Positions 1-64,000 of a stretch of 64,000 nucleotides of DNA are shown here, in pieces (within the stretch, counting starts at the first letter, position 1; every line of letters begins with the position of its first letter). Source of the stretch: Amycolatopsis endophytica (lineage in GTDB: Bacteria > Actinomycetota > Actinomycetes > Mycobacteriales > Pseudonocardiaceae); NCBI RefSeq assembly GCF_013410405.1, contig NZ_JACCFK010000001.1:62001-126000 (forward strand), in the 5' to 3' direction. The notes under the pieces were generated by a model, which was not told where the DNA came from, did no database searches, and saw only the letters and a program-made list of their open reading frames with translations. Both the position numbers and the translations under genes were made by a program.

Positions 1-638
1 TCGCGCACGACAACGGTCCCGCCCAGCACTGACGCGGCCGCGGTCAGCGAGTCCTTTCCGGACAGTGTCCGCGCCTCGGCCGCGTTGCAGCTCAGGATGT
101 CCACGTACGGCATCACCAGGTCGACGGGCAGGTCGGCGGCGAGCGGGCCGGGATCGAACAGCACCCGCGCGCCGGAAACCGAGGGCAGCCAATCCAGCAG
201 CGCCTCCCGGTTCGCGGGGTGCGCGAGCGTGTACCCGCTGACGTAGACCACGTCACCCGGCGACACCGCGACCGTCGCGAACTGGCCGGGTACCATCCGC
301 CCTTCCGCGCCGGTGCCGGTCACGAACGTGCGCTCACCGCCGTCGTCCACCAGCACCACGCACACGCCGGTGTCCACATCGGACAACGGCGGGCCGGCGA
401 CCGAGATGCCTTCCGCGCCCAGCGCGGCGCGCACCGCGTCACCGAACCGGCCGATGCCGTGAGCCCCCGCGTACACGACCTCGGCGCCCGAACGCGCGGC
501 GGCGGCCATCACGTTGAACCCGCCACCGGGGGTCAGAGCCATGCCGGAAGCGAGCAGATCACCACCGCGTTCCGGCAGGCCGGGCACCTGGAGCACCAGG
601 TCGACGATCACCTGCCCGGTGTGCACCAGCCTGCTCAT
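1..638 (-). CDS. PfkB-family carbohydrate/nucleoside kinase (3' end outside window)
   Basis: This is the first 212 residues of a ribokinase-like sugar or nucleoside kinase, which would phosphorylate a sugar hydroxyl with ATP. The N-terminal half has the substrate-binding GGGFNVMAAA segment near residues 39-48. An NAAEARTLSG segment near residue 190 matches the family NxxE magnesium motif. The C-terminal GAGD catalytic motif is beyond the window edge. The ATG overlaps the stop of the upstream permease in an ATGA, so translation is probably coupled. As last gene of a GntR / ADP-ribosylglycohydrolase / NCS1 permease operon it likely acts on a ribosyl product or nucleoside. The substrate cannot be read from sequence. 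Confidence 0.88.
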   Translation of the reverse strand, partial: MSRLVHTGQVIVDLVLQVPGLPERGGDLLASGMALTPGGGFNVMAAAARSGAEVVYAGAHGIGRFGDAVRAALGAEGISVAGPPLSDVDTGVCVVLVDDGGERTFVTGTGAEGRMVPGQFATVAVSPGDVVYVSGYTLAHPANREALLDWLPSVSGARVLFDPGPLAADLPVDLVMPYVDILSCNAAEARTLSGKDSLTAAASVLGGTVVVR

Positions 639-2077
639 CGCGACGTCTTCCGCGCGCCGCCGAGCAGCGCGTACAGTCCGCCCGCGACGACCAGCGTGAT
701 GACCCAGCCCAGGCCGTTCTGCCCGGGCCAGGTGCCCGCGAACGGTCCGGTGAACCAGACGTCCTCGCCGGTTCCGGCCGTGGTGAACAGGTAGCCCGCG
801 ACGATCCCCGCCGCCCAGGACAGCAACGCGCGCGGCTCGACCCCGAGCCGGTACCAGTACCCGCTGGTCCGGCCCAGGTCCATCAGCGCGTCCGGGTCGT
901 AGTGGCGGCGGCGCAGCATGTCCACGCCGAACACGCCGACCCACGCCGTGATCGGCACCGCGAGCAGGCTGATGAACGCGATGAACGGCCCGTAGAAGTT
1001 GTCCGCGACCAGCATGAAGTAGGCCGCGCCCGCGAACGTGACGACGACGTCGACGACCACCGCGTAGACCCGCTTGATCCGGATGCCCAGCGTCAGCGTG
1101 GTCAATCCGGCCGAGTACACCGACAGGTGGTTGGACAGCAGCAGCCCGCCGAACGCCGCCAGCAGGTAGGGCACCGCCATCCACGCGGGCAGCATCGAGC
1201 GGATCGCCGCGACCGGGTCGTCGGCCTGCGCCAGCGTCGGATCGCCCGCGGAGAGCAGGCTGCCCAGCCCGATCAGCAGCACGAGCGGGATCCCCGCGCC
1301 CGCCGCGGCGGAGAGCACGAGCGAACCGCCGCGCACCGACGGGGACTGGTAGCGGGACATGTCGGCGGAGGCGTTCGCCCAGCCGATCCCGGTTCCGGCG
1401 GCGATCGTCCCGATCCCGGCGATCATCGCTCCTGCCGACGCGGGTTCCGCGGCCGCGACCGCAGGCCAGTCGATCGTCGCGATCAGGCTCACCGCCACGA
1501 CGATGTTGAGGGCCCCGAAGATCCACGTCGCCCAGCGCTGCACGGCGACCAGTACCGCGTGCCCGAGCCCGGAGACCACCACCGTGCAGGCGACGAAGAC
1601 CGCGATGCACACGATGGTGAGCACCGGCGCCGATTTCGCGTCCGAACCGGTTCCGAACACGATGGCGCACAACGACAACAGCGCGAACGCGGCGGTCGTG
1701 GTGTTGACCGTCTCCCAGCCCAGACGGGACAGCAGTGACACCACGGTCGGGCCCGCGTTGCCCCGCACCCCGAACACCGCGCGGGACAGCGTCAGCCCCG
1801 GCGCTCCCCCGCGCCGCCCGGCGATCGACACCGCGCCGACGATCGCGAACGAGCCCACCGAGCCGATCACCGCGACGATCGCGGCCTGCCAGAAGGTCAG
1901 CCCCTGGATCGCGACGAGCGTGGCGCCCAGCGGCAACCCGAGGATCGAGATGTTCGCCGCGAACCACACCCAGAACAGCTGCCCGGGCCTGCCGGTCCGT
2001 TCGCCCTCGGGAACGGGTTCGATGCCGCGGGTCTCCAGCGCGCCCGCGCGGGACTCGACACCGGTGTCAGTCGCCAT
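635..2077 (-). CDS. NCS1-family purine/cytosine-type permease
   Basis: A 480-residue polytopic membrane protein with about 12 hydrophobic segments. It resembles the nucleobase:cation symporter-1 family, which imports cytosine, purines, allantoin, hydantoins or thiamine-type substrates. Helpful features are an early FWVWFAANISILGLPLG helix and the mid-protein GIGWANASADMSRYQ region, typical of NCS1 carriers. The ATG lies inside the 3' end of the ADP-ribosylglycohydrolase gene (11-base overlap), just after a GGGAAG-type ribosome site. The gene ends in an ATGA overlap with the kinase. A role in nucleobase or nucleoside uptake is inferred from family and operon; the actual substrate is unknown. 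Confidence 0.88.
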   Translation of the reverse strand: MATDTGVESRAGALETRGIEPVPEGERTGRPGQLFWVWFAANISILGLPLGATLVAIQGLTFWQAAIVAVIGSVGSFAIVGAVSIAGRRGGAPGLTLSRAVFGVRGNAGPTVVSLLSRLGWETVNTTTAAFALLSLCAIVFGTGSDAKSAPVLTIVCIAVFVACTVVVSGLGHAVLVAVQRWATWIFGALNIVVAVSLIATIDWPAVAAAEPASAGAMIAGIGTIAAGTGIGWANASADMSRYQSPSVRGGSLVLSAAAGAGIPLVLLIGLGSLLSAGDPTLAQADDPVAAIRSMLPAWMAVPYLLAAFGGLLLSNHLSVYSAGLTTLTLGIRIKRVYAVVVDVVVTFAGAAYFMLVADNFYGPFIAFISLLAVPITAWVGVFGVDMLRRRHYDPDALMDLGRTSGYWYRLGVEPRALLSWAAGIVAGYLFTTAGTGEDVWFTGPFAGTWPGQNGLGWVITLVVAGGLYALLGGARKTSR

Positions 2078-3074
2078 GTGACTTCCCTTCACGAAGTTCG
2101 AGCAACCCGTCGACGACGGGGCCGAAGTCCAGCCCGTTGACCTCGACGACCGCGGCGACCTCCTCGGCGGGCAGACCGGACAGACCGTGCTGCGCGCCAA
2201 GGATCGCGCCGCACATCGCGGCCACGGTGTCGGTGTCGCCGCCGAGCCCGGCGGCGAGCGCGAGGGCGTCGAAGGGACGCTCCCCCAGAGCTTCCGCCAG
2301 CGCGAGGGCGGCGACGACGGATTCCTGTGCCGCCACGGAGGTGCCGACGACCTCGTAGACGGCGTCCGCGAGCGCCTCGGGCCCCACGCCGCGGACCCAG
2401 CCGCGCGCCCAGCGGATGCGGGCGGCGATATCCCCGCCCGCGCTCCACTGTCCACAGTGGGCGCCCGCGGCGGCGGCGCGCTCGGCGTGGTCGAGCGCCT
2501 CACCCAGCGGCGCGCCGTCGATCCCGGCGGACACCGCGGCCGCGACCGCCGCCGCGCCCGCGATGCCGAGGCTGGAGTTGTGGGTGATCAGGCTGGCCGC
2601 GGTGACGGCGCCGAGCAGCGGATCGAGAGCGGGCGGGGTGGCGATGGCGACGGGCGTGATGCGCATGGCTGCGCCGTTCGTGCTGCCGCCGCGGCCGGCC
2701 TCCTCCGGGGGCACGCCGGCCTGCAACAGGTCGAGCGCCCGTTTCGTGGACGGACCGAGCAGGTCGGCGGACCCACGGCGGATCATGTCGGCTTCCCAGT
2801 CGAGCAGCGCCTTCGCGAACACCAGCGGTTCGACCCGGCCGCCACCGTCGACGAGCAATCGCGCCAGCAGCAGGGCCTGTTCGGTGTCGTCGGTGATCGA
2901 TCCCGCAGGCATCCCGGGCGCGATCGGCTGGTCGGGCACCGCGTCGAGGAGCCGGTCGACGGTGCCGTAGCGGCGGGCGATCTCCGCGCGCGACATCGAC
3001 TGCGTGGGCATGCCGAGCGCGTCTCCGAGTGCCAGCCCGGCGAACGCGCCGAGTGCCCTGTCCCGGGCGCTCAC
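2067..3074 (-). CDS. ADP-ribosylglycohydrolase family protein
   Basis: A 335-residue protein of the DraG/ARH fold, which hydrolyses N- or O-glycosidic bonds of ADP-ribose using a binuclear magnesium site. The metal-binding motifs are visible: GLALGDALG at the N-terminus, SITDDTE near residue 80 and GGDTDTVAAMCGA near residue 275. The GTG start overlaps the GntR stop as GTGA, which fixes the start and suggests coupling. Its place between a regulator and a nucleobase-type permease plus PfkB kinase suggests a catabolic role on an imported ribosylated compound instead of reversal of protein ADP-ribosylation. That is an inference. Confidence 0.88.
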   Translation of the reverse strand: MSARDRALGAFAGLALGDALGMPTQSMSRAEIARRYGTVDRLLDAVPDQPIAPGMPAGSITDDTEQALLLARLLVDGGGRVEPLVFAKALLDWEADMIRRGSADLLGPSTKRALDLLQAGVPPEEAGRGGSTNGAAMRITPVAIATPPALDPLLGAVTAASLITHNSSLGIAGAAAVAAAVSAGIDGAPLGEALDHAERAAAAGAHCGQWSAGGDIAARIRWARGWVRGVGPEALADAVYEVVGTSVAAQESVVAALALAEALGERPFDALALAAGLGGDTDTVAAMCGAILGAQHGLSGLPAEEVAAVVEVNGLDFGPVVDGLLELREGKSHGD

Positions 3075-3787
3075 GGGCGGCCGAACGTGAGGTGGAACTG
3101 GAACCGCGCCGGATCCAGGAGGCTGACGACGTGCTCGACGAGCCCGCCACCGGCGTCGGTGCTGGTGCGCACCGCGCGCAGGAACAACGTGCCGGGCGGG
3201 CGTTCCAGCAGCCCGGCCGTCTCCGGGGTGAGCGCCTCGGTGCCGATCCACTGCTCACCGCCCTCGGCGCGCAATCCGGCGTCGGCCAGGGTCGCGGTCA
3301 GCGAACCACCGACGAGGCCGCGTTCGGGCAGCTCGGCGAGGATCCCGGCGGCCGGTACGAGCGCCACTTCGAGCGAGACCGGGCCCGCCGCCTGGTCCCG
3401 GCGCAGGCGGCGGACGGAGACGAAGGACTCGACTCCGAACCTCGCGGCGAGCGCGTCGTCCCGCACGTGCTCGATCGCCAGGAGATCGGTGGTGATCCCG
3501 AACCCGGACCGGGCCAGCGCGGTCGCCCAGCCGACGGCCCGGTCGAGCTGGACACCGTCGAACGTGACGAACGAGCCGACCCCGCTCTCCGTCGTGATCA
3601 GCTCACGGCGCTGGAGCTCGGACAGCGCGCTGCGGACCGTGCCCCGGCTGACCTGGTAACGCTCGGCCAGCTGGTGCTCCCCCGGGAGCCGGTCGCCGCG
3701 GGCGAGGCGGCCGGAGCGGATCTGGTCGGCGAGATCGGCGACCAGGCGGTGCCGCTTCGAGAAACCGACCTGTTCAGTCCTGTCCAT
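3071..3787 (-). CDS. GntR/HutC-family transcriptional regulator (UTRA domain)
   Basis: A 238-residue regulator. Residues 10-75 form a GntR winged helix (LADQIRSGRLARGDRLPGEH, then SRGTVRSALSEL). The rest is a UTRA-type effector domain typical of HutC regulators that sense small sugar- or nucleoside-like ligands. It heads the four-gene operon, is divergent from the SGNH hydrolase gene and is most likely a local repressor. A TGTACA palindrome sits 4 bases upstream of the ATG and could be part of an operator. No good ribosome-binding site precedes this ATG, so the transcript may be leaderless. Confidence 0.87.
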   Translation of the reverse strand: MDRTEQVGFSKRHRLVADLADQIRSGRLARGDRLPGEHQLAERYQVSRGTVRSALSELQRRELITTESGVGSFVTFDGVQLDRAVGWATALARSGFGITTDLLAIEHVRDDALAARFGVESFVSVRRLRRDQAAGPVSLEVALVPAAGILAELPERGLVGGSLTATLADAGLRAEGGEQWIGTEALTPETAGLLERPPGTLFLRAVRTSTDAGGGLVEHVVSLLDPARFQFHLTFGRP

Positions 3788-3875
3788 ACCTGTACATTAC
3801 CCCGGTCGGTGGAAGACGCGGCGGCCCACCCGAATGGCGGCGGCAGCGGCGCGCGGCGAGAGTTAAGAAGAATCC

Positions 3876-4748
3876 ATGCGCCGCAGCCTGATCGTCCTCG
3901 TGATCGCCGCCTGCACCCTCCTCGCGTCGACCCTCACCGCGTCCGCCGCGCCCCGTTACCGGCACTACGTCGCCCTCGGCGACTCCTACACCGCCGGCCC
4001 GCTGATCCCCCTGCAACGACTGGACCCGGTGGGCTGCCTCCGCTCCACCGCCAACTACCCGTCGCTGCTGGCCCTCACGCTGCGAGTGGGCTCGTTCACC
4101 GACGTTTCGTGCAGCGGCGCCGACACCCACGACCTGGCGACGCCGCAGGACGTGATCCTCGGCCCGAACCCGCCGCAGCTGGACGCGCTGCGGCCGGACA
4201 CGGACCTGGTCACGCTCGGCATCGGCGGCAACGACTACAGCGTCTTCGGCACGATCATCGGCACCTGCCCCGGACTGCGGGAATCCGACCCGGCGGGCAA
4301 CCCGTGCGAGCGGCACTTCACGGTCGACGGCGTGGACACGATCAAGGCCCGGCTGCCGCTGACGCAGGCCAACGTCACCGCCGTGCTGGGCGAGATCCAC
4401 GACCGGGCGCCGGACGCGGACGTGCTCGTGATCGGCTACCCGCGCATCGCCCCGCCGCGGGGAACGTGCCCGGACGTGCTGCCCTTCGCCGACGGCGACT
4501 ACCCGTGGCTCAACAGCGTCGAAGAGGAACTGAACTCGGCACTGGCGAAGGCGGTCGCCGACGACGGTGACGCGTCCTATGTGGACACCTTCGGCCCGTC
4601 ACTCGGACACGACGCGTGCGCGCCCGCCGGTCAGGCGTGGATCAACGGCAAGGACCTGAAGCCCTGGGCCGCGAACTACCACCCGTTGTTCCGCGGAATG
4701 CAGGGCGTCGCGGCGACGACCTACGCCCAGCTCCGCGTCACCTCCTGA
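3876..4748 (+). CDS. Secreted SGNH/GDSL-family hydrolase
   Basis: A 290-residue exported esterase or lipase. A signal peptide covers residues 1-24, with likely cleavage after ASA. Block I is GDSYTAGP with nucleophile Ser37, block III is GIGGND, and a late NYHPLFRGMQ supplies the block V histidine. The architecture resembles the Streptomyces scabies esterase / Streptomyces coelicolor SGNH lipases, with cysteine pairs that probably form disulfides outside the cell. It is monocistronic between the divergent GntR operon and the convergent anti-sigma gene. The natural ester substrate is unknown. Confidence 0.88.
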   Translation: MRRSLIVLVIAACTLLASTLTASAAPRYRHYVALGDSYTAGPLIPLQRLDPVGCLRSTANYPSLLALTLRVGSFTDVSCSGADTHDLATPQDVILGPNPPQLDALRPDTDLVTLGIGGNDYSVFGTIIGTCPGLRESDPAGNPCERHFTVDGVDTIKARLPLTQANVTAVLGEIHDRAPDADVLVIGYPRIAPPRGTCPDVLPFADGDYPWLNSVEEELNSALAKAVADDGDASYVDTFGPSLGHDACAPAGQAWINGKDLKPWAANYHPLFRGMQGVAATTYAQLRVTS

Positions 4749-4786
4749 CGCCGCACCGACTCCCCCGATGTGGCATGGGGGAACCG

Positions 4787-5227
4787 TCAGGCGATGGAGC
4801 GGCGCCGGGTGTCGTGCGGCAGCTGCCAGACCATGGACACCGTGGTGCCCTCGTTGCTCGCGGTGACCTCGACGTGCCCGGCCAGCCCGCGGATGAGCCG
4901 CAGACCCCGCCCGTCGGCCATGGTGCGTCCCGGTGGGGGCGGCTTCCACCGGCCGCGGTCGATGACCGTCACCGCGATCAGGTCGTGGTCGCGGCTCGCG
5001 TGCAGCTCGACCGGACCGTCCGCGCCCGCCGGGTAAGCGTGCGTCACCGAGTTCGTCAGCGCCTCGTAGCCGGCCAGCCCGATGGCGTGCGCGAGGTGCC
5101 CAGGGAGGTCGAGGTCCTGCGCCCAGCGCACCAGCTCGTACCGCAACGCGGTGATGTCGCGCGGCGAGGCGGGCCAGCGGCAGTGCAGGCTGGTCTCGGT
5201 GAGCCCTGGCCTGGGCGTCGTGTCCAT
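4787..5227 (-). CDS. Anti-sigma regulatory factor (HATPase_c, RsbW/SpoIIAB-like)
   Basis: A 146-residue single-domain protein with a GHKL ATPase fold. The N box is visible as YEALTNSVTHAY, followed by a VTVIDRGRW segment (G1-like) and GRGLRLIRGLAGHVEV (G2-like). Such proteins bind a sigma factor or phosphorylate an anti-anti-sigma partner in stress and developmental switching of actinomycetes. No STAS-domain partner or sigma-B-type gene lies next to it, so the partner must be elsewhere. It is divergent from the BldC-like gene and convergent with the SGNH hydrolase. Confidence 0.83.
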   Translation of the reverse strand: MDTTPRPGLTETSLHCRWPASPRDITALRYELVRWAQDLDLPGHLAHAIGLAGYEALTNSVTHAYPAGADGPVELHASRDHDLIAVTVIDRGRWKPPPPGRTMADGRGLRLIRGLAGHVEVTASNEGTTVSMVWQLPHDTRRRSIA

Positions 5228-5397
5228 CGACTTTCCCCACTCGCGGGAGTACAGGTCTGCTCATCTTCACACCGTGGCGTGAACGGGTGAAAGGGACCTT
5301 GGACCCCAGTGGGTCCCCTGCCACGCAACCCGGTGGCCTTCCCGGAACTACCTTGATATGCTTCGAGTGCGGGTCGATGAGGTAGGATGAGGAACAA

Positions 5398-5811
5398 ATG
5401 GCGCAGGAGCTGTACACGGTCGAGCAGGTGGCCCAGCGGCTGGGGCTGCACGTCCGCACCGTGCGGAACTACGTACGGGACGGGCGGCTCAACGCCGTCC
5501 GGATCGGCAAGCAGTACCGCATCGCGCGGGAAGACCTGGACGCCTTCACCGGACGGCCGGCGGAGAGCCCGTCCACCGAACGGCGGGTGGAGGTGTCCAG
5601 CATCGTGCAGATCGAGGGGGTCGACCAGTCGGCTGCCGATCGCATCGCGTCGGTGCTCCGGGGAGTGGCGGATCCCCGGCCCGGCGAGCCACCGATGCGC
5701 ATCGACACCGTGTTCGACGCCGGGCGGAGATCGATGAAGGTCGTCGTGCTGGCCGACCTGACGTCGAGCACCCAGGTGCTGCGGCTGGTGTCGTCACTGG
5801 CCGAGGAGTGA
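5398..5811 (+). CDS. BldC/excisionase-type helix-turn-helix protein
   Basis: A 137-residue protein. Residues 5-52 form a MerR-type winged helix (YTVEQVAQRLGLHVRTVRNY ... GRLNAVRIGKQYRIAREDLD), as in BldC and the excisionase family. The remaining 80 residues are an unassigned domain ending in VVVLADLTSSTQVLRLVSSL, which looks like a small alpha/beta sensing or dimerisation module. SD-like GAGGA precedes the ATG by 5 bases, and a TAGGAT hexamer 10 bases upstream of the ATG could be a -10 element. A GGACCC/GGGTCC hairpin lies about 80 bases upstream. A DNA-binding regulatory role is likely; its targets are unknown. Confidence 0.78.
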   Translation: MAQELYTVEQVAQRLGLHVRTVRNYVRDGRLNAVRIGKQYRIAREDLDAFTGRPAESPSTERRVEVSSIVQIEGVDQSAADRIASVLRGVADPRPGEPPMRIDTVFDAGRRSMKVVVLADLTSSTQVLRLVSSLAEE

Positions 5812-5812
5812 G

Positions 5813-5863
5813 ATGACTGACGCGGCTACCCGCGTGCCTGACCGTCCAGCGTTCATCGGGTGA
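5813..5863 (+). CDS. Possible 16-codon mini-cistron ahead of the DinB gene
   Basis: A short reading frame (MTDAATRVPDRPAFIG) starts 1 base after the stop of the BldC-like gene. It has a GAGGAG ribosome site at the right spacing, and its TGA shares a base with the ATG of the DinB gene (TGATG). It may only serve to couple translation between the flanking genes, or it may be chance. No homology is recognised. Confidence 0.3.
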   Translation: MTDAATRVPDRPAFIG

Positions 5864-6357
5864 TGAGCACCGAGCGCGGCGATGTCCGGCCGCCCAGCGG
5901 CAACGCGGACGAGAAGACGACCCCGGTGACCTTCCTGGCCTACCTGCGCGAGGCCATCGCCGCGAAGGTGCAGGGGGTGTCCGACGAGGCCGCCCGCTTC
6001 GCCGGCGTCCCGTCCGGCACCAGTCTGCTACGGCTCCTGAAGCACCTGATCGCGGTCGAGCACAACTGGTTCGTCTGGGCCTACCACGGCGACGGCTCCC
6101 TCATGGACGACAACGCCTTTCCCGCCGGCACCGACACCGCCGCGTCACTTCTCACCGAGTACCGCGAGACTATCCGGCGCTGCGACCGGATCATCGCCAC
6201 CTGCCACGACCTCGACCGCCCCGGCGCGCGGCCCCTCCGCGAAACGGAGCCCCCGTCGATGCGCTGGCTGCTCGTCCACATGATCGGGGAAACCGCCCGG
6301 CACGCGGGCCACGCCGACATCCTGCGCGAACAGATCGACGGCTCCACCGGGCGCTGA
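5863..6357 (+). CDS. DinB-family / DUF664 protein
   Basis: A 164-residue four-helix protein of the DinB/YfiT superfamily. Metal-ligand histidines are expected in HLIAVEHNWFVW (residues 66-77) and in the C-terminal HMIGETARHAGHADILREQI. In actinomycetes many such proteins are mycothiol- or other thiol-dependent S-transferases used in detoxification. That specific activity is not shown here. The ATG was preferred over a GTG one codon earlier because it forms a TGATG junction with the preceding mini-frame. Confidence 0.8.
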   Translation: MSTERGDVRPPSGNADEKTTPVTFLAYLREAIAAKVQGVSDEAARFAGVPSGTSLLRLLKHLIAVEHNWFVWAYHGDGSLMDDNAFPAGTDTAASLLTEYRETIRRCDRIIATCHDLDRPGARPLRETEPPSMRWLLVHMIGETARHAGHADILREQIDGSTGR

Positions 6358-6442
6358 CCACCCACGGTGCCCCGGTGGGCCGATCGCTCCGCCCTTCGCG
6401 AAAGCGGTGCAACCGGCGGGGGAACGGGAGCACCATGGCGCA

Positions 6443-6942
6443 ATGGATTTCGTCTTCCTGCACGGCACCACCCAGTCCCCGGCGGACTGGGACCGCCTCA
6501 CCGCGCTCCTCGCCGCTCGTGGTCACCGGACCCACGCCACCGACCTGCCGACGAACCACCCCGAATGGGGCGCGGCCGACTACGTGGAGGGTTTCCCGGG
6601 GCAGATCCCCGTGGACTTCGACAGGCCGGTCGTGGTCGCGCATTCCGGCGCCGGTCTGCTGCTCCCGGCCGTCGCCGCCGCGCTGGAGATCCGCCACCTC
6701 GTCTGGATCGGCGCGGCGGTGCCGGACGTCGCCGGTGGCAGGAGCTTCGTGCAGGACCTCGTCGCGGGAGACGTGGTCGACAACGAGTGGCGGCTGGCGA
6801 GGGCCGAACCCTCCGTCCCGGCTGGATGCGCCACGCAGCCCGCGAACGCCTCGGCACCGAACCGGTCGAGATCGGAGCCGGACACTGCCCACACGTCTCG
6901 CGACCGGACACCATCGCCGACATCCTCGACCGGATCACCTAG
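6443..6942 (+). pseudogene. Alpha/beta hydrolase, internally deleted and frameshifted
   Basis: The first 110 codons encode a typical small alpha/beta hydrolase: MDFVFLHGTTQSPADW at the N-terminus, and the nucleophile elbow AHSGAG near residue 73. After VVDNEWR the frame runs into unrelated sequence. A second frame then supplies the normal C-terminus (PGWMRHAARERLG ... IGAGHCPHVSRPDTIADIL) with the catalytic histidine. Family members have roughly 50-70 more residues between these parts, including the catalytic acid. The best reading is an internal deletion plus frameshift near position 6,800, so the gene is probably non-functional. Confidence 0.75.
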
Positions 6943-6963
6943 CCACCACCGGCGAGAGCACAC

Positions 6964-6994
6964 GGGCCGTCCGCGGGAAACCCGCGGACGGCCC
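6964..6994. terminator. Bidirectional hairpin terminator
   Basis: Perfect 14-bp inverted repeat (GGGCCGTCCGCGGG and its complement) around an AAA loop. It lies between the 3' ends of the broken hydrolase and valS, so it can stop transcription from both sides. Confidence 0.75.
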
Positions 6995-7002
6995 CGCGAA
7001 AC

Positions 7003-9627
7003 TCACGCCGCGGGCAACGAACCCAGCCGCGCGGTCAGGCGCTCGATATCCGCCGCCGCGGCATCACGCCGCACCTTGATCTTGTCCACGACCGCTGCCG
7101 GCGCCTTGTCCAGGAACGCCTGGTTCCCGAGCTTGCCCTCGGTCTGCTTCAGCTCCTTCTGGGCCGCCGTCAGGTCCTTCTCCAGCCGCTTCCGCTCGGC
7201 TGCCACGTCGACCGCGCCGGAGAGGTCCAGTTCGACGTGCACGGTGCCGCCGGACAGGCTCACTTCGAGCGAAGCCGAGGCGGTGAAGCCGTCCTCCGGG
7301 GCGGTCAGCCGCGCCAGCGCGCGAACCTCCTCGTCGTGGCCGGACACCTCGGTGAAGCCGTCACCGCCCACCCGCGCCGCGACGCGCTGTCCCGGTTTGA
7401 GGCCCTGGTCCGACCGGAACCGGCGGATCTCGGTGATGAGCTTCTGCACGTCGGCGATCCGGGCGTCCGCCGCCGCGTCCACGTACGAAGCGTCCGGCTT
7501 CGGCCAGGGCGCGATCACGATCGACTCACCACCGGTCAGCGCCCGCCACAGCTTCTCGGTGATGAACGGGATCACCGGGTGCAAAAGCCGCAGCACCGTG
7601 TCGAACACGTGCCCCAGCACCGCGCGGGTGCTCTCCGCCCTGCCGCCGGCGATCTGGACCTTCGCCAGCTCCAGGTACCAGTCGCACAGCTCGTCCCAGG
7701 TGAAGTGGTAGAGCCGGTCGGTGGCCTTGGCGAACTGGAAGTCCTCCAGCAGCTCGTCCACTTCGGACAGCGTGGTGGCGAGGCGGCCGAGGATCCAGCG
7801 GTCGGCCTCGGTCAGCTCGGCGGCGGGCGGCACCGGTGTCGCCACCGTCGCGCCGTTCATCAGCGCGAACTTGGTGGCGTTCCACAGTTTCGTGCAGAAG
7901 TTGCGCGAACCGGCGGCCCACTCCTCGGCCACCGCCATGTCCGATCCGGGGTTCGCGCCGCGCGCGAGGGTGAAGCGGGTGGCGTCCGCGCCGTAGCTGT
8001 CCATCCAGTCCAGCGGGTCGATGCCGTTGCCACGCGACTTCGACATCTTCTTGCCGAACTGGTCGCGGATCAGGCCGTGCAGGTAGACGTGGTCGAACGG
8101 CTGGACACCGTCACCGCCGTACAGGCCGAACATCATCATCCTGGCGACCCAGAAGAAGAGGATGTCGTAGCCGGTGGACAGCACGCTGGTCGGGTAGAAC
8201 TTCGCCAGCTCCGGCGTCCGCTCCGGCCAGCCCAGCGTCGACAGCGGCCACAGGCCCGACGAGAACCAGGTGTCCAGGACGTCCGGGTCCTGCGTCCAGC
8301 CCGCACCGGACGGCGGCTGCTCGTCCGGCCCGACGCACACGGTCTCACCGTCCGGGCCGTACCAGACCGGGATGCGGTGCCCCCACCACAACTGGCGCGA
8401 GATCGTCCAGTCGTGCATGTTGTCGACCCAGTCGAAGTAGCGCTTCTCCAGCTCCGGCGGGTGGATCTTGGTGCGGCCGTCGCGGACCGCGTCACCGGCC
8501 GCGCGGGCCAGCGGCTCGACCTTGACCCACCACTGCAGCGACAGCCGCGGCTCCACGACCGTGTCACACCGCGAACAGTGCCCGACCGCGTGCAGGTACG
8601 GGCGCTTCTCCGCGACGATCCGGCCCTGCTCCCGCAGCGCGGCGACGATCGCAGGACGCGCCTCGAACCGGTCGAGCCCCTGGAACGGCCCGGCCGCGGT
8701 GATCGTGGCGCGCTCGTCCATGATCGTCGGCATCGGCAGGTTGTGCCGGCGGCCGATCTCGAAGTCGTTCGGATCGTGCGCCGGGGTCACCTTGACCGCG
8801 CCGGTGCCGAACTCGGGGTCGACGTGCTCGTCGGCGATCACCGGGATGCGGCGGCCGGTCAGCGGCAGCTCGACCTCGGTGCCGACCAGGTGCCGGTAGC
8901 GCTCGTCGTCCGGGTGCACGGCGACCGCGGTGTCGCCCAGCATCGTCTCGGCACGCGTGGTGGCCACGACGATCGAGTTCTCGCCGTCGCCATACCGGAT
9001 CGAGACGAGTTCGCCCTCGTCCTCGGAGTGGTCGACCTCGATGTCCGACAGCGCCGTCATGCAGCGCGGGCACCAGTTGATGATGCGCTCGGCGCGGTAG
9101 ATCAGGCCCTCGTCGAACAGGCGCTTGAAGATCGTCTGGACGGCCTTGGACAGGCCCTCGTCCATCGTGAAGCGCTCACGCGACCAGTCGACGCCGTCGC
9201 CGAGGCGGCGCATCTGGCCGAGGATGCGGCCGCCGTACTCGGCCTTCCACTCCCAGACCCGCTCGACGAACTTCTCGCGGCCCAGGTCGTGGCGCGACAG
9301 GCCGGACTTGGCCAGCTCGCGCTCCACCGCGTTCTGGGTCGCGATGCCGGCGTGGTCCATGCCCGGCAGCCAGAGGACCTCGTAGCCCTGCATGCGGCGG
9401 CGGCGGGTCATCACGTCCATCAACGTGTGGTTGAGCGCGTGACCCATGTGCAGGCTGCCGTTCACGTTCGGCGGCGGCAGCACGATGGTGAACGGAGGCT
9501 TGTCCGACGCGGCGTCGGCCGTGAAGTAGCCCGCGTCTACCCACCGCTGGTAGAGGGCGGCTTCTTCCTCGGCCGGGTTCCACGCGGCCGGGAGGGCGGA
9601 CTGCTGGTCAAGGGCGTTCTCCGTCAC
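7003..9627 (-). CDS. valS: Valine--tRNA ligase
   Basis: An 874-residue class Ia aminoacyl-tRNA synthetase that charges tRNA-Val in the cytoplasm. The HIGH signature appears as HMGH inside [19 protein letters not shown] near residue 60. The KMSKS loop is KKMSKSRGN near residue 525. An editing CP1 domain lies between them, then a zinc-ribbon-like CSRCD, the anticodon-binding helices and a C-terminal coiled-coil arm (residues 800-874). The start is GTG with no strong ribosome site. Its position upstream of the clp/tig block matches the order known in mycobacteria. Confidence 0.97.
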
Positions 9628-10142
9628 AACCGGTAAGTGTACGAACCGGCCGATCGGCGCTGCATCCGCAGTACCCCGCGGCCCGGAATGATCCGGGGCA
9701 CACGCCGTAACGATCTTCCGCTTCCGGCGACATGGGAGCGAGATCGAAGCGGCAGGCGGGTCCGAAGTGGACGAGCCCAGACCTGGAGCGAGCCGGTCGG
9801 CGGCCTGGCCGTCCCGCCCGCGGCCCGCCCCGGATCACCGGCACGATCACGGCGGCGGGGGGACGCGACGCCTCGCCCCTGGCGCTCCACGCCACCTGCT
9901 CGGTCGCCTACGCGTTCGCTCCGGGCAGCCATGCCCGACCCTGAGGCCGGGCGACATCGACGCCTTCCTCCGGTACGAGGTCGTCCGGGGTACTTCCGTC
10001 TACAGCGAACCGAACCCGGGCATCGACGACACCGGAGGCTTCGACGAGGCGGCCACGGACGACGTCACCGAGCCGATGCCCGGGTTCACCGGCAGTTGCG
10101 AGTGAGTTCGACAGGCTGAACTCAACAGCCTAGGCTGTCTAA
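9628..10142. other. 515-bp gap with no convincing gene
   Basis: Several overlapping open frames exist in this gap on both strands. The two best plus-strand ones, of 70 and 112 codons (ending at 9944 and 10105), are arginine- and proline-rich, have no ribosome site and show no recognised domain. The 112-codon frame ends in a more protein-like acidic segment (DIDAFLRYEVVRGTSVYSEP), so a decayed gene is possible. The right edge holds the MarR operator and an additional GAGTTC/GAACTC inverted repeat at 10104-10123. Confidence 0.5.
10125..10138. promoter_or_regulatory. Palindromic operator of the MarR gene
   Basis: ACAGCCTAGGCTGT is a perfect 14-bp palindrome ending 4 bases before the MarR ATG. 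Its TAGGCT half (10131-10136) sits exactly where a -10 box would be for a leaderless transcript starting at the ATG. It is a probable autorepression site. Confidence 0.6.
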
Positions 10143-10580
10143 ATGACCCGCGTACCGAACGATGTCGCACGCCTCGCCGGTGCGCTGCGCGGCGTCGTCG
10201 GCCAGTTGCATCGCCGCCTGCGGCAGGTCGACAACGCCGAGGTGCTGACCCCGTCGCAGTCGGCTGTGCTCGCGCGGCTGCACCGGGACGGGCCTGCCAC
10301 CCAGGCGCAGCTCGCGGCGGCCGAGCACGTGCGCCAGCAGTCGATGGCGGCCACGCTCGGCGCCCTCGACGAGCTGGGGTACCTCAGCCGCACCCGCGAT
10401 CCGGGCGACGGCCGCCGCGTGGTCATCACCCTCTCCGACCTGGGTGAGAAGACCGTGCGCGGCGTGCACCAGCACCGGGAGGAATGGCTGGCCACGGCGC
10501 TCGTCGACGGCCTGACCCCCGAGGAGCACCGGAGACTCGACGAAGTGCTGCCCCTGCTGCGGAAGCTGGCACAGCGATGA
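10143..10580 (+). CDS. MarR-family transcriptional regulator
   Basis: A 145-residue winged-helix regulator. The recognition region is QAQLAAAEHVRQQSMAATLG and the wing follows as RTRDPGDGRRVVITLSDLG, a typical MarR signature. It lies 4 bases upstream of an EmrB/QacA-like MFS exporter gene and is probably cotranscribed with it. Such pairs usually repress efflux until a drug or phenolic ligand binds. The palindrome immediately upstream supports autoregulation. Confidence 0.87.
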   Translation: MTRVPNDVARLAGALRGVVGQLHRRLRQVDNAEVLTPSQSAVLARLHRDGPATQAQLAAAEHVRQQSMAATLGALDELGYLSRTRDPGDGRRVVITLSDLGEKTVRGVHQHREEWLATALVDGLTPEEHRRLDEVLPLLRKLAQR

Positions 10581-10584
10581 GGAA

Positions 10585-11979
10585 GTGGTGACGACGGTTC
10601 AGCGCACGAGCACGCGATCTCCGGCCGCATACCCGCCGCGCATGGTGCTCCCCCTGGTGGCCAGCGCGGTGCTGAACCCCATCAACTCGACCCTGATCGC
10701 CGTGGCGCTGGTGCCGATCGGCGAGGCGTTCGGCGCCTGTCCGGGCGCGACGGCGTGGCTGATCACGTCGCTGTACCTGGCCACCGCCGTCGGGCAACCG
10801 GTGGTCGGCCTGTTCGTCGACCGCTTCGGCGCGCGGCGCGTGCTGATCGCCGGTGCGGTGATCGTGCTGGTCGCGGGTATCGGCGGGCTGCTCGCGTTCT
10901 CGCTGGGCTGGCTGATCGCGGTCCGGGTCGTGCTCGGGATCGGCACGTGCGCGGGCTTTCCCGCGGCGATGGCCGTGCTGCGCAAGCGCGCGGACGCCAT
11001 CGGCGGCGGGGTGCCGAGCCGGGTCCTGTCGGTGCTCGCGATGTCTTCGCAGACCGTCATGGTGATCGGCCCGACGCTGGGTGGCGCGCTGATCGGCCTG
11101 GCGGGCTGGCCGGCGATCTTCGCCGTCAACATCCCGCTCGCGGCCGTCGCGCTGGTGCTCGCGCTTGTCTGGGTGCCGAAGGACCCGGTGCACACCGGCC
11201 CGCGGGAGCCGGTCGACGTCGCCGGGATCGCCCTGTTCTCCACGACGCTGCTCGCGGTGCTGCTGTACGTGATGGCGCCCGCCGTGTCCGACCTGTACCT
11301 GCTCGGGCTGGCCCTGGTGCTCGGCTGGCTCTTCGTCCGGGTCGAGCTGCGGGCCCGCCGACCGTTCGTCGACCTGCGGATGCTCGCCGGTAACGGCCCG
11401 CTGCTGCGCACCTACCTGCGGCAGGCGCTGGCGTTCCTCATCGTCTACTCGATCATGTTCGGTTACGTCCAGTGGCTGGAGTCCGCGCGCGGGCTCAGCG
11501 AGTCGGCGGCGGGCGCGCTGCTGACGCCGATGTCGGTGGTCGCCGTGCTGGCGGCGGCTTCGGCGGGCAAGCCGACGCGGCTCAAGGGCCGCCTGGTCGT
11601 CAACTCGCTGGCGCTGCTCGCCGGGTCGGTGCTGCTGCTGTTCGTCGGGGACGGCACGTGGATCGGGGCGCTGGTCGTGCTCGCCGCGGTCTTCGGGCTG
11701 GGCCAGGGGCTGACCAGTGTGACCAACCAGACCGTCCTCTACGAGCAGACCCCGCCGGAGGTGATCGGCACCGCCAGCGGCCTGTTCCGCACCGCCCAGT
11801 ACCTCGGCGCGATCGGCTCGTCGACGCTGATCGCGCTGTGCTTCGGCGACCGGGCCGGCTCGCTTGGCCTGCACGAGCTGGCGGCGGCGCTGATCGTGAT
11901 CGGCGCCGTGCTGTTCACGCTGACAGTGGCCGACCGGCAACTCGGTACTCGCGCGAAAGCGGCCGCTGACGCAAGATAG
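10585..11979 (+). CDS. MFS transporter, probable multidrug exporter
   Basis: A 464-residue membrane protein of the major facilitator superfamily with at least 12 hydrophobic helices. Motif A appears as GLFVDRFGARRVLIAGA after helix 2, and the LPVSA-type DHA2 opening (NPINSTLIAVALVPIGEAF) is present at helix 1. These point to proton-driven drug export. It follows the MarR gene by 4 bases. Two consecutive GTG codons could start it. Its TAG stop shares a base with the GTG of the molybdoenzyme gene, so the latter may be read from the same transcript. Confidence 0.87.
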   Translation: MVTTVQRTSTRSPAAYPPRMVLPLVASAVLNPINSTLIAVALVPIGEAFGACPGATAWLITSLYLATAVGQPVVGLFVDRFGARRVLIAGAVIVLVAGIGGLLAFSLGWLIAVRVVLGIGTCAGFPAAMAVLRKRADAIGGGVPSRVLSVLAMSSQTVMVIGPTLGGALIGLAGWPAIFAVNIPLAAVALVLALVWVPKDPVHTGPREPVDVAGIALFSTTLLAVLLYVMAPAVSDLYLLGLALVLGWLFVRVELRARRPFVDLRMLAGNGPLLRTYLRQALAFLIVYSIMFGYVQWLESARGLSESAAGALLTPMSVVAVLAAASAGKPTRLKGRLVVNSLALLAGSVLLLFVGDGTWIGALVVLAAVFGLGQGLTSVTNQTVLYEQTPPEVIGTASGLFRTAQYLGAIGSSTLIALCFGDRAGSLGLHELAAALIVIGAVLFTLTVADRQLGTRAKAAADAR

Positions 11980-14306
11980 TGGACGTGACACGCAACGCCC
12001 CTCGCGCCGACATCGACGAAGCCGCACTCGAAGTGCACAAGCCCAAGGAGTGGGCGGCAGGAATTCCCGGGGTGGCGGTGTCACTCCTGCGCGGCGTCGA
12101 ACAGATGGGCACCGGCCGCACCGTGAAGACGCTGCGCCTGCTCAACCAGCGTGAGGGGTTCGACTGCCCCGGCTGCGCCTGGCCGGAGCCGCGCGCGGAG
12201 GACGGCGAGCACCGCAAGCTCGCCGAGTTCTGCGAGAACGGCGCGAAGGCCGTGGCCGAGGAAGCCACGAAACGGCGCGTCGGCCCGGAGTTCTTCGCCC
12301 GGCACTCCGTCGAGGAGCTGCACGGCCGCACCGACTTCTGGCTCGGGCAGCAGGGCAGGCTCACCGAGCCGATGGTGCTGCGTGAGGGCGGCACGCACTA
12401 CGAACCGATCACCTGGGACAGCGCTTTCCAGCTGATCGCGGGCAAGCTCAAGGCGCTGGACAGCCCGGACGAGGCGGTCTTCTACACCTCCGGCCGCACC
12501 AGCAACGAGGCCGCGTTCCTCTACCAGCTGCTGGTGCGCTCGTTCGGCACCAACAACCTGCCGGACTGCAGCAACATGTGCCACGAGTCCTCCGGCGCCG
12601 CGTTGTCGGAGTCCTACGGGATCGGCAAGGGGTCGGTGAGCCTGGCCGACATCCACCACGCGGACCTGATCGTGGTCGTCGGCCAGAATCCGGGCACGAA
12701 CCACCCGCGCATGCTGTCCGCGCTGGAAGAGGCGAAGGGCCGCGGCGCGAAGGTGATCGCGGTGAACCCGTTGCCGGAGGCCGGGTTGATGCGGTTCAAG
12801 AACCCGCAGAACCCGCGTGGCGTGGTCGGCAAGGGCACGCCACTGGCGGACGAGTTCGCGCAGATCCGTCTCGGCGGCGACCTGGCGTTGTTCCAGGCGA
12901 TCGGGCACCTGCTGCTCTCGTGGGAGGAGGACGCGCCGGGCACGATCGTGGACCGGGCGTTCGTCGACTCCTCCACGCACGGCTTCGACGACTGGGCGAA
13001 GAGCCTGCAGGAGATCGACTGGTCCGCGATCGGCGAGGCCACCGGCCTGGACCGCGAGCAGATCGAACGGATCGCGCGGATGATCGCCACGTCCGAGCGG
13101 ACGGTCTACTGCTGGGCCATGGGGATCACGCAGCACCGGCACGCGGTCGCGACCATCCAGGAAATCTCCAACCTCGCGTTCGCGCGCGGCATGATCGGCA
13201 AGCCGGGGGCCGGCCTGTGCCCGGTGCGCGGGCATTCGAACGTGCAGGGCGACCGGACGATGGGCGTCTGGGAGAAGATGCCCGAGACGTTCCTGGGGCG
13301 GCTGGAAGACGAGTTCGGCATCCCCGTGCCGCGGAAGCACGGGTTCGACACGGTCGACGCGATCCGCGCGATGCGGGACGGCCGGGGCAGGGTTTTCCTC
13401 GGCATGGGCGGCAACTTCGCCGCCGCCACACCGGATTCGGAACTGACCGAGCGGGCGTTGCGGTCGTGCGAGCTGACCGTGCACGTGTCCACGAAGCTGA
13501 ACCGGTCGCACGTGGTGCCGGGGAAGATCGCGCTGATCCTGCCGACGCTGGGCCGCACGGAGCGCGACACGCAGGCCGCGGGCGAGCAGTTCGTGACGGT
13601 CGAGGATTCGATGTCGTGCGTGCACGTCTCACGCGGGCGGTTGAAGCCGGCGAGCGCGGAGCTGCTGTCCGAGGTGGCCATCATCTGCCGCCTCGCCGCC
13701 GAGTTGTTCGGCGACGACCACGCCGTGCCGTGGCGCGACTTCGAGGGTGACTACGACCGGATCCGCGACCGGATCGCGCGGGTCGTGCCCGGTTGCGAAG
13801 ACTACAACGCGAAGGTGCGCCGGCCGGACGGTTTCGTCCTGCCCCACCCGCCGCGCGATTCCCGGTCGTTCGTGACCTCGACCGGCAAGGCGAACTTCAC
13901 GACCAGCGACCTGGAGTTCCCGCGTGTTCCGGCGGGACGGCTGCTGCTGCAGACGCTGCGCAGCCACGACCAGTACAACACCACGATCTACGGCCTGTCC
14001 GACAGGTATCGCGGCATCGAGGACGCCCGCCGGGTCGTGCTGGTGAACCCGGAGGACGTCGCGGCGCTGGGCTTCACGGACGGTCAGCTGGTCGACCTGG
14101 TCTCGGAGTGGGAGGACGGCAGCGAGCGCCGGGCGGACCACTTCCGCATCGTGGCCTACCCGACGGCGCACGGTTGCGCCGCGGCGTACTTCCCCGAAGC
14201 CAACGCCCTGGTACCGCTGGACTCGGTCGCCAAGAAGTCCAACACACCGGTCTCGAAGGCGATCGTGGTCCGCCTGGAACCGGCGAGCGCCAGCGAGCCG
14301 GAGTAA
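11979..14306 (+). CDS. FdhF/YdeP-family molybdopterin oxidoreductase
   Basis: A 775-residue bis-MGD molybdoenzyme of the YdeP type (alpha-subunit-like, formate dehydrogenase superfamily). Residues 63-92 hold cysteines of a modified N-terminal iron-sulfur region (DCPGCAWPEP ... EFCENG). The SNMCHESSG segment near residue 205 is diagnostic of the branch. A C-terminal molybdopterin dinucleotide-binding domain with LRSHDQYNTTIYG follows. The physiological substrate of this branch is not established; acid resistance and formate links are known for E. coli YdeP. FdhD, needed to sulfurate formate-dehydrogenase-type cofactors, is encoded about 6.5 kb downstream. The GTG start overlaps the MFS stop; a second GTG lies two codons on. 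Confidence 0.88.
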   Translation: MDVTRNAPRADIDEAALEVHKPKEWAAGIPGVAVSLLRGVEQMGTGRTVKTLRLLNQREGFDCPGCAWPEPRAEDGEHRKLAEFCENGAKAVAEEATKRRVGPEFFARHSVEELHGRTDFWLGQQGRLTEPMVLREGGTHYEPITWDSAFQLIAGKLKALDSPDEAVFYTSGRTSNEAAFLYQLLVRSFGTNNLPDCSNMCHESSGAALSESYGIGKGSVSLADIHHADLIVVVGQNPGTNHPRMLSALEEAKGRGAKVIAVNPLPEAGLMRFKNPQNPRGVVGKGTPLADEFAQIRLGGDLALFQAIGHLLLSWEEDAPGTIVDRAFVDSSTHGFDDWAKSLQEIDWSAIGEATGLDREQIERIARMIATSERTVYCWAMGITQHRHAVATIQEISNLAFARGMIGKPGAGLCPVRGHSNVQGDRTMGVWEKMPETFLGRLEDEFGIPVPRKHGFDTVDAIRAMRDGRGRVFLGMGGNFAAATPDSELTERALRSCELTVHVSTKLNRSHVVPGKIALILPTLGRTERDTQAAGEQFVTVEDSMSCVHVSRGRLKPASAELLSEVAIICRLAAELFGDDHAVPWRDFEGDYDRIRDRIARVVPGCEDYNAKVRRPDGFVLPHPPRDSRSFVTSTGKANFTTSDLEFPRVPAGRLLLQTLRSHDQYNTTIYGLSDRYRGIEDARRVVLVNPEDVAALGFTDGQLVDLVSEWEDGSERRADHFRIVAYPTAHGCAAAYFPEANALVPLDSVAKKSNTPVSKAIVVRLEPASASEPE

Positions 14307-14428
14307 CACCCGAAGCTGGGTGGTCATCCCGGAGCCAGCCCGTCCGGCGAGGACAATCCCTTGATCTTTGAACCCGCGCGTGGGGCAGGCGGCCGCTGGG
14401 CGCGCCGCCGTCGAGTAGTCGGTCACCA

Positions 14429-14492
14429 CAGACCGCCCCCGCCCCTCCTCGCGGATGGTTTCGGGCTTGGGATGAGGGGCGGGGGAGGTCTG
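14429..14492. terminator. Long hairpin between convergent genes
   Basis: 19-base arms (14429-14447 and 14474-14492) pair with a single mismatch around a 26-base loop. It lies between the 3' ends of the molybdoenzyme and VOC genes. The rest of the 234-bp gap shows nothing else. Confidence 0.6.
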
Positions 14493-14540
14493 GGCCGGTC
14501 GGGTGTGGGCTTGCGTTGCCGGGCGGCGGTCCGTTCGTCC

Positions 14541-15038
14541 TTAGAGAACCGTGTTGCCGTACATCTCGCCGAGCGGGTCGGCGATCAGCTCGATGCGGGC
14601 ACCGTCGGGGTCGCGGAAGTAGACCGAGACGTCGCTGTGCACCGCGTGCTCGACGTCGGCCTCCTCCAGCTTCGTGACGAGCCTTCGCCACCTCTCCGGA
14701 TCGACCGAGATGGCGATGTGGTGCAGGCCGCCGAGCACCTCGGCGTAGGGGCCGACGTCCAGGCCCGGGAAGTCGAAGAACGCCAGGAGGTTGCCGTTGC
14801 CGATGTCGAAGAAGAAGTGCGACGAACCGGGGTAGTCGCGGTTCTCGATCAGCTCGGTGAGCGGGAACTCCAGCAGGTCCTGGTAGAAGCGGACGGTGCG
14901 CTCCACGTCGCTGCTGACGAGCGCGGTGTGGTGCAGTCCGCGCGCGGACGACGGTGGCCGCTGCCCGGCGGGTTTGAGGTGCGTGTCGCGGATGCGGTCC
15001 CGCTCCCGGCGGACCGCGTCGAGGTCGACGGAGGTCAT
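14541..15038 (-). CDS. VOC-family (glyoxalase/extradiol dioxygenase-like) protein
   Basis: A 165-residue protein with one vicinal-oxygen-chelate fold built from two beta-alpha-beta-beta-beta modules. The first opens with GLHHTALVSSDVERTVRFYQ near residue 35. The second contains GLHHIAISV and ends in YFRDPDGARIELI. The His and Glu residues are well placed to bind a divalent metal. About 30 residues of charged helix precede the fold. Members act as glyoxalases, dioxygenases or antibiotic-binding proteins; the reaction here is not known. An SD-like GGAAAG lies just before the ATG. Confidence 0.82.
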   Translation of the reverse strand: MTSVDLDAVRRERDRIRDTHLKPAGQRPPSSARGLHHTALVSSDVERTVRFYQDLLEFPLTELIENRDYPGSSHFFFDIGNGNLLAFFDFPGLDVGPYAEVLGGLHHIAISVDPERWRRLVTKLEEADVEHAVHSDVSVYFRDPDGARIELIADPLGEMYGNTVL

Positions 15039-15099
15039 GGCTGGCGTTCCTTTCCCAGGGTGGGCCCGGCATACCCGCCGGGCACCACCGCTATCCGTG

Positions 15100-15657
15100 T
15101 CAGGCGGCCTTGATCGCGGAGATCTCGAACTCGAGGGTGACCTTCTCGCTCACCAGGACACCACCGGTCTCCAGCGCCGCGTTCCAGGTGACGCCGAAGT
15201 CCTTGCGGTTGATGGTCGTCGAACCCTCGAAGCCGATCCGGGTGTTGCCGAACGGGTCCTGGGCGGTGCCCTCGAACTCGAACGGGACGGTGACGGACTT
15301 GGTCACGCCCTTGACCGTCAGGTCACCGGTCACGTCGAAGCTGCTGTCGCCGGTCTGGGCGATCGACGTGGACACGAAGGTGATCTCCGGGTGCTCGTCC
15401 ATCGCCAGGAAGTCGTTGCTGCGCAGGTGCGCGTCGCGGTCGGCGTTGCGGGTGTCGATGCTGTTCGCGGCGATCTTGACCGACACCGACGAGTTCGCCG
15501 GGTTCCCGCCGTCGATCTTCGCGCTGCCGGAGAACTCGTTGAACGACCCGCGCACCTTGGTCACCATCGCGTGCCGGGCGTGGAAACCGATCCGGGTGTG
15601 GGTCGGGTCCAGGGTGTATTCACCGGTCAGCTGTGCGAACGTGGCCGAAGTGGTCAT
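15100..15657 (-). CDS. YceI-family lipid-binding-like protein
   Basis: A 185-residue protein of the YceI beta-barrel family, which binds polyprenoid or lipid molecules in a long cavity. The family opening GEYTLDPTHTRIGFHARHAM is followed by KVRGSFNEFSGSAKI and a C-terminal NRKDFGVTWNAALETGG. No signal peptide is present, so it should be cytoplasmic as in many actinobacterial members. The start was set at the ATG behind GGGGAGGAC. It is divergent from a MarR gene across a clear palindrome, so it is likely a target of that regulator. Confidence 0.88.
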   Translation of the reverse strand: MTTSATFAQLTGEYTLDPTHTRIGFHARHAMVTKVRGSFNEFSGSAKIDGGNPANSSVSVKIAANSIDTRNADRDAHLRSNDFLAMDEHPEITFVSTSIAQTGDSSFDVTGDLTVKGVTKSVTVPFEFEGTAQDPFGNTRIGFEGSTTINRKDFGVTWNAALETGGVLVSEKVTLEFEISAIKAA

Positions 15658-15704
15658 GAGGTCCTCCCCTGTGGTTGATATGTCGTCGTCACCGTGGCAC
15701 AACT

Positions 15705-15734
15705 TAGATGACGCGTCAACTATTCCCGTATACT
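15705..15734. promoter_or_regulatory. MarR operator and probable leaderless -10 box
   Basis: TAGATGACGCGTCAACTA (15705-15722) is an 18-bp palindrome with one mismatched pair around a perfect TGACGCGTCA core. It lies between yceI and the divergent MarR gene. TATACT at 15729-15734 fits a -10 element placing the transcript start at or next to the MarR ATG. Confidence 0.7.
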
Positions 15735-15741
15735 CGATGCC

Positions 15742-16215
15742 ATGACCCGGTGGCTCGATGATGGCGAACAGCAGGCGTGGCGTGCGTACGTGAAGATGCA
15801 GAGTCACCTGAACGCGGCAGTGGGCCGCCGCATGCAGGCCGATTCGCAGCTGTCCCTGCCGGACTTCGAGGTACTGGTCCAGCTCACCGACACCGCCGAG
15901 GGCCGGGTCCGGGTGTTCGAGCTGGCGCGGGCGCTGGACTGGGAGAAGAGCAGGCTGTCACACCACCTGCGGCGCATGCAGAAGCGCGGCTTGGTGTCAC
16001 GCGAGGAGTGCCCGGACGACGCCCGGGGCGCCTTCATCGTGCTGACGGCGGAGGGCCGGAAAGCGATCGAGCAGGCCGCGCCGCACCACGTGGAGACCGT
16101 GCGGAAGCTGGTGTTCGACGTGCTGACGCGTGAGCAGGTGGACGCCCTCCAGGCGATTTCCGAGCAGATCCTGCGCGCGGTCCGCCCGGAGGACTGCCCT
16201 CAGGACCGCAGGTAG
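15742..16215 (+). CDS. MarR-family transcriptional regulator
   Basis: A 157-residue winged-helix protein. The DNA-binding region is RVFELARALDWEKSRLSHHL, with the wing at REECPDDARGAFIVLTAEG. The N-terminal MTRWLDDGEQQAWRAYVKM is typical of actinobacterial MarR proteins linked to yceI and redox-stress genes. The divergent yceI gene and the shared palindrome suggest joint control. Its 3' end overlaps the convergent SDR gene by 16 bases. Confidence 0.87.
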   Translation: MTRWLDDGEQQAWRAYVKMQSHLNAAVGRRMQADSQLSLPDFEVLVQLTDTAEGRVRVFELARALDWEKSRLSHHLRRMQKRGLVSREECPDDARGAFIVLTAEGRKAIEQAAPHHVETVRKLVFDVLTREQVDALQAISEQILRAVRPEDCPQDRR

Positions 16216-16955
16216 GACGCCCCGTTGAGGTCGAGGATCGCGCCCGAGGCCCACTCGGCCTCACCCGAGGCCAGGTAGACCACGGCCGCGGCGATCTCCC
16301 CCGGCTCCGCGACCCGGCCGAGCGGTGACTGGGCACGCAGCGCGTCGCCCCGCTCCCCGGTCAGCCAGTCCGCCACCCGTTCGGTCGCGATGAACCCGGG
16401 TGCGACGGAGCTGACCGCGATGCCGTGCGGCGCCAGGTGCACCGCGAGCGACTGGCCCATCGAGTGCAGCGCGGCCTTCGTCGCACCGTAGGCGGGGTGG
16501 TCCGGCTCACCGCGGAAGGCGCCGCGCGAGCCGACGTTGACCACGCGTCCGGCGGCGCCACGGGCGATCATGTGCCGGGCGACGCAGAACGTGAGATCGG
16601 CCGCGCCGAGCAGGTTGACCTCGACCGACTGCCGCCACACCGCCTGCCAGTGCTCGAAGCTGGTGTCCGCGAGCGGGTGCGCGGTGTCGGCGGTCGTCAC
16701 CACGGCCGCGTTGTTGACCAGGACGTCGACGCCGCCCAGGGCTTCCTCAGCGGCGTCGGCGATCCGCTGGGCCTCGCGAATGTCGCCCTGGACCAACGTG
16801 TGACCCTCGCCCGGTAACCCGGCCAGCGTGGCCTCCGCGTCGGCGCGGTTGCTGTTGAAGTGCACCGCGACCCGGTCGCCACGACCCGCGAAGGCCGTCG
16901 CGACCGCGCGGCCCAGCCCGGACGCGGCGCCGGTGACGAGAACTCCGCGGCTCAC
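16200..16955 (-). CDS. SDR-family NAD(P)-dependent oxidoreductase
   Basis: A 251-residue short-chain dehydrogenase. The cofactor-binding TGAASGLG lies at residues 8-15, and NNAAV follows near residue 80. The catalytic serine is within [10 protein letters not shown], and Tyr-Lys is in YGATK. The C-terminal [19 protein letters not shown] is standard for classical SDRs. The GTG start overlaps the VOC stop as GTGA, so the two are coupled. The pair, divergent from an FCD-type GntR regulator, looks like a small catabolic module; the substrate is unknown. Confidence 0.86.
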
Positions 16956-17371
16956 TTGGCGAACAGCTGCGACTCGTCGCGGAACGCCTTGAACTCCAGC
17001 GCGTTGCCCGCCGGGTCGTGCAGGAACATCGTCCACTGCTCACCCTTCTCCCCCGCGAACCGCTGGTAGGGCTCGATGACGAACTTCGTGTCCGCGGCCT
17101 TGAGCCGTCCGGCCAGCTCGTGGAAGCCGTCGACGGTCAGGACCAGGCCGAAGTGCGGGACCGGCACGTCGTGGCCGTCGACCGGGTTGCGGCCCGCCTC
17201 GCTGCGCGCGCCCTCGACGACGTGGGTGACCACCTGGTGGCCGTGGAAGTTCCAGTCGACCCATGTGGTGTCGGACCGTCCCTCGGACAGGCCGAGCACC
17301 CCGCCGTAGAAGTCCCGGGCGCGGCCGAGGTCGTCGACCGGGATCGCGAGGTGGAACGCGGGGCGGGTCAT
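16952..17371 (-). CDS. VOC-family protein
   Basis: A 139-residue single VOC domain beginning [19 protein letters not shown] and ending [15 protein letters not shown], with metal-ligand positions His, His and Glu present. Sequences of this form resemble small extradiol-dioxygenase-like or glyoxalase proteins. It is first in a two-gene operon with an SDR enzyme. The downstream ATG was chosen because it starts at the domain boundary and follows a GAGGAGG ribosome site. Confidence 0.83.
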
Positions 17372-17415
17372 GGGGCCTCCTCTGTTCGTCGTCTCGGGCC
17401 AGCTTGACCCGGCCA

Positions 17416-17441
17416 ATGTCGGAATGTCAACATTCGAACAT
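17416..17441. promoter_or_regulatory. Palindromic operator between GntR and VOC-SDR genes
   Basis: A 26-bp interrupted palindrome has inner arms GAATGT (17422-17427) and ACATTC (17430-17435) around CA. Outer arms are ATGT and ACAT. It overlaps the GntR ATG and lies 45 bases from the divergent VOC start, so it is suited to repress both. Confidence 0.65.
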
Positions 17442-18099
17442 GCAACCCGCCCGTCGGCGCGGACTGGCCGAGGAGGCCGCCGACCGCATCCGCGACGAGA
17501 TCCTCACCGGCCGCTTCGCACCCGGCAGCGCGCTGCGGGAGGTCGAGCTGGCCGCATCACTGCAGGTCAGCCGCGGTTCGGTGCGCGAAGGGCTGGCGAT
17601 CCTGGAACACGAGGGGCTGGTGCGCGGTGAGTGGCACCGCGGAACGCGGATCATCGAGCTGACCGAGACCGACATCACCGAGGTCTACGCGGTGCGCGCC
17701 GCCTTGGACCGGCTCGCGACGCTGACCGCGGCCCGCTTGGGGCGCCCGGAACAGTTCGACGAGCTGGACCGGCTGGTCGAGGCGATGGACCGCGAAGCGG
17801 GCGGAAGGGCGGACGGCGCACGGTTGGTGGCGCTGGACATCGAGTTCCACGACTGCGTCTACGCGATGGCGGGCAACGGGCGGCTGATCAGCGCGTGGGA
17901 GGCCGTGCGGTCACAGGTGCACCTGTTCCAGGCGCACCGGGTCCGGCTGTCGCATGAGCACTACCGCACCCGCGTGGTGGACGAGCACCGCGAACTGGCG
18001 ACCCTGCTGCGCGCCGGGCGCGTGGAGGGCCTCGGCGACCTCGCGGAGGAACACGTGCAGTCCGCGAGCCGCGGGCTCATCGAGAGCCTGCGGAGCTGA
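17440..18099 (+). CDS. GntR-family regulator (FadR/FCD type)
   Basis: A 219-residue regulator with an N-terminal GntR winged helix ([20 protein letters not shown], then [13 protein letters not shown]). An all-helical FCD domain follows, with metal-ligand-type residues in [15 protein letters not shown] and [18 protein letters not shown] domains bind small carboxylates. The gene is divergent from the VOC-SDR operon across a clear palindrome, so it probably represses that operon and itself. Its end overlaps the convergent MarR gene by 23 bases. Confidence 0.87.
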
Positions 18100-18508
18100 C
18101 CGCGGCGGCCAGCCGCCGGCAGAAAGCCCGCTCCTCCACCGACAGCGCCCCGAACCGCTCCGCCACACACTCCGCGAACCGGGTCCGGATCCGCTCCCGT
18201 AGCTCCTCCCCCGCCTCCGTCAGCACTACGCGGCTGACGCGCCGGTCCTTCTCGTCCGGCTCGCGCGCCAGCAGGCCACGCTTTTCCAGACGGTCGACCA
18301 TCCCGGTCACGTTCGTCTTGTCGCAGCCCAGGATCGTCGCCAGCTCGCCGAGCGACGGACGCTGCGACAGGGCGCACAGGATCTGCGTCTGCTGGCTGGT
18401 CAGCTCGAACTCACGCGCGATCCCGGCGTAGAGCACCGCCGCCTCGCGGTGGAGGGTGGCGACCGCGGAAGCGAGGTCCTGCGTCATGTCGCACAGCATA
18501 GTTGACAT
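18077..18508 (-). CDS. MarR-family transcriptional regulator
   Basis: A 143-residue winged-helix protein: recognition region LATILGCDKTNVTGMVDRLE, then the wing REPDEKDRRVSRVVLTEAG. The start is uncertain. The ATG given here falls inside the first operator palindrome, while ATGs 3 and 7 codons later are also possible, and none has a clear ribosome site. The gene is divergent from an SDR gene, and the two share a double inverted repeat. Confidence 0.85.
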   Translation of the reverse strand: MSTMLCDMTQDLASAVATLHREAAVLYAGIAREFELTSQQTQILCALSQRPSLGELATILGCDKTNVTGMVDRLEKRGLLAREPDEKDRRVSRVVLTEAGEELRERIRTRFAECVAERFGALSVEERAFCRRLAAAVSSAGSR

Positions 18509-18538
18509 GCTCGACCAATTAGTCGAGCATCTCGACTA
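18507..18538. promoter_or_regulatory. Overlapping double operator, MarR/SDR intergenic region
   Basis: Two perfect inverted repeats share an arm. ATGCTCGAC (18507-18515) pairs with GTCGAGCAT (18522-18530). TAGTCGAG (18520-18527) pairs with CTCGACTA (18531-18538). They lie at the MarR start and 20 bases before the SDR start. Confidence 0.7.
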
Positions 18539-18557
18539 TCGATCATCTGGAGGAGAT

Positions 18558-19292
18558 GTGCTGAACGACAGGGTGACGCTGGTGACCGGCGGTTCACGGG
18601 GCATCGGGCGGGGTATCGCCGAACGGCTGGGCGCGGACGGCGCGCGCGTGGTCGTGAACTACCGCGCGGACGCGGACGCCGCGGCGAAGGTGGTCACCGC
18701 CATCGAGAACAACGGCGGCCAGGCCACGGCGATCCAGGCCGACGTCACCGATCCGGCACAGGTCGTGGGCCTCTTCGACGCGGTGGAGGAGACCTTCGGC
18801 GGGCTCGACGTCTTCGTCGGCAACGCGGGCACCGCCCGCTTCTCCCCGCTCGGCGAGGCGACCGACGAGGACTTCGGGCTGATGTTCGCCACCAACACCC
18901 GTGCCACCTTCACCGCTCTTCGGGAGGCGTCGAGGCGGCTGCGAGACGGCGGGCGGATCGTGGTCATCTCCAGTGGCGCCACCGTCACGGCGCGCCCGAA
19001 CAGCGGTGTGTACGCGGCCAGCAAGGCCGCCGCCGAGCAGCTCGTGCGCGCCGCGGCCAAGGAACTCGGCTCCCGCGGGATCACCGCCAACAGCGTGCTG
19101 CCCGGCGCGACCCGCAGCGACGCACTCGAAGCGGGCATATCCGCGGACCGGCTCGCGGCGACGAAGGCCCAGACGCCGCTGGGGCGCCTGGGCGAACCGT
19201 CGGACATCGCGGCGATCGTGGCGTTCCTCGCCTCCGACGACGGCCGCTGGGTCACCGGGCAGACGATCCACGCCGGCGGCGGGCTGTTCTGA
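18558..19292 (+). CDS. SDR-family oxidoreductase
   Basis: A 244-residue classical SDR: TGGSRGIGRGIAERLGADG near residue 11, GNAGT near residue 90, catalytic Ser in VVISSGAT and YAASKAAAEQ for Tyr and Lys. The C-terminal TGQTIHAGGGLF is common in FabG-like reductases. The GTG start was taken because GGAGGA lies directly upstream and the domain begins there. Control by the divergent MarR protein through the double palindrome is likely. No substrate can be inferred. Confidence 0.87.
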   Translation: MLNDRVTLVTGGSRGIGRGIAERLGADGARVVVNYRADADAAAKVVTAIENNGGQATAIQADVTDPAQVVGLFDAVEETFGGLDVFVGNAGTARFSPLGEATDEDFGLMFATNTRATFTALREASRRLRDGGRIVVISSGATVTARPNSGVYAASKAAAEQLVRAAAKELGSRGITANSVLPGATRSDALEAGISADRLAATKAQTPLGRLGEPSDIAAIVAFLASDDGRWVTGQTIHAGGGLF

Positions 19293-19295
19293 GGG

Positions 19296-19430
19296 TCAGC
19301 CGCCGAAGAGCTTGATCACCTTGAGGATCAGCTCGTAGAGGCCGTAGAGGAAGGGAACGCCCACCCACAGCCACGCGAGGGTCATCAGCCAGACGCGGCT
19401 GCGCGCGGGCGTCTGCTCCGGCGTGCTCAT
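19296..19430 (-). CDS. Small subunit of OFA-type MFS transporter (44 aa)
   Basis: A 44-residue protein with one hydrophobic helix (VWLMTLAWLWVGVPFLYGLY) and a basic, aromatic C-terminus ending VIKLFGG. Its ATG overlaps the stop of the OFA carrier gene as ATGA, so production is likely coupled to the carrier. Very short proteins of this type are found next to oxalate/formate antiporter-family genes and are annotated as MFS small subunits. A role in stabilising or gating the carrier is inferred, not shown. Confidence 0.75.
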   Translation of the reverse strand: MSTPEQTPARSRVWLMTLAWLWVGVPFLYGLYELILKVIKLFGG

Positions 19431-20809
19431 TTCGCCTCCTCGTGCGCGGTTTCGGCGCGCTCGGGCTCGTGGTACTTCGCGTTGACCGGCCGCACCAGCT
19501 CATTGGCGACGAAACCCACCACCAGCAGCGCGATCATGATGTAGAACGAGGTGGTGTAGAGGTCGGGCCCCTGCTTGCCCGTCCGCTCCTGGCTGTCCGC
19601 GATCGCGTTGACGATCAGCGGGCCGAGCACGCCCGCGGCCGACCACGCGGTGAGCAGCCGCCCGTGGATGGCGCCCACCTGGTAGGTGCCGAACAGGTCC
19701 TTGAGGTAGGCCGGGATCGTGGCGAAACCCGCGCCGTAGAACGAGAGGATCACCATCGCCGCGAGGATGAAGACCACTTTGGACGAGTTCCCGACGAGCG
19801 CGATCACCAGGTACAGCAGCGCGCCGACCCCGAGGTACATGCGGTAGATGTTCTTCCGCCCAATCACGTCCGAAGTGGACGACCAGACGAACCGGCCGAG
19901 CATGTTGGTCAGCGACAGCAGTGCGACGAACCCGGCCGCCGCGGTCGCGCCGACCGGCACGGACGTGCCGCGGAAGAAGTCGGTGATCATCGGCGACGCC
20001 TTTTCCAGGATGCCGATGCCCGCCGTCACGTTGAAGCACAGGACGACCCACAGGCACCAGAACTGGGGCGTCTTGATGGCGTTGGCCGCGGACACGTTCG
20101 CCGAGGTGATCATCGACTTCGCCTTGGCCGCCGCCGGGTCCCAGCCCTTCGGCTTCCACCCTTCGGCCGGCACGCGGACCAGGAAGACCCCCAGCGACAT
20201 GAAGATCGCGTAGACCACACCGTGGATCACGAACGCGGTGCCGATGCCGCTCGGGGTGGCCCCGAACGACTCCAGCATCTGGCTCGACCACGGCGAAGCG
20301 ATCAGAGCGCCCCCACCGAAGCCCATGATGGCGATGCCGGTCGCCATGCCCGGCCGGTCCGGGAACCACTTCATCAACGTCGACACCGGTGAGATGTAGC
20401 CGATGCCGAGCCCGACGCCGCCGATCAGGCCGTAGCCGAGCACCACCAGCCAGTACTGCGAGGTGAACGCACCCAGCGCGGACACCAGGAATCCGGTGGA
20501 GAAGCAGGTCATCGACACGAACATCGCCCAGCGCGGCCCGTTGCGTTCGACGAGCGTGCCACCGAAGGCCGCGGACAAGCCGAGCATGACGATGCCGAGC
20601 TGGAACGGCAGAGCGCTCAGGGTCCCGGACAGTCCCAGCGCCTTCTCCAGCGGTGGCTTGAAGACGCTCCACGCGTAGGCTTGGCCGATCGCGAGGTGCA
20701 CCGACAGGGCGGCGGGCGGGATCAGCCACCGGCTCCAGTCCGGGGGCGCGATGCTGCGCGAACGGTCGAGGAATGTGACGGCCACGGGAGGCTCCCCTAC
20801 GCTGGTCAT
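19427..20809 (-). CDS. OFA-family MFS transporter (oxalate/formate antiporter type)
   Basis: A 460-residue 12-helix carrier with the OFA opening LAIGQAYAWSVFKPPLEKAL and LSALPFQLGIVMLG. A GLGIGYISPVSTLMKWFPDR segment follows helix 4, strongly typical of the family. OxlT-like carriers exchange oxalate and formate; actinomycete homologues may carry other monocarboxylates. It is divergent from fdhD and translationally coupled to the 44-residue small subunit. Together with FdhD this suggests a formate or oxalate role. Confidence 0.88.
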   Translation of the reverse strand: MTSVGEPPVAVTFLDRSRSIAPPDWSRWLIPPAALSVHLAIGQAYAWSVFKPPLEKALGLSGTLSALPFQLGIVMLGLSAAFGGTLVERNGPRWAMFVSMTCFSTGFLVSALGAFTSQYWLVVLGYGLIGGVGLGIGYISPVSTLMKWFPDRPGMATGIAIMGFGGGALIASPWSSQMLESFGATPSGIGTAFVIHGVVYAIFMSLGVFLVRVPAEGWKPKGWDPAAAKAKSMITSANVSAANAIKTPQFWCLWVVLCFNVTAGIGILEKASPMITDFFRGTSVPVGATAAAGFVALLSLTNMLGRFVWSSTSDVIGRKNIYRMYLGVGALLYLVIALVGNSSKVVFILAAMVILSFYGAGFATIPAYLKDLFGTYQVGAIHGRLLTAWSAAGVLGPLIVNAIADSQERTGKQGPDLYTTSFYIMIALLVVGFVANELVRPVNAKYHEPERAETAHEEAK

Positions 20810-20885
20810 TGAGCCTGCAATTTCTTACTAGATAACTGACGGCACGGCAACCACCGTCGCCGATGAGCGGAACGAAGGTGACCCC

Positions 20886-21722
20886 ATGGGGCGGGTGACG
20901 GTACGGCGTCCGGTGCGGAAGCTGACCGGCGAGGGGCAGCGGCGGCGGGCCGACCTGCTGGCCGCCGAAGAACCGCTGGAGTTGCGGGTCGACGGCAAGG
21001 CGCTGGCGGTGACCATGCGCACCCCCGGGCACGACGTCGAACTGGCGCACGGGTTCCTGCTGTCCGAGGGCGTGGTCTCCGCCCGCGCGGACGTGTTCGC
21101 GGCGCGCTACTGCGACGGCGTCGACGACCAGGGACGCAACACCTACAACGTTCTCGACCTCACCCTCGCCGAGGGCGTCGCTCCCCCGGAGACGGGCGTG
21201 GAGCGCAACTTCTACACCACCTCTTCGTGCGGCGTGTGCGGTAAGGCGGCGCTGGACGCGGTCAAGCTCAAGACCCGCTTCGCGCCCGGGGAGTCGCCGT
21301 TCGCCGTGACCACCGAGGTGCTGGCCGGGCTGCCGGAGACCTTGCGGGCGCAGCAACGCGTCTTCGCCAGCACCGGCGGGCTGCACGCCGCCGGACTGTT
21401 TCACCCGGACGGGTCGCTGCTGGCGGTGCGGGAGGACGTGGGCAGGCACAACGCGGTGGACAAAGTGCTCGGCTGGGCCCTGCTGGAGGGCCGGGTGCCG
21501 TTGTCGGACTGCGGGCTGCTGGTGTCCGGGCGCGCGTCGTTCGAACTGGTGCAGAAGGCCGCGATGGCGGGCATCCCGTTCCTCGCCGCGGTGTCCGCGC
21601 CGTCGTCGCTCGCGGTGGAGCTGGCCGAGGAGAACGGCATGACGCTCGTCGGGTTCCTGCGGGGCAGCAGCATGAACCTCTACACCGGCGACCAGCGGGT
21701 GCTGGAGGCGGCCGCGGCGTGA
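20886..21722 (+). CDS. fdhD: Formate dehydrogenase accessory sulfurtransferase FdhD
   Basis: A 278-residue protein that transfers sulfur from a cysteine desulfurase to the molybdenum or tungsten bis-MGD cofactor, activating formate dehydrogenase-type enzymes. The sulfur relay motif CGVCGK gives Cys115 and Cys118. Other family blocks are [39 protein letters not shown] and [19 protein letters not shown]. It is divergent from the OFA carrier gene. The nearest possible client in the window is the YdeP-like molybdoenzyme. Confidence 0.95.
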
Positions 21723-21725
21723 GGG

Positions 21726-22628
21726 TCAGATCCGGGGCATGACCTCGGCGGCCAGGCGTTCCATCTGCTCGGCCTGGTCGGCGAACGGGGTGAACAGGAT
21801 CATCTGCGCACCCGCCTCCGCGACCTCCCGCACCCCGGCCACGCACTCGTCGGGTGTCCCGGCCACGGCGACCGCGTCCAGCTTGCGGGTGCCGTAGACG
21901 CTCGCCAGGCCCTCGGAGGCGCGGCGGTGGGCCGTGTCACTGTCGTCGTCCACGGCGATGTAGACGCGCTTGGCGATGCGGAAGTCGTCCCGCCCGGCCT
22001 CGGCCAGCACTTCACGCAGCACCTTGACCTGCCCGGCGAAGGCCTGGGTGGTCGAGGAGCCAGCGCCGAAGAAGCCTTGGCCGTAGCGCACGGCGCGCTT
22101 GAGGGCGTTCGGATGCCCGCCGCCCAGCCACATCGGCGGGTGCGGCTTCTGGAACGGCTTCGGCTGCATCGAGGCGCCTTCCAGCTGCCAGAAGCGGCCG
22201 TCGAAGTCCGTCTTCGGTTCGGTCCACAGGGTCTTCATCAGGCGCAGGCCCTCGGTGAAGCGGGCGAGGTAGGCATCCCCGTCGATGCCGAAGGCCGCGA
22301 ACGGACGGTTCTTGCCACCGCTGCCGACGCCGATCTCCAGGCGCCCGCCGCTGAGCTGGTCGAGCGTGGCGAGGCTCTTCGCCAGGTGGGCGGGGCTGTG
22401 CAGCGGGGTCACGTACACGGCGCAGCCCAGGCGCAGCCGCTCGGTGCAGGCGAACGCGTAGGCCATGGTCTCGTTGGGCGCGAGCTGCGCGGACGGGCCG
22501 ATGATCTGTTCCTGGGTCCAGCCGCTGTCGAAGCCGAGTTGCTCGGCCCGCTGGACGTAGGCGCGGAAGGCGGCCGGGTCGAAAGTCCCGTCGGCCACGA
22601 ACTGGGGGATGGAGATCGCGAACCGCAT
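21726..22628 (-). CDS. LLM-class flavin-dependent oxidoreductase
   Basis: A 300-residue TIM-barrel protein of the luciferase-like monooxygenase superfamily, probably FMN- or F420-dependent. Landmarks are MRFAISIPQF at the N-terminus, the LDQLSGGRLEIGVGSGG loop near residue 100 and PPMWLGGGHPNALKRAV near residue 165. Actinomycetes have dozens of these with mostly unknown substrates. A GTG two codons upstream could also start it. It converges with fdhD, leaving 3 bases between stops. Confidence 0.86.
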   Translation of the reverse strand: MRFAISIPQFVADGTFDPAAFRAYVQRAEQLGFDSGWTQEQIIGPSAQLAPNETMAYAFACTERLRLGCAVYVTPLHSPAHLAKSLATLDQLSGGRLEIGVGSGGKNRPFAAFGIDGDAYLARFTEGLRLMKTLWTEPKTDFDGRFWQLEGASMQPKPFQKPHPPMWLGGGHPNALKRAVRYGQGFFGAGSSTTQAFAGQVKVLREVLAEAGRDDFRIAKRVYIAVDDDSDTAHRRASEGLASVYGTRKLDAVAVAGTPDECVAGVREVAEAGAQMILFTPFADQAEQMERLAAEVMPRI

Positions 22629-22719
22629 GGGCACGAGATTAGTCCCCTCGGTGTATCGCCCGCGCTACTTCTCACGACAGGGTTATCGGGACTGATGTTG
22701 AATGGCGCGGGGAGGTCAG

Positions 22720-23634
22720 GTGACCGAGGACGAAGCGACCGCACCGCGCAGGCGGCCCAGCCGCCGTTCCGTGCTGATCGCGGGCGCGTCGGGTCTCGGG
22801 CTCGCCGGGGTCGCGGCCGGCGCGGCCACCGGTGTCCTGCCGGTCAGCGAGGCGGTGCAGCGCGTGCTCGGCGTGGCTTCTTCCTCTCCGGCGACGCAGC
22901 TCGGTGCCGCACGGGTCGAGCGAGTGTGGTCGCACTACCGCAACCGCATGGTCGACCTGGTGACGCTGCTGCCGACGAAGTCGCCGCCCCGGAACCTGCC
23001 GATGTCGCTGCTGCTGCACGGCCTGCGTGGCCGGGCCCGGACGGCGGCGCCGACCGGATCCCTGAACGAGCTGGCCAGTCAGGTCGCCCGGAAGCGGACC
23101 CGGCCCTACGGTTTCGTGGCCGTGGACGGCGGCGACAACTACTGGCACGAAAACATCCCCGGCGACGATCCGATGGGCATGCTGCTGGAAGAGGTCCCGC
23201 AATGGCTGCGGGAGCGCGGCCTCGGCGGTACCGATGGACTGCCGTTCGCCTGCACCGGAATGTCCATGGGCGGCTTCGGCAGCCTGCTGTACGCCCGGCG
23301 CCGAGCCGAGCGCCGTCAACCCGTGAGCGCGCTCGCGCTGCTGGCGCCCGCGCTCATGCTGTCCTGGACGGAGATGGCCAAGCGGCGCGCCTTCCACGAC
23401 GAGGCGGACTGGGCCTCGATGGACCCGCTGCGCAACCCGACCGCGACGGCCGGCGTGCCCACAGCCGTATGGTGCGGGACGGAGGACGCGTTCATCAGCG
23501 GCGCACGACGTTTCATCGCGACGACCAGGCCGGAAATCGGGTACACGGCGCGGGGAAAGCACGGGGATTCGTTCAACCGGACCGTGGTGCCCAGCATGGT
23601 GGGTTTCCTGGGACGACACCGGCCGACGCCGTAG
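22720..23634 (+). CDS. Tat-exported alpha/beta-fold esterase (EstD/antigen-85-like)
   Basis: A 304-residue exported hydrolase. A twin-arginine signal (SRRSVLIAGASGLGLAGVAA) suggests Tat export. The nucleophile elbow is GMSMGG, an acidic residue is in CGTEDAF, and the C-terminal histidine is in GKHGDSF, giving a plausible Ser-Asp-His triad. The fold resembles the esterase D/mycolyltransferase superfamily, but no mycolyltransferase signature is seen. The GTG chosen follows GGGGAGG; an ATG six codons earlier lacks a ribosome site. The substrate is unknown. Confidence 0.78.
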   Translation: MTEDEATAPRRRPSRRSVLIAGASGLGLAGVAAGAATGVLPVSEAVQRVLGVASSSPATQLGAARVERVWSHYRNRMVDLVTLLPTKSPPRNLPMSLLLHGLRGRARTAAPTGSLNELASQVARKRTRPYGFVAVDGGDNYWHENIPGDDPMGMLLEEVPQWLRERGLGGTDGLPFACTGMSMGGFGSLLYARRRAERRQPVSALALLAPALMLSWTEMAKRRAFHDEADWASMDPLRNPTATAGVPTAVWCGTEDAFISGARRFIATTRPEIGYTARGKHGDSFNRTVVPSMVGFLGRHRPTP

Positions 23635-23704
23635 GCAGACGAGCTGACCGCTGGGCGCGTGGGCGGCCGGTAGTTGGTTCGGCTTGCGTTGCCGGGTGCC
23701 GGGC

Positions 23705-24109
23705 TCAGCTGACCCAGTGGCCCATCACCGAAATGAGCCACAGGCCGAGCAACGAGCCCGCGAACATCAGGCATGACCACAGCAGCAGGGGGCGGTGGTC
23801 GCTGCCCGCCGAGCGCATCCGGTGCAGCGCGTAGCAGGCCACGCCGATCACCGGGAGCGGGATCAGGGGCAGCACCGACAGTCGTACGGGGGCGGCGGCT
23901 ACGCAGGCCAGCGCCATCAGCGTCAGCAGCACCAGCATGGTCTTGTACAGCACAGCGCTGCTCAGGTACGGGGTGAGGATCCGGAAGGTGAGGTCACTGA
24001 TGCCACGCACGTCGTCCCGCCCCTCCGGAACGACGGTGTCCCCGGCCTCTGCCGCCGGAGCGGTGCCCTCGCCGGCACCCGAACGGGGACCAGCCCCCTC
24101 CACGCTCAT
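23705..24109 (-). CDS. Small membrane protein of unknown function
   Basis: A 134-residue protein with a disordered acidic N-terminus (about 40 residues). Three hydrophobic segments follow, near residues 57-75, 78-95 and 108-128. I do not recognise a family. It lies just downstream of clpX on the same strand, 42 bases from its stop, so it may share that transcript. Confidence 0.6.
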   Translation of the reverse strand: MSVEGAGPRSGAGEGTAPAAEAGDTVVPEGRDDVRGISDLTFRILTPYLSSAVLYKTMLVLLTLMALACVAAAPVRLSVLPLIPLPVIGVACYALHRMRSAGSDHRPLLLWSCLMFAGSLLGLWLISVMGHWVS

Positions 24110-24151
24110 CCGACTAGCTTAGCGAGCGCGGCGAAGTGGCCTACACGCAGA

Positions 24152-25447
24152 TCAGGCCGTCTTCTCGCCACGTTCACTGCTGCGGCGCCGCGACGGCTGA
24201 CGCGACACGATCGTGGGATTGACGTTCTCGCGGACGGTCTGTTCGGTGATGACGACCTTGGCGACGTCCGAGCGGCTCGGGATGTCGTACATCACCGGCT
24301 GCAGGACCTCTTCCATGATCGCGCGCAGGCCGCGGGCGCCGGTGCCACGCAGGACCGCCTGGTCGGCGATGGCCTCGAGCGCGGTCTTGGTGAACTCCAG
24401 CTCGACGTTGTCCATCTCGAAGAGCTTCTTGTACTGCTTCACCAACGCGTTGCGCGGCTCGGTGAGGATCCGGACCAGCGAGTGCTTGTCCAGGTGCGTC
24501 ACGTTCGCCACCACCGGCAGACGGCCGATGAACTCCGGGATCAGCCCGAACTTGATCAGGTCCTCGGGCATGGTGTCGGAGAAGACGTCGCTCTCTTCGA
24601 TCTCGGCCTTCGTGCGGATCTCGGCGCCGAAACCGAGGCCGCGCTTGCCGACCCGCTCGTTGATGATCTTCTCCAGGCCCGCGAACGCGCCGGCCACGAT
24701 GAACAACACGTTCGTGGTGTCGATCTGGATGAACTCCTGGTGCGGGTGCTTCCGCCCGCCCTGCGGCGGCACCGAGGCCGTCGTGCCCTCCAGGATCTTC
24801 AGCAGCGCCTGCTGCACGCCCTCGCCGGACACGTCACGCGTGATCGACGGGTTCTCCGACTTGCGGGCGATCTTGTCGACCTCGTCGATGTAGATGATGC
24901 CCGTCTCGGCGCGCTTGACGTCGTAGTCGGCGGCCTGGATCAGCTTGAGCAGGATGTTCTCGACGTCCTCACCGACGTACCCGGCCTCGGTCAGCGCCGT
25001 GGCGTCCGCGATCGCGAACGGGACGTTGAGCATCTTGGCCAGGGTCTGCGCGAGGTAGGTCTTGCCGCAGCCGGTGGGCCCGAGCAGCAGGATGTTCGAC
25101 TTGGCGAGCTCGACCGGCTCGTCCTTCGCTTCCTTGGGACCGGTCTTGTCCTCGGACTGGATGCGCTTGTAGTGGTTGTACACCGCCACGGCGAGCGAAC
25201 GCTTCGCGTCGGACTGGCCGATGATGTACTGGTCGAGGAACTCGTGGATGTCGAGCGGCTTGGGCAGCTCGTCGAGCTTGACGTCGCCGGCCTCGGCCAG
25301 CTCCTCCTCGATGATCTCGTTGCACAGCTCGATGCACTCATCGCAGATGTAGACCCCGGGGCCGGCGATGAGCTTCTTCACCTGTTTCTGGCTCTTCCCG
25401 CAGAAAGAACACTTCAGCAGGTCCCCGCCGTCGCCGATCCGTGCCAT
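24152..25447 (-). CDS. clpX: ATP-dependent Clp protease ATP-binding subunit ClpX
   Basis: A 431-residue AAA+ unfoldase that feeds substrates to ClpP. The N-terminal zinc-binding domain has CSFCGKSQ and ICDECIELC. Walker A is GPTGCGKT, Walker B is [10 protein letters not shown], and a pore-loop region and sensor arginines follow. [10 protein letters not shown] segment occupies the place of the ClpP-docking loop. The start ATG begins the zinc domain; the longer frame upstream lacks homology. It follows clpP2 on the same strand but is separated by 229 bp including a hairpin. Confidence 0.97.
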
Positions 25448-25646
25448 GACCGTTGACCTGTTCCCCTCCGGTACGCCTGCCGGCACACCTGGTCGTGTTC
25501 CTGCCCTCGCCACCGGGCCAGCGGGAAATGATGGCCGCTGTCCCTAGACGGTACCCGCCCGGAGCGCCGCGCGGGAGGACCAGCGGGCACCGGGCGCCCC
25601 GAGACCCTAAACCGGGGGCCAGCGCGCACCGCGGACGACACGCACT

Positions 25647-25671
25647 GGCCCCGGGCAGGAGTCCCGGGGCC
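25647..25671 (-). terminator. Hairpin downstream of clpP2
   Basis: GGCCCCGGG and its complement pair perfectly around a 7-base loop, starting 5 bases after the clpP2 stop. No clear T-run follows. It may end or attenuate the clpP1-clpP2 transcript before clpX. The rest of the 229-bp gap shows no gene. Confidence 0.5.
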
Positions 25672-25676
25672 GGGAC

Positions 25677-26306
25677 TCAGCCGTTCTGCGACGCCTTGCG
25701 GTACGGCAGCACCTCGTCGATGATGCCGTACTCCTTGGCCTGCTCGGCCGTGAGGATCTTGTCGCGTTCGATGTCCGCGCGGACCTCTTCGGGGCTCTTG
25801 GTCGTGTGCTTGGCCAGCGTGGTCTCCATCAGGCGGCGGACCCGCTGGATCTCGTTGGCCTGGATCTCCAGGTCCGAGACCTGCCCGTAGGTGCCCTCGG
25901 TGGCCGGCTGGTGGATCAGCACCCTGGCGTTGGGCAGCGCGAGCCGCTTGCCCTTGGTGCCGGCCGCCAGCAGGACCGCGGCCGCGGAGGCGGCCTGGCC
26001 GAGCGCGACGGTCTGGATGTCCGGGCGCACGAACTGCATGGTGTCGTAGATCGCCATCAGCGAGGTGAACGAGCCACCCGGCGAGTTGATGTAGATCGTG
26101 ATGTCGCGGTCCGGGTCCTCGTGCTCGAGGTGCAGCAGCTGGGCCATCACGTCGTTGGCCGACGCGTCGTCCACCTGCACGCCCAGGAAGATGACCCGCT
26201 CCTCGTACAGCTTGTTGTACGGGTTCGACTCCTTGTGGCCGTAGCTGGTGTGCTCCACGTACGACGGCAGGATGTACCGGGACTGCGGAAGCTGGAAGTT
26301 GTTCAT
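25677..26306 (-). CDS. clpP2: ATP-dependent Clp protease proteolytic subunit ClpP2
   Basis: A 209-residue serine protease subunit. The nucleophile serine is in [14 protein letters not shown], the catalytic histidine is in [10 protein letters not shown], and the aspartate follows near residue 175. Actinobacteria make a mixed ClpP1-ClpP2 tetradecamer that works with ClpX or ClpC1. The ATG lies behind GGAGAAAG, 26 bases after the clpP1 stop, which marks an operon. Confidence 0.96.
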
Positions 26307-26332
26307 GAGAGCTTTCTCCTCGTCAGGCCCGG

Positions 26333-26947
26333 TCAGCGGCTGCCGTTGCTGGACGGGAGCTGGTTCTCCCTGGTGAGGACGTGGTCGACGAAGCCGTACT
26401 CCCGCGCCTCCTCGGCGGTGAACCAGCGGTCCCGGTCGCCGTCCCGGATGATCTGCTCCATCGACTGGCCGGTCTGCTCGGCGGTGATGCGCGCCAGCTC
26501 CTGCTTCCACTTGCCGAAGACCTCGGCCTGGATCGCGATGTCGGAGGCGGTACCACCGACACCGGCCGAGGGCTGGTGCATGAGGATGCGCGCGTGCGGG
26601 AGCGAGTAGCGCTTGCCGGGCGCGCCGGAGGACAGCAGGAACTGTCCCATCGAGGCGGCCAGGCCCATCGCGTAGGTCGCCACGTCCGGCTCGATGAGCT
26701 GCATCGTGTCGTAGATGGCGAACCCGGCGGTGACCGAACCGCCCGGCGAGTTGATGTAGAACCGGATGTCGGACTCGGAGTCCTCCGCGGACAGCAGCAG
26801 GAGCTGCGCGGTGATCCGGTTCGCCACGTCGTCGTTCACCTCGGAGCCGAGGACGACGATGCGCTCCTGGAGCAGCCGCTCGTACACCGAGTCGGTCAGA
26901 TTGAGGCCCGCGGTCGAGCTGCGTGCCTCTGCCTTGTGCTGCGTCAC
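26333..26947 (-). CDS. clpP1: ATP-dependent Clp protease proteolytic subunit ClpP1
   Basis: A 204-residue ClpP with serine in [14 protein letters not shown] and histidine in ILMHQPSAG; the acidic residue lies in the [11 protein letters not shown] region. It forms the first gene of the clpP1-clpP2 unit. The GTG start was chosen because the actinobacterial ClpP1 sequence begins there; upstream codons give a low-complexity extension. The mature chain may start later through self-processing, as known in the family. Confidence 0.95.
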
Positions 26948-27036
26948 GTCTGCCTGCCTTTTCACCGCTGTGGGGCTCCCGAGGGGAGATCCACTGTGCA
27001 CTGTCGAAGATGCTGAGATCTTGTCATCGACCCTAA

Positions 27037-27078
27037 CGAACTCGGGCGGCCCGGCATGCCCGGTACCGCCCAAGTTCG
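27037..27078 (-). terminator. Hairpin downstream of tig
   Basis: 13-base arms (27037-27049 and 27066-27078) pair with one mismatch, and the loop can itself fold. It lies 9 bases after the tig stop, between tig and clpP1, and probably separates the two transcription units. Confidence 0.55.
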
Positions 27079-27087
27079 CTGACAGCT

Positions 27088-28479
27088 TTATTTCTCGGAA
27101 GCGGCTGCGGCCTCCTCGGTGACCTCGGTCTCAGCGGTGGCCCCGGGGGCCTCCTCCTCGTCCGCGCCGAAGAGCTCGCTCAGGTCGATCTCGGCGCCGG
27201 AGCCGTCGGTGACCGTCGCCCTGCGCACGATCGAGGCCAGCGCCTTGCCGCGGCGCACGTCGGCGAAGATCGCGGACAGCTGGCCCGACTGCTGGGCGCG
27301 CTGGACGTACTCGTCCGGGCTGACACCGAAGCGCTGGGCCTGGTAGATGATCCGCTCGGTCAGCTCGGCGTCGCCGACCTGGACCTCCTCCGCGTCGGCG
27401 ATGCTGTCCAGCAGCAGCTGGGTGCGCACCGCCTTCTCGGCGTCGGTCTGCAACTCGGCGTGGAACTCCTCGAGGGTCCTGCCCTCGGACTCCAGCACCT
27501 TGGCCAGCGCTTCCTCGTTGTGGTCCAGGTCGTGCACCGCGTCGTGCTTGCGGTTCTCGACCTCGGCCTCGACGACCTTCTCCGGCAACGGGACGTCGAC
27601 CGACTCCAGCAGGTCGTCCAGGATCTTGTCCCTGGCCTGCACGCCCTGCTGGACCTTCTTCATCTTGCCCAGGCGCTCGCGCAGATCGGCCTTGAGCTCG
27701 TCGATGGTGTCGAACTCGCTCGCCAGCTGGGCGAACTCGTCGTCGGCCTCGGGCAGCTCGCGCTCCTTGACGCTCTGCACCGTCACCGACACCTCGGCGT
27801 CGCGGCCGGCGTGCTCACCCGCCACCAGCTGGGTGGTGAAGGTCTTCGTCTCGCCCTCGTTCGCGCCGATGATGGCCTCGTCGATGCCGTCCACGAGCTG
27901 GCCGGAGCCGATCTCGTAGGACAGGCCGCTGGTCGCGGCCTCCTCGACCTCCTGGCCGTCGACCGTCGCCGACAGGTCGATCGACACGAAGTCGCCGTCC
28001 TGGGCGGGGCGCTCGGCGGCCTTGAGGGTGCCGAAGCGGGCGCGGAGCTGGTCCAGCTCCTGCTCGACCTCTTCGTCGGTCACCTCGACGTCGTCGACGC
28101 TGACCGACAGGCCGTCGAAGTCGGGGAGGGTGATCTCGGGGCGGATGTCCACCTCGGCCGTGAACTCCAGTACCTCACGGTCCTCGAGCTTGGTCACCTC
28201 GAAGTCGGGCTGGCCGAGGGTGCGCACCTCGCCCGCCCGTACCGCCTCCAGGTACTTCGCCGGGATGGCCTCGTTGACGACCTCATCGAGCACCGGCGCG
28301 CGGCCGATCCGGCTCTCCAGGACGCGAGCGGGCACCTTGCCGGGGCGGAAGCCCGGAATGCGGACCTGCTGGGCGATCTTGGAGTAGGCGCGGTCGAAGT
28401 TCGGTTTGAGTTCGTCGAACGGCACCTCGACATTGATCTTGACTCGCGTCGGGCTGAGCTGCTCGACGGTGCTCTTCAA
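27088..28479 (-). CDS. tig: Trigger factor (ribosome-associated chaperone)
   Basis: A 463-residue ribosome-bound chaperone and peptidyl-prolyl isomerase. The N-terminal ribosome-binding domain has [17 protein letters not shown] near residue 40, matching the GFRxGxxP signature. An FKBP-type domain follows ([15 protein letters not shown]), then the helical arms, and an acidic C-terminal tail rich in Glu and Ala. The start is TTG behind GAGGAG; the mycobacterial homologue starts at the equivalent codon with GTG. The tig-clpP1-clpP2-clpX order is typical of actinobacteria. Confidence 0.96.
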
Positions 28480-28697
28480 CGTGTTCTCCTCGAGCCGTGA
28501 AAACCTGGTTTTCGGGTGGTAGCCGACTGCGGGCACGGCGGTGCCCAAAGGCCGAGTCTAGGCCAGCGACTTGACACGACAGGCCGGGGCCTGCTTGGGC
28601 CGGGAACGGATCGCGGCCCGTACACTCCGTTTACATTTGGACGCGGTTTGTCTACGGTCGTGATCCGCCAGTTCCGCCGTCCCCAGGAGCCCGGTCC

Positions 28698-30257
28698 GTG
28701 ACAGCCGATGCCCAGGTCCAGGGCCTTTCGCAGGGTCTGGCGAAGCCCCGGACGCGACTGCCGGCCGTGGTCGCGCCGACGGTGGCGTTGTTCGGCGGCG
28801 CGCTCGCGCTGTGGGCGTGGGCGACCTGGCTCTCCCTCGTCTGGCACCTGCCCGCCTGGTCGACCGTCCCGCTGCACACGCTGGCCGTGTTCGGCCTGTT
28901 CACCGTGCTGCACGAGGCCGCACACCACGCCGCGGGCAGCGTGACCTGGCTGAACGGCGCCCTGGGGCGGCTGACGGTGCCGTTCGTGTCGCCCTTCGGC
29001 GGCTTTCCCGCCGCCCGATACGTGCACCTGACGCAGCACCGCTCCGGATCGCCGGAGCACCTGACGCCGTGGAACACGCGCGGGCCGTCGTGGACGCTGC
29101 CGCTGCGCTGGGCCACCGTCGACCTCTGGCACGCGTGGCGTTACCTCAGCACACCGGGCAGGCCGACCGCGGAGAGCGCTGAGATGCTCGCGGTGCTGGT
29201 GTTCCTGCCGTGTGTGCTGGCCGCCGTGGCCGGGACGGGCCACGGGTGGGAGCTGACCGTCGTGTACCTGCTTCCGCAGCGGCTGGCGCTCGTGCTGGTG
29301 TCGTGGTGCCACGACTGGCTGCCGAGGCGGCGCGCGAGCGGCTACCACCAGGTACACGCCGCGCGGCCCGGCCAGCCGTTCTACCGCTTCGCCGCGGTGC
29401 CGGCACCGCGCGTTTCGTCGCGGTCGGCCGTGGCCGCGGAAGCGCCGTCGGAGTTCCACCCGCTGACCGTGACCGGCGTGCGGTGGCTGACCGGCGAGGC
29501 CGTCGCGGTGAACCTGGCCGTGCCCGCGGAACTGCGGCAGGTGTTCCGGTTCGAGCCGGGCCAGCACCTGGTGCTGCGCGCGCTGGTCCAAGGCGAGCAG
29601 GTGGAGCGCAGCTACGCGATCTGCGCGAGTCAGGACGAGCCGGAGCTGCGCGTGGCGATCAAGCGGGTGCCGGGCGGACGGTTCTCCGAGTACGCGCTGG
29701 GCCTGCGGCTGGGTGACCGGGTGCTGGCGCGCCCGCCGTCGGGGCGGTTCGGGTTGCCTGCCGCGGCCCGCGAGGCCCGGCACGTCGTGGCCGTCGCCGC
29801 CGGGTCCGGGATCGTCCCGGTACTGCCGGTCGTGGTGCACGCGCTGGCGACCTCGCCCCGCACCCGCGTGACCCTGCTCTACGTCAACCGATCCGGTGAC
29901 GACACCCTGTTCGCCGACGACCTGTCCGAGTACACGCGCCGCTTCGAGGGACGCCTGCGGGTGATGCACTACCGGACCGACGAACGCGACCCGTCGCTGC
30001 GGCACGCCCGCGGCGCGAAGCCGTTCGACAGCATCGGCCAGGCGCTGGCCATCTCCTACGAGCGCTACCTGCCTGGCGGGCTGGACACCGGGCGGATCCG
30101 GTCACTGCTGGAGTCACGACTACACCCGTCCAAAGTGGACGAGTGGCTGCTGTGCGCGCCGCCCGAGGTCGCCGAGCCGGTCCGCGAAGCACTGGCGGAG
30201 CACGATGTCCCCGACGGCGCCGTGCACGTGGAGCACTTCCACCGCGGCCGGCGTTGA
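28698..30257 (+). CDS. Fusion: membrane diiron desaturase-like domain + FAD/NAD(P)H reductase domain
   Basis: A 519-residue two-domain protein. Residues 20-230 are a hydrophobic domain with histidine boxes like those of fatty acid desaturases and hydroxylases: HEAAHH (72-77), HLTQHRSGSPEH (110-121), and a divergent third set, H205 and HQVH (217-220). Residues 253-519 are a ferredoxin-NADP reductase-like module with FAD-binding RSYAICAS (304-311) and NAD(P)-binding GSGIVP (369-374). The plant-type 2Fe-2S domain that normally links such a reductase to a desaturase is absent. It would suit self-contained electron delivery to a lipid-modifying diiron site; that is inference. The GTG follows CAGGAG and is divergent from tig. 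Confidence 0.8.
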   Translation: MTADAQVQGLSQGLAKPRTRLPAVVAPTVALFGGALALWAWATWLSLVWHLPAWSTVPLHTLAVFGLFTVLHEAAHHAAGSVTWLNGALGRLTVPFVSPFGGFPAARYVHLTQHRSGSPEHLTPWNTRGPSWTLPLRWATVDLWHAWRYLSTPGRPTAESAEMLAVLVFLPCVLAAVAGTGHGWELTVVYLLPQRLALVLVSWCHDWLPRRRASGYHQVHAARPGQPFYRFAAVPAPRVSSRSAVAAEAPSEFHPLTVTGVRWLTGEAVAVNLAVPAELRQVFRFEPGQHLVLRALVQGEQVERSYAICASQDEPELRVAIKRVPGGRFSEYALGLRLGDRVLARPPSGRFGLPAAAREARHVVAVAAGSGIVPVLPVVVHALATSPRTRVTLLYVNRSGDDTLFADDLSEYTRRFEGRLRVMHYRTDERDPSLRHARGAKPFDSIGQALAISYERYLPGGLDTGRIRSLLESRLHPSKVDEWLLCAPPEVAEPVREALAEHDVPDGAVHVEHFHRGRR

Positions 30258-30284
30258 CTCCCCTGGGCCGCCCGGATCTCCACG

Positions 30285-30869
30285 TCAGTTCTGGCCCGGA
30301 TCGGCGGTGCCGTCCTCGCGCCGCGGCATCGTGCCCTGCCGGCCCTGCTGCCCGCCGGACTGGTCGCTGCCCTCCGTGACGGTGTCGGCGGTGGCCGTTT
30401 GCCCGGACACCGAAGCGACGACCGTGACGGTGTCGCCGGTGGCGATGCTGCTGAGGTCGGCGTCGTTCCCGGCCGCGGTGTCGCTGTCGATCGTGTAGGT
30501 CCTGGTGTAGCCGTCGTCGCTGTGGGCGGTCAGCGAGGTCGAGCTGATCCCGGTGACCGTGCCGATCTGCATCGCCTCGGTCGTGTAGCCGCCCTTGCCG
30601 TCGGAGACCACGTACTCGCCGTGCAGCGCGCTGGACAGCGCGGCCTGCGAGCCGCCGGGCCCGCCCGGCATCTGGATACCGCCGCCCGGTCCGCCCTGCG
30701 TCGCCGACGCGTCGGTGGAGCCGCCTGCCGCGTAGATCGCCACGCCGCCCGCGCCGGCGACGCCGACCGCGATCGCGGCGGCCGCGACGGTCTTGCGCGC
30801 CGACCACTTCGACGGTGGCTGCTGGGCGCCCCATTCCCGGGCCTGCGATGCGGGCTGCTGTTCGGTCAT
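30285..30869 (-). CDS. DUF5666-like membrane-anchored protein
   Basis: A 194-residue protein with a cytoplasmic N-terminus and one helix near residues 28-46. A Gly-rich linker is followed by a small beta domain with the pattern GTVTGISSTSLTAHS ... GDTVTVVASVSGQTATADTV, as in DUF5666 repeats. The C-terminus is Gly/Gln/Arg rich. It probably sits outside the membrane with its beta domain in the cell envelope. It is divergent from the histidine kinase, and its promoter side carries CACAG-type repeats on its own strand, so it likely belongs to the same regulon. Confidence 0.72.
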   Translation of the reverse strand: MTEQQPASQAREWGAQQPPSKWSARKTVAAAAIAVGVAGAGGVAIYAAGGSTDASATQGGPGGGIQMPGGPGGSQAALSSALHGEYVVSDGKGGYTTEAMQIGTVTGISSTSLTAHSDDGYTRTYTIDSDTAAGNDADLSSIATGDTVTVVASVSGQTATADTVTEGSDQSGGQQGRQGTMPRREDGTADPGQN

Positions 30870-30917
30870 CGTCGCTTCCTCTCACTGGTGCGTCGAGGAC
30901 CAGCTTCGGCCGCGCCG

Positions 30918-30955
30918 CTGTGCGGGGACTGTGGGACGGATAGCGGATTTCTGTG
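30918..30955 (-). promoter_or_regulatory. CACAG direct-repeat array facing the DUF5666-like gene
   Basis: On the minus strand CACAG occurs at 30951-30955, 30929-30933 and 30918-30922. These fall on an 11-bp register with one degenerate step between the first two. The array ends 49 bases before the gene's ATG. It mirrors the plus-strand array that begins 12 bp away. Confidence 0.6.
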
Positions 30956-30966
30956 TCCCGGACAGA

Positions 30967-31020
30967 CACAGCTTCCGCACAGGAACCACACAACGACCCC
31001 ACACGAACCCGACGGAAAGT
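30967..31020 (+). promoter_or_regulatory. CACAG direct-repeat array and promoter of the histidine kinase gene
   Basis: CACAG, CACAG, CACAA and CACAC begin at 30967, 30978, 30989 and 31000, all exactly 11 bp apart. The CACAA ends 34 nt before the GTG. GAAAGT at 31015-31020 ends 7 nt before the GTG and could be a -10 element of a leaderless transcript. Phased direct repeats are typical of OmpR/PhoB-family response regulators. Confidence 0.7.
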
Positions 31021-31026
31021 CGGGGC

Positions 31027-32550
31027 GTGAACCTGCCCCACCCTGCCCGCTCGCGGGCCGGGACGCGACCGCGGCGCGTCCGGCCGCTGCGGACGAAGCT
31101 GATCGCGGCGCTCGTCACGCTGCTCGCCGTGGTCTGCCTGGTGGTCGGCGTGATCAGCGAGTTCGCGCTCAGCAGGTTCCTCACCGAGCAGGTCGACGCG
31201 CAGGTGCGGGACGCGGTCGAACGGACCCGGCACTTCGACGATCCGGCCGGTGGCGATCCGCTGCACATCCCGGGCACCGCGACCGGCACGCTCTACGCGC
31301 GGCTGTCCGGTGGCCAGATCCGCGAAGCGGCCACACTCGCGCCGGTCCAGGGTTCGCCGGAGAACGAAGCACGGGCGCTCGACGCCGCCGACGCCGCGGC
31401 CCTGCTCACCGTCCCGGTCGACGGCCAGGCCCACACGCTCGCCCTGTCCGGCGGCGACTACCGCGTGATCGCGACGCCGGCCCAGGGGTCGGTGCTGCTC
31501 CTCGGCCTGCCGATGGACCAGGCCGAGGACACTTTGCTGACCGTCGGGGTCATTCTGGCCGCGGTCGCCGCGGTCGCCGTGCTGGGCGCGGGTTTCGTCG
31601 GCGCGTTCGTCGTGCGCCGCACGTTGCGTCCGCTCGACCGGGTCGCCGCCGCCGCGTCGAAGGTCACCGAGCTGCCGCTGGAACGCGGCGACGTGGCCCT
31701 GTCCGTGCGCGTGCCGGTCACCGACACCGACCCCACGAGCGAAGTCGGCCAGGTCGGCCACGCGCTGAACCGGATGCTGGTGCACATCGACAACGCCCTC
31801 GACGCGCGCGCGAACAGTGAGATGCGGGTGCGTCAGTTCGTCGCCGACGCCAGTCACGAGCTGCGCACACCGCTGGCCGCGATCCGCGGGTACGCCGAGC
31901 TGACCCGGCGCAGCAACGGGCGGGTGCCGCCGGACATCTCGAACGCGATGAGCCGCGTCGAGTCCGAAGCGGACCGGATGACCACGCTGGTCGACGACCT
32001 GCTGCTGCTCGCCCGCCTCGACGCGGGCCGCCCGCTGGAGGTCGCCGAGGTCGACCTGACCCGGCTGGTCGCCGACGCGGTCAGCGACGCGCGCATCAGC
32101 GGCGGGCGGCATCGGTGGCGGCTCGAACTGCCGCCGGACCCGGTCGTCGTGCGTGGCGACGCCCAGCGCCTGCACCAGGTTCTGGCCAATCTGCTCGCCA
32201 ACGGCCGCACGCACACCCCGCCGGGCACGGCCGTGACGACCCGGCTGGCCGTGTCCGCGGACGGCAGTGCCGTGGTCACCGTCACCGACAACGGGCCCGG
32301 CATCGCGCCCGACCTGCTGCCGCACGTCTTCGAACGCTTCGCCCGCGGCGACTCCTCGCGTTCCCGCGCGGCAGGCAGCACCGGTCTCGGCATGGCGATC
32401 GCCGCCGCCGTCGTGGCGGCGCACCGCGGCACGGTCGACGTGCGTTCGAGGCCCGGCCGCACCGAGTTCGAGGTGCGGCTGCCGCACACAGCTTTCGCAC
32501 AGGAACGGCACAACCACGGCCAAGTTCGGCCGGTGAAAGTGAACCTATGA
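31027..32550 (+). CDS. Sensor histidine kinase (no adjacent response regulator)
   Basis: A 507-residue membrane sensor. A first helix spans about residues 24-46, an extracytoplasmic sensor of about 115 residues follows, and a second helix lies near 168-195 before a HAMP domain. The phosphoacceptor His277 is in ASHELRTPLAAIRGYAEL. The ATPase domain has the N box (LANLLANGRTHTPPG), DNGPGIAP and STGLGMAIAAAVV. The architecture is that of an OmpR-type partner kinase, yet no response regulator gene lies within the window. Its GTG start lies 34 nt after the repeat array, and its stop overlaps the glycosyltransferase start as ATGA. Confidence 0.88.
   Translation: MNLPHPARSRAGTRPRRVRPLRTKLIAALVTLLAVVCLVVGVISEFALSRFLTEQVDAQVRDAVERTRHFDDPAGGDPLHIPGTATGTLYARLSGGQIREAATLAPVQGSPENEARALDAADAAALLTVPVDGQAHTLALSGGDYRVIATPAQGSVLLLGLPMDQAEDTLLTVGVILAAVAAVAVLGAGFVGAFVVRRTLRPLDRVAAAASKVTELPLERGDVALSVRVPVTDTDPTSEVGQVGHALNRMLVHIDNALDARANSEMRVRQFVADASHELRTPLAAIRGYAELTRRSNGRVPPDISNAMSRVESEADRMTTLVDDLLLLARLDAGRPLEVAEVDLTRLVADAVSDARISGGRHRWRLELPPDPVVVRGDAQRLHQVLANLLANGRTHTPPGTAVTTRLAVSADGSAVVTVTDNGPGIAPDLLPHVFERFARGDSSRSRAAGSTGLGMAIAAAVVAAHRGTVDVRSRPGRTEFEVRLPHTAFAQERHNHGQVRPVKVNL
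32487..32540 (+). promoter_or_regulatory. CACAG array and putative internal promoter of first GT39-like gene
   Basis: CACAG, CACAG and CACAA begin at 32487, 32498 and 32509 inside the last codons of the kinase gene. CACAA ends 34 nt before the glycosyltransferase ATG, as at the kinase promoter. GAAAGT at 32535-32540 ends 7 nt before it. A 32-bp stretch here matches the kinase promoter at 28 positions. Confidence 0.65.
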
Positions 32551-34427
32551 CGGCCCTCGCCGAGCGCGGCTCCGCGCCCTCGACCCCCGAACCACCCGCC
32601 AGTCCGCGCCGCCCCGGATGGGTGCGACCGGCGCTGGGCGGTCTGCTGATCGCCACCGCGGTGCTCTACCTGTGGGGGCTGAGCGCTTCCGGCTGGGCCA
32701 ACGCGTTCTACTCCGCGGCGGCGCAGGCCGGTGGTGACAGCTGGACGGCGTGGTTCTTCGGGTCCAGTGACGCGGCGAACGCGATCACCGTCGACAAGAC
32801 ACCCGCCGCGCTGTGGGTGATGGGCCTGTCGGTGCGGCTGTTCGGGCTCAGCTCATGGAGCGTGCTGGTGCCGCAGGCGCTGATGGGCGTCGGGTCGGTG
32901 TGGGCGCTGTTCGCGACCGTGCGCCGGGTGTCCGGCCCCACCGCCGGGCTGCTCGCGGGTGGCGTGCTCGCACTGACCCCGGTGGCCGCGCTGATGTTCC
33001 GGTTCAACAACCCGGACGCGCTGCTGGTCCTGCTGCTCGTACTGGGCGCGTACGGCGTGGTGCGGTCGCTGGAGAAGGCGAGCCCGAAGTGGCTGGCGCT
33101 GGCGGGGGTCGCGGTCGGATTCGGGTTCCTGGCGAAGATGCTGCAGGCGTTCCTGGTGCTGCCCGCGTTCGGCATCGTCTACCTGATCGCGGCGCCGACC
33201 TCGCTGCGCAAGCGCTTGCTGCACCTGCTCGGCGCGCTGGGCGCGACGGTCGTCTCGGCGGGCTGGTACCTCGCGGTGGTCGAGTTGTGGCCGGCGGATT
33301 CGCGGCCGTTCATCGGCGGCTCGCAGCACGACAGCATCCTCGAACTGACCCTGGGCTACAACGGCGTCGGCCGCATCACCGGCGACGAGGTCGGCAGCCT
33401 CGGCGGCGCGCAGAGCAGCGGCAGCTGGGCCCGGCTGTTCGGCAGCGAGATGGCGGGCGGCATCGCGTGGCTACTGCCCGCCGCCGCCCTCGCGATCGGC
33501 GCGCTGGTCTGGCTGACCTGGCGCGCGCCGCGCACCGATCGCACGCGCGCCGCCACGATCGTCTGGGGTGGCTGGCTGATCGTGACCGGTGGCGTGTTCA
33601 GCTTCATGAGCGGAATCATCCACCCGTACTACACGGTGGCGCTGGCCCCGGCGGTCGCCGCGCTCGTCGGCACCGGCGTGGTGGGGTTGTGGCACGCGCG
33701 CACGCATCCGATCGCGTCCGGGCTGTTGTCCAGTGGTGTCGTGCTGACCACGCTGACCGCGTACCTGTTGCTGGAGCGGGAATCCACGTGGCTGCCCTGG
33801 CTGAAGTACGTGGTGCTGGTGCTCGGGCCGGCCGCCGCGGTGATGGTTTTGGTGTCCGACCGGCTGCCGCGGGCGGGCGGGCGCGGTGTGGCCGTGCTGG
33901 CCCTGCTCGCCACACTCGCCGGATCCGGCGCCTACACCGTGGCGACCGCGACCACCCCGCACTCCGGCGCGATCCCGTCGGCCGGACCGAGCAGCGGCGG
34001 GTTCGGCGGTTTCGGCGGGCCGGGCGGTCCGCCCAGTGGCGGTCAGGGCGGGATGCGCGGCGGCATCGGCAGCCTGCTCACCACGACCACCCCCAGCGCC
34101 GAGATGACCGCACTGCTGCAAGCCGACGCCGGGAACTACACGTGGGTCGCGGCCACGGTCGGTTCCAACCCCGCCGCGAGTTACCAGCTGGCCGCCGGTT
34201 TCCCGGTGATGGCCGTGGGCGGGTTCAACGGCACCGACCCCTCCCCCACGCTGGAGGAGTTCCGGGCGTACGTGGCCGCGGGGCGGATCCACTACTTCAT
34301 CGGCGAACCCACGCAAATCAACAGCACCGGCGGAAGCGACGCGGCCGAGGAGATCGCCGAGTGGGTCGCGTCCAATTACACCTCGACCACAGTGGACGGT
34401 GTCACGGTGTACGACCTGACTTCCTAG
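32547..34427 (+). CDS. ArnT/GT39-like membrane glycosyltransferase, copy 1
   Basis: A 626-residue polytopic protein with roughly 10-12 helices in residues 28-470, related to the GT39/ArnT-like family that uses polyprenyl-phosphate sugars. The first loop has SSDAANAITVDKTPAALW with acidic residues typical of the catalytic loop. RFNNPDALLVLLLVLGAY and GFLAKMLQAFLVLPAF follow. A Gly/Ser/Pro-rich stretch near residues 485-515 links to a C-terminal soluble domain (GNYTWVAATVGSNPAASYQL) outside the membrane. It is coupled to the histidine kinase by ATGA. It is paralogous to, and the same length as, the copy at 37530. Confidence 0.85.
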   Translation: MTALAERGSAPSTPEPPASPRRPGWVRPALGGLLIATAVLYLWGLSASGWANAFYSAAAQAGGDSWTAWFFGSSDAANAITVDKTPAALWVMGLSVRLFGLSSWSVLVPQALMGVGSVWALFATVRRVSGPTAGLLAGGVLALTPVAALMFRFNNPDALLVLLLVLGAYGVVRSLEKASPKWLALAGVAVGFGFLAKMLQAFLVLPAFGIVYLIAAPTSLRKRLLHLLGALGATVVSAGWYLAVVELWPADSRPFIGGSQHDSILELTLGYNGVGRITGDEVGSLGGAQSSGSWARLFGSEMAGGIAWLLPAAALAIGALVWLTWRAPRTDRTRAATIVWGGWLIVTGGVFSFMSGIIHPYYTVALAPAVAALVGTGVVGLWHARTHPIASGLLSSGVVLTTLTAYLLLERESTWLPWLKYVVLVLGPAAAVMVLVSDRLPRAGGRGVAVLALLATLAGSGAYTVATATTPHSGAIPSAGPSSGGFGGFGGPGGPPSGGQGGMRGGIGSLLTTTTPSAEMTALLQADAGNYTWVAATVGSNPAASYQLAAGFPVMAVGGFNGTDPSPTLEEFRAYVAAGRIHYFIGEPTQINSTGGSDAAEEIAEWVASNYTSTTVDGVTVYDLTS

Positions 34428-35623
34428 GCGGACGACAGTGCCCGGACGCCGCGGTCACACAGAGCGGCCGCGGTGGCCAGGCTCACGAGCGCGGCGCCGG
34501 TGAACAGGGTGGCCCGCACGCCGATTGCCGAGGCCGGGCCCACCACCATCTCGCCCACGGGCACGGCGACCAGGGAGCCGAGCGCGTCGAACGAGTACAC
34601 CTTCGCCAGCTGGTCCTCGGGAATATGGTGCTGCAACGAAACATCCCAGGCAACGGCGAACTGCTCGATCCCGAAACCGGCCAGCACCATCGCGACGAGC
34701 AGCGGCACCACCGCGGGTGCCGCTGCCATGACGGCCATCGGCACCGCCAGCAGGGCGGTCGCGGCGACGCCGACGAACAGGGCGTGCCGTGACCGCCCCC
34801 GGGCGGCGAGCACGCCACCTGCCAGGGCGCCCACGGTCTCCGCCCCCAGGACGAAACCCCAGGCGGTGCGGCCGATCGTGGCGTCGGCGATCCCCGGGCC
34901 GAGGACCTGGACGCATCCGGCGAACACCGCGTTGACCACCATGAACTGCAGGACCACGACCCACACCCACGACCGGCTGGTGAACTCCCGCCAGCCTTCG
35001 CGCAGGTCCGCCGGCGGCCGCCCCGGCACCGGTCGCGGACCCGCCGGACCGATACGGCGATAGCACCCGGCGGCGAGCATGAAGGCGACCCCGGCCGCCG
35101 CGAGCGCCCACCCCGGACCGGCCGTGGCGGCGAGCAACCCACCGAGCGGCGCGCCGGTGATCGTCGCGGTGTTCTGCGCCATCCTGGCCACCGCGTTTGC
35201 CGGGCGGAGCAGTTCCGCCGAGACGGTCTGCGAAGTGAGGGCCAGCGCGGCGGGCAGCGCGGCCGCCGCGACCGCGCCGTTGACGACGTTCAGCCCGACC
35301 AGCAAAGGCACCGAGGCTGCCCCGGTGAGGACGGACGCGGCGATGGCGACCTGGCTGAGCGCGGCGACCGCAGCCGTCCCCTGGAGGATCACTGGCCGGG
35401 GCAGCCGGTCGGCGAGAACCCCGCCGCACAACAGAAGCACCACCATCGCGACCGACCGCGCGCCCACCACGACACCGACGTCGACCACCGACCCGGTGAG
35501 ATCCAGCACGGCGAACGCGAGGGCCACCGGCGCCACGGCGTTACCCAGGTAGCTCGCGAACCTGCCCGCCGCGAGGCCCCGGAACTGCCGGTACCGCAAG
35601 GGATCCCGGAGTCCGGCGCTCAT
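34424..35623 (-). CDS. MFS transporter
   Basis: A 399-residue carrier with about 12 helices and a motif-A-like CGGVLADRLPRPVILQG after helix 2. The relation to actinobacterial drug-export MFS proteins is only general. Its stop shares the palindrome CTAG with the stop of the convergent glycosyltransferase, leaving no room for a terminator. The ATG overlaps the ArsR stop as ATGA. The ArsR-MFS pair looks inserted between two parts of the glycosylation cluster. Confidence 0.82.
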   Translation of the reverse strand: MSAGLRDPLRYRQFRGLAAGRFASYLGNAVAPVALAFAVLDLTGSVVDVGVVVGARSVAMVVLLLCGGVLADRLPRPVILQGTAAVAALSQVAIAASVLTGAASVPLLVGLNVVNGAVAAAALPAALALTSQTVSAELLRPANAVARMAQNTATITGAPLGGLLAATAGPGWALAAAGVAFMLAAGCYRRIGPAGPRPVPGRPPADLREGWREFTSRSWVWVVVLQFMVVNAVFAGCVQVLGPGIADATIGRTAWGFVLGAETVGALAGGVLAARGRSRHALFVGVAATALLAVPMAVMAAAPAVVPLLVAMVLAGFGIEQFAVAWDVSLQHHIPEDQLAKVYSFDALGSLVAVPVGEMVVGPASAIGVRATLFTGAALVSLATAAALCDRGVRALSSA

Positions 35624-36138
35624 CGCCGTGGGTCCATGGGGAACAGCGACACCGTCGCACTGACCCGTACCGTTCCCGGCGTCCGCGGAGGCTTCGCAGA
35701 CGCGTGGAGCAACTCGCTCACCTGACGCGCGTGGTGCATAGCCGCTTGCCAGACGCGCGGCTCCACCCAGACTTCGGCGTCGGTCACGGTGCTCCGGCCT
35801 CGCGGGCTGCGCAACTCGGTCCGCCTGCGAAGCTCCTCACCGAGGGCAGCCGCCATCGCGACGTGGTCCTCCTGCCCGGAGACAAGCCGCTCGCCGCTGG
35901 CCGGATCGTGCCGGTACCGCTTCGCGCGGCCGCCGCGAATCGACACCTCTTCCGCGATGCGCAACAGGCCCGCCGCGTGCAACCGCCGCAGGTGGTAGCT
36001 GACGTTGGCCTGGCTCTCCCCCAGCTCCCGGCCCACCTCCGCGGCGCTCATGGAGGCACCGGTCAGCAGCGAGAGGATGCGCAACCGCAGCGGATGCGCG
36101 ACCGCGCGGAAGCCGAGGAGCCGTTCGTCGTTGGTCAC
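35620..36138 (-). CDS. ArsR-family winged-helix regulator
   Basis: A 172-residue regulator with residues 10-75 forming the winged helix (HPLRLRILSLLTGASMSAAE, then ESQANVSYHLRRLHAAGLL). No cysteine-rich metal site is visible, so it is probably not a metal sensor. It starts at GTG and is coupled by ATGA to the MFS gene, which it likely controls. It is divergent from the GT2-GtrA gene. Confidence 0.84.
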   Translation of the reverse strand: MTNDERLLGFRAVAHPLRLRILSLLTGASMSAAEVGRELGESQANVSYHLRRLHAAGLLRIAEEVSIRGGRAKRYRHDPASGERLVSGQEDHVAMAAALGEELRRRTELRSPRGRSTVTDAEVWVEPRVWQAAMHHARQVSELLHASAKPPRTPGTVRVSATVSLFPMDPRR

Positions 36139-36201
36139 GTCGGCGAGTCTGCGGCGTCGCTGTCCAGCCAGTCAAACATCTCTTTGGGGGTCGCGAAAGC
36201 T

Positions 36202-36255
36202 CATAGTCCCCACACAGTCCGGGCACAAGGACGCCCCAGCGCGCGGCGGAACCGT
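36202..36255 (+). promoter_or_regulatory. CACAG-type array and promoter of the GT2-GtrA gene
   Basis: CATAG, CACAG and CACAA begin at 36202, 36213 and 36224, with 11-bp spacing. CACAA again ends 34 nt before the ATG. AACCGT at 36250-36255 occupies the same place as the GAAAGT boxes of the other two promoters and keeps the conserved second A and final T of a -10 box. Confidence 0.65.
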
Positions 36256-36261
36256 GGGGGC

Positions 36262-37500
36262 ATGACAGTCACGCTTCCCGCGGCGGGCCCCGGCACCACC
36301 CGCATCGACACCCGGACCACCACCCCGGTGCTCGATGTCGTCATCCCGGTCTACAACGAGGAAACCGACCTGGAGCCGTGCATCCGCGGGCTGCACGCGC
36401 ACCTCGCCTCGACGCTGCCCTACCGCTTCCGGATCACCGTCGCCGACAACGCGAGCACCGACGCCACCCTGCCCATCGCCGAGCGGCTCGCGCGTGAGTT
36501 CGCCGAGGTCGAGGTGCACCACCTGGACCTCAAGGGCCGTGGGCGAGCGCTGAACGCGGTGTGGTCCGCCTCCGACGCTCCCGTCGTGGCCTATCTGGAC
36601 GTCGACCTGTCGACCGACCTCGCCGCACTGGCACCGCTGGTGGCTCCGCTGATCTCCGGGCACTCGGACGTCGCGATCGGCTCGCGGCTGGCGCGCGGTG
36701 CCCGTGTGGTGCGCGGGCCGAAGCGCGAGTTCATCTCCCGCTGCTACAACCTGATCCTGCGTGGCGCGCTCGCCGCGAAGTTCTCCGACGCGCAGTGCGG
36801 GTTCAAGGCGATCCGCTCGGACGTGGCCAGGCAGCTGCTGCCGCTCGTCGAGGACACCGGCTGGTTCTTCGACACCGAACTGCTCGTGCTCGCCGAACGA
36901 GCGGGCCTGCGCATCCACGAGGTCCCGGTGGACTGGGTGGATGACCCGGACTCGTCGGTCGACATCGTGAAGACCGCGACCGCCGATCTCAAGGGCGTCG
37001 CCCGGATGCTGCGCGCCTTCGGCAAGGGCACGTTGCCGATCAGTGAGCTGCGCGCCCAGCTGGGCCGTCACCCGATCGGCGTCTCGGCGCCCGGCGTGCC
37101 ACCGAAACTGGCCACGCAGCTGGTGCGGTTCGCCGCGATCGGCGTCGGCAGTACGCTCGCCTACCTCCTGCTGTTCCTGGTGTTGCGCCTGGGAATGGGC
37201 GCCCAGCTCGCGAACTGTCTCGCGCTGGGCGTCACGGCGGTGGCCAACACCGCCGCCAACCGCCGGTTCACCTTCGGCGTCCGGGGCGCCCAGGGCGCCG
37301 GGCGGCACCAGTTCGAGGGCCTGATCGTGTTCGGGCTCGGGCTGGTCCTCACCAGCGGATCGCTCGCACTGGTCAACAGCCTCACGGCGCCAGGACTCGC
37401 ACTCGAACTGACCGTTCTGGTGCTGGCCAACCTCGCCGCGACCGTCCTCCGGTTCGTCCTGCTGCGCGGCTGGGTGTTCCACCCGCGGCGCCGGAACTGA
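36262..37500 (+). CDS. GT2 glycosyltransferase-GtrA fusion (polyprenyl-phosphate sugar synthase type)
   Basis: A 412-residue fusion. Residues 25-260 are a GT-A fold like dolichol-phosphate mannose/glucose synthases: LDVVIPVYNEETDLEPCIRG, AYLDVDLSTDLAAL (DxD-like) and SDAQCGFKAIRSDVARQLLP. Residues 285-405 are a four-helix GtrA domain (FAAIGVGSTLAYLLLFLVL) proposed to flip the lipid-linked sugar. The expected product is a polyprenyl-phosphate sugar, which could be the donor for the GT39-like enzymes on either side. It is followed after 29 bases by the second GT39-like gene. The array upstream ties it to the same regulator. Confidence 0.87.
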   Translation: MTVTLPAAGPGTTRIDTRTTTPVLDVVIPVYNEETDLEPCIRGLHAHLASTLPYRFRITVADNASTDATLPIAERLAREFAEVEVHHLDLKGRGRALNAVWSASDAPVVAYLDVDLSTDLAALAPLVAPLISGHSDVAIGSRLARGARVVRGPKREFISRCYNLILRGALAAKFSDAQCGFKAIRSDVARQLLPLVEDTGWFFDTELLVLAERAGLRIHEVPVDWVDDPDSSVDIVKTATADLKGVARMLRAFGKGTLPISELRAQLGRHPIGVSAPGVPPKLATQLVRFAAIGVGSTLAYLLLFLVLRLGMGAQLANCLALGVTAVANTAANRRFTFGVRGAQGAGRHQFEGLIVFGLGLVLTSGSLALVNSLTAPGLALELTVLVLANLAATVLRFVLLRGWVFHPRRRN

Positions 37501-37529
37501 CCTCCTCGTCGACGAAAGAGAGATCCGCC

Positions 37530-39410
37530 ATGACCAGCGTCCTGACCGAGCCGGCCCGCACCGGGCCGCGGCACCGGGCCGGGGAACCCGCCGGCTCCCC
37601 GCCGCGAGGCCGCCTGAACCGCCTCCTGCGGGGCCCGGAGAACCAGCCCGCCTGGGTGCGGCCCGCGGTGCTCGCGCTGCTGGCCGCGACCGCGGTGCTC
37701 TACTTCTGGAACCTCACCGCCTCCGGCTACGGCAACGGCTTCTACGCCGCCGCCGTGCAGGCGGGCACCCAGGACCCGAAAGCCTGGTTGTTCGGCTCGC
37801 TCGACTCCGGCAACTCCATCACCGTGGACAAACCACCGGCCGCGCTGTGGGTCGCGGTCGCCTTCGCCCGCGTCTTCGGGTTCTCCAGCTTCACGGTGCT
37901 GGCCCCGCAGGCGCTCATGGGCGTGGCGTCGGTCGGCGCGCTGTACGCGACGGTGAAGCGCACGTCGGGTCCCGTGGTCGCGTTGTTCGCCGGTGCCGCG
38001 TTCGCGCTGACCCCGGTGGCCGTGCTGATGTTCCGGTTCAACAATCCGGACGCGCTGCTCGTGCTGCTGCTCATCGCGGGCGCCTACTGCACCGCGCGCG
38101 CCACCGAGAAGGCGAGCGGGAAGTGGCTGGCGCTGGCCGGTGTCGCGATCGGGTTCGCCTTCCTCACCAAGATGATGCAGGCGTTCCTGGTGCTGCCGGC
38201 GTTCGCACTGGTGTACCTGGTCGGCGCCGACACTCCGTTGCGCAGGCGGCTGCTGCACCTGCTCGGCGCATTGGTCGCGGTGGTCGCGTCGGCGGGCTGG
38301 TTCGTCGCGCTGGTGGAGATCTGGCCCGCGTCGTCGCGCCCCTACATCGGCGGCTCGACCACCGACAGCCTGCTGGAGCTGGCCCTGGGCTACAACGGAC
38401 TGGGCCGGATCTTCGGCGGCGACGGCAACATGGGCGGTGGCGGGGGTGGTGGTACCGGTTTCGGCGGTGACACTGGCATCTTCCGGATGTTCAACACCTC
38501 CTTCGGCACCGAGATCTCCTGGCTGCTCCCGGCGGCGGTGATCGGGCTGGGCGCCGGACTGTGGTTCACCCGCCGCGCCCCGCGCAGCGACCGCACCCGG
38601 CTTTCGCTGCTCCTGTGGGGCGGCTGGCTGGTCGTGACGGCCACGGTGTTCAGCTTCATGAGCGGCACCGTCCACCCGTACTACTCGGTCGCGCTCGCCC
38701 CGGCGATCGCCGCGCTGAGCGCGATCGCGGGCAGGGCGCTGTGGCGGGGCAGGGCGAACTTCTCCGCCCGCGCGGTGCTGGCCGGCATGGTCGCGGTGAC
38801 CGCGGTGTGGACCTACATCCTGCTGGCGCGCACCCCGGACTACCTGCCGTGGTTGAAGTTCGTGGTCGTCGCGCTCGGGTTGGTGGTGTCGACCGGCCTG
38901 CTGGTCGGGGCCACGCAGTTCAAGCGGATCAGCGCGGTGGTGGTGACGGCCGCGGTGCTGGTGTTCGGCCTCGGTGGCGCGGCCTACGCGGTGTCCACGG
39001 GGAGCGTCGCGCACACCGGTTCGACGCCGTCCTCCGGGCCGAGCAGCAGTGCCATGGGCGGCACGGGTGGCATGGATGGGTCGGCTTCGTCGGAGCTGAC
39101 CACGGCCCTGTCGCGGACCACCACCAAGTGGGCGGCCGCGGTCAGCGGATCGCAGCAGGCGGCGAGCCTGGAACTGGCCACCGGCAAGGCGGTCATCGCG
39201 ATCGGCGGCTGGGACGGCAGCGACGATTCGCCGACGTTGGAACAGTTCCAGGACTCCGTCGCGGCCGGGGAGATCGGGTACTACGTCTCCGGTACCGGGA
39301 TGGGCGGCGGCATGGGCGGCGACGGCTCGGCCGGGGAGATCCAGGAATGGGTCGAGGCCACCTTCACGGCCACGACCATCGGCGGCACGACGGTGTACGT
39401 GCTCAGCTGA
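37530..39410 (+). CDS. ArnT/GT39-like membrane glycosyltransferase, copy 2
   Basis: A 626-residue paralogue of the enzyme at 32547, with the same order of blocks: LDSGNSITVDKPPAALW, RFNNPDALLVLLLIAGAY and FLTKMMQAFLVLPAF. A Gly-rich external loop lies near residues 298-315. The Ser/Gly linker and C-terminal soluble domain (KWAAAVSGSQQAASLELATG) are also conserved. It probably transfers a sugar from the lipid carrier made by the preceding GT2-GtrA protein to a cell-envelope acceptor. The acceptor is unknown. GAAAGAGAG upstream of the ATG serves as ribosome site. A strong terminator follows. Confidence 0.85.
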   Translation: MTSVLTEPARTGPRHRAGEPAGSPPRGRLNRLLRGPENQPAWVRPAVLALLAATAVLYFWNLTASGYGNGFYAAAVQAGTQDPKAWLFGSLDSGNSITVDKPPAALWVAVAFARVFGFSSFTVLAPQALMGVASVGALYATVKRTSGPVVALFAGAAFALTPVAVLMFRFNNPDALLVLLLIAGAYCTARATEKASGKWLALAGVAIGFAFLTKMMQAFLVLPAFALVYLVGADTPLRRRLLHLLGALVAVVASAGWFVALVEIWPASSRPYIGGSTTDSLLELALGYNGLGRIFGGDGNMGGGGGGGTGFGGDTGIFRMFNTSFGTEISWLLPAAVIGLGAGLWFTRRAPRSDRTRLSLLLWGGWLVVTATVFSFMSGTVHPYYSVALAPAIAALSAIAGRALWRGRANFSARAVLAGMVAVTAVWTYILLARTPDYLPWLKFVVVALGLVVSTGLLVGATQFKRISAVVVTAAVLVFGLGGAAYAVSTGSVAHTGSTPSSGPSSSAMGGTGGMDGSASSELTTALSRTTTKWAAAVSGSQQAASLELATGKAVIAIGGWDGSDDSPTLEQFQDSVAAGEIGYYVSGTGMGGGMGGDGSAGEIQEWVEATFTATTIGGTTVYVLS

Positions 39411-39424
39411 CCAGCACCGGAGCG

Positions 39425-39452
39425 AAGGGCCGGGCGGGCGCGCCCGGCCCTT
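39425..39452 (+). terminator. Strong hairpin terminator after the glycosylation cluster
   Basis: AAGGGCCGGGCG pairs perfectly with CGCCCGGCCCTT around a GGCG loop, followed by CTTCGC. It lies 15 bases after the stop of the second GT39-like gene. Confidence 0.8.
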
Positions 39453-39549
39453 CTTCGCGGGTGAATCACAGGCGGACTTCACGCCGGTCTCAGCGGAACC
39501 TCAGGCGCGCGGTCGAAAGTGGAGGTATAACAGCACGAAGGAGGCCACC

Positions 39550-40272
39550 ATGCATCGCCTCACCCACGGCCCCGTCTGGGGCACAGCCACCGCCCGCGGT
39601 CCGCGTTCGGTGAACGCCGACGCCACCGCCGCCTACACCGACCCGAGCACCGGTGAGGTCGTGTTCGCCCTGGCCGACGGGGTCGGGGACGAGCAGTCCG
39701 CGGCGCGTGCCGCCCGGATCGCCGTGTCCACCGCGGTCCAGGTGCCCGCCTCGCAGGGCCCCGCCGCCGCGCTGGCCGCCGCCCAGCGGGCCGTCCGGGC
39801 CTCCTCCGGGGGCGGGGACTGCGTGCTGGTGGTCGCGTCCCCGTTCGACGGTGGGTACCGGGTGAGCTGGGTCGGCGACGTGCGGGCGTACGCATGGAAC
39901 GGCGACTCGCTGCGGCAGCTGACCAAGGACCACACGCTGGCCGAGTACTTCCGCGACCGTGGGCACACGCCCGCCCCGACGATGGAGCACCTGGTCACGA
40001 CCAGCGTCCGCACGGCACGACTGGAGGAGGTCGGTCACGCGGAGGCCGTCGGCCCGGCTGGGCTGTTGCTGACCAGCGACGGGGTCCACAAGGTCCTGAC
40101 CCGCTCGGCGATGGCCGAACTGCTGCGCGTGCCGCCCCAGGGCGCCCAGGCCCTGGTCGACGCCGCGCTCGCCGCGGGCGGCCACGACAACGCGACGGCA
40201 CTGATGGCGGAATTCGCCCCCAGCCTGCCCGACCTGACCACCACCCCGCTGCCCACGGCGTCTCCCGCCTGA
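39550..40272 (+). CDS. PP2C-like protein phosphatase
   Basis: A 240-residue PPM-family phosphatase, expected to remove phosphate from Ser/Thr with two manganese or magnesium ions. Metal motifs are ALADGVGDEQS near residue 42, SWVGDVRAY near residue 105, LTSDGVHKVL near residue 177 and GGHDNATALM near residue 217. The N-terminal RxxNxD-type arginine region (GPRSVNADA) is present. It is short and lacks membrane segments. GGAGG precedes the ATG. No kinase gene is adjacent; the nearest is about 10 kb away. Confidence 0.85.
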   Translation: MHRLTHGPVWGTATARGPRSVNADATAAYTDPSTGEVVFALADGVGDEQSAARAARIAVSTAVQVPASQGPAAALAAAQRAVRASSGGGDCVLVVASPFDGGYRVSWVGDVRAYAWNGDSLRQLTKDHTLAEYFRDRGHTPAPTMEHLVTTSVRTARLEEVGHAEAVGPAGLLLTSDGVHKVLTRSAMAELLRVPPQGAQALVDAALAAGGHDNATALMAEFAPSLPDLTTTPLPTASPA

Positions 40273-40314
40273 ACCCACGCTCTCCCGAGGCCACTTCCGT
40301 CACGCGGAGGTGAG

Positions 40315-41727
40315 TCAGGCGGGGGTGCCGGGCACGGCGTTGTCCCGGATCACCTGCGCGTAGAAGTGCGCGCTCCGCTTGAGGGTCCGCACCTGGCTGC
40401 CGTAGTCCACGTGCACCAGCCCGAACCGCTTCGAGTACCCCTCGGCCCACTCGAAGTTGTCCAGCAGCGACCAGTACGAGAACCCCCGCAGGTCCACCCC
40501 GCGCGCAAGGGCGGCGTGGGCCGCCCGCAGGTGCGCGGCCAGGAACTCGACCCGTTCCACGTCGTCGATCCAGCCGTCCGGCCGCATCGAATCCGGGTAG
40601 GCCGCACCGTTTTCCGTCACGTACAGCGGCACGGCCGGGTACTCCCGGTGTACCCGCACCAGTGTCTCGGCGAGCCCGTCCGGCTGCACGGACCAGCCCG
40701 AGTGCGTCACCGACGCCGCCACGTCGGGCACGAACCCGATCCCGTCGGCGCCCACCCATTCCAGTCCGCCCGGCTCCACACCGGGACGGAGCGTGCCGGT
40801 GACCTCGTAGCCGCGGTAGTAGTTGATGCCCATCTGGTCGATCGGCGCGCCGATCAGCTCCAGGTCACCGTCGCGGACGTGGTCGCCGAACCCGAACGGT
40901 TCCAGGTCGGCCAGCAGGTCGTCGGGGTACTGCCCGCGCAGCACCGGGTCGAGGAACAACCGGTTCTGCAGACCGTCCACGCGTCGCGCGGCATCGAGGT
41001 CCGCCGCCGACGACTCGTCCTCCGCGCGCACCGGGTACAGGTTCAGCGTGATCCCCGACTCGGCGTCCGGCGCGTACCGCCGGATCTCCGCCAGGCCGAG
41101 CCCGTGCGCCAGCAGCAGGTGATGCGCCGACGCCACGGCGGCGCGCGACTCCTGACGGCCCGGCGCGTGAATCCCCTTGGCGTATCCCAGGAACGCGGAG
41201 CACCACGGCTCGTTCAAAGTGGACCAGAACGGCACCCGGTCGCCGAGTCGCTCCGCGGCCGCCTCCGCGAAACCGGCGAAGCGGTAGGCGGTGTCGCGGT
41301 TCGCCCAGCCGCCGTCCTCCTCCAGCGCCTGCGGCAGGTCGAAGTGGTACAGCGTCGCCCAGGGTGTGATTCCCCGTTCCAGCAACGCATCGACCAGGCG
41401 CTCGTAGAAGTCCAGGCCCTTCGGGTTGACCGCGCCACCGTCCGGCCGGACTCGCGACCACGCCACCGAGAACCGGTACACCCCGAGCCCGAGTTCGGCC
41501 ATCAGCGCGACGTCATCGCGGAAGCGGTGGTAGTGGTCGGCGGCCGGGTCCCCGGTGTCACCGCCCACGACCGCACCGGGACGACGGCAGAAGGCGTCCC
41601 AGATCGAGTCGGTACGACCGTCCACAGTGGTCGCGCCCTCGATCTGGAAGGCCGCCGTGCTGACCCCCCACCGGAACCCGGGCGGGAACTCCAGCCCGGC
41701 GGTGACCTCTTCACCCAGAACCGACAT
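40315..41727 (-). CDS. GH1-family beta-glucosidase
   Basis: A 470-residue cytoplasmic GH1 enzyme releasing glucose or related sugars from beta-linked oligosaccharides. The N-terminal signature is FRWGVSTAAFQIEGA. The acid/base Glu is in STLNEPWCSAFLG, the nucleophile Glu is in LYVTENGAAY, and the aglycone-site SYWSLLDNFEWAEGY follows. It is last in the ABC sugar-import operon. A GTG two codons upstream overlaps the permease stop as GTGA and is an equally good start. The whole operon should be under the LacI regulator. Confidence 0.93.
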   Translation of the reverse strand: MSVLGEEVTAGLEFPPGFRWGVSTAAFQIEGATTVDGRTDSIWDAFCRRPGAVVGGDTGDPAADHYHRFRDDVALMAELGLGVYRFSVAWSRVRPDGGAVNPKGLDFYERLVDALLERGITPWATLYHFDLPQALEEDGGWANRDTAYRFAGFAEAAAERLGDRVPFWSTLNEPWCSAFLGYAKGIHAPGRQESRAAVASAHHLLLAHGLGLAEIRRYAPDAESGITLNLYPVRAEDESSAADLDAARRVDGLQNRLFLDPVLRGQYPDDLLADLEPFGFGDHVRDGDLELIGAPIDQMGINYYRGYEVTGTLRPGVEPGGLEWVGADGIGFVPDVAASVTHSGWSVQPDGLAETLVRVHREYPAVPLYVTENGAAYPDSMRPDGWIDDVERVEFLAAHLRAAHAALARGVDLRGFSYWSLLDNFEWAEGYSKRFGLVHVDYGSQVRTLKRSAHFYAQVIRDNAVPGTPA

Positions 41728-41729
41728 GC

Positions 41730-42572
41730 TCACCCTTTCACCGCACCCTGCATGATCCCGGCCACGATCTGGCGGCCGAGCAGGAGGAAGACGATCAGAA
41801 CCGGAATGGTCGCCAGCGTGGTCCCCGCCAGCACCAGCGAATAGTCGACGTAGTGGCCGCTCTGCAGCTTCTCCAGCGCCACCTGCACGGTGGGGTTGCC
41901 CGCGTCGAGCACGATCAGCGGCCACAGGAAGTCGTTCCACGACATCATGAACGTGAACATCGCGAGCACCGCGGCCGCCGGGCGGATCGCGGGCAGGCAG
42001 ACGTGCACGAAGGTCCCGAACACGCTGCACCCGTCCACCCGCGCCGCCTCGATCAGCTCGTACGGCACGGCGTCCACGATGTACTGCCGCATCCAGAACA
42101 CACCGAACGCGGTGACCAGGTTCGGCACGATCACCGCCTGCAGGTGCCCGGCCCAGCCCAGGTCGGACATCATGATGAACAGCGGGATCACGCCCAGCTG
42201 CGTGGGCACCGCGAGCGTCACCACGATGAACACGAACAACCCGTTCGAACCGCGGAACCGCATCTTGGCGAACGCGAACCCGGCCAGCGCGGAGAACAGC
42301 ACCGTGGTCAGGGTGACCGTGCCGGCGACGATCACGCTGTTGCCCAGCGCCTTCCAGAACGGCACCGAGTCGAACACGCGGCTCGCGTTGGACCAGAAGT
42401 TGCCGCCGGGCAGCAGCGGCGGCAGGTGGTCCGACAGCATGCCGGTGTCGCGGCTGGCCACCAGGAACGACCAGTAGAACGGGAACAGCGAACCGGCGAT
42501 GAACGCGATCAGCGTGGCGTAGACGAAGAAGCGCGATCCGCCGCGCCGCCGGTGGAGTCGGAGTACGGTCAT
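41730..42572 (-). CDS. Carbohydrate ABC transporter permease (MalG-like)
   Basis: A 280-residue permease with six helices and the EAA loop ELIEAARVDGCSVFGTFVHV, which docks to the ATPase. It pairs with the MalF-like permease whose stop overlaps its ATG (ATGA). No ATPase gene is in the operon, so a shared MsiK-type ATPase elsewhere is likely, as is common in actinomycetes. The substrate is probably a beta-glucoside oligosaccharide, inferred from the GH1 gene. Confidence 0.92.
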   Translation of the reverse strand: MTVLRLHRRRGGSRFFVYATLIAFIAGSLFPFYWSFLVASRDTGMLSDHLPPLLPGGNFWSNASRVFDSVPFWKALGNSVIVAGTVTLTTVLFSALAGFAFAKMRFRGSNGLFVFIVVTLAVPTQLGVIPLFIMMSDLGWAGHLQAVIVPNLVTAFGVFWMRQYIVDAVPYELIEAARVDGCSVFGTFVHVCLPAIRPAAAVLAMFTFMMSWNDFLWPLIVLDAGNPTVQVALEKLQSGHYVDYSLVLAGTTLATIPVLIVFLLLGRQIVAGIMQGAVKG

Positions 42573-43549
42573 CGTTTCAGTCCCGTCGTCGCGGCGAGGC
42601 GCCGGGTGATCAGGAAGTTGGCCAGCGCGATGAGGATGATCAGCAGGAACAGCAGCCACGCGATCGCCGACGCGTAGCCGAGGTCGAAGCCCTCGAACGC
42701 CGACTGGTACAGGTACAGCGTCAGCGTCTGGAACTGGTGCTGCGAACCGCCGTTGTTCGAGCCCGGCATGGCGTCGAACAGCTTGGGCTCGGTGAAGATC
42801 TGCAGACCACCGATCGTCGAGGTGATCACCACGAAGATCAGCGTCGGCCGCAGCATCGGCAACGTGACGGAGAAGAACCGGCGGACCGCGCCTGCTCCGT
42901 CGACCACCGCCGCCTCGTACACGTCGCGCGGCAGGGCCTGCATCGCGGCCAGCACGATCAGCGCGTTGTAGCCGGTCCAGCGCCAGTTGACCATCGTCGC
43001 GATCGCCAGATGGCTGGCGAAGCGGTTGGCCTGCCACTCCACCCGGTCCAGCCCGAACGTCTCCAGCATCGCGTTGACCAGCCCGTACCGCGGTCCGAAG
43101 AGGTTGGCGAAGATGATGCCGAGCGCGACCAGGCTGGCCGAGTACGGCAGCAGGATCCCGACCCGCCAGCTCGCCGGGAACCGCAACCGCAGCGACAGCA
43201 GCGCCGCCAGCAGGACCGCGATGATCACCTGCGGCACACTGGAGAGCAGGAAGATCGAGATCGTGTTGACGAGGGCGTTCCAGAACTGCGCGTCGCCGAA
43301 GAGCGTCACGAAGTTCTCCAGCCCGATGAACTTCGGATCGTCGTCGCCGATCTCCCAGTCGAACAGCGAGACGTACGCCGTGTAGAGCAGGGGGAACAGA
43401 CCGGTCAGGCCGAACACCACGAAGAACGGCGCGATGTAGACGTACGGCGAGAACTTGACGTCCCATCGGGACAACCGGTGCCGCAGCGTCGGTTTCGCCC
43501 GTTCCCGCGGTGCGTCCTGCCGCGGCGGTTTCTCGACCACGGTGGTCAT
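42569..43549 (-). CDS. Carbohydrate ABC transporter permease (MalF-like)
   Basis: A 326-residue permease with about six helices after a cytoplasmic N-terminal 35 residues. YIAPFFVVFGLTGLFPLLYT forms the first helix, and the EAA loop is VYEAAVVDGAGAVRRFFSVT. It lies 19 bases after the substrate-binding protein gene and forms the membrane channel together with the MalG-like subunit. Confidence 0.92.
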   Translation of the reverse strand: MTTVVEKPPRQDAPRERAKPTLRHRLSRWDVKFSPYVYIAPFFVVFGLTGLFPLLYTAYVSLFDWEIGDDDPKFIGLENFVTLFGDAQFWNALVNTISIFLLSSVPQVIIAVLLAALLSLRLRFPASWRVGILLPYSASLVALGIIFANLFGPRYGLVNAMLETFGLDRVEWQANRFASHLAIATMVNWRWTGYNALIVLAAMQALPRDVYEAAVVDGAGAVRRFFSVTLPMLRPTLIFVVITSTIGGLQIFTEPKLFDAMPGSNNGGSQHQFQTLTLYLYQSAFEGFDLGYASAIAWLLFLLIILIALANFLITRRLAATTGLKR

Positions 43550-43568
43550 CGGCCTGATCCCCCTCGGC

Positions 43569-44858
43569 TCACTTCACGATCTTCTTGGCGCCGTCGACCA
43601 CCTGTTGCCAGGCCTCGGCCGGCGAGGTGCCCTGTTCGACGGCCTGCAGCGCGGGACTGGTGACGTTCTCCTGGATCTGGCCGTCACCGGGACCCTTGTA
43701 CTGCGCGCGCGTCACCTTCTTGGCCTGGTCGGCGTAGAGCTGGCCGATCTTGGTGTCACCGAAGTAGGGCTCGGTCTGCTGCAGCAGCTGCGGCGAGGTC
43801 AGCGCCTGCGTCTGGCTCGGGAAGTTGCCCCGCGCCTGGAACGCCTTGAGCTGCTGCTCGGGCGCGGTCAGCCAGGCCGCGAGCTCCGCGGCTTCCTTCG
43901 GGTGCTGGCTCTGCTTGGGCACCGTCAAGTACGAGCCACCCCAGTTGCCGCCACCGTTGGGGAAGGCGTCGGTGACCGCCCACTTGCCCGCGTTGTCAGG
44001 GCCCGCGTTCTCCTCGACGACCCCGAGCATCCACGACGGGCACACGGTGGTCGCGAAGGATCCCTGCTGGAAGCCGGTCTTCCACTCGTTGCCGAACGCG
44101 ACGAGCTTCGCGGACTGTCCACCCTGGATCGCGGTGGTGATGCGGTCCCAGGCCGCCCTGATGCCCGGGTTCGATTCGATGGTCAGATTGTCGTCGCGGT
44201 CGAGGTAACCGGTGTCGAGCTGGTTGACCATCGAGTTGTACAGCTGCGAGGACGCGTCGAACCACGCCTTGCCGCCGGTGCTGGCCACGTACTGGGCGCC
44301 CGCCGCGAAGTAGGAGTCCCAGGTGGCGAACAGCGCCTTGACGCCCTCGGGGTCCGACGGCAACCCGGCGGCCTGCAGCAGGTCGGTGCGATAGCACAGC
44401 GCCAGCGGGCCGATGTCGGTGCCGTAGCCGATCAGCCGGCCATCGGAGTCCTTGCCCGCCTCGTACTTCCAGTCCAGCCACCGGTCCGGGGTCACGTCCT
44501 TCGGGCCGATCTCGGTGAGGTCGTTGAACTTCGACGACTTGTCGATGATGTCGGAGAAGTGGCCCTCCTCCACCGCGACCACGTCCTCCAGGCCGTTGCC
44601 CGCGGCCAGCTTCGTGATCAGGTTCTGGTGGTAGGGGCCGCCCTCGCCGGTCTTGTGATGGGTGATCTTGATGTTGGGATGGAGCTGCTCGTACTCGGTG
44701 ATCAGGTCCTCGTAGCCGAACTCGGTGAAGGTTCCGATGGACAGCTCGATCTGCCCGCTGTCCGACGAGGAGGACGAGCCGCCGCCGCAGCCGGCCAAGC
44801 TCGCGCCCAGCACCGCCAGCCCGATCGCGAAGCTCACGCCCTTGTGAAGATGTCGCAC
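43569..44858 (-). CDS. Sugar ABC transporter substrate-binding lipoprotein
   Basis: A 429-residue extracellular solute-binding protein of the family 1 (MalE-like) type. A lipoprotein signal ends in the lipobox LAGC near residue 24, followed by a GGGSSSSS tether. The mature part begins IELSIGTFTEFGYEDLITEY. It delivers oligosaccharide to the two permeases. The GTG start follows AAGGGA. Two LacI operators lie in the divergent promoter region directly upstream, so it should be induced by its sugar. Confidence 0.92.
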   Translation of the reverse strand: MRHLHKGVSFAIGLAVLGASLAGCGGGSSSSSDSGQIELSIGTFTEFGYEDLITEYEQLHPNIKITHHKTGEGGPYHQNLITKLAAGNGLEDVVAVEEGHFSDIIDKSSKFNDLTEIGPKDVTPDRWLDWKYEAGKDSDGRLIGYGTDIGPLALCYRTDLLQAAGLPSDPEGVKALFATWDSYFAAGAQYVASTGGKAWFDASSQLYNSMVNQLDTGYLDRDDNLTIESNPGIRAAWDRITTAIQGGQSAKLVAFGNEWKTGFQQGSFATTVCPSWMLGVVEENAGPDNAGKWAVTDAFPNGGGNWGGSYLTVPKQSQHPKEAAELAAWLTAPEQQLKAFQARGNFPSQTQALTSPQLLQQTEPYFGDTKIGQLYADQAKKVTRAQYKGPGDGQIQENVTSPALQAVEQGTSPAEAWQQVVDGAKKIVK

Positions 44859-44900
44859 GTCGATTCCCTTGCTCGTGGGGTTCCGGGGAGGGAGAGATTG

Positions 44901-44914
44901 TGGGAGCGCTCCCA
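44901..44914. promoter_or_regulatory. LacI-family operator 1
   Basis: TGGGAGCGCTCCCA is a perfect 14-bp palindrome with the central CG-rich form typical of LacI/GalR operators. It lies 43 bases upstream of the substrate-binding protein start. Confidence 0.85.
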
Positions 44915-44967
44915 GAACGGGATCGAGTGTGTCCCGCGTCGCAGGGCTTGTCAAGGTGCGCTAGGCT

Positions 44968-44981
44968 TGGAAGCGCTCCCA
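44968..44981. promoter_or_regulatory. LacI-family operator 2
   Basis: TGGAAGCGCTCCCA repeats operator 1 with one change. Its centre is 67 bp away and just upstream of the LacI gene, suiting autoregulation and possible DNA looping. Confidence 0.8.
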
Positions 44982-45002
44982 TCGATGGCGGAAGGTGACG
45001 CG

Positions 45003-46034
45003 GTGACCGCACATGGCAACCACGAGGGCCGTCCGACGCTGGAGGACGTGGCCGCGTTCGCCGGGGTCTCGCGTTCGACCGCCTCACGTGCGCTGAACGA
45101 CGACCAGAACGTCAGCGCCCGCGCCCGTGAGGCGGTGCGGGCGGCGGCGGCCGACCTGGGTTACTCGCCGAACCAGGCGGCGCGGTCACTGGTGACGCGG
45201 CGGACGGGCGCGGTGGCGGTGGTGCTGTCGGAGCCGGAGGAGGTCCTGCTCGGTGACCCGTACCGGACGGCCGTCATGCGTGCCGGGTACCGGGAGCTGG
45301 CCGCTTCGGGCATCCAGATGGTGTTGATGTTCTGCGACGGACGGGAGGATCTGAGCCGGACGCTGCGGTTCCTGGAGGGCGGGCACGTCGACGGCGCGCT
45401 CGTTTTCGCGCCGCACCAGGCGGATCCGCTCCCCCGCGCGTTGCGGTTGCTGCGCCTGCCGGTCGTGTTCGGCGGCCCGGCGGGTGGCGTGGCGCGCGGC
45501 GTGCACGTGATCGACTTCGACAACGAGTCCGGCGCGCGCGTGGCGGTGGAACACCTGGTGGGCCTGGGACGATCCCGGATCGCGACCGTCACCGGCCCGC
45601 AGGACCAGACCGCGGCGGTCCACCGCCTGGCGGGCTGGTACAAGACGCTGGCCGACGCGGGCCTGGACACCGCCGGCCTGGCGGAGGAGGCGGACTTCAC
45701 GTTGGTCGGCGGACGGGACGCGATGGACCGTCTGCTGGCCAGGCGCCCCGACCTGGACGCGGTGTTCGTCGCGAGCGACGTGATGGCCGCCGGTGTACTG
45801 CAGTCGCTGGGCGCCGCGGGACGACGGGTACCGGGCGACGTCGCGGTCGTGGGTTTCGACGACCACCCGGCGCTGGCCGCGGCGATGAACCCGCCACTGA
45901 CCACAGTGCACCAGGACCCGGCCGCCCAGGTCCGTCACATGGTCGCCACACTGACAGCCTTGCTGGGCGGGGAAGCCGTGCGGCCACGGCGACAGGTCCT
46001 GCCGGTGTCACTGAAAGTCCGCGAATCGGCTTAG
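45003..46034 (+). CDS. LacI-family transcriptional regulator
   Basis: A 343-residue repressor. Residues 10-60 hold the LacI headpiece (TLEDVAAFAGVSRSTASRAL, then the hinge NQAARSLVTRRTG). The rest is a periplasmic-binding-protein-like sugar-sensing domain ending DVAVVGFDDHPALAAAMNPP. It is divergent from the ABC/GH1 operon and flanked by two matching operators. The GTG with GGAAGG upstream was preferred to an ATG six codons earlier that abuts operator 2 and has no ribosome site. Its stop overlaps the convergent TetR stop. Confidence 0.92.
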   Translation: MTAHGNHEGRPTLEDVAAFAGVSRSTASRALNDDQNVSARAREAVRAAAADLGYSPNQAARSLVTRRTGAVAVVLSEPEEVLLGDPYRTAVMRAGYRELAASGIQMVLMFCDGREDLSRTLRFLEGGHVDGALVFAPHQADPLPRALRLLRLPVVFGGPAGGVARGVHVIDFDNESGARVAVEHLVGLGRSRIATVTGPQDQTAAVHRLAGWYKTLADAGLDTAGLAEEADFTLVGGRDAMDRLLARRPDLDAVFVASDVMAAGVLQSLGAAGRRVPGDVAVVGFDDHPALAAAMNPPLTTVHQDPAAQVRHMVATLTALLGGEAVRPRRQVLPVSLKVRESA

Positions 46035-46714
46035 CGGTCCGTCCACTCCGGACTGCCCGAACCGAGCAGAGCCCCGACGGCGGCCGCCGCCTTCGCCGCA
46101 TCCGGTTCTTCTCCGACGATCAGATCGGCGTAGATGAACGACTCCGCGATGCGCGTGATCACATACGCCGTGTCGCGCACGGGCAAGGGCAGCCGGAGCC
46201 CGGAACTGACCTGCTCGGCATCCAGCAGTCCTTCGAACAGCGCGATCACGCGGGTCTGGTGCACACCCGCCCGCGTGGTGAGCAGCCGTAGCGCCCGGTC
46301 TCGCTCGCGGCGGAGGTAGGCGCGGAAGAACCCGGCCTCGATCACGGCACTGCTGAACGCGTGGAACACCGACACCACCCGGGTCACACCGGTTCCTTCG
46401 GCGCCCCGGACGGCGCCCTCCCAGGTACGCACGCACAGCGACCAGATCACCTCGGACACCAGCTCGTCCCGGTTGCCGACCCAGCGGAACAGGGTCGCCC
46501 GGTCGACTCCCAGCTTCGCGGCGAGCGCCCCCATGTCGACGCGCTCACCGGCGAGGAATTCGCGGCGAGCCACCCGGAGGGCCCGTCGGGGACCGGCGTT
46601 GCGGGGCTCCTGCCCGGCGTACAACTCCAGCGACAGCCGGGTGTACGGCTCGCGGCGCGCGGAATCCACCGCCGCCCCTGCCGCCAGCCTGCTCCAGGTC
46701 GGATTCGCGGTCAC
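46031..46714 (-). CDS. TetR-like regulator (QsdR-type), copy 1
   Basis: A 227-residue regulator with a TetR-type helix-turn-helix (MGALAAKLGVDRATLFRWVG). The C-terminal ligand domain resembles the QsdR branch (RIAESFIYADLIVGEEPDAA). It starts at GTG and is divergent from the secreted lipase gene. The same type of regulator accompanies the second lipase at 59722, with ends of similar sequence (VGESFVYTDAITGEPPDPD), so the two modules share ancestry. Confidence 0.82.
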   Translation of the reverse strand: MTANPTWSRLAAGAAVDSARREPYTRLSLELYAGQEPRNAGPRRALRVARREFLAGERVDMGALAAKLGVDRATLFRWVGNRDELVSEVIWSLCVRTWEGAVRGAEGTGVTRVVSVFHAFSSAVIEAGFFRAYLRRERDRALRLLTTRAGVHQTRVIALFEGLLDAEQVSSGLRLPLPVRDTAYVITRIAESFIYADLIVGEEPDAAKAAAAVGALLGSGSPEWTDR

Positions 46715-46743
46715 CGCACGACTGTAGGACAGGCCGCGACCGG

Positions 46744-46767
46744 ATGCAACGTTTTCAGATATGTTGC
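46744..46767. promoter_or_regulatory. Putative TetR operator, lipase module 1
   Basis: ATGCAAC and GTTGC form an inverted repeat with a 12-base spacer between the TetR gene and the lipase gene. Almost the same element occurs before the second lipase (58612-58640). Confidence 0.6.
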
Positions 46768-46835
46768 GCCACGGGTGACCGTGCCGCTAGGGTTCGCCGC
46801 ACCCCAAGCCGATCTTTCGGAGAAAGGCAGCAACG

Positions 46836-47849
46836 ATGCGCCTTCATCGTGTTCTCCTGGCGGCAGCGCTGATGGCTGTCGCCGTCTCCGCACCAGCCGC
46901 CGCCGACCCACTGGCTTTCGCGCCGGTGGACCGCCCGGGCCCGGAACTCACGGTTCCCGCCGAGGAGCTGGCCAAGAGCGTCACCTGCACCGCGAACGCC
47001 GCCGACGCGACCGAGGACGTCGTGCTCTTCGTTCCGGGCACGACGTTGACGCCGACACAGAACTTCGGGTGGAACTGGTTCCGGGCACTGGACCTCCTCG
47101 GCAGGCCCTACTGCGCGGTGACCGAGCCGGACCAGGCGATGTCCGACGCGCAGGTCTCCGCCGAGTACGTGGTCAACGCGATCCGGTACGTCCACCGGAT
47201 CAGTGGCCGCAAGGTGGACATCCTGGGCCACAGCCAGGGAGGCACCGAACCCCGTTTCGCCCTGCGGTTCTGGCCCGACCTGCGTCCGATGGTCGACGAC
47301 TACGTCGCGTTCGGCGCGACCAACCACGGCAGCGTCGTGATCAACGCGATGTGCCCGCCGGTCCTCGGGTGCGCGCCGGCGTTGTGGCAGCAAACGCTGA
47401 ACTCCGACTACGTCCGGGCGATGAACTCCGGCCAGGAGACCTTCCCCGGCATCTCCTACACGGCGATCTACACCCGCACCGACGAATTCGTGCAGCCCAA
47501 TCTCGACGGGCGCGGCACCACCAGCCTGCACGGTGGTGGCGGGCAGATCACCAACGTCGCCCTGCAGGACGTGTGCCCGGCCGACGTGGCCGGGGAGCAC
47601 CTCGCGATCGGCACCTACGATCCGACCGCGTACGCGATCGCGATGGACGCCCTGGACCACCCCGGTCCGGCCGACCCGGCCCGGATTCCCCGCGAAGCGT
47701 GTGGCCACCTGTTCATGCCGGGCGTTGATCCGGTGCGGTTCGCGACCGACTACGCCGCACTGGCCGGTGTGGTCGGCGAGCAGCTCGCCCTGCACAGCCG
47801 GGTACCGGCGGAGCCGCCCCTCAAGTCCTACGTCTACGCCGCGGGCTGA
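46836..47849 (+). CDS. Secreted lipase, CalB-like alpha/beta hydrolase, copy 1
   Basis: A 337-residue exported protein with a signal peptide (residues 1-23). The nucleophile elbow GHSQGG gives Ser133. A FVPGTTLTPTQNFGWNW segment provides the oxyanion loop as in Candida antarctica lipase B-like bacterial enzymes. The TRTDEFVQPN segment supplies the likely catalytic aspartate, and a C-terminal EHLAIGTYDP region has the histidine. Four cysteines suggest disulfides. It is divergent from a QsdR-type TetR gene. Its paralogue is at 58682. Confidence 0.85.
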   Translation: MRLHRVLLAAALMAVAVSAPAAADPLAFAPVDRPGPELTVPAEELAKSVTCTANAADATEDVVLFVPGTTLTPTQNFGWNWFRALDLLGRPYCAVTEPDQAMSDAQVSAEYVVNAIRYVHRISGRKVDILGHSQGGTEPRFALRFWPDLRPMVDDYVAFGATNHGSVVINAMCPPVLGCAPALWQQTLNSDYVRAMNSGQETFPGISYTAIYTRTDEFVQPNLDGRGTTSLHGGGGQITNVALQDVCPADVAGEHLAIGTYDPTAYAIAMDALDHPGPADPARIPREACGHLFMPGVDPVRFATDYAALAGVVGEQLALHSRVPAEPPLKSYVYAAG

Positions 47850-47864
47850 CGCCCGTCTCGGGCC

Positions 47865-47907
47865 AGTGGCCGTGCGGGGAGCGGGAACGGCTCCCCGCAC
47901 GGCCACT
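47865..47907. terminator. Bidirectional terminator
   Basis: Perfect 18-bp arms (47865-47882 and 47890-47907) around a 7-base loop between the convergent lipase and aldehyde dehydrogenase genes. Confidence 0.8.
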
Positions 47908-47908
47908 C

Positions 47909-49294
47909 TCAGCCGCCGGGCTGTCCGATGTGGACCACCTTCGTCACGGTCATCTCGTCCAGCAGCTCGGGCCCGTACCCGAACCCCTCGCCACTCGCCT
48001 TCCGGGGATGCGCCGCACCAGCCGGCGCGCCGCCGAACACGTTGTTCACCTTCACCGTCCCGACGGGCAGTTCCCGCCAGGCGCGCTGCGCGTGGGACAT
48101 CGACTCGGTCAGGACCGTCGCCGTCAGGCCGTAGGAGTCGTCGGCTGCCTCGGACAGCGCCTGCTCGAAGCTGTCGACCACCCGGACGGGCGCGACCGGG
48201 CCGAACGTTTCCTCGCGCAGCACCCGCATCGACGGCGTGCAGCCACTCAGGACGGTCGCCGGGTAGCGGGCGCCCGGGCCGTCCGGAGGCACCCCGCCGG
48301 CGAGCAGTTCGGCGCCCTGTTCGAGGGCGTCACGCACCTGCTCGTGCACGTGGTCACGCTGGCGCTGGTCCACCAGCGGGCCCATCGGCACCTCGTCCGG
48401 GCGTTTGCCGGCCTCCTCGACCAGCGCCTCCAGGAACTCCCGTGCGACAGCTCGGTGCACGTAGATCCGTTCCACGGAAACACAGATCTGCCCGGCATTG
48501 GCGAACGACCCCAGCGCGGCCTGCGACGCGGCCCACCGCGGATCGACACCCTCGTCGACGATCAACGCGTCGTTGCCGCCGTTCTCCAGCAGCACCTTCG
48601 CCCCGGTCCGCGCCGCCGCCATCGCGACCGAGCGGCCCGTCGCGGTGCTCCCGACGTGCGCGATCACGTCGACGTCCTCCGAGGAAGCGAGCCACGCGCC
48701 CACGGCACCGTCACCGTCCAGGCAGGCCAGCACGTCCGGCGGCAGGTGCCGCGTCAGCACCTCGGTCAGCAGCCGCCCGACGTGCGGGCACCGCTCGCTC
48801 GGCTTGTGCACCACCACGTTCCCGGTCGCCAGCGCGGCGCCGAGCAACCCGCAGGCCACCGCGACCGGGTCGTTCCACGGCGTCAGCGCCACCACGACAC
48901 CACGCGGCCCGGGCACCATCAGATCGGTCGCGTCCCAGCCGCCCTGCAGGCTGCGCCCGCGGTGCGCCGGACCCAGTTCGGCGTACTGGTCCAGCGTTCC
49001 GGCACCAGCCAGGACGCCTTCGCGTGCCTCGTCGAGCAGCTTGCCGGTCTCCCGGTTGTTCATCGCCGCCAGCTCGTCGGCCCGCTCACGCAGCTCGGCC
49101 GCCGCCGCTTTCAGCGAGGCCGCCCGCTCACCCGCCGGCGTCCGCGCCCACTCCGCGAAGCCGGTCCGCGCCGCGGCGACCGCGCGCGTCACGTCCTCTT
49201 CGGTGGCGGTCGTGACGCGTCCCACCAGCTCCCCGCTGGCCGGGTCGTGCACCTCGATGGCTCCCGGCGCTTCCCGGGTCAACAGCTCAGTCAT
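47909..49294 (-). CDS. Aldehyde dehydrogenase family protein
   Basis: A 461-residue NAD(P)-dependent aldehyde dehydrogenase. The cofactor region has VVVALTPWNDPVAVA and VHKPSERCP. The general base Glu is in LLENGGNDALIV near residue 242, the catalytic Cys is in ANAGQICVSVERI near residue 277, and the EETFGPVAPV motif follows. It is somewhat shorter than the usual 480-500 residues, with no obvious missing block. It lies 57 bases downstream of the DUF1360 gene on the same strand. The substrate is unknown. Confidence 0.9.
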   Translation of the reverse strand: MTELLTREAPGAIEVHDPASGELVGRVTTATEEDVTRAVAAARTGFAEWARTPAGERAASLKAAAAELRERADELAAMNNRETGKLLDEAREGVLAGAGTLDQYAELGPAHRGRSLQGGWDATDLMVPGPRGVVVALTPWNDPVAVACGLLGAALATGNVVVHKPSERCPHVGRLLTEVLTRHLPPDVLACLDGDGAVGAWLASSEDVDVIAHVGSTATGRSVAMAAARTGAKVLLENGGNDALIVDEGVDPRWAASQAALGSFANAGQICVSVERIYVHRAVAREFLEALVEEAGKRPDEVPMGPLVDQRQRDHVHEQVRDALEQGAELLAGGVPPDGPGARYPATVLSGCTPSMRVLREETFGPVAPVRVVDSFEQALSEAADDSYGLTATVLTESMSHAQRAWRELPVGTVKVNNVFGGAPAGAAHPRKASGEGFGYGPELLDEMTVTKVVHIGQPGG

Positions 49295-49351
49295 CGCACC
49301 TCCTGTCCCCGGTGCGAGTACCCCTGCTCCTGCCCGGTAACACCCGCGGAG

Positions 49352-49885
49352 TCAGCCCTCCGCGATCTGCTGCGCGCGTGCGTAGGCCAGCTGCAGGAAA
49401 TCCGCACCGGTGAGCGCGGCGAACGCAGCGACAACCGTCCGGGTGAGACGCGGCACGAAGACGTGACCGAGCGTGAACGCCGTCACCACCCACATATCGA
49501 GGCAGAACGGGCAGGTCAGCAGCTCCCCGACGCTGTGCCGCACCCCGGAAGGCTTACGCACCTCCTCCATCACCTCGGCGGGGCCACCGGTCTCGGAGTA
49601 CCGGGCGAACGGCGCGCGCAGCGGGCTGGTGACGGCGTCCTTGCTGAGGGTCCTGGCGAGTTTGTGGGTGCCCATCGCCATCAGCGCGATGTCCTGGACC
49701 CGCAGGTCACGCGGGAGTTTCCGGCCGGTCAGCATCGCCGCGACGGCCGCCGTGGTGACGAGCGAGACGTACACGGCCATGACGACGAGATAGCCGCCCA
49801 GCGGACGGTCGTCGTTCCCCCGGTAGGCGTCGGCTTCGGCGCGACCCGCGGCGGCGAGATCTCGGAGTCCGGCGTTGCTCGCCAT
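49352..49885 (-). CDS. DUF1360-family membrane protein
   Basis: A 177-residue protein with about three hydrophobic segments and the family hallmark LLTCPFCLDMWVVTAFTLG near residue 120. An RLARTLSKDAVTSPLRAPF-like cytoplasmic loop is also typical. The function of DUF1360 proteins is unknown; in Gram-positives some are spore- or stress-linked. The ATG follows CAGGAGAG. It is divergent from the GNAT gene. Confidence 0.82.
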   Translation of the reverse strand: MASNAGLRDLAAAGRAEADAYRGNDDRPLGGYLVVMAVYVSLVTTAAVAAMLTGRKLPRDLRVQDIALMAMGTHKLARTLSKDAVTSPLRAPFARYSETGGPAEVMEEVRKPSGVRHSVGELLTCPFCLDMWVVTAFTLGHVFVPRLTRTVVAAFAALTGADFLQLAYARAQQIAEG

Positions 49886-49969
49886 ACGCTCTCCTGAAGT
49901 CGGCTGTTCGTGCGGCAACCGGGTACCCCCGAGGTCCGCGGGCAACCGCCCGGCCGTGAAGGAGGCGAC

Positions 49970-50428
49970 ATGCCCGGACACAAGTACCTCTTCCGCCGCG
50001 CCACGGCCGAGGACGCCGACGTCATCCGTGAACTGGTCCACGCCGCATACGCCAAATGGGTGAATCTCATCCGCCGTGAGCCGCTCCCGACGCGGACCGA
50101 CTACGACCAGGCCGTTGTCGCCCACCAGATCGACCTGCTCTACGACGACGATCACCTGGTCGCGTTGATCGAAATGATCCCGGCCGTGGACCACCTGCTG
50201 ATCGAGAACGTCGCCGTGCGCCCGTCGGTCCAGGGCGCGGGGTACGGGCGCCTGCTGATGCGGCACGCCGACCTGTTGGCCCAGTCGATGGCGCTGCGCG
50301 GCGTGTGCCTCTACACCAACGCGAAGTTCACCGAGAACATCCGGTTCTACCGGCGGCTGGGTTTCCGGGTGGACCGCGAGGAGCCGTTCCTCGACGGGTC
50401 GCTGGTGCACATGAGCAAAGCGGTCTGA
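49970..50428 (+). CDS. GNAT-family N-acetyltransferase
   Basis: A 152-residue acetyltransferase fold: FRRATAEDADVIRELVHAAY at the start, the acetyl-CoA pyrophosphate loop VRPSVQGAGYGRLLMRHAD near residue 85, and NIRFYRRLGFRVD near residue 125. GGAGG lies 4-5 bases before the chosen ATG; the frame extends upstream without a ribosome site. It is convergent with the kinase gene. The substrate is unknown. Confidence 0.87.
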   Translation: MPGHKYLFRRATAEDADVIRELVHAAYAKWVNLIRREPLPTRTDYDQAVVAHQIDLLYDDDHLVALIEMIPAVDHLLIENVAVRPSVQGAGYGRLLMRHADLLAQSMALRGVCLYTNAKFTENIRFYRRLGFRVDREEPFLDGSLVHMSKAV

Positions 50429-50432
50429 GCAC

Positions 50433-51275
50433 TCAGCCGGGTGAGAAGGCCACGGTCGCGGTCTTGAAGAGGCTCGCGACGCGCCGTTTGCGGCGAGGGC
50501 GCAACGGCGTCAGCGCCGCTCCCCCGAGCACGGCCGCGACCTCCCGTGCGTCCGGGCGCCCGGACGGGTCGCGGTCACCCATGCGACGCAGCAGGTCCGC
50601 GAACTGGGACGGCAAACCCTCGGGCACCTTCGGCTCGCGAAGCAGGCGCGCCACCGCGGATTCGGTGACCGAGCCCAGGTACTCGCGCTGCCCGGACAGG
50701 CATTCCAGCAGGACCAGCGCGAGCGCGAAGATGTCGGCGGGCGGTCCGACCGGTTGTCCGCGGACCTGTTCGGGCGCCATGTAGGCGGCGGTGCCGACGA
50801 CGGAGCCGGACGTCGTGGACCGGTTGCCGTCGGCTCCCTGGGCGACGCCGAAGTCTCCGAGCAGCGGCCCGTCCGGTCCGAGCAGGACGTTGGCGGGTTT
50901 GACGTCGCGGTGGGTGATTCCCGTGCGGTGCACGTAGGACAGCGCGTCCGCCAGCCGGGCCCCCAGCCCGATGGTGTCCTCGACCGGCAGGGGCCCGCCG
51001 GCGATGCGGTCGGCGAGTGCGGGGCCGGGGACCAGCCGCATCACCAGGTAGGTCCGGCCGTTCTCGATGCCGGAGTCGTAGAGGGGGATCAGGCCGGGGT
51101 GGCGCAGGCGGTCCAGGATCCGCAGCTCCCGCGCCTGCCGGTGCCGCTGCGCGGGGCACGGCGCCGAGTGGAAGAGCTTGATCGCGACCTCACGTTCCGC
51201 GACGCGGTCCCACGCACGGTGGACGTCGGCGGTGGCCCCACCTCCGATGCGCTCGTCCACCCGGTACCTGTCCAC
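50433..51275 (-). CDS. Soluble serine/threonine protein kinase
   Basis: A 280-residue Hanks-type kinase. The Gly loop is IGGGATADVH, the ATP-binding Lys is in VAIKLF, the catalytic loop is HRDVKPANVLL, DFGVAQG follows, and the APE motif is in MAPEQV. No transmembrane or PASTA sensor domain is present, so it is cytoplasmic and short. A basic tail (LRPRRKRRVASLF) follows the kinase fold. The GTG start at the fold boundary was chosen over a TTG eleven codons upstream. It is divergent from the LigD-type polymerase gene. Confidence 0.9.
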   Translation of the reverse strand: MDRYRVDERIGGGATADVHRAWDRVAEREVAIKLFHSAPCPAQRHRQARELRILDRLRHPGLIPLYDSGIENGRTYLVMRLVPGPALADRIAGGPLPVEDTIGLGARLADALSYVHRTGITHRDVKPANVLLGPDGPLLGDFGVAQGADGNRSTTSGSVVGTAAYMAPEQVRGQPVGPPADIFALALVLLECLSGQREYLGSVTESAVARLLREPKVPEGLPSQFADLLRRMGDRDPSGRPDAREVAAVLGGAALTPLRPRRKRRVASLFKTATVAFSPG

Positions 51276-51356
51276 GGGGTGGCGATACCACCGGGCGGCC
51301 GGGAACAAACTTCGTCAGGGCTGGTCAGGGCGCGTCGCGTAGGCGAAAGTGAGGCC

Positions 51357-52325
51357 ATGAGCAGTGCGGAGGCGCGGGACGGTGTGTCGTTGACGAACCT
51401 CGACCAGACCCTGTTCGCCGACGCCGGCGCGACGAAACGCGACCTGATCGACTATCTGGAAGCGGTCGCCGATCACCTGATCGGGGCACTTCGCGATCGA
51501 CCGCTGTCCGTCGTCCGGGTGCTTCGCGGGCAGGACCCGTTCATGCAGAAGAACCTGCCGAAGTACACGCCGGAGTGGGTGGCGCGGGTGTGTATGTGGG
51601 CGGAGAGTTCGCACCGCCAGGTCACCTATGCGCTGGGCAACGACCGCCGGACGTTGTTGTGGTTCGGCAACCAGCGGGCGATCGAGTACCACCCGACACT
51701 GGCGTTGGCCGACGATCTGGGCCGTCCCACGCATCTGGTGCTGGACCTGGACCCACCCGAGGGCACCGAGGCTTTCGACCTTGCCGTGCGCGCCGCCTTC
51801 CTGATCCGGCAGGCCCTGGCCGACGCCGGTTTGGCCGGCGCGGTGAAGACGAGCGGTTCGAAGGGCGTTCACGTGTTCGTGCCCGTGCGGAACGCGGATG
51901 CCGAACAGGCCGCGGCAGCAACCCGCGCGATCGCCGCCCGCGCCGAACAGCTCGATCCGGCCCTGGCGACCACGGCGTTCATCCGAGAGGACCGCAAAGG
52001 CAAAGTCTTCCTCGACTCGACACGCGCCGGGGGTGCGACCGTCGTGGCGGTCTACAGCCCCCGCGTACGCCCCGGCCTGCCGGTGTCCTTCCCCGTCCCG
52101 TGGAACGATCTGGAGTCGGTCACGCCCCGGGATTTCACCCTGCGCTCGGCTCTGGACCTGCTGGGTGGTGAGGACGCGTGGACTTCGTCACTGCCCGCGC
52201 CACAGGAGATCCCCGCGGAGCTGATCGAGCACGGCCGCACCATCCCGATCGCCCGCGTGCAGGCCATGCACGAGGGCAAACGCAGAGCCCGCGCCCGCCG
52301 CTCCTCCGCCGGGGGTGAGTCATGA
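51357..52325 (+). CDS. LigD-type polymerase (primase-like AEP) domain protein
   Basis: A 322-residue stand-alone polymerase domain like the one in LigD, used in non-homologous end joining to fill ends with ribonucleotides. The catalytic aspartates are in THLVLDLDPPEG near residue 125. The nucleotide-binding region is KTSGSKGVHVFVPV near residue 165, and KVFLDSTRAGGATVVAVYS carries the third acidic position. No ligase or nuclease domain is attached and no ku gene is in the window, so it may work with proteins encoded elsewhere. The C-terminus is basic. Confidence 0.88.
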   Translation: MSSAEARDGVSLTNLDQTLFADAGATKRDLIDYLEAVADHLIGALRDRPLSVVRVLRGQDPFMQKNLPKYTPEWVARVCMWAESSHRQVTYALGNDRRTLLWFGNQRAIEYHPTLALADDLGRPTHLVLDLDPPEGTEAFDLAVRAAFLIRQALADAGLAGAVKTSGSKGVHVFVPVRNADAEQAAAATRAIAARAEQLDPALATTAFIREDRKGKVFLDSTRAGGATVVAVYSPRVRPGLPVSFPVPWNDLESVTPRDFTLRSALDLLGGEDAWTSSLPAPQEIPAELIEHGRTIPIARVQAMHEGKRRARARRSSAGGES

Positions 52326-52458
52326 TCACCGGCGCGGAAGGCGGCCCGAGTCGCACTCCAAAAGTCGCCAGGCGGAGGGTCGCCGAGCGCCACGCACGCT
52401 TCCGTCGGCGGACCGGCCACCCATGGTGAGGGTGTTCATGCAGGTCAAAGGCCCGTGG

Positions 52459-52532
52459 TCGGGATGACAGGATTTGAACCTGCGACCCTCCGCTCCCAAA
52501 GCGGATGCGCTACCAAGCTGCGCCACATCCCG
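52459..52532 (-). tRNA. tRNA-Pro (anticodon TGG)
   Basis: A complete 74-nt cloverleaf: acceptor CGGGATG pairs with CATCCCG, the anticodon loop TTTGGGA gives TGG, and the T arm holds GGTTCAAATCC. The CCA is not encoded. Confidence 0.95.
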
Positions 52533-52613
52533 GTGCCCCGAAACCCGGGGCGGTGCGATCACTCTAGCGTGAGCCGCTAGACTCGCAGACGCGCCCGTGC
52601 GATACGGGTGCAT

Positions 52614-52684
52614 GCGGGCGTAGCTCAATGGTAGAGCCCCAGTCTTCCAAACTGGCTACGCGGGTTCGATTCCCGTCGCCCGCT
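52614..52684 (+). tRNA. tRNA-Gly (anticodon TCC)
   Basis: A 71-nt cloverleaf with acceptor GCGGGCG pairing with CGCCCGC, anticodon loop CTTCCAA and T-arm GGGTTCGATTCCC. The integrase remnant begins about 90 bases downstream, so the 3' end of this gene is the likely attachment site of the neighbouring element. Confidence 0.95.
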
Positions 52685-52776
52685 CTCACGCTCCGCCGCA
52701 GGTCGGACCGACAAAACGAGCGGCGATCCCGATCAGAGGGACCGCCGCTCGCTTCGTTCGTGCCATTCCCGTGCCA

Positions 52777-52991
52777 CTAGCTCACCGGTTCGTCACCGCG
52801 CTTGCCCTGCCGGTAACGCTCCACGCGCGCGTTCAGCTCGTCGGCAATCTGCCAGGCACGGGCACGTGCTCGTAGATCAGCGCGACCCGGACGATTCTCT
52901 GTCCCATCCGCTACATCAGCTCCTGCGTGGTCGCCCGGGCTGCCGACGCCGTCTCATTGCCGGTGCGGCGGAGGTCATGGAAGTGCTGCCA
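52777..52991 (-). pseudogene. C-terminal remnant of tyrosine recombinase (integrase)
   Basis: Reading the minus strand gives WQHFHDLRRTGNETASAARA and TTQELM, then a TAG, then RMGQRIVRVALIYEH. A shifted frame continues as ARARAWQIADELNARVERYR and KRGDEPVS to a stop. The HDLRRTGN block and the LIYEH block match the H-x-x-R and catalytic tyrosine regions of element integrases. An in-frame stop, a frameshift and loss of the N-terminal three quarters show that it is dead. Confidence 0.8.
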
Positions 52992-53113
52992 CGGCCTGCA
53001 CAGGCCCGGCAGACATACGCCTTGTTCCGCATCAGCCGACGGGTGCGACCGCATAGCCAGCAGCGCCGCCGCACCAGCCAACGCCGGTGATACTTCCGCG
53101 ACCTGAATGACAC
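52992..53113 (-). pseudogene. Zinc-ribbon small protein, 3' end lost at deletion junction
   Basis: A GTG behind GGAGGAG starts a basic protein with a CWLC...CRAC zinc-ribbon pattern about 20 residues apart. After CRACAG the same DNA becomes the integrase remnant in another frame, so the coding sequence is cut by a deletion. The leftover frame runs on to a stop at 52916 with no sense. The function of the intact protein is unknown; similar small proteins accompany element transfer genes. Confidence 0.55.
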
Positions 53114-53148
53114 TTCGTTAACCTCCTCCAACGGGGAGCATGCTGATC

Positions 53149-53439
53149 TCACTCACCCTTGGAGTCCTGCGGGGCAACGAATGTGCCCTTGGACCGGATC
53201 GTCATGACGAACCCCTGCGCTCGCAGGATGCGGGTCGCGTGGCGAACCGAACCCAGCGAAACGCCGTACTCCACCGCCAATCGCCGTTCGCTGGGAAGCG
53301 GTGCGTAGACGGGAAGCTGCCCGGACCTGATGCGGTCAGCGATATGGGCCGCCACCCACTCGTAGACGTAACCCGGCTCTCCACCTTCCGGACGCGTCCA
53401 CGCCTGAACCGGGGGCGGGTGCTCCTCACGCGTCATCAT
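53149..53439 (-). CDS. GntR-family regulator, KorSA-like (DNA-binding domain only)
   Basis: A 96-residue protein that is nearly all winged helix: VAAHIADRIRSGQLPVYAPL, then SERRLAVEYGVSLGSVRHAT. It lacks a sensor domain. Single-domain GntR proteins of this kind repress transfer and replication genes in pSAM2-type elements. The ATG with AGGAG 8 bases upstream was chosen; a GTG eight codons earlier overlaps the preceding stop as GTGA and is an alternative. Confidence 0.8.
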   Translation of the reverse strand: MMTREEHPPPVQAWTRPEGGEPGYVYEWVAAHIADRIRSGQLPVYAPLPSERRLAVEYGVSLGSVRHATRILRAQGFVMTIRSKGTFVAPQDSKGE

Positions 53440-53459
53440 CGTCAGCGCTCCTCGCCCGC

Positions 53460-53899
53460 TCACGCGGCTTTCGCCGTCTGCTCAGCGGGGGCCTTGCGTC
53501 CGCTGTTCACGGCCTTGAAGCCAGTCGCGCGAAAGACGAAGGACTGGTACTTGAACTCGCCGTTGCCCGCCACTCGCGGCTCAGCGGTGAGCCCTTCCAG
53601 CTCCACCGCCGCATGCCGGGAAGCACCTCGCTCGTCGTCGGCACGGGCTGCACGTCGGCGAGGAACGTGATCTCGAAGGACGCCCGCTTGGCGTTCGGCT
53701 CGGACGGGTCGGTCACGGTCGCCTTCCACTGGCGCTTGCCGGTCGCTTCGTCGATGCGCTGCCCGGCGGGACGACCTGCCGCCCTGTCCTCCCGGGACTG
53801 GTACTCGTTGTCCGGCGACATCTCGCCCACCATCACCAAGCCCTGCGGAAACGCCTCGTCAAATGTGATCGGGAAACGGTGTCCCCTGGTAATAGCCAT
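53460..53899 (-). pseudogene. AICE-type conserved protein with frameshift
   Basis: The first 97 codons (GHRFPITFDEAFPQGLVMVG ... FEITFLADVQPVPTTSEVLP) and the last 48 codons in another frame (AVELEGLTAEPRVAGNGEFK ... FRATGFKAVNSGRKAP) together form one protein of a type common in actinomycete integrative elements. The frame changes near position 53,610-53,620. A sequencing error is possible, but decay fits the neighbouring remnants. The function of the family is not known to me. Confidence 0.65.
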
Positions 53900-53928
53900 G
53901 TCGATACCCCTTGTGTGCCTTGGGTTTC

Positions 53929-54204
53929 TCAGTCGGTTTCGGTCGAGCTGTGACCGTCAGGAGAGTCGAACGGAAACGAGCGCGAGCGGTTCTGCGCCTC
54001 GCACCAGTCACCGAACTCGATGGCAGCGACAGCCAGGCTCCTCGCGAACCGTGCGGCGTCAGTGAGACCGCCGATGCGCGGTGGAACCTGGATGACGAGG
54101 GTGGCGTCCTCCCCGCCGGCGATGAGTTGCCGGATGCCGGGTGACGGTGAAACGACCTCAGCGCCGTAACCGGTCGCGGGCTGGATCCCCACGTGAATGC
54201 CCAT
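53929..54204 (-). CDS. Small hypothetical protein of the element
   Basis: A 91-residue soluble protein starting MGIHVGIQPATGYGAEVVSP behind GGAGAGC. It has an amphipathic helix (AARFARSLAVAAIEFGDWCE) and an acidic tail. I do not recognise a domain. Its position among element genes suggests an accessory role. Confidence 0.6.
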   Translation of the reverse strand: MGIHVGIQPATGYGAEVVSPSPGIRQLIAGGEDATLVIQVPPRIGGLTDAARFARSLAVAAIEFGDWCEAQNRSRSFPFDSPDGHSSTETD

Positions 54205-54319
54205 CTGCTCTCCTGGTGGTCTTGGCTCTCCCGCGTCCGGTGGGGCGCGGTATGACCCAGGAGACACCCGGTTCAGGGCGAGCACCCGGACAAACTGTCC
54301 GGGTAGGTGTTGGAAGGGG

Positions 54320-54880
54320 CTAGCGCGAGGCGGGAACGGCCTCGTTCACCGCGTCGAGCACGGCCGACCAGGGCAGTTCCCGCCCTGGCGCACTGCGCGG
54401 CTCGTGGAGCGGCCAGACGTCATCACCGTAGACGAGACGCACACCGGCCCGCTGAAGCGCAGCGATGTGGAACTCCCACGACGGGTGGCGCGCATGCGCA
54501 GCGTTCACCCGCGGAAACACGACGACCGGCAGGTTCCGAGTGCCGATGGCCTCGTTCACCTGCGTCAAAGCCTGGTTGTCAGCAATACCCATCGCGAGTT
54601 TCGCGACCATGTTCGCCGACGCGGGAGCGACCAGGTAGCAGTCAACGGGAGGGTGCGGGCTCTTCTCGTCCGGGTCGCGAGGCTCAACGCGCACCGGATA
54701 GCCGGTCGCCTCCTCGATCTCAGCGAGCGCCCCGGACTTCTGGAGCCAGCGGCCGGCAGTGGGCGTCAGGGTGACGACGACCGTCCACCCTGCTTCCTGC
54801 GCAGGCTTGATGATGCGCGGAAGCAGCTCCTCGACGCCACCCGCACCAGAACCGACCAGACCGAGCACCCGCGAACCCAT
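54320..54880 (-). CDS. Flavoprotein (PPC-decarboxylase/CoaC-like fold)
   Basis: A 186-residue protein with the FMN-binding flavoprotein fold: VLGLVGSGAGGVEELLPRII at the N-terminus, and CYLVAPASANMVAKLAMGIADNQ near residue 85, which contains the conserved PASANT-like motif. The catalytic histidine of CoaC decarboxylases is not obvious at the N-terminus, so the reaction is unclear. It is cotranscribed with an XRE-type regulator, 4 bases after that gene's stop. Such flavoprotein/XRE pairs recur in actinomycete elements and regulatory loci. Confidence 0.8.
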   Translation of the reverse strand: MGSRVLGLVGSGAGGVEELLPRIIKPAQEAGWTVVVTLTPTAGRWLQKSGALAEIEEATGYPVRVEPRDPDEKSPHPPVDCYLVAPASANMVAKLAMGIADNQALTQVNEAIGTRNLPVVVFPRVNAAHARHPSWEFHIAALQRAGVRLVYGDDVWPLHEPRSAPGRELPWSAVLDAVNEAVPASR

Positions 54881-54884
54881 GCAG

Positions 54885-56126
54885 CTACCTCACCGCTCCA
54901 CAACGCTCAGCCAGCGCCAGGAGCGCCGAGGACTTCCGTCCAGCCGTGGCCGGAGCACGACGGTACATCGACCGCACGACTTCCCGCACCGCAGTGGAGT
55001 GCCGCACGATGGCCGGCGACTTCTGCTCAGCCGACAGCAGTGTCTGCAGCGCCTCATCGTCCTTCGCCATCAGGCTCAGCGCCCGCGCGTAGTCGATCAG
55101 GTAGGTCACCTGCCGTTCCTCGGGCAAGTGGTCGACCTTGACGTTCGGAGCCTGCTCGATCACCTGCGCCACGTCACCCAGGTCAAGGGCAGCCGAAAGA
55201 CGGTGCAGCTCAACGTTCGCCGGCCCGAAGCCGGTGTGCCAGTAGTTCGCGTCCACACCGAGCTGATTCCCCGCGCGGGTGGCATGCGCCAGGAGATCGT
55301 TCGACGTGCCACGGTCCTGGTGCCGAGCCGCAGCCACGGCCGTGCGCAGGTAGAGCATGCCGTAGAGGCTCAAGGCCGAGGGATCACCGGCCGCCATCCG
55401 CGGATGGAGCCACTTGGCCGCAGCCTCCCCCAGCTCAAGCGCATCTTCGAACCGGCCGACAGCCAAGAGCGCGTGTGTCCCGGACCGCGCCGCCGACGCC
55501 AGCACCAACGGATCGTCAGCCTCGTCCGCCGCCTGCATAGCTCGCTCAGCAGCGATCCACGACAGGTCCGCCTCACCGATCTTGCTCAACGTGGTCGCGG
55601 TCAGGTGATGGATTCGAGCCGAGAGCGCCGCACAGGTCCGCCGGTAAGCCGGATCATCCGCCGACGCGGCTTCCATCTGCGCGGTGGTCTTGATCAGCCC
55701 GGGAAGCGCCTGAACCACGCGGCCGAGGTCGCCCTTCTGGTAGCTCGACCAGGCACCCTCGACGAGCACTTTCACCGGTGCCGGGTCGATGTACTCCGGT
55801 GACATGGACGACGAGAACAGCGTCCGGGAGAGCCGACGCGGGGCCATCAGCGCATCACGGATGGCCGGAACGTCGTCGTTGCGCTCCTCGTCCTCCATCA
55901 GAACGGGCTCACCGAGCAGATCCCCGAGGGTCACCCGGAGCGCGCGGGCTACCTCCGCGAGTACGTCCAACCTGCGGATATCCCGCTCACCGCGCTCGAT
56001 CTTGCTGAGCCAGTCCTCAGAGCGTCCGACCAGATCGGCTAAGACAGCCTGCGACAACCCCCGGCGGCGCCGGTAGAAGGCAATACGCTCCCCGATGCTG
56101 AGCTGATCACCCGCACCACCACGCAT
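54885..56126 (-). CDS. XRE-family regulator with TPR-like C-terminal domain
   Basis: A 413-residue protein. Residues 8-70 form an XRE helix-turn-helix (IGERIAFYRRRRGLSQAVLA, SEDWLSKIERGERDIRRLDV). The remaining 330 residues are helical repeats like those of peptide- or partner-sensing Streptomyces regulators. There is one copy of the DNA-binding fold. The ATG at the start of the homologous part has no strong ribosome site. Partner genes are probably the flavoprotein downstream and itself. Confidence 0.82.
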   Translation of the reverse strand: MRGGAGDQLSIGERIAFYRRRRGLSQAVLADLVGRSEDWLSKIERGERDIRRLDVLAEVARALRVTLGDLLGEPVLMEDEERNDDVPAIRDALMAPRRLSRTLFSSSMSPEYIDPAPVKVLVEGAWSSYQKGDLGRVVQALPGLIKTTAQMEAASADDPAYRRTCAALSARIHHLTATTLSKIGEADLSWIAAERAMQAADEADDPLVLASAARSGTHALLAVGRFEDALELGEAAAKWLHPRMAAGDPSALSLYGMLYLRTAVAAARHQDRGTSNDLLAHATRAGNQLGVDANYWHTGFGPANVELHRLSAALDLGDVAQVIEQAPNVKVDHLPEERQVTYLIDYARALSLMAKDDEALQTLLSAEQKSPAIVRHSTAVREVVRSMYRRAPATAGRKSSALLALAERCGAVR

Positions 56127-56198
56127 ACGACCAGGTTAGCAGTGGCCAGGGACTTGATCTCCCAGATGGTTTCGTCGAGCGTCAAATCTGCAGCCGAC

Positions 56199-57845
56199 TT
56201 ATCGACGGTCAGGCTTTATATCAAGCGCCAGCCTGAATGCCGGGTGAACGCAGAACTGCGCGACATCCTCCATTGCGCTCGCTCGATCCATATACTCGGG
56301 TGAGTCATAAGCGTAAATCTCCGTTCCTGATTTACGAATGCAACCAATAAAGCCGATATCAAACAAGAGTCGGGTTAGCGGGTGATACTCTCGCCCAGCG
56401 TCGCCCACCTGAGAACCACTCCAAAAAGCCTCGGACATCTCGGTAACCCAGACAACTCCACCAAAATCCGGATCCGCCGGAAGCAAGAATGCCTCATCGA
56501 GGCGCTCAAAAAATTCTTTCCGATTCATTTTAATTGGCGCAGAATCGAAAACCCAAAACACACGATCGATATCAAAATATGAAGGCTTCCACTCATCGCG
56601 GAGTGCAAATAGGCGGTCTCGCGAGTAAGTCCGCTCCGCCTCTACGATCGTCTCCCAGGTGAGCCGTTTATTGTTTGATATGGAGTAACACGCATTGAAG
56701 CAGGAGATGATGTCACGCGGCCGCATCAAGGTTCGACGCAGCATGTAATCGAACGGATTCCCCCGAGAGGGGTTTGTAGCCGGAAGCAGATCTTTGATCG
56801 ATTCGACCGTATCCAACTGTCGCATCTCCGCAGCAGACGATGCGCGAGTCACGACAAGTTCTTGAAGTTCACGAGACGACCAACGAAGGGTCATTTTCAC
56901 TGAACGAAACTTCTCCTCTTGGCCACCAGTTCGCGTCCCAAAATTCAGCTGCTCGAATATGTTCGTCCGCAAGGCTACGAGCACCTTGAGATTCCGCACA
57001 CGCTTCAAGTCCAGAACCGCGCGAAAGAGGCATCGGATCAGAGAGTTGAGAATCTTCTCATCTACCCAGTCTCGATCTAGATCGTCGATCACAACATATG
57101 TGTAGTTCTGTGGCGATTCCAGGATGTGCTCGTCGAGGACCCCGATCATCTTATTCAATCTCGGCAGTTGGGTTTCGTTGACAATCCTCTGAAACCGCTC
57201 CGCTTGCTGCGCTTTGGTCTCTTCCCCATATAGTGCACTGCCGCCGAATGTGGCATTAGCATCAAACGGAGCTGCTGCAATCTTCCCGCCCGCCTCCTTC
57301 TTTACCTGCTCCTCGAACTTCGTCGTGATATCGCGAACCCGCTCGTCCGTCTCACACCAGAACTTACCGTCAAAGTCATCGAGATATTCGAGGGCAGCCA
57401 TTTTACTCTTATCACGACTGACGCGATCTCGAAGAGAGACGAGGAAGTTCTGTTTCGCAGCTGGTGAGTTTACCTTATATCTGTGTCGGATTATTTCAAC
57501 CAGCAATACATGCTTCCAAAGCGCGATAAAGAATGGGTCCAAATGTACATCCATAGCCGCAAGGAAGCGAACAACCCCCAGGTCGGAAATGTAGGGGAGT
57601 GAAAGATCTTCGGGATTAATTCGGATTACATGATCCGGGTGATCTTCCTCAACGCGCTGGAGCATAGCGGATTTTCCACTGCCAGTTCGGCCAACAATGA
57701 AACACTTGGGCTCATCTCGCGAAACCAAGCTCGCATATTGGCTGGACTGAAAAAATGCGCTTTGGAGAAGCGGATCCGCTTCCGCCTGCTCACCCCCCAG
57801 GTTGAAGTCCGCACTCGGGAGCCTTCTAGGAACACCCTTCCCCAC
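56199..57845 (-). CDS. P-loop ATPase, Sll1717-like; possible defence cargo
   Basis: A 548-residue soluble ATPase with Walker A in FIVGRTGSGKSAMLQ near residue 55 and Walker B in TYVVIDDLDRDW near residue 255. Arginine-finger-like and winged-helix regions follow (LMRPRDIISCFNACYSISNN). The layout, with an N-terminal AEADPLLQSAFFQS region, resembles the Sll1717 family of large P-loop proteins often met in phage-defence neighbourhoods. That link is inference. The gene is clearly more AT-rich than its surroundings and uses rare A/T-ending codons, a sign of recent transfer. The start is GTG behind GGAGA. Confidence 0.75.
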   Translation of the reverse strand: MGKGVPRRLPSADFNLGGEQAEADPLLQSAFFQSSQYASLVSRDEPKCFIVGRTGSGKSAMLQRVEEDHPDHVIRINPEDLSLPYISDLGVVRFLAAMDVHLDPFFIALWKHVLLVEIIRHRYKVNSPAAKQNFLVSLRDRVSRDKSKMAALEYLDDFDGKFWCETDERVRDITTKFEEQVKKEAGGKIAAAPFDANATFGGSALYGEETKAQQAERFQRIVNETQLPRLNKMIGVLDEHILESPQNYTYVVIDDLDRDWVDEKILNSLIRCLFRAVLDLKRVRNLKVLVALRTNIFEQLNFGTRTGGQEEKFRSVKMTLRWSSRELQELVVTRASSAAEMRQLDTVESIKDLLPATNPSRGNPFDYMLRRTLMRPRDIISCFNACYSISNNKRLTWETIVEAERTYSRDRLFALRDEWKPSYFDIDRVFWVFDSAPIKMNRKEFFERLDEAFLLPADPDFGGVVWVTEMSEAFWSGSQVGDAGREYHPLTRLLFDIGFIGCIRKSGTEIYAYDSPEYMDRASAMEDVAQFCVHPAFRLALDIKPDRR

Positions 57846-58310
57846 AGTTACCCGATCTCCTCTTTTCGTTCAACTCCGCTGAGAACAAATTCAACAATTC
57901 CGGCTCCACCCGGCGCCTGGTCCGTCTGAAGCCGGTACCACCCGACTAGCTGCCGAGATTGGCTCTATGGGATCAAGGCGCGCCGCCGGCGGCGGCGCGC
58001 TCGGCCGGTTGCCTTGGGTGCCGCAGCAGGTCCCGGACGCGGCTTACGCCGGGCTGTCGCTCCGCTTCGCGCGGCGAGCCGCGTGGCGCGGCAGTCCAGG
58101 CGGGCACCTCGCCACCGCCGGCGGCGCGCCGATTCAGCCGGACCGAGCGCAGCAGCTCGTCACCTGGGCAGCCACCCGCCGCCTGCCTGGGCACTTTCAC
58201 GCTCGGTCTCCTTGCGCCAACGCTGTGGATTGAACGTCGTTCGCCAGGAGTCGCGCATTACGCACGTGTGGGTCACAAGTCGATCACCACCCCGACAGCC
58301 GATCGTGACT

Positions 58311-58370
58311 ACGGCCGGTGGCACCGCGTCAAGGCGGGAAAGCGTGCCTTGACCCGGCACCACCGGCCGT
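58311..58370. repeat. Long imperfect inverted repeat
   Basis: 25-base arms (58311-58335 and 58346-58370) match at 22 positions around a 10-base loop. No flanking gene end is near enough for an ordinary terminator. It could be a remnant of a mobile element end or a structured RNA. Confidence 0.6.
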
Positions 58371-58611
58371 GTTCTGGGCTGTGGGGCGGGGCGATGGGAG
58401 GGGCGTGGGCGGCTCGACCGGGCGTGCCATTGCCGTGCCAGTAGCCCCGGTCAACAGCGCGTCCAGCGGGGCGCGTTGCCTCGGCGCCGGATCGAAGCAC
58501 ACACCACTCCGGCGCAACCCCCTCATCACACCGAAAACACAGCTGCTCCCGCAGCTTCGCCGTGCGCGAACCCAGCCGGGCGGCCGACAGCAAGACGCCC
58601 CGGCTTGCCGC

Positions 58612-58640
58612 GATGCAACATTTTGTGTTTTAGTTGCATC
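58612..58640. promoter_or_regulatory. Putative TetR operator, lipase module 2
   Basis: GATGCAAC (58612-58619) and GTTGCATC (58633-58640) form a perfect inverted repeat with a 13-base spacer, 41 bases before the lipase ATG. The arms match those of module 1. Confidence 0.65.
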
Positions 58641-58681
58641 CGCGTCGCGACGGGGCGGCGCTGGTCGGGAAGGAAACACGG

Positions 58682-59725
58682 ATGCCAGCCTCCTCGCTTC
58701 GTCGTCTGCTCGCTCTTGCCGCAGCGACCGTCGTCGGCAGTACCGCGGTCCTCGGCGGCGGAGGCGTCGCCACCGGCGAACCCGCCTACGCGCCCGTCGA
58801 CCAGCCGGGGCCTGCCCTGACGGTCCCCGCCGACGATCTCGCCAAGAGCCTCGAATGCACGCCCGACGTCCGGGACGCCACACGCGAACCAGTCCTGCTC
58901 ACGCCCGCCACGACGGTCGACAGCGACCAGAACTTCGGCTTCAACTACGAACCGCTGTTCCGCGAGCTCGGTATCCCCTACTGCACCTCGAACTCGCCGA
59001 CCGACCCGTACAACATGGGCGACATGCAGATCCGGGCCCAGTACGTCACCTACGCGATCCGGGAGATGCACGAGCTCGCCGGACGCAAGATCGCCGTCAT
59101 GGGGCACAGCCAGGGCGGGATGATCATGCGCTGGTCGCTGCGGTTCTGGCCGGACACCCGCGCGATGGTGGACGACGTGATCGGCATGGCCGGCACCAAC
59201 CACGGTTCGGTGATCGTGCCCGCGCTGTGCGTCCCCAACTGCGCACCCGCGCTGTGGCAGCAGCGTGCGAACTCGGACTTCGTGCGGGCGCTCAACTCGG
59301 GCCAGGAAACGTTCCCCGGCATCAGCTACACCGAGGTCTACTCCCGCACCGACGAGTTCGTCCAACCCAACCTCGACGATCACGGCACCTCGTCGCTGCG
59401 CGGCGGTGGCGGCGACATCACCAACGTCGCGGTGCAGGACGTGTGCCCGCTCGCCGTCCCCGAACACCTGCTCATCGGCACCCTCGATCCGGTCACCGCC
59501 GCGCTCGCGGTCGACGCGCTGACCCACCCCGGCCCCGCCGACCCGTCCCGGATCAGCCCGTCCACGTGCACACAGTTGCTGATGCCCGGTGCGGACCCGC
59601 TCACCGCCCCGCTCGACTTCACCTCCGTGACGGTGCAGGTCGCAGCCCAGCTGACCGTCGCCGCGCACCGCGTGGAGTCCGAACCGGCGCTCGCCTGCTA
59701 CGTCACCGCGAGCTGCCCCGCATGA
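58682..59725 (+). CDS. Secreted lipase, CalB-like alpha/beta hydrolase, copy 2
   Basis: A 347-residue exported hydrolase with a signal peptide of about 31 residues. Ser143 sits in GHSQGG, the acid is probably in SRTDEFVQPN, and the histidine in EHLLIGTLDP. It is clearly paralogous to the lipase at 46836 (shared NSGQETFPGISYT and GGGGDITNVAVQDVCP-type blocks). The ATG follows GGAAGGAAA. It is cotranscribed with its TetR regulator through an ATGA overlap, unlike copy 1, where the regulator is divergent. Confidence 0.86.
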   Translation: MPASSLRRLLALAAATVVGSTAVLGGGGVATGEPAYAPVDQPGPALTVPADDLAKSLECTPDVRDATREPVLLTPATTVDSDQNFGFNYEPLFRELGIPYCTSNSPTDPYNMGDMQIRAQYVTYAIREMHELAGRKIAVMGHSQGGMIMRWSLRFWPDTRAMVDDVIGMAGTNHGSVIVPALCVPNCAPALWQQRANSDFVRALNSGQETFPGISYTEVYSRTDEFVQPNLDDHGTSSLRGGGGDITNVAVQDVCPLAVPEHLLIGTLDPVTAALAVDALTHPGPADPSRISPSTCTQLLMPGADPLTAPLDFTSVTVQVAAQLTVAAHRVESEPALACYVTASCPA

Positions 59726-60279
59726 CGCGAGGCCGCGCCGACCGGGAAAGCGCACTGCGCCTGGCGCGGCGGAACTTCAACGCCCGGCAACGGGTCGAGG
59801 TCAACGATCTCGCCACGGAACTGGGCGTGAACCGGGTGACCGTCTACCGCTGGCTCGGCGACCGGGACGCCATCCTCGCCGAAGTGGTGTGGCGGCTCGG
59901 CGAGCGAACCATGCTCGACGCCTACGCCGCAGCCGACGGGGTGGGCGGCACCCGGATCGCGAACGCGATGTCGACGTTCGTCCGGCGCACGCTGTCCCAT
60001 GCGGGCATGCGTCATTTCCTCACGAACGAAACCGACACCGCGCTGCGCGTCCTCACCCGCAGCGAACAGACGTTCCAGCCCCGGCTCGTCGCACTCGTCG
60101 AATCACTCCTGACCAGGGAACGCGACGCCGGACACCCGCCGGCGGCCGGCATCGACCTGCACGACCTCGCCTACCTGTGCGTCCGGGTCGGCGAATCGTT
60201 CGTCTACACCGACGCGATCACCGGCGAACCGCCGGACCCGGACCGTGCCGACCGCGCGCTGCACTACCTGCTGCGCTGA
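59722..60279 (+). CDS. TetR-like regulator (QsdR-type), copy 2
   Basis: A 185-residue regulator with the helix-turn-helix VNDLATELGVNRVTVYRWLG and a ligand domain ending DLAYLCVRVGESFVYTDAIT. It corresponds domain by domain to the regulator at 46031 but lacks about 40 N-terminal residues. Its ATG overlaps the lipase stop. The likely operator is the inverted repeat before the lipase gene. Confidence 0.83.
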   Translation: MTRGRADRESALRLARRNFNARQRVEVNDLATELGVNRVTVYRWLGDRDAILAEVVWRLGERTMLDAYAAADGVGGTRIANAMSTFVRRTLSHAGMRHFLTNETDTALRVLTRSEQTFQPRLVALVESLLTRERDAGHPPAAGIDLHDLAYLCVRVGESFVYTDAITGEPPDPDRADRALHYLLR

Positions 60280-60726
60280 CTACGAACCCACCTGCCGCGC
60301 CGTCGCCATCGCGCGCTCCGTCTCCCAGAACGCCCGCATCGACAACACTAAGCCGTCCTCCCGCACCCGGTACACGAACACCCCGTCCGTGTCGACACGG
60401 TAACCACCGGGCAGGTACGTCGTGATCGTGCCGACGTTCGCGACCTCGTCGCCCGCCGCGAACGAGTCCTTGATCGCGAACTCGAACCGCTCGACCTTCG
60501 CGATCGTCAGCTCCCAGAACGCGGCGATCCCGTCATGACCGTGGTGCCCGCGCCCCTCCTCGTCGAACATCGACTTGCCGACCGGATCCTCGATCACCGC
60601 GTCCGGGGCGAACAACGCCAGCCACTCGTCCTTCGCGCCACGGCAGGTCGCGTTCATCGAGTTCCACGCAGCCACCCGTGCGGGCGGCTGCTCCGCATCA
60701 ACGTCCCAGCAGACCGAAACACCCAT
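60280..60726 (-). CDS. NTF2-like/SnoaL-like fold protein
   Basis: A 148-residue protein with the cone-shaped NTF2 fold typical of small isomerases, cyclases or ligand-binding proteins: WLALFAPDAVIEDPVGKSMF near residue 35, and VANVGTITTYLPGGYRVDTD near residue 95. It lies 10 bases downstream of an LLM-class oxidoreductase and probably acts in the same pathway. Its stop directly abuts the TetR stop of the opposite strand. The substrate is unknown; a steroid- or polyketide-like ligand would fit the fold. Confidence 0.78.
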   Translation of the reverse strand: MGVSVCWDVDAEQPPARVAAWNSMNATCRGAKDEWLALFAPDAVIEDPVGKSMFDEEGRGHHGHDGIAAFWELTIAKVERFEFAIKDSFAAGDEVANVGTITTYLPGGYRVDTDGVFVYRVREDGLVLSMRAFWETERAMATARQVGS

Positions 60727-60736
60727 GGCACACCCC

Positions 60737-61606
60737 TCAGTAGCGCGAAATGATCTCGTCGGCGAACTTGCGGATCGCGTCCTTCTTCGGGCCGATCGGA
60801 TCACCGAACCCGATGCCGTCGAACACCCACGGCTGCGTGACGACGTCGGTCACGCCGATCTCGCCCTGCTCGCGGTAGCCGTCGAGACCGAACCGGTCGA
60901 TGCACACCGCCTGGATTTCGAACGGCTTCTCGCCCCGCCCGTACTCCGCGCGCAGCTCCGACAGGCGCGAAATCGTCGAGCGCAGGTCCTCGAACTTCAT
61001 CATCGCCGAGGACCAGCCGTCCCCGACGCGGGCGGCGCGCTTGAGCGCCACCTCGGTGTGCCCGCCGATGTAGAACGGGACGTGCTTCGACGGCGCCGGG
61101 CTCATCTGCAGCTTGTCGAAGTCGAAGAACTTGCCGTGGTACTCGACCATGCCGCCGTCGAGGATCAGCCGCAGCACGTCGATCGCCTCGTCGACCCGCT
61201 TGCCGCGCTGCGCGTACGGCGCACCGCACCACTCGAACTCCTCCGGCGACCAGCCGACGCCCAGGCCGAGCCCGAACCGGTCGCCGGACAGCACCGCGAC
61301 CGACCCGACCTGCCTGGCCAGCAGCACCGGGTTGCGCGACCCCAGCTTGAGCACCGAGGTGTAGAACTCGATCCGCTCGGTGACCGCGGCCATCGTGGCG
61401 ACCGCGACCAGCGGGTCCGCCCACGGCGTGTCGGCGTTCCAGAACCGGCTGCCGTCCGGGGTGTACGGGTACTCGGCGGACACGTGCTCGGAGTAGAACA
61501 GCGAATCCGGCAGCACGACGGAGGAGAAGCCACACTCCTCGGCCGTGCGCGCGAGTTCGGTGAACTGGTCGAGGGGATTCATCGCGACGGAGAGGGAGAA
61601 CTTCAT
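60737..61606 (-). CDS. LLM-class F420/FMN-dependent oxidoreductase
   Basis: A 289-residue TIM barrel of the luciferase-like family: MKFSLSVAMNPLDQFTELAR, LGLGVGWSPEEFEWCGAPYA near residue 115 and PFYIGGHTEVALKRAARVGD near residue 175. It forms an operon with the NTF2-like gene. The promoter side has an AAC-AA-GTT core resembling TetR-type (for example KstR-like) sites, but the outer bases match only partly. The reaction is unknown; hydride transfer from F420H2 is the usual chemistry. Confidence 0.86.
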   Translation of the reverse strand: MKFSLSVAMNPLDQFTELARTAEECGFSSVVLPDSLFYSEHVSAEYPYTPDGSRFWNADTPWADPLVAVATMAAVTERIEFYTSVLKLGSRNPVLLARQVGSVAVLSGDRFGLGLGVGWSPEEFEWCGAPYAQRGKRVDEAIDVLRLILDGGMVEYHGKFFDFDKLQMSPAPSKHVPFYIGGHTEVALKRAARVGDGWSSAMMKFEDLRSTISRLSELRAEYGRGEKPFEIQAVCIDRFGLDGYREQGEIGVTDVVTQPWVFDGIGFGDPIGPKKDAIRKFADEIISRY

Positions 61607-61709
61607 GCGCCGAGACTATAACTTGTTCTAGTTTTCGTCGAGAGTGGGAACCATCAGCGTAGCGTCCGCGTTGTCCGGTTCAAGAACACCGAACTTCCGG
61701 GAGTAAGCC

Positions 61710-62480
61710 ATGGGCACCGCGATCACCGTGATCGTGCTCCTCGTCATCATCGTGGGCGGCATCGCCTACTTCGCCAAGGCGCAGGCCAAGACGCGGCAGC
61801 GCCAGCTCGACGACGCCAAGGCCGACGCCCGGCGCCTGGTGGAGCGCCTGGGCGGGCAGGTGCTGAACCTCGTCGGCTCCAACGAGCCGTCGAAGCAGGC
61901 ACTGGCCGACGCGTCCGAGCGCTACAACGCGGCAGGCTCGCAGCTGGAGCAGGCGCAGACCGCCGAGCAGGCCAAGCTCGTCAAGGAAACGGCGCTCGAA
62001 GGCCTGTACTACGTCCGTGCCGCGCGCATCGCGATGGACCTGGATCCCGGGCCGATGCTGCCCGAGGAAGCCGAGCGCGAGCGGGCGGGCAAGGTCACCG
62101 AGGACCGCAGCGTCGACGTCGAGGGCCGTAACTACCAGGCCTCGCCCGATCCGGGCGACAACACCCCGTACTACTACCCCGGTGGCCGCGTGGCCGGGCG
62201 GCCGGTGCCGCAGGGCTGGTACAGCGAGCCGTGGTGGAAGCCCGCGCTCGTGGCCGGCGCCTGGGGCCTGGGCTCGATGTTCCTCTTCAGCGCGATGTTC
62301 AGCGGCATGTCCGGCATCGCCAGCGCGTCGGCCTGGGAGTCGGGCTACGACGCGGGCCAGGAGGACGCCATGGCCGACGCGGGTGCCGACGGCGGCGACG
62401 GCGGCGACATGGGTGGCGACATGGGCGGAGACATGGGCGGCGGCGACTTCGGGGACTTCGGCGGCGGGTTCGACTTCTGA
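61710..62480 (+). CDS. Membrane-anchored coiled-coil protein with Gly/Met/Asp-rich tail
   Basis: A 256-residue protein. Residues 4-22 form an N-terminal membrane helix. Residues 25-115 form a helical coiled-coil-like region resembling DUF1542-type sequences (KTRQRQLDDAKADARRLVER). A YYYPGGRVAG linker and a second hydrophobic segment (LVAGAWGLGSMFLFSAMFSG) follow. The C-terminus has repeated MGGD units and ends GDFGDFGGGFDF. I do not recognise a function. It is monocistronic and ends before a strong terminator. Confidence 0.7.
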   Translation: MGTAITVIVLLVIIVGGIAYFAKAQAKTRQRQLDDAKADARRLVERLGGQVLNLVGSNEPSKQALADASERYNAAGSQLEQAQTAEQAKLVKETALEGLYYVRAARIAMDLDPGPMLPEEAERERAGKVTEDRSVDVEGRNYQASPDPGDNTPYYYPGGRVAGRPVPQGWYSEPWWKPALVAGAWGLGSMFLFSAMFSGMSGIASASAWESGYDAGQEDAMADAGADGGDGGDMGGDMGGDMGGGDFGDFGGGFDF

Positions 62481-62490
62481 CACCCGTTTG

Positions 62491-62526
62491 GTGAGGAAGC
62501 GGGCCGGACACGGCCCGCTTCCTCAC
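62491..62526. terminator. Perfect 16-bp bidirectional terminator
   Basis: GTGAGGAAGCGGGCCG pairs perfectly with its complement around GACA. The right arm covers the stop codon of the convergent nei gene. Confidence 0.85.
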
Positions 62527-63332
62527 ACCGCCTGGCAGGCCGGGCACCAGTACAGGTTCCGCCCGGCCAGTTCCGTGTGCGCGATGGGCGTGCCACAGAC
62601 CAGGCACGGCTGCCCGGTCCGCCGGTACACGTACACCTCCCCGCCGTGCCGGTCCTGACGCGGCGCGCGGCCGGTGACCTCGGGCAGGTGCTCATCGTCG
62701 ACCGTGTCGATGCGGCCGAGACGCACACCCTTGCGCATCAGCGCGACGAGGTCGCCCCACATCTCCTTCCACCCCACCTGGTCCAGTGCGCGGCCGGGCA
62801 CCATCGGGTTGATTCCGTGCCGGAACAGCACCTCGGCGCGATACACGTTGCCCACGCCGGAGATGACCTTCTGATCCATCAGCAGCGCGGCGATCGAGGT
62901 GCGGGATGCGGAGATCCGGCGCCACGCCTCGTCGGGGCGGGCGTCGCGGCGCAGCGGGTCCGGCCCGAGCCGGGCCTTGATCGCGTCGACCTGGTCCGGC
63001 GTCAGCAGCTCACAGCGGGTGGGGCCGCGCAAATCAGTCCAATGTGTCCGTCCGGCCAGACGCATCCGGACCTGGCCCACCGGCGGGGTTTCCGGCTGCG
63101 CGGCCTCGGTGAACGTGCCGTACAGCCCCAGGTGGACGTGCACCGAACCGAGCGGGCCGAAGTCGTGGAACAGGTGCTTGCCGTGGGCCTCGGCCCGCAC
63201 CATGACCTGACCGTCCACAAGGGCCGCTTCGCGCGCGAAGCGGCCCTGCGGACTGGAAACACCCACCGGCGCGCCCGCGTAGCGCCGTTGGTGCAGGCGG
63301 GCGAGCCGGTGGAGGGTGTGCCCTTCGGGCAT
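62523..63332 (-). CDS. nei2: Fpg/Nei-family DNA glycosylase-AP lyase
   Basis: A 269-residue base-excision repair enzyme for oxidised bases. The catalytic N-terminal proline and glutamate are in MPEGHTLHRL. The helix-two-turn-helix has SRTSIAALLMDQKVISGVGN near residue 145. The zinc finger is CLVCGTPIAH ... CPACQ at the end. The N-terminal PEGH fits the Nei2-like actinobacterial branch. The TGATG junction with rpiB indicates coupling. The symbol follows the mycobacterial homologue. Confidence 0.9.
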   Translation of the reverse strand: MPEGHTLHRLARLHQRRYAGAPVGVSSPQGRFAREAALVDGQVMVRAEAHGKHLFHDFGPLGSVHVHLGLYGTFTEAAQPETPPVGQVRMRLAGRTHWTDLRGPTRCELLTPDQVDAIKARLGPDPLRRDARPDEAWRRISASRTSIAALLMDQKVISGVGNVYRAEVLFRHGINPMVPGRALDQVGWKEMWGDLVALMRKGVRLGRIDTVDDEHLPEVTGRAPRQDRHGGEVYVYRRTGQPCLVCGTPIAHTELAGRNLYWCPACQAV

Positions 63333-63802
63333 CAGGCAGGCAGAGGCGGCGGGGTGCCGGTGCGCTCGTAGTCGAGCATCTGCTGCACGCGACGGCCATG
63401 ACGTTCGTCCTCGGACGGCGGAGTCGCCAGGAACGCGTCGACGATCGCGGTCGCCTCGTCGAGGGTGTGCATCCGCGCGCCGACGCCGATCAGCTGCGCG
63501 TGGTTGTGCTGGCGGGCGAGCTCGGCGATCTCCGGCTTCCAGGCCAGCGCGGCCCGCGCGCCCTTCACCTTGTTCGCGGCGATCTGCTCCCCGTTGCCCG
63601 ACCCGCCGATGACGATGCCCAGGCTGCCCTCGTCCGCCACCACGCGGCGCGCGGTCTCGATGCAGAAGGCCGGGTAGTCGTCGGCGGCGTCGTAGACGGC
63701 CGGGCCGATGTCGGTGACCTCGTGGCCCTGGCCCTTCAGGTACTCCACGAGGTGATTCTTCAGCTCGAAACCGGCGTGGTCTGATCCCAAGTAGACGCGC
63801 AC
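63332..63802 (-). CDS. rpiB: Ribose-5-phosphate isomerase B
   Basis: A 156-residue RpiB/LacAB-family enzyme interconverting ribose 5-phosphate and ribulose 5-phosphate. The N-terminus is VRVYLGSDHAGFELKNHLVE. The phosphate-binding GGSGNGEQIAANKVKGARAA loop follows near residue 69, with a Ser in place of the Cys seen in the E. coli enzyme, as in mycobacteria. NHAQLIGVGARM follows. The GTG starts directly at the fold. It is coupled to nei. Confidence 0.95.
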   Translation of the reverse strand: MRVYLGSDHAGFELKNHLVEYLKGQGHEVTDIGPAVYDAADDYPAFCIETARRVVADEGSLGIVIGGSGNGEQIAANKVKGARAALAWKPEIAELARQHNHAQLIGVGARMHTLDEATAIVDAFLATPPSEDERHGRRVQQMLDYERTGTPPPLPA

Positions 63803-63846
63803 GGGTGGAGTCTCGCATCCGGGCCGGATCCGGGCATGCTGGGGGT

Positions 63847-64000
63847 GTGAACCCCTTCGCACAGTCAGGGCACGACCTGCGGCTCGAATGGGGCCCCGAC
63901 GGGGTCGCCGAGCTGGGGCGGGAGTGCGCGGCGCTAGTCGTGGTGGACGTGCTGTCCTTCAGCACGACGGTGGACCTGGTGACGAGCCGGGGCGGCCGGG
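63847..64000 (+). CDS. 2-phosphosulfolactate phosphatase-like protein (5' part only)
   Basis: The first 51 residues of a protein similar to ComB-family phosphatases, with CAALVVVDVLSFSTTVDLV as the acidic active-site strand. The GTG follows CTGGGGG. It is divergent from rpiB and runs off the window. In actinomycetes lacking coenzyme M the true substrate of this family is unclear. Confidence 0.7.
   Translation, partial: MNPFAQSGHDLRLEWGPDGVAELGRECAALVVVDVLSFSTTVDLVTSRGGR

What the first reader, a model, noticed from the sequence alone, without database searches (positions are those of the whole stretch)
30918..36262. A shared 11-bp-phased CACAG promoter element in four envelope-glycosylation promoters
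CACAG-N6-CACAG-N6-CACAA occurs upstream of the histidine kinase (30967; a fourth repeat, CACAC, follows at 31000), of the first GT39-like gene (32487) and, with CATAG as first unit, of the GT2-GtrA gene (36202). In all three the CACAA ends exactly 34 nt before the start codon, and an A/T-containing hexamer ends 7 nt before it, as expected for leaderless promoters with a regulator bound at -35. A mirrored array (30918-30955) faces the DUF5666-like gene. Phased direct repeats are typical of OmpR/PhoB-type regulators. The sequence thus predicts one regulon (kinase, DUF5666-like protein, lipid-sugar synthase, two GT39-like transferases) which I have not seen described.
Basis: partly seen in the sequence, partly recalled or inferred. 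Interest (0 to 1): 0.8.

Follow-up and report, generated by a model that had tools for sequence, protein, structure and literature searches.

The report
A shared switch for envelope-glycosylation genes
Several promoters that drive a bacterium's cell-envelope sugar-transfer genes and their own sensor carry the same four-step DNA pattern at a fixed spot, which looks like the landing site of one regulator of the TcrX/PhoP type and is kept across many actinobacteria; this is inferred from sequence and has not been tested in the laboratory.

Summary
The element is four 11-bp-phased units (CACAG, CACAG, CACA-N, a loose fourth), then 10 nt, then a NANNNT -10-like hexamer; most start codons lie 33-34 nt after unit 3. 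In the window's 7.2-Mb genome, array plus hexamer (up to 2 mismatches) hits six places: the three reported promoters and three in a paralogous locus. That locus encodes the missing OmpR-type response regulator, with its own array, a kinase, GT2-GtrA and GT39; the window copy has no regulator gene. Of 80 loci fetched by GT2-GtrA homology, 77 carry the array; the hexamer sits at the exact offset in 150 of 154 promoters. The regulator resembles mycobacterial TcrX and PhoP; PhoP's published site is TCACAGC-N4-TCACAGC. Best reading: an autoregulated TcrX/PhoP-type activator, probably fed by two kinases, controls a lipid-linked-sugar glycosylation cassette from leaderless promoters. Binding, activation and transcript starts are untested. 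Similar boxes elsewhere precede other genes, so the box belongs to a regulator clade. My open-access literature searches found no description. New member of a known kind; interest 0.6.

The parts
30967..31004 (+). Four-unit array CACAG/CACAG/CACAA/CACAC of the histidine-kinase promoter; -10-like GAAAGT at 31015-31020; start GTG 31027
30918..30955 (-). Mirrored four-unit array CACAG/GCTAT/CACAG/CACAG of the DUF5666-like promoter; -10-like GAAGCT at 30902-30907
   Evidence: not among the hits: more than 2 mismatches
32487..32524 (+). Array CACAG/CACAG/CACAA/CCAAG of the first GT39 promoter, inside the 3' end of the kinase gene; -10-like GAAAGT 32535-32540; start ATG 32547
36202..36239 (+). Array CATAG/CACAG/CACAA/CCCAG of the GT2-GtrA promoter; -10-like AACCGT 36250-36255; start ATG 36262
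30285..30869 (-). DUF5666-like protein (194 aa), with one membrane segment read by eye (sub-threshold Pfam match)
31027..32550 (+). Sensor histidine kinase (HAMP, HisKA, HATPase_c); no relative of the paralogous locus's response regulator in the window
32547..34427 (+). GT39/PMT_2 transferase with YkcB_C domain
36262..37500 (+). GT2-GtrA fusion: lipid-linked sugar synthase plus flippase-type domain
37530..39410 (+). Second GT39/PMT_2 transferase with YkcB_C; no array of its own, presumably co-transcribed with GT2-GtrA

Best explanation
The arrays are operators of an OmpR/PhoB-family response regulator (RR) of the TcrX/PhoP group. The regulator is encoded not in the window but in a paralogous locus of the same genome (G000:C1:2249364-2250110). 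Four phased half-sites would seat two tandem dimers over the -35 region, 10 bp upstream of the -10, and recruit RNA polymerase to start at or near the start codon (leaderless mRNA) of the regulator-kinase operon, the window's orphan kinase, and the GT2-GtrA and first GT39 genes, and with a short leader at the two DUF5666-like genes. Output: a lipid-linked sugar made and flipped by GT2-GtrA and passed by the GT39/YkcB-type transferases to an unknown envelope acceptor. The window locus is a second copy that has no regulator gene; its kinase has a diverged sensor but a very similar phosphotransfer domain and probably feeds the same regulator. Shown: sequence geometry, restriction of good matches to the two loci, conservation, linkage. 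Inferred: binding, activation rather than repression, transcript start, phosphotransfer, sugar and acceptor.
For: Array plus NANNNT, up to 2 mismatches, in the own genome: 6 hits, all in the two loci; 2 reversed-control hits. 77 of 80 GT2-GtrA loci fetched without reference to the motif have the array just upstream; in a separate count 76 of 80, against 23 of 4000 first-order resampled sequences and 13 of 1089 upstreams of unrelated ORFs. With arrays chosen on CACAG score alone, NANNNT lies at the exact offset in 150 of 154 promoters (mean 4.0 of 154 at other offsets), and an in-frame start codon at 33 or 34 nt in GT2 77 of 77, RR 30 of 34, HK 9 of 9, GT39 24 of 34 (only arrays with an ORF start 5-120 nt downstream were considered). 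One GT2 promoter per genus label (23 labels, two of them unnamed MAG groups): array letters 95-100% conserved, 15 of 18 N6 spacer columns 34-52% and three 65-78%. Among the 59 loci of the 80 that hold the RR, the RR itself has an array of at least 12 of 14 in 33 of 33 outside Streptomyces. The RR's best solved relative is M. tuberculosis PhoP (262 bits; PrrA 196, MtrA 163), whose published box is TCACAGC-N4-TCACAGC (PMC4832192, passages). In class-wide genomes 50 of 51 with the strict array hold the RR, against 119 of 245 without it (Fisher p 7e-13, relatedness not corrected). The two kinases: 83% identical in the phosphotransfer domain, 35% in the sensor; the 10 kinases without a neighbouring RR form one group, support 100/99.
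Against: No binding, expression or transcript-start data. The genome holds other OmpR-type regulators: 54 matches to the RR including itself, 17 others aligning over both domains, the next best 49% identical. Elsewhere similar boxes precede HtrA-like protease, ferric-reductase-like, dioxygenase-domain and more distant, PhoP-type regulator genes, so another member of the clade could bind here. In Streptomyces the RR promoter reaches the threshold in only 1 of 26 named RR-bearing loci, and that one at an odd distance; 10 rows of unnamed family f33, which look like Streptomyces, score 10-11 of 14 but keep hexamer and start. 119 of 245 genomes without the strict array still have the RR. 3 of 80 GT2 loci lack the array (one Kineosporia, two Rhodococcus). 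The composite pattern that also demands a partial fourth unit and ATG matches none of the own genome's promoters. In mycobacterial copies the hexamer is at the exact offset in only 2 of the 11 with an array. For mycobacterial TcrX a 7-bp mirror repeat was reported as the site, with scrambling tests, and two bound promoters lack that motif (PMC10883919, section 6 and passages).
Confidence: 0.78

Rival explanations
1. The arrays are bound by a different OmpR-family regulator of the same genome (for instance an MtrA-, PrrA- or MprA-like one), and the linked TcrX/PhoP-type gene is merely one more target.
For: Related regulators may use similar boxes: composite-pattern hits in other genomes precede more distant, PhoP-type regulators and HtrA-like proteases; the genome has 17 other matches over both RR domains.
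Against: The RR found beside the arrays is this TcrX/PhoP-type one (33 of 33 RR-bearing loci outside Streptomyces; other regulator types in those loci were not searched for), and array-positive genomes hold it in 50 of 51 cases. Of 6 base-contacting residues reported for PhoP (Asn212, Val213, Glu215, Ser216, Tyr217, Tyr220) the RR keeps four, changes one conservatively and one outright (N, I, E, L, Y, Y; read by eye).
Confidence: 0.12
2. The regulator represses rather than activates: bound dimers over the -35 region exclude RNA polymerase.
For: The array overlaps where a -35 would lie, which also fits exclusion of polymerase.
Against: The exact spacing to the -10 in 150 of 154 promoters is what contact with polymerase would demand; a repressor site would not need it. 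TcrXY of M. tuberculosis is reported to auto-induce its operon (PMC10883919 section 6).
Confidence: 0.1
3. The similarity only reflects duplication of one promoter together with its genes, without present function.
For: The two loci are paralogous (GT2 80% identical, GT39b 64%, DUF 52%), so some promoters descend from common ones.
Against: Across 23 genus labels the units are 95-100% conserved while most spacer columns are near background; promoters of unrelated genes (kinase or RR, GT39, GT2) share the element; the offset to the -10 is exact in 150 of 154.
Confidence: 0.03

Closest known systems
PhoP box of Mycobacterium tuberculosis PhoPR (TCACAGC-N4-TCACAGC)
   Same: Same core (CACAG), same 11-bp period, direct repeats bound by a tandem dimer; the paper says cooperative binding extends to trimers and tetramers with proper repeats (PMC4832192 passages).
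   Different: The regulator here is closer to TcrX than to PhoP, and the linked targets are a glycosylation cassette.
TcrXY of mycobacteria
   Same: Mycobacterial relatives of the RR are 69-76% identical in the 12 full-length rows; one of them (L226) is 100% identical to a protein named TcrX of M. interjectum. 11 of 13 fetched mycobacterial copies carry a CACAG/CATAG array upstream, all 11 with an in-frame start 32-34 nt after it; of the other two, one has none and one was cut too short to judge. Autoregulation is reported for TcrXY.
   Different: The published TcrX site is a 7-bp mirror repeat and a genome-wide screen found no consensus (PMC10883919); 'glycosyl' and 'mannosyltransferase' do not occur in its main text.
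Phosphate PhoP of Streptomyces and Actinosynnema (PHO box, GTTCACC 11-bp repeats)
   Same: Response regulator with 11-bp direct repeats (PMC9019756 passages).
   Different: Different core sequence and different targets.
Three-component extracytoplasmic glycosylation (GT-A synthase, GtrA flippase, GT-C transferase)
   Same: The cassette GT2-GtrA plus GT39 fits this plan (described in PMC13390465 passages).
   Different: GT2 and GtrA are fused; the sugar and acceptor are unknown; linked to a two-component system.
CutRS of Streptomyces
   Same: A two-component system of actinomycetes with mapped sites, concerned with secretion stress.
   Different: Reported CutR site is TAWATAAA (PMC12802291 passages).

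Membership tests
OmpR/PhoB-family phased direct-repeat operator | Direct repeats with a period of about 11 bp | tested here: met
   Units at 0, 11, 22, 33 in all seven promoters of the two loci; one of the first three units deviates in the GT2 window promoter (CATAG) and in the two DUF promoters, and unit 4 is loose in several
OmpR/PhoB-family phased direct-repeat operator | Cognate regulator with receiver and winged-helix Trans_reg_C domains | tested here: met
   RR: PF00072 and PF00486, encoded in the paralogous locus with its own array; that it is cognate is inferred
OmpR/PhoB-family phased direct-repeat operator | Binding of the regulator to the repeats | not testable with these tools
   No binding data
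TcrX/PhoP group of response regulators | Closest relatives by sequence are TcrX and PhoP | tested here: met
   PhoP best in PDB, 262 bits; mycobacterial best match named TcrX; own genome's next RR 49% identical. No regulator tree was built
M. tuberculosis PhoP itself (orthology) | Closer to PhoP than to any other mycobacterial regulator | tested here: not met
   Mycobacterial best matches score about 362-380 bits and are TcrX-type, whereas a PhoP-type protein of the same genus label is 56% identical (L270)
PhoP box | TCACAGC-N4-TCACAGC | tested here: inconclusive
   Core CACAG and 11-bp period met throughout; the T before unit 1 in 65% of GT2 promoters taken one per genus label; the C after the unit is not conserved
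Leaderless promoter | -10 hexamer about 6-7 nt before the start codon | tested here: inconclusive
   Geometry met in 140 of 154 HK, GT39, GT2 and RR promoters, but transcript starts are not mapped; DUF and ten GT39 promoters have no start at 33-34 nt or have leaders. Absence of ribosome-binding sites was not tested
Three-component glycosylation system | GT-A synthase, GtrA-type flippase, GT-C transferase encoded together | tested here: met
   PF00535, PF04138, PF13231 and PF24878; function not tested
DUF5666 family | Pfam PF18914 above its gathering score | tested here: not met
   16.8 and 20.5 bits against a cut-off of 27

The most novel reading that the evidence does not exclude
A four-half-site, fixed-geometry operator is the ancestral recognition code of the whole TcrX/PhoP clade of actinobacterial regulators; in many actinomycetes TcrX-type regulators run a lipid-linked-sugar glycosylation cassette, and in Amycolatopsis a second locus without a regulator gene turned the system into two divergent sensors converging on one regulator.
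Probability: 0.4. Interest if true: 0.75.

Novelty: new member of a known kind. Interest (0 to 1): 0.6.

Why it matters
It gives a compact, testable regulon for an orphan class of envelope glycosyltransferases in actinomycetes. It also proposes a binding code for TcrX-type regulators, for which a 2024 study reported that a genome-wide screen found no obvious consensus (PMC10883919, passages). The regulator-less second locus is a natural case of two kinases that may share one regulator.

Tried and rejected
Chance occurrence: rejected by the reversed-pattern controls and resampled sequences, with the note that at up to 2 mismatches without the hexamer the own genome has 13 hits against 9 control hits. 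ECF sigma -35 (GGAAC inside two arrays): rejected by eye, because it is absent from the 36202 promoter and too far from the hexamer (what an ECF -35 looks like is recalled). Phosphate PhoP (GTTCACC) and CutR (TAWATAAA) as binders: different cores in the papers' passages. Direct orthology to M. tuberculosis PhoP: the mycobacterial best match is TcrX-type. The own-genome hit G000:C1:5007442 read as chance: no ORF of 130 aa or more starts at the right distance on its strand. A response-regulator gene or remnant in the window: none found by tblastn at E 1e-3. Literature: searches (open-access PMC only); from titles, starts of abstracts and the passages read, none describes this regulon; subscription papers are not covered. 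I did not use structure prediction and built no tree of the regulators.

Dropped rows and choices: searches list only arrays of at least 12 of 14 with an ORF start 5-120 nt downstream. In one search arrays were chosen partly by start distance and hexamer, so its 98-100% for the hexamer letters leans that way; one search repeats the count without that choice. In one search, L091 counts as a miss, probably because its alignment begins late; it is a hit. One search looked at 30 loci (of 169 genomes with a match) plus 20 regions picked by hand; L232 was cut too short upstream to judge, and L200/L240, L203/L244 and L223/L239 are the same genes twice. One search used 47 kinases: only 4 of the Streptomyces ones were kept, and matches under about 380 residues were left out.
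Full report
What is there. The window carries three plus-strand arrays and one minus-strand array of CACAG-like units with an 11-bp period. Laid out in register: kinase promoter CACAG-CACAG-CACAA-CACAC then 10 nt then GAAAGT; GT39 promoter CACAG-CACAG-CACAA-CCAAG then 10 nt then GAAAGT; GT2-GtrA promoter CATAG-CACAG-CACAA-CCCAG then 10 nt then AACCGT; DUF5666-like promoter (minus) CACAG-GCTAT-CACAG-CACAG then 10 nt then GAAGCT. In the first three, 33 nt separate unit 3 from the start codon and 6 nt separate the hexamer from it. So the frame has four units, and what is fixed is the step from unit 4 to the hexamer; the fixed distance to the start codon follows if transcription starts at it.

Genome-wide. 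The own genome has 7,197,368 bases in 2 contigs. At up to 2 mismatches the three-unit pattern has 13 hits (9 reversed-control hits). The six hits with 0-1 mismatch are the three window promoters and three hits, belonging to two promoters, at C1:2249304 and 2251611/2251622. With the hexamer added, the genome has 6 hits at up to 2 mismatches: three in the window and three in that other place, one of them its mirrored DUF promoter; the reversed control has 2. The window's own mirrored DUF promoter is too degenerate to be hit.

The paralogous locus. L014 shows DUF5666-like (minus) / divergent arrays / response regulator - kinase - array - GT2-GtrA - GT39. The window shows DUF5666-like / divergent arrays / kinase - array - GT39 - (MFS and ArsR-type genes, minus) - array - GT2-GtrA - GT39. 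No relative of the response regulator is found in the 64 kb. The kinase promoter of the window stands where the response regulator promoter stands in the paralogue. The two kinases share 59 of 71 residues in the phosphotransfer domain and 43 of 122 in the sensor region. In a tree of 47 kinases the 10 without a neighbouring regulator, nine named Amycolatopsis and the window's, form one group with support 100/99. The forks that would tie this group to the regulator-bearing Amycolatopsis kinases are open, so a duplication within the family followed by loss of the regulator gene is the simplest history, but its date, or a transfer between genera, is not settled. That the orphan kinase serves the regulator of the other copy is inferred.

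Conservation. An array scoring at least 12 of 14 lies directly before GT2 in 77 of 80; arrays also precede RR (34), GT39 (34), DUF (17) and HK (9) genes. Of the 59 loci that hold the RR (counted), the RR has such an array in 33 of 33 outside Streptomyces and in 1 of 26 in Streptomyces, that one at an odd distance. With arrays chosen on CACAG letters alone, NANNNT sits at the exact offset in 76 of 77 GT2, 31 of 34 RR, 9 of 9 HK and 34 of 34 GT39 promoters, together 150 of 154, and one base to either side in at most one; 14 of 17 DUF promoters fit too. An in-frame start codon lies at 33 or 34 nt in 77 of 77, 30 of 34, 9 of 9 and 24 of 34; ten GT39 promoters, mostly of Actinoplanes relatives, keep the hexamer but not that distance. 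With one GT2 promoter per genus label (23 labels, two of them MAG groups), unit letters are 95-100% conserved, the fourth unit keeps its A (100%) and G (82%), and 15 of 18 spacer columns are at 34-52%, three at 65-78%. Upstreams of unrelated ORFs in the same loci reach the threshold in 13 of 1089 cases and resampled sequences in 23 of 4000.

Breadth. The strict array plus hexamer occurs in 28 of 150 genomes of the order (no control hits) and 51 of 296 of the class (1 control hit); the two sets overlap. Of 56 loci fetched there, 49 hold a relative of the cassette or of its two-component system, in some only the kinase upstream. In the genus, 19 of 19 genomes have a looser array (76 matches, 12 control), and 27 of the 30 fetched lie beside cassette genes. 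A pattern that also requires parts of units 3 and 4 and ATG at 33 nt has 40 matches in 35 of 296 genomes and none in the control; none of the 40 is in the own genome. Of 30 fetched, 15 precede regulators (ten 66-78% identical to the RR, five 53-56%), 4 GT2 and 2 GT39. The rest are HtrA-like proteases (three scanned, a fourth alike by eye), ferric-reductase-like proteins (two) and three unresolved. Three strict-array loci lie upstream of dioxygenase-domain proteins, at other distances. So the box is not private to one regulator or one cassette in every organism.

The regulator. Its best solved relative is M. tuberculosis PhoP (262 bits), ahead of PrrA (196), MtrA (163) and RegX3 (158). In the own genome the next best paralogue is 49% identical and fits PhoP (234 bits) and PrrA (230) about equally. 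Mycobacterial genomes hold a nearer relative, which databases name TcrX; it is not PhoP, to which it scores 266 bits. All 50 rows, three genes counted twice, have VELY-[IV]-SYLR-[KR]-K in the recognition helix. Of the six base-contacting residues listed for PhoP (passages of PMC4832192) four are identical, one conservative, one changed (by eye). Array-positive genomes of the class hold the regulator in 50 of 51 cases, array-negative ones in 119 of 245 (lists copied; relatedness not corrected). In 11 of 13 fetched mycobacterial copies a CACAG/CATAG array lies upstream with a start at 32-34 nt; the hexamer is at the exact offset in 2 of the 11 and looks shifted by a base in several others.

Mechanism. 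Four half-sites, one step apart on the helix, fit two tandem dimers; PhoP is reported to bind direct repeats as a tandem dimer and to extend to tetramers. The array covers the -35 region, which points to activation by contact with polymerase. The genes served should make and flip a lipid-linked sugar and pass it on outside the membrane, by analogy with three-component glycosylation (PMC13390465 passages). The signal, sugar and acceptor are unknown.

Against. There is no wet evidence. Streptomyces RR promoters have a weaker array. For TcrX a mirror repeat was reported as the site; scrambling it abolished binding, and two bound promoters lack it (PMC10883919: abstract, section 6 and passages). 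The original report of that repeat was seen only as a reference-list entry. The regulator's identity in this genome is therefore likely, not proven.

Verdict. The finding is real, conserved and explained by a known kind of mechanism with a regulon I found no description of and a plausible regulator.

Noticed in passing
window 34424-36138: An MFS transporter and an ArsR-type regulator (both minus strand) sit between GT39 and GT2-GtrA; in seven other Amycolatopsis loci (L020, L021, L022, L024, L025, L026, L028) the GT39 and GT2-GtrA alignments lie about 105-145 bp apart, so this pair looks like an insertion in this lineage.
   Followed up: partly
   Followed up: partly
L192/L267 (same site) and L273: Array before ferric-reductase-like membrane proteins with ATG at 33 nt; the window has an oxidoreductase with FAD- and NAD-binding domains (28698-30257) beside its DUF5666-like gene, without an array.
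   Followed up: partly
L259, L260, L268: Array-like element with ATG at 33 nt before HtrA-like proteases (Trypsin_2 plus PDZ), suggesting that a related regulator uses a similar box.
   Followed up: partly
L225-L237: Mycobacterial TcrX-type genes carry CACAG/CATAG phased repeats upstream (11 of 13), unlike the mirror repeat reported for TcrX.
   Followed up: partly
window 30285-30869, 32547-34427 and 37530-39410: The DUF5666-like protein and both GT39 proteins contain glycine-rich stretches (by eye); meaning unknown.
   Followed up: no
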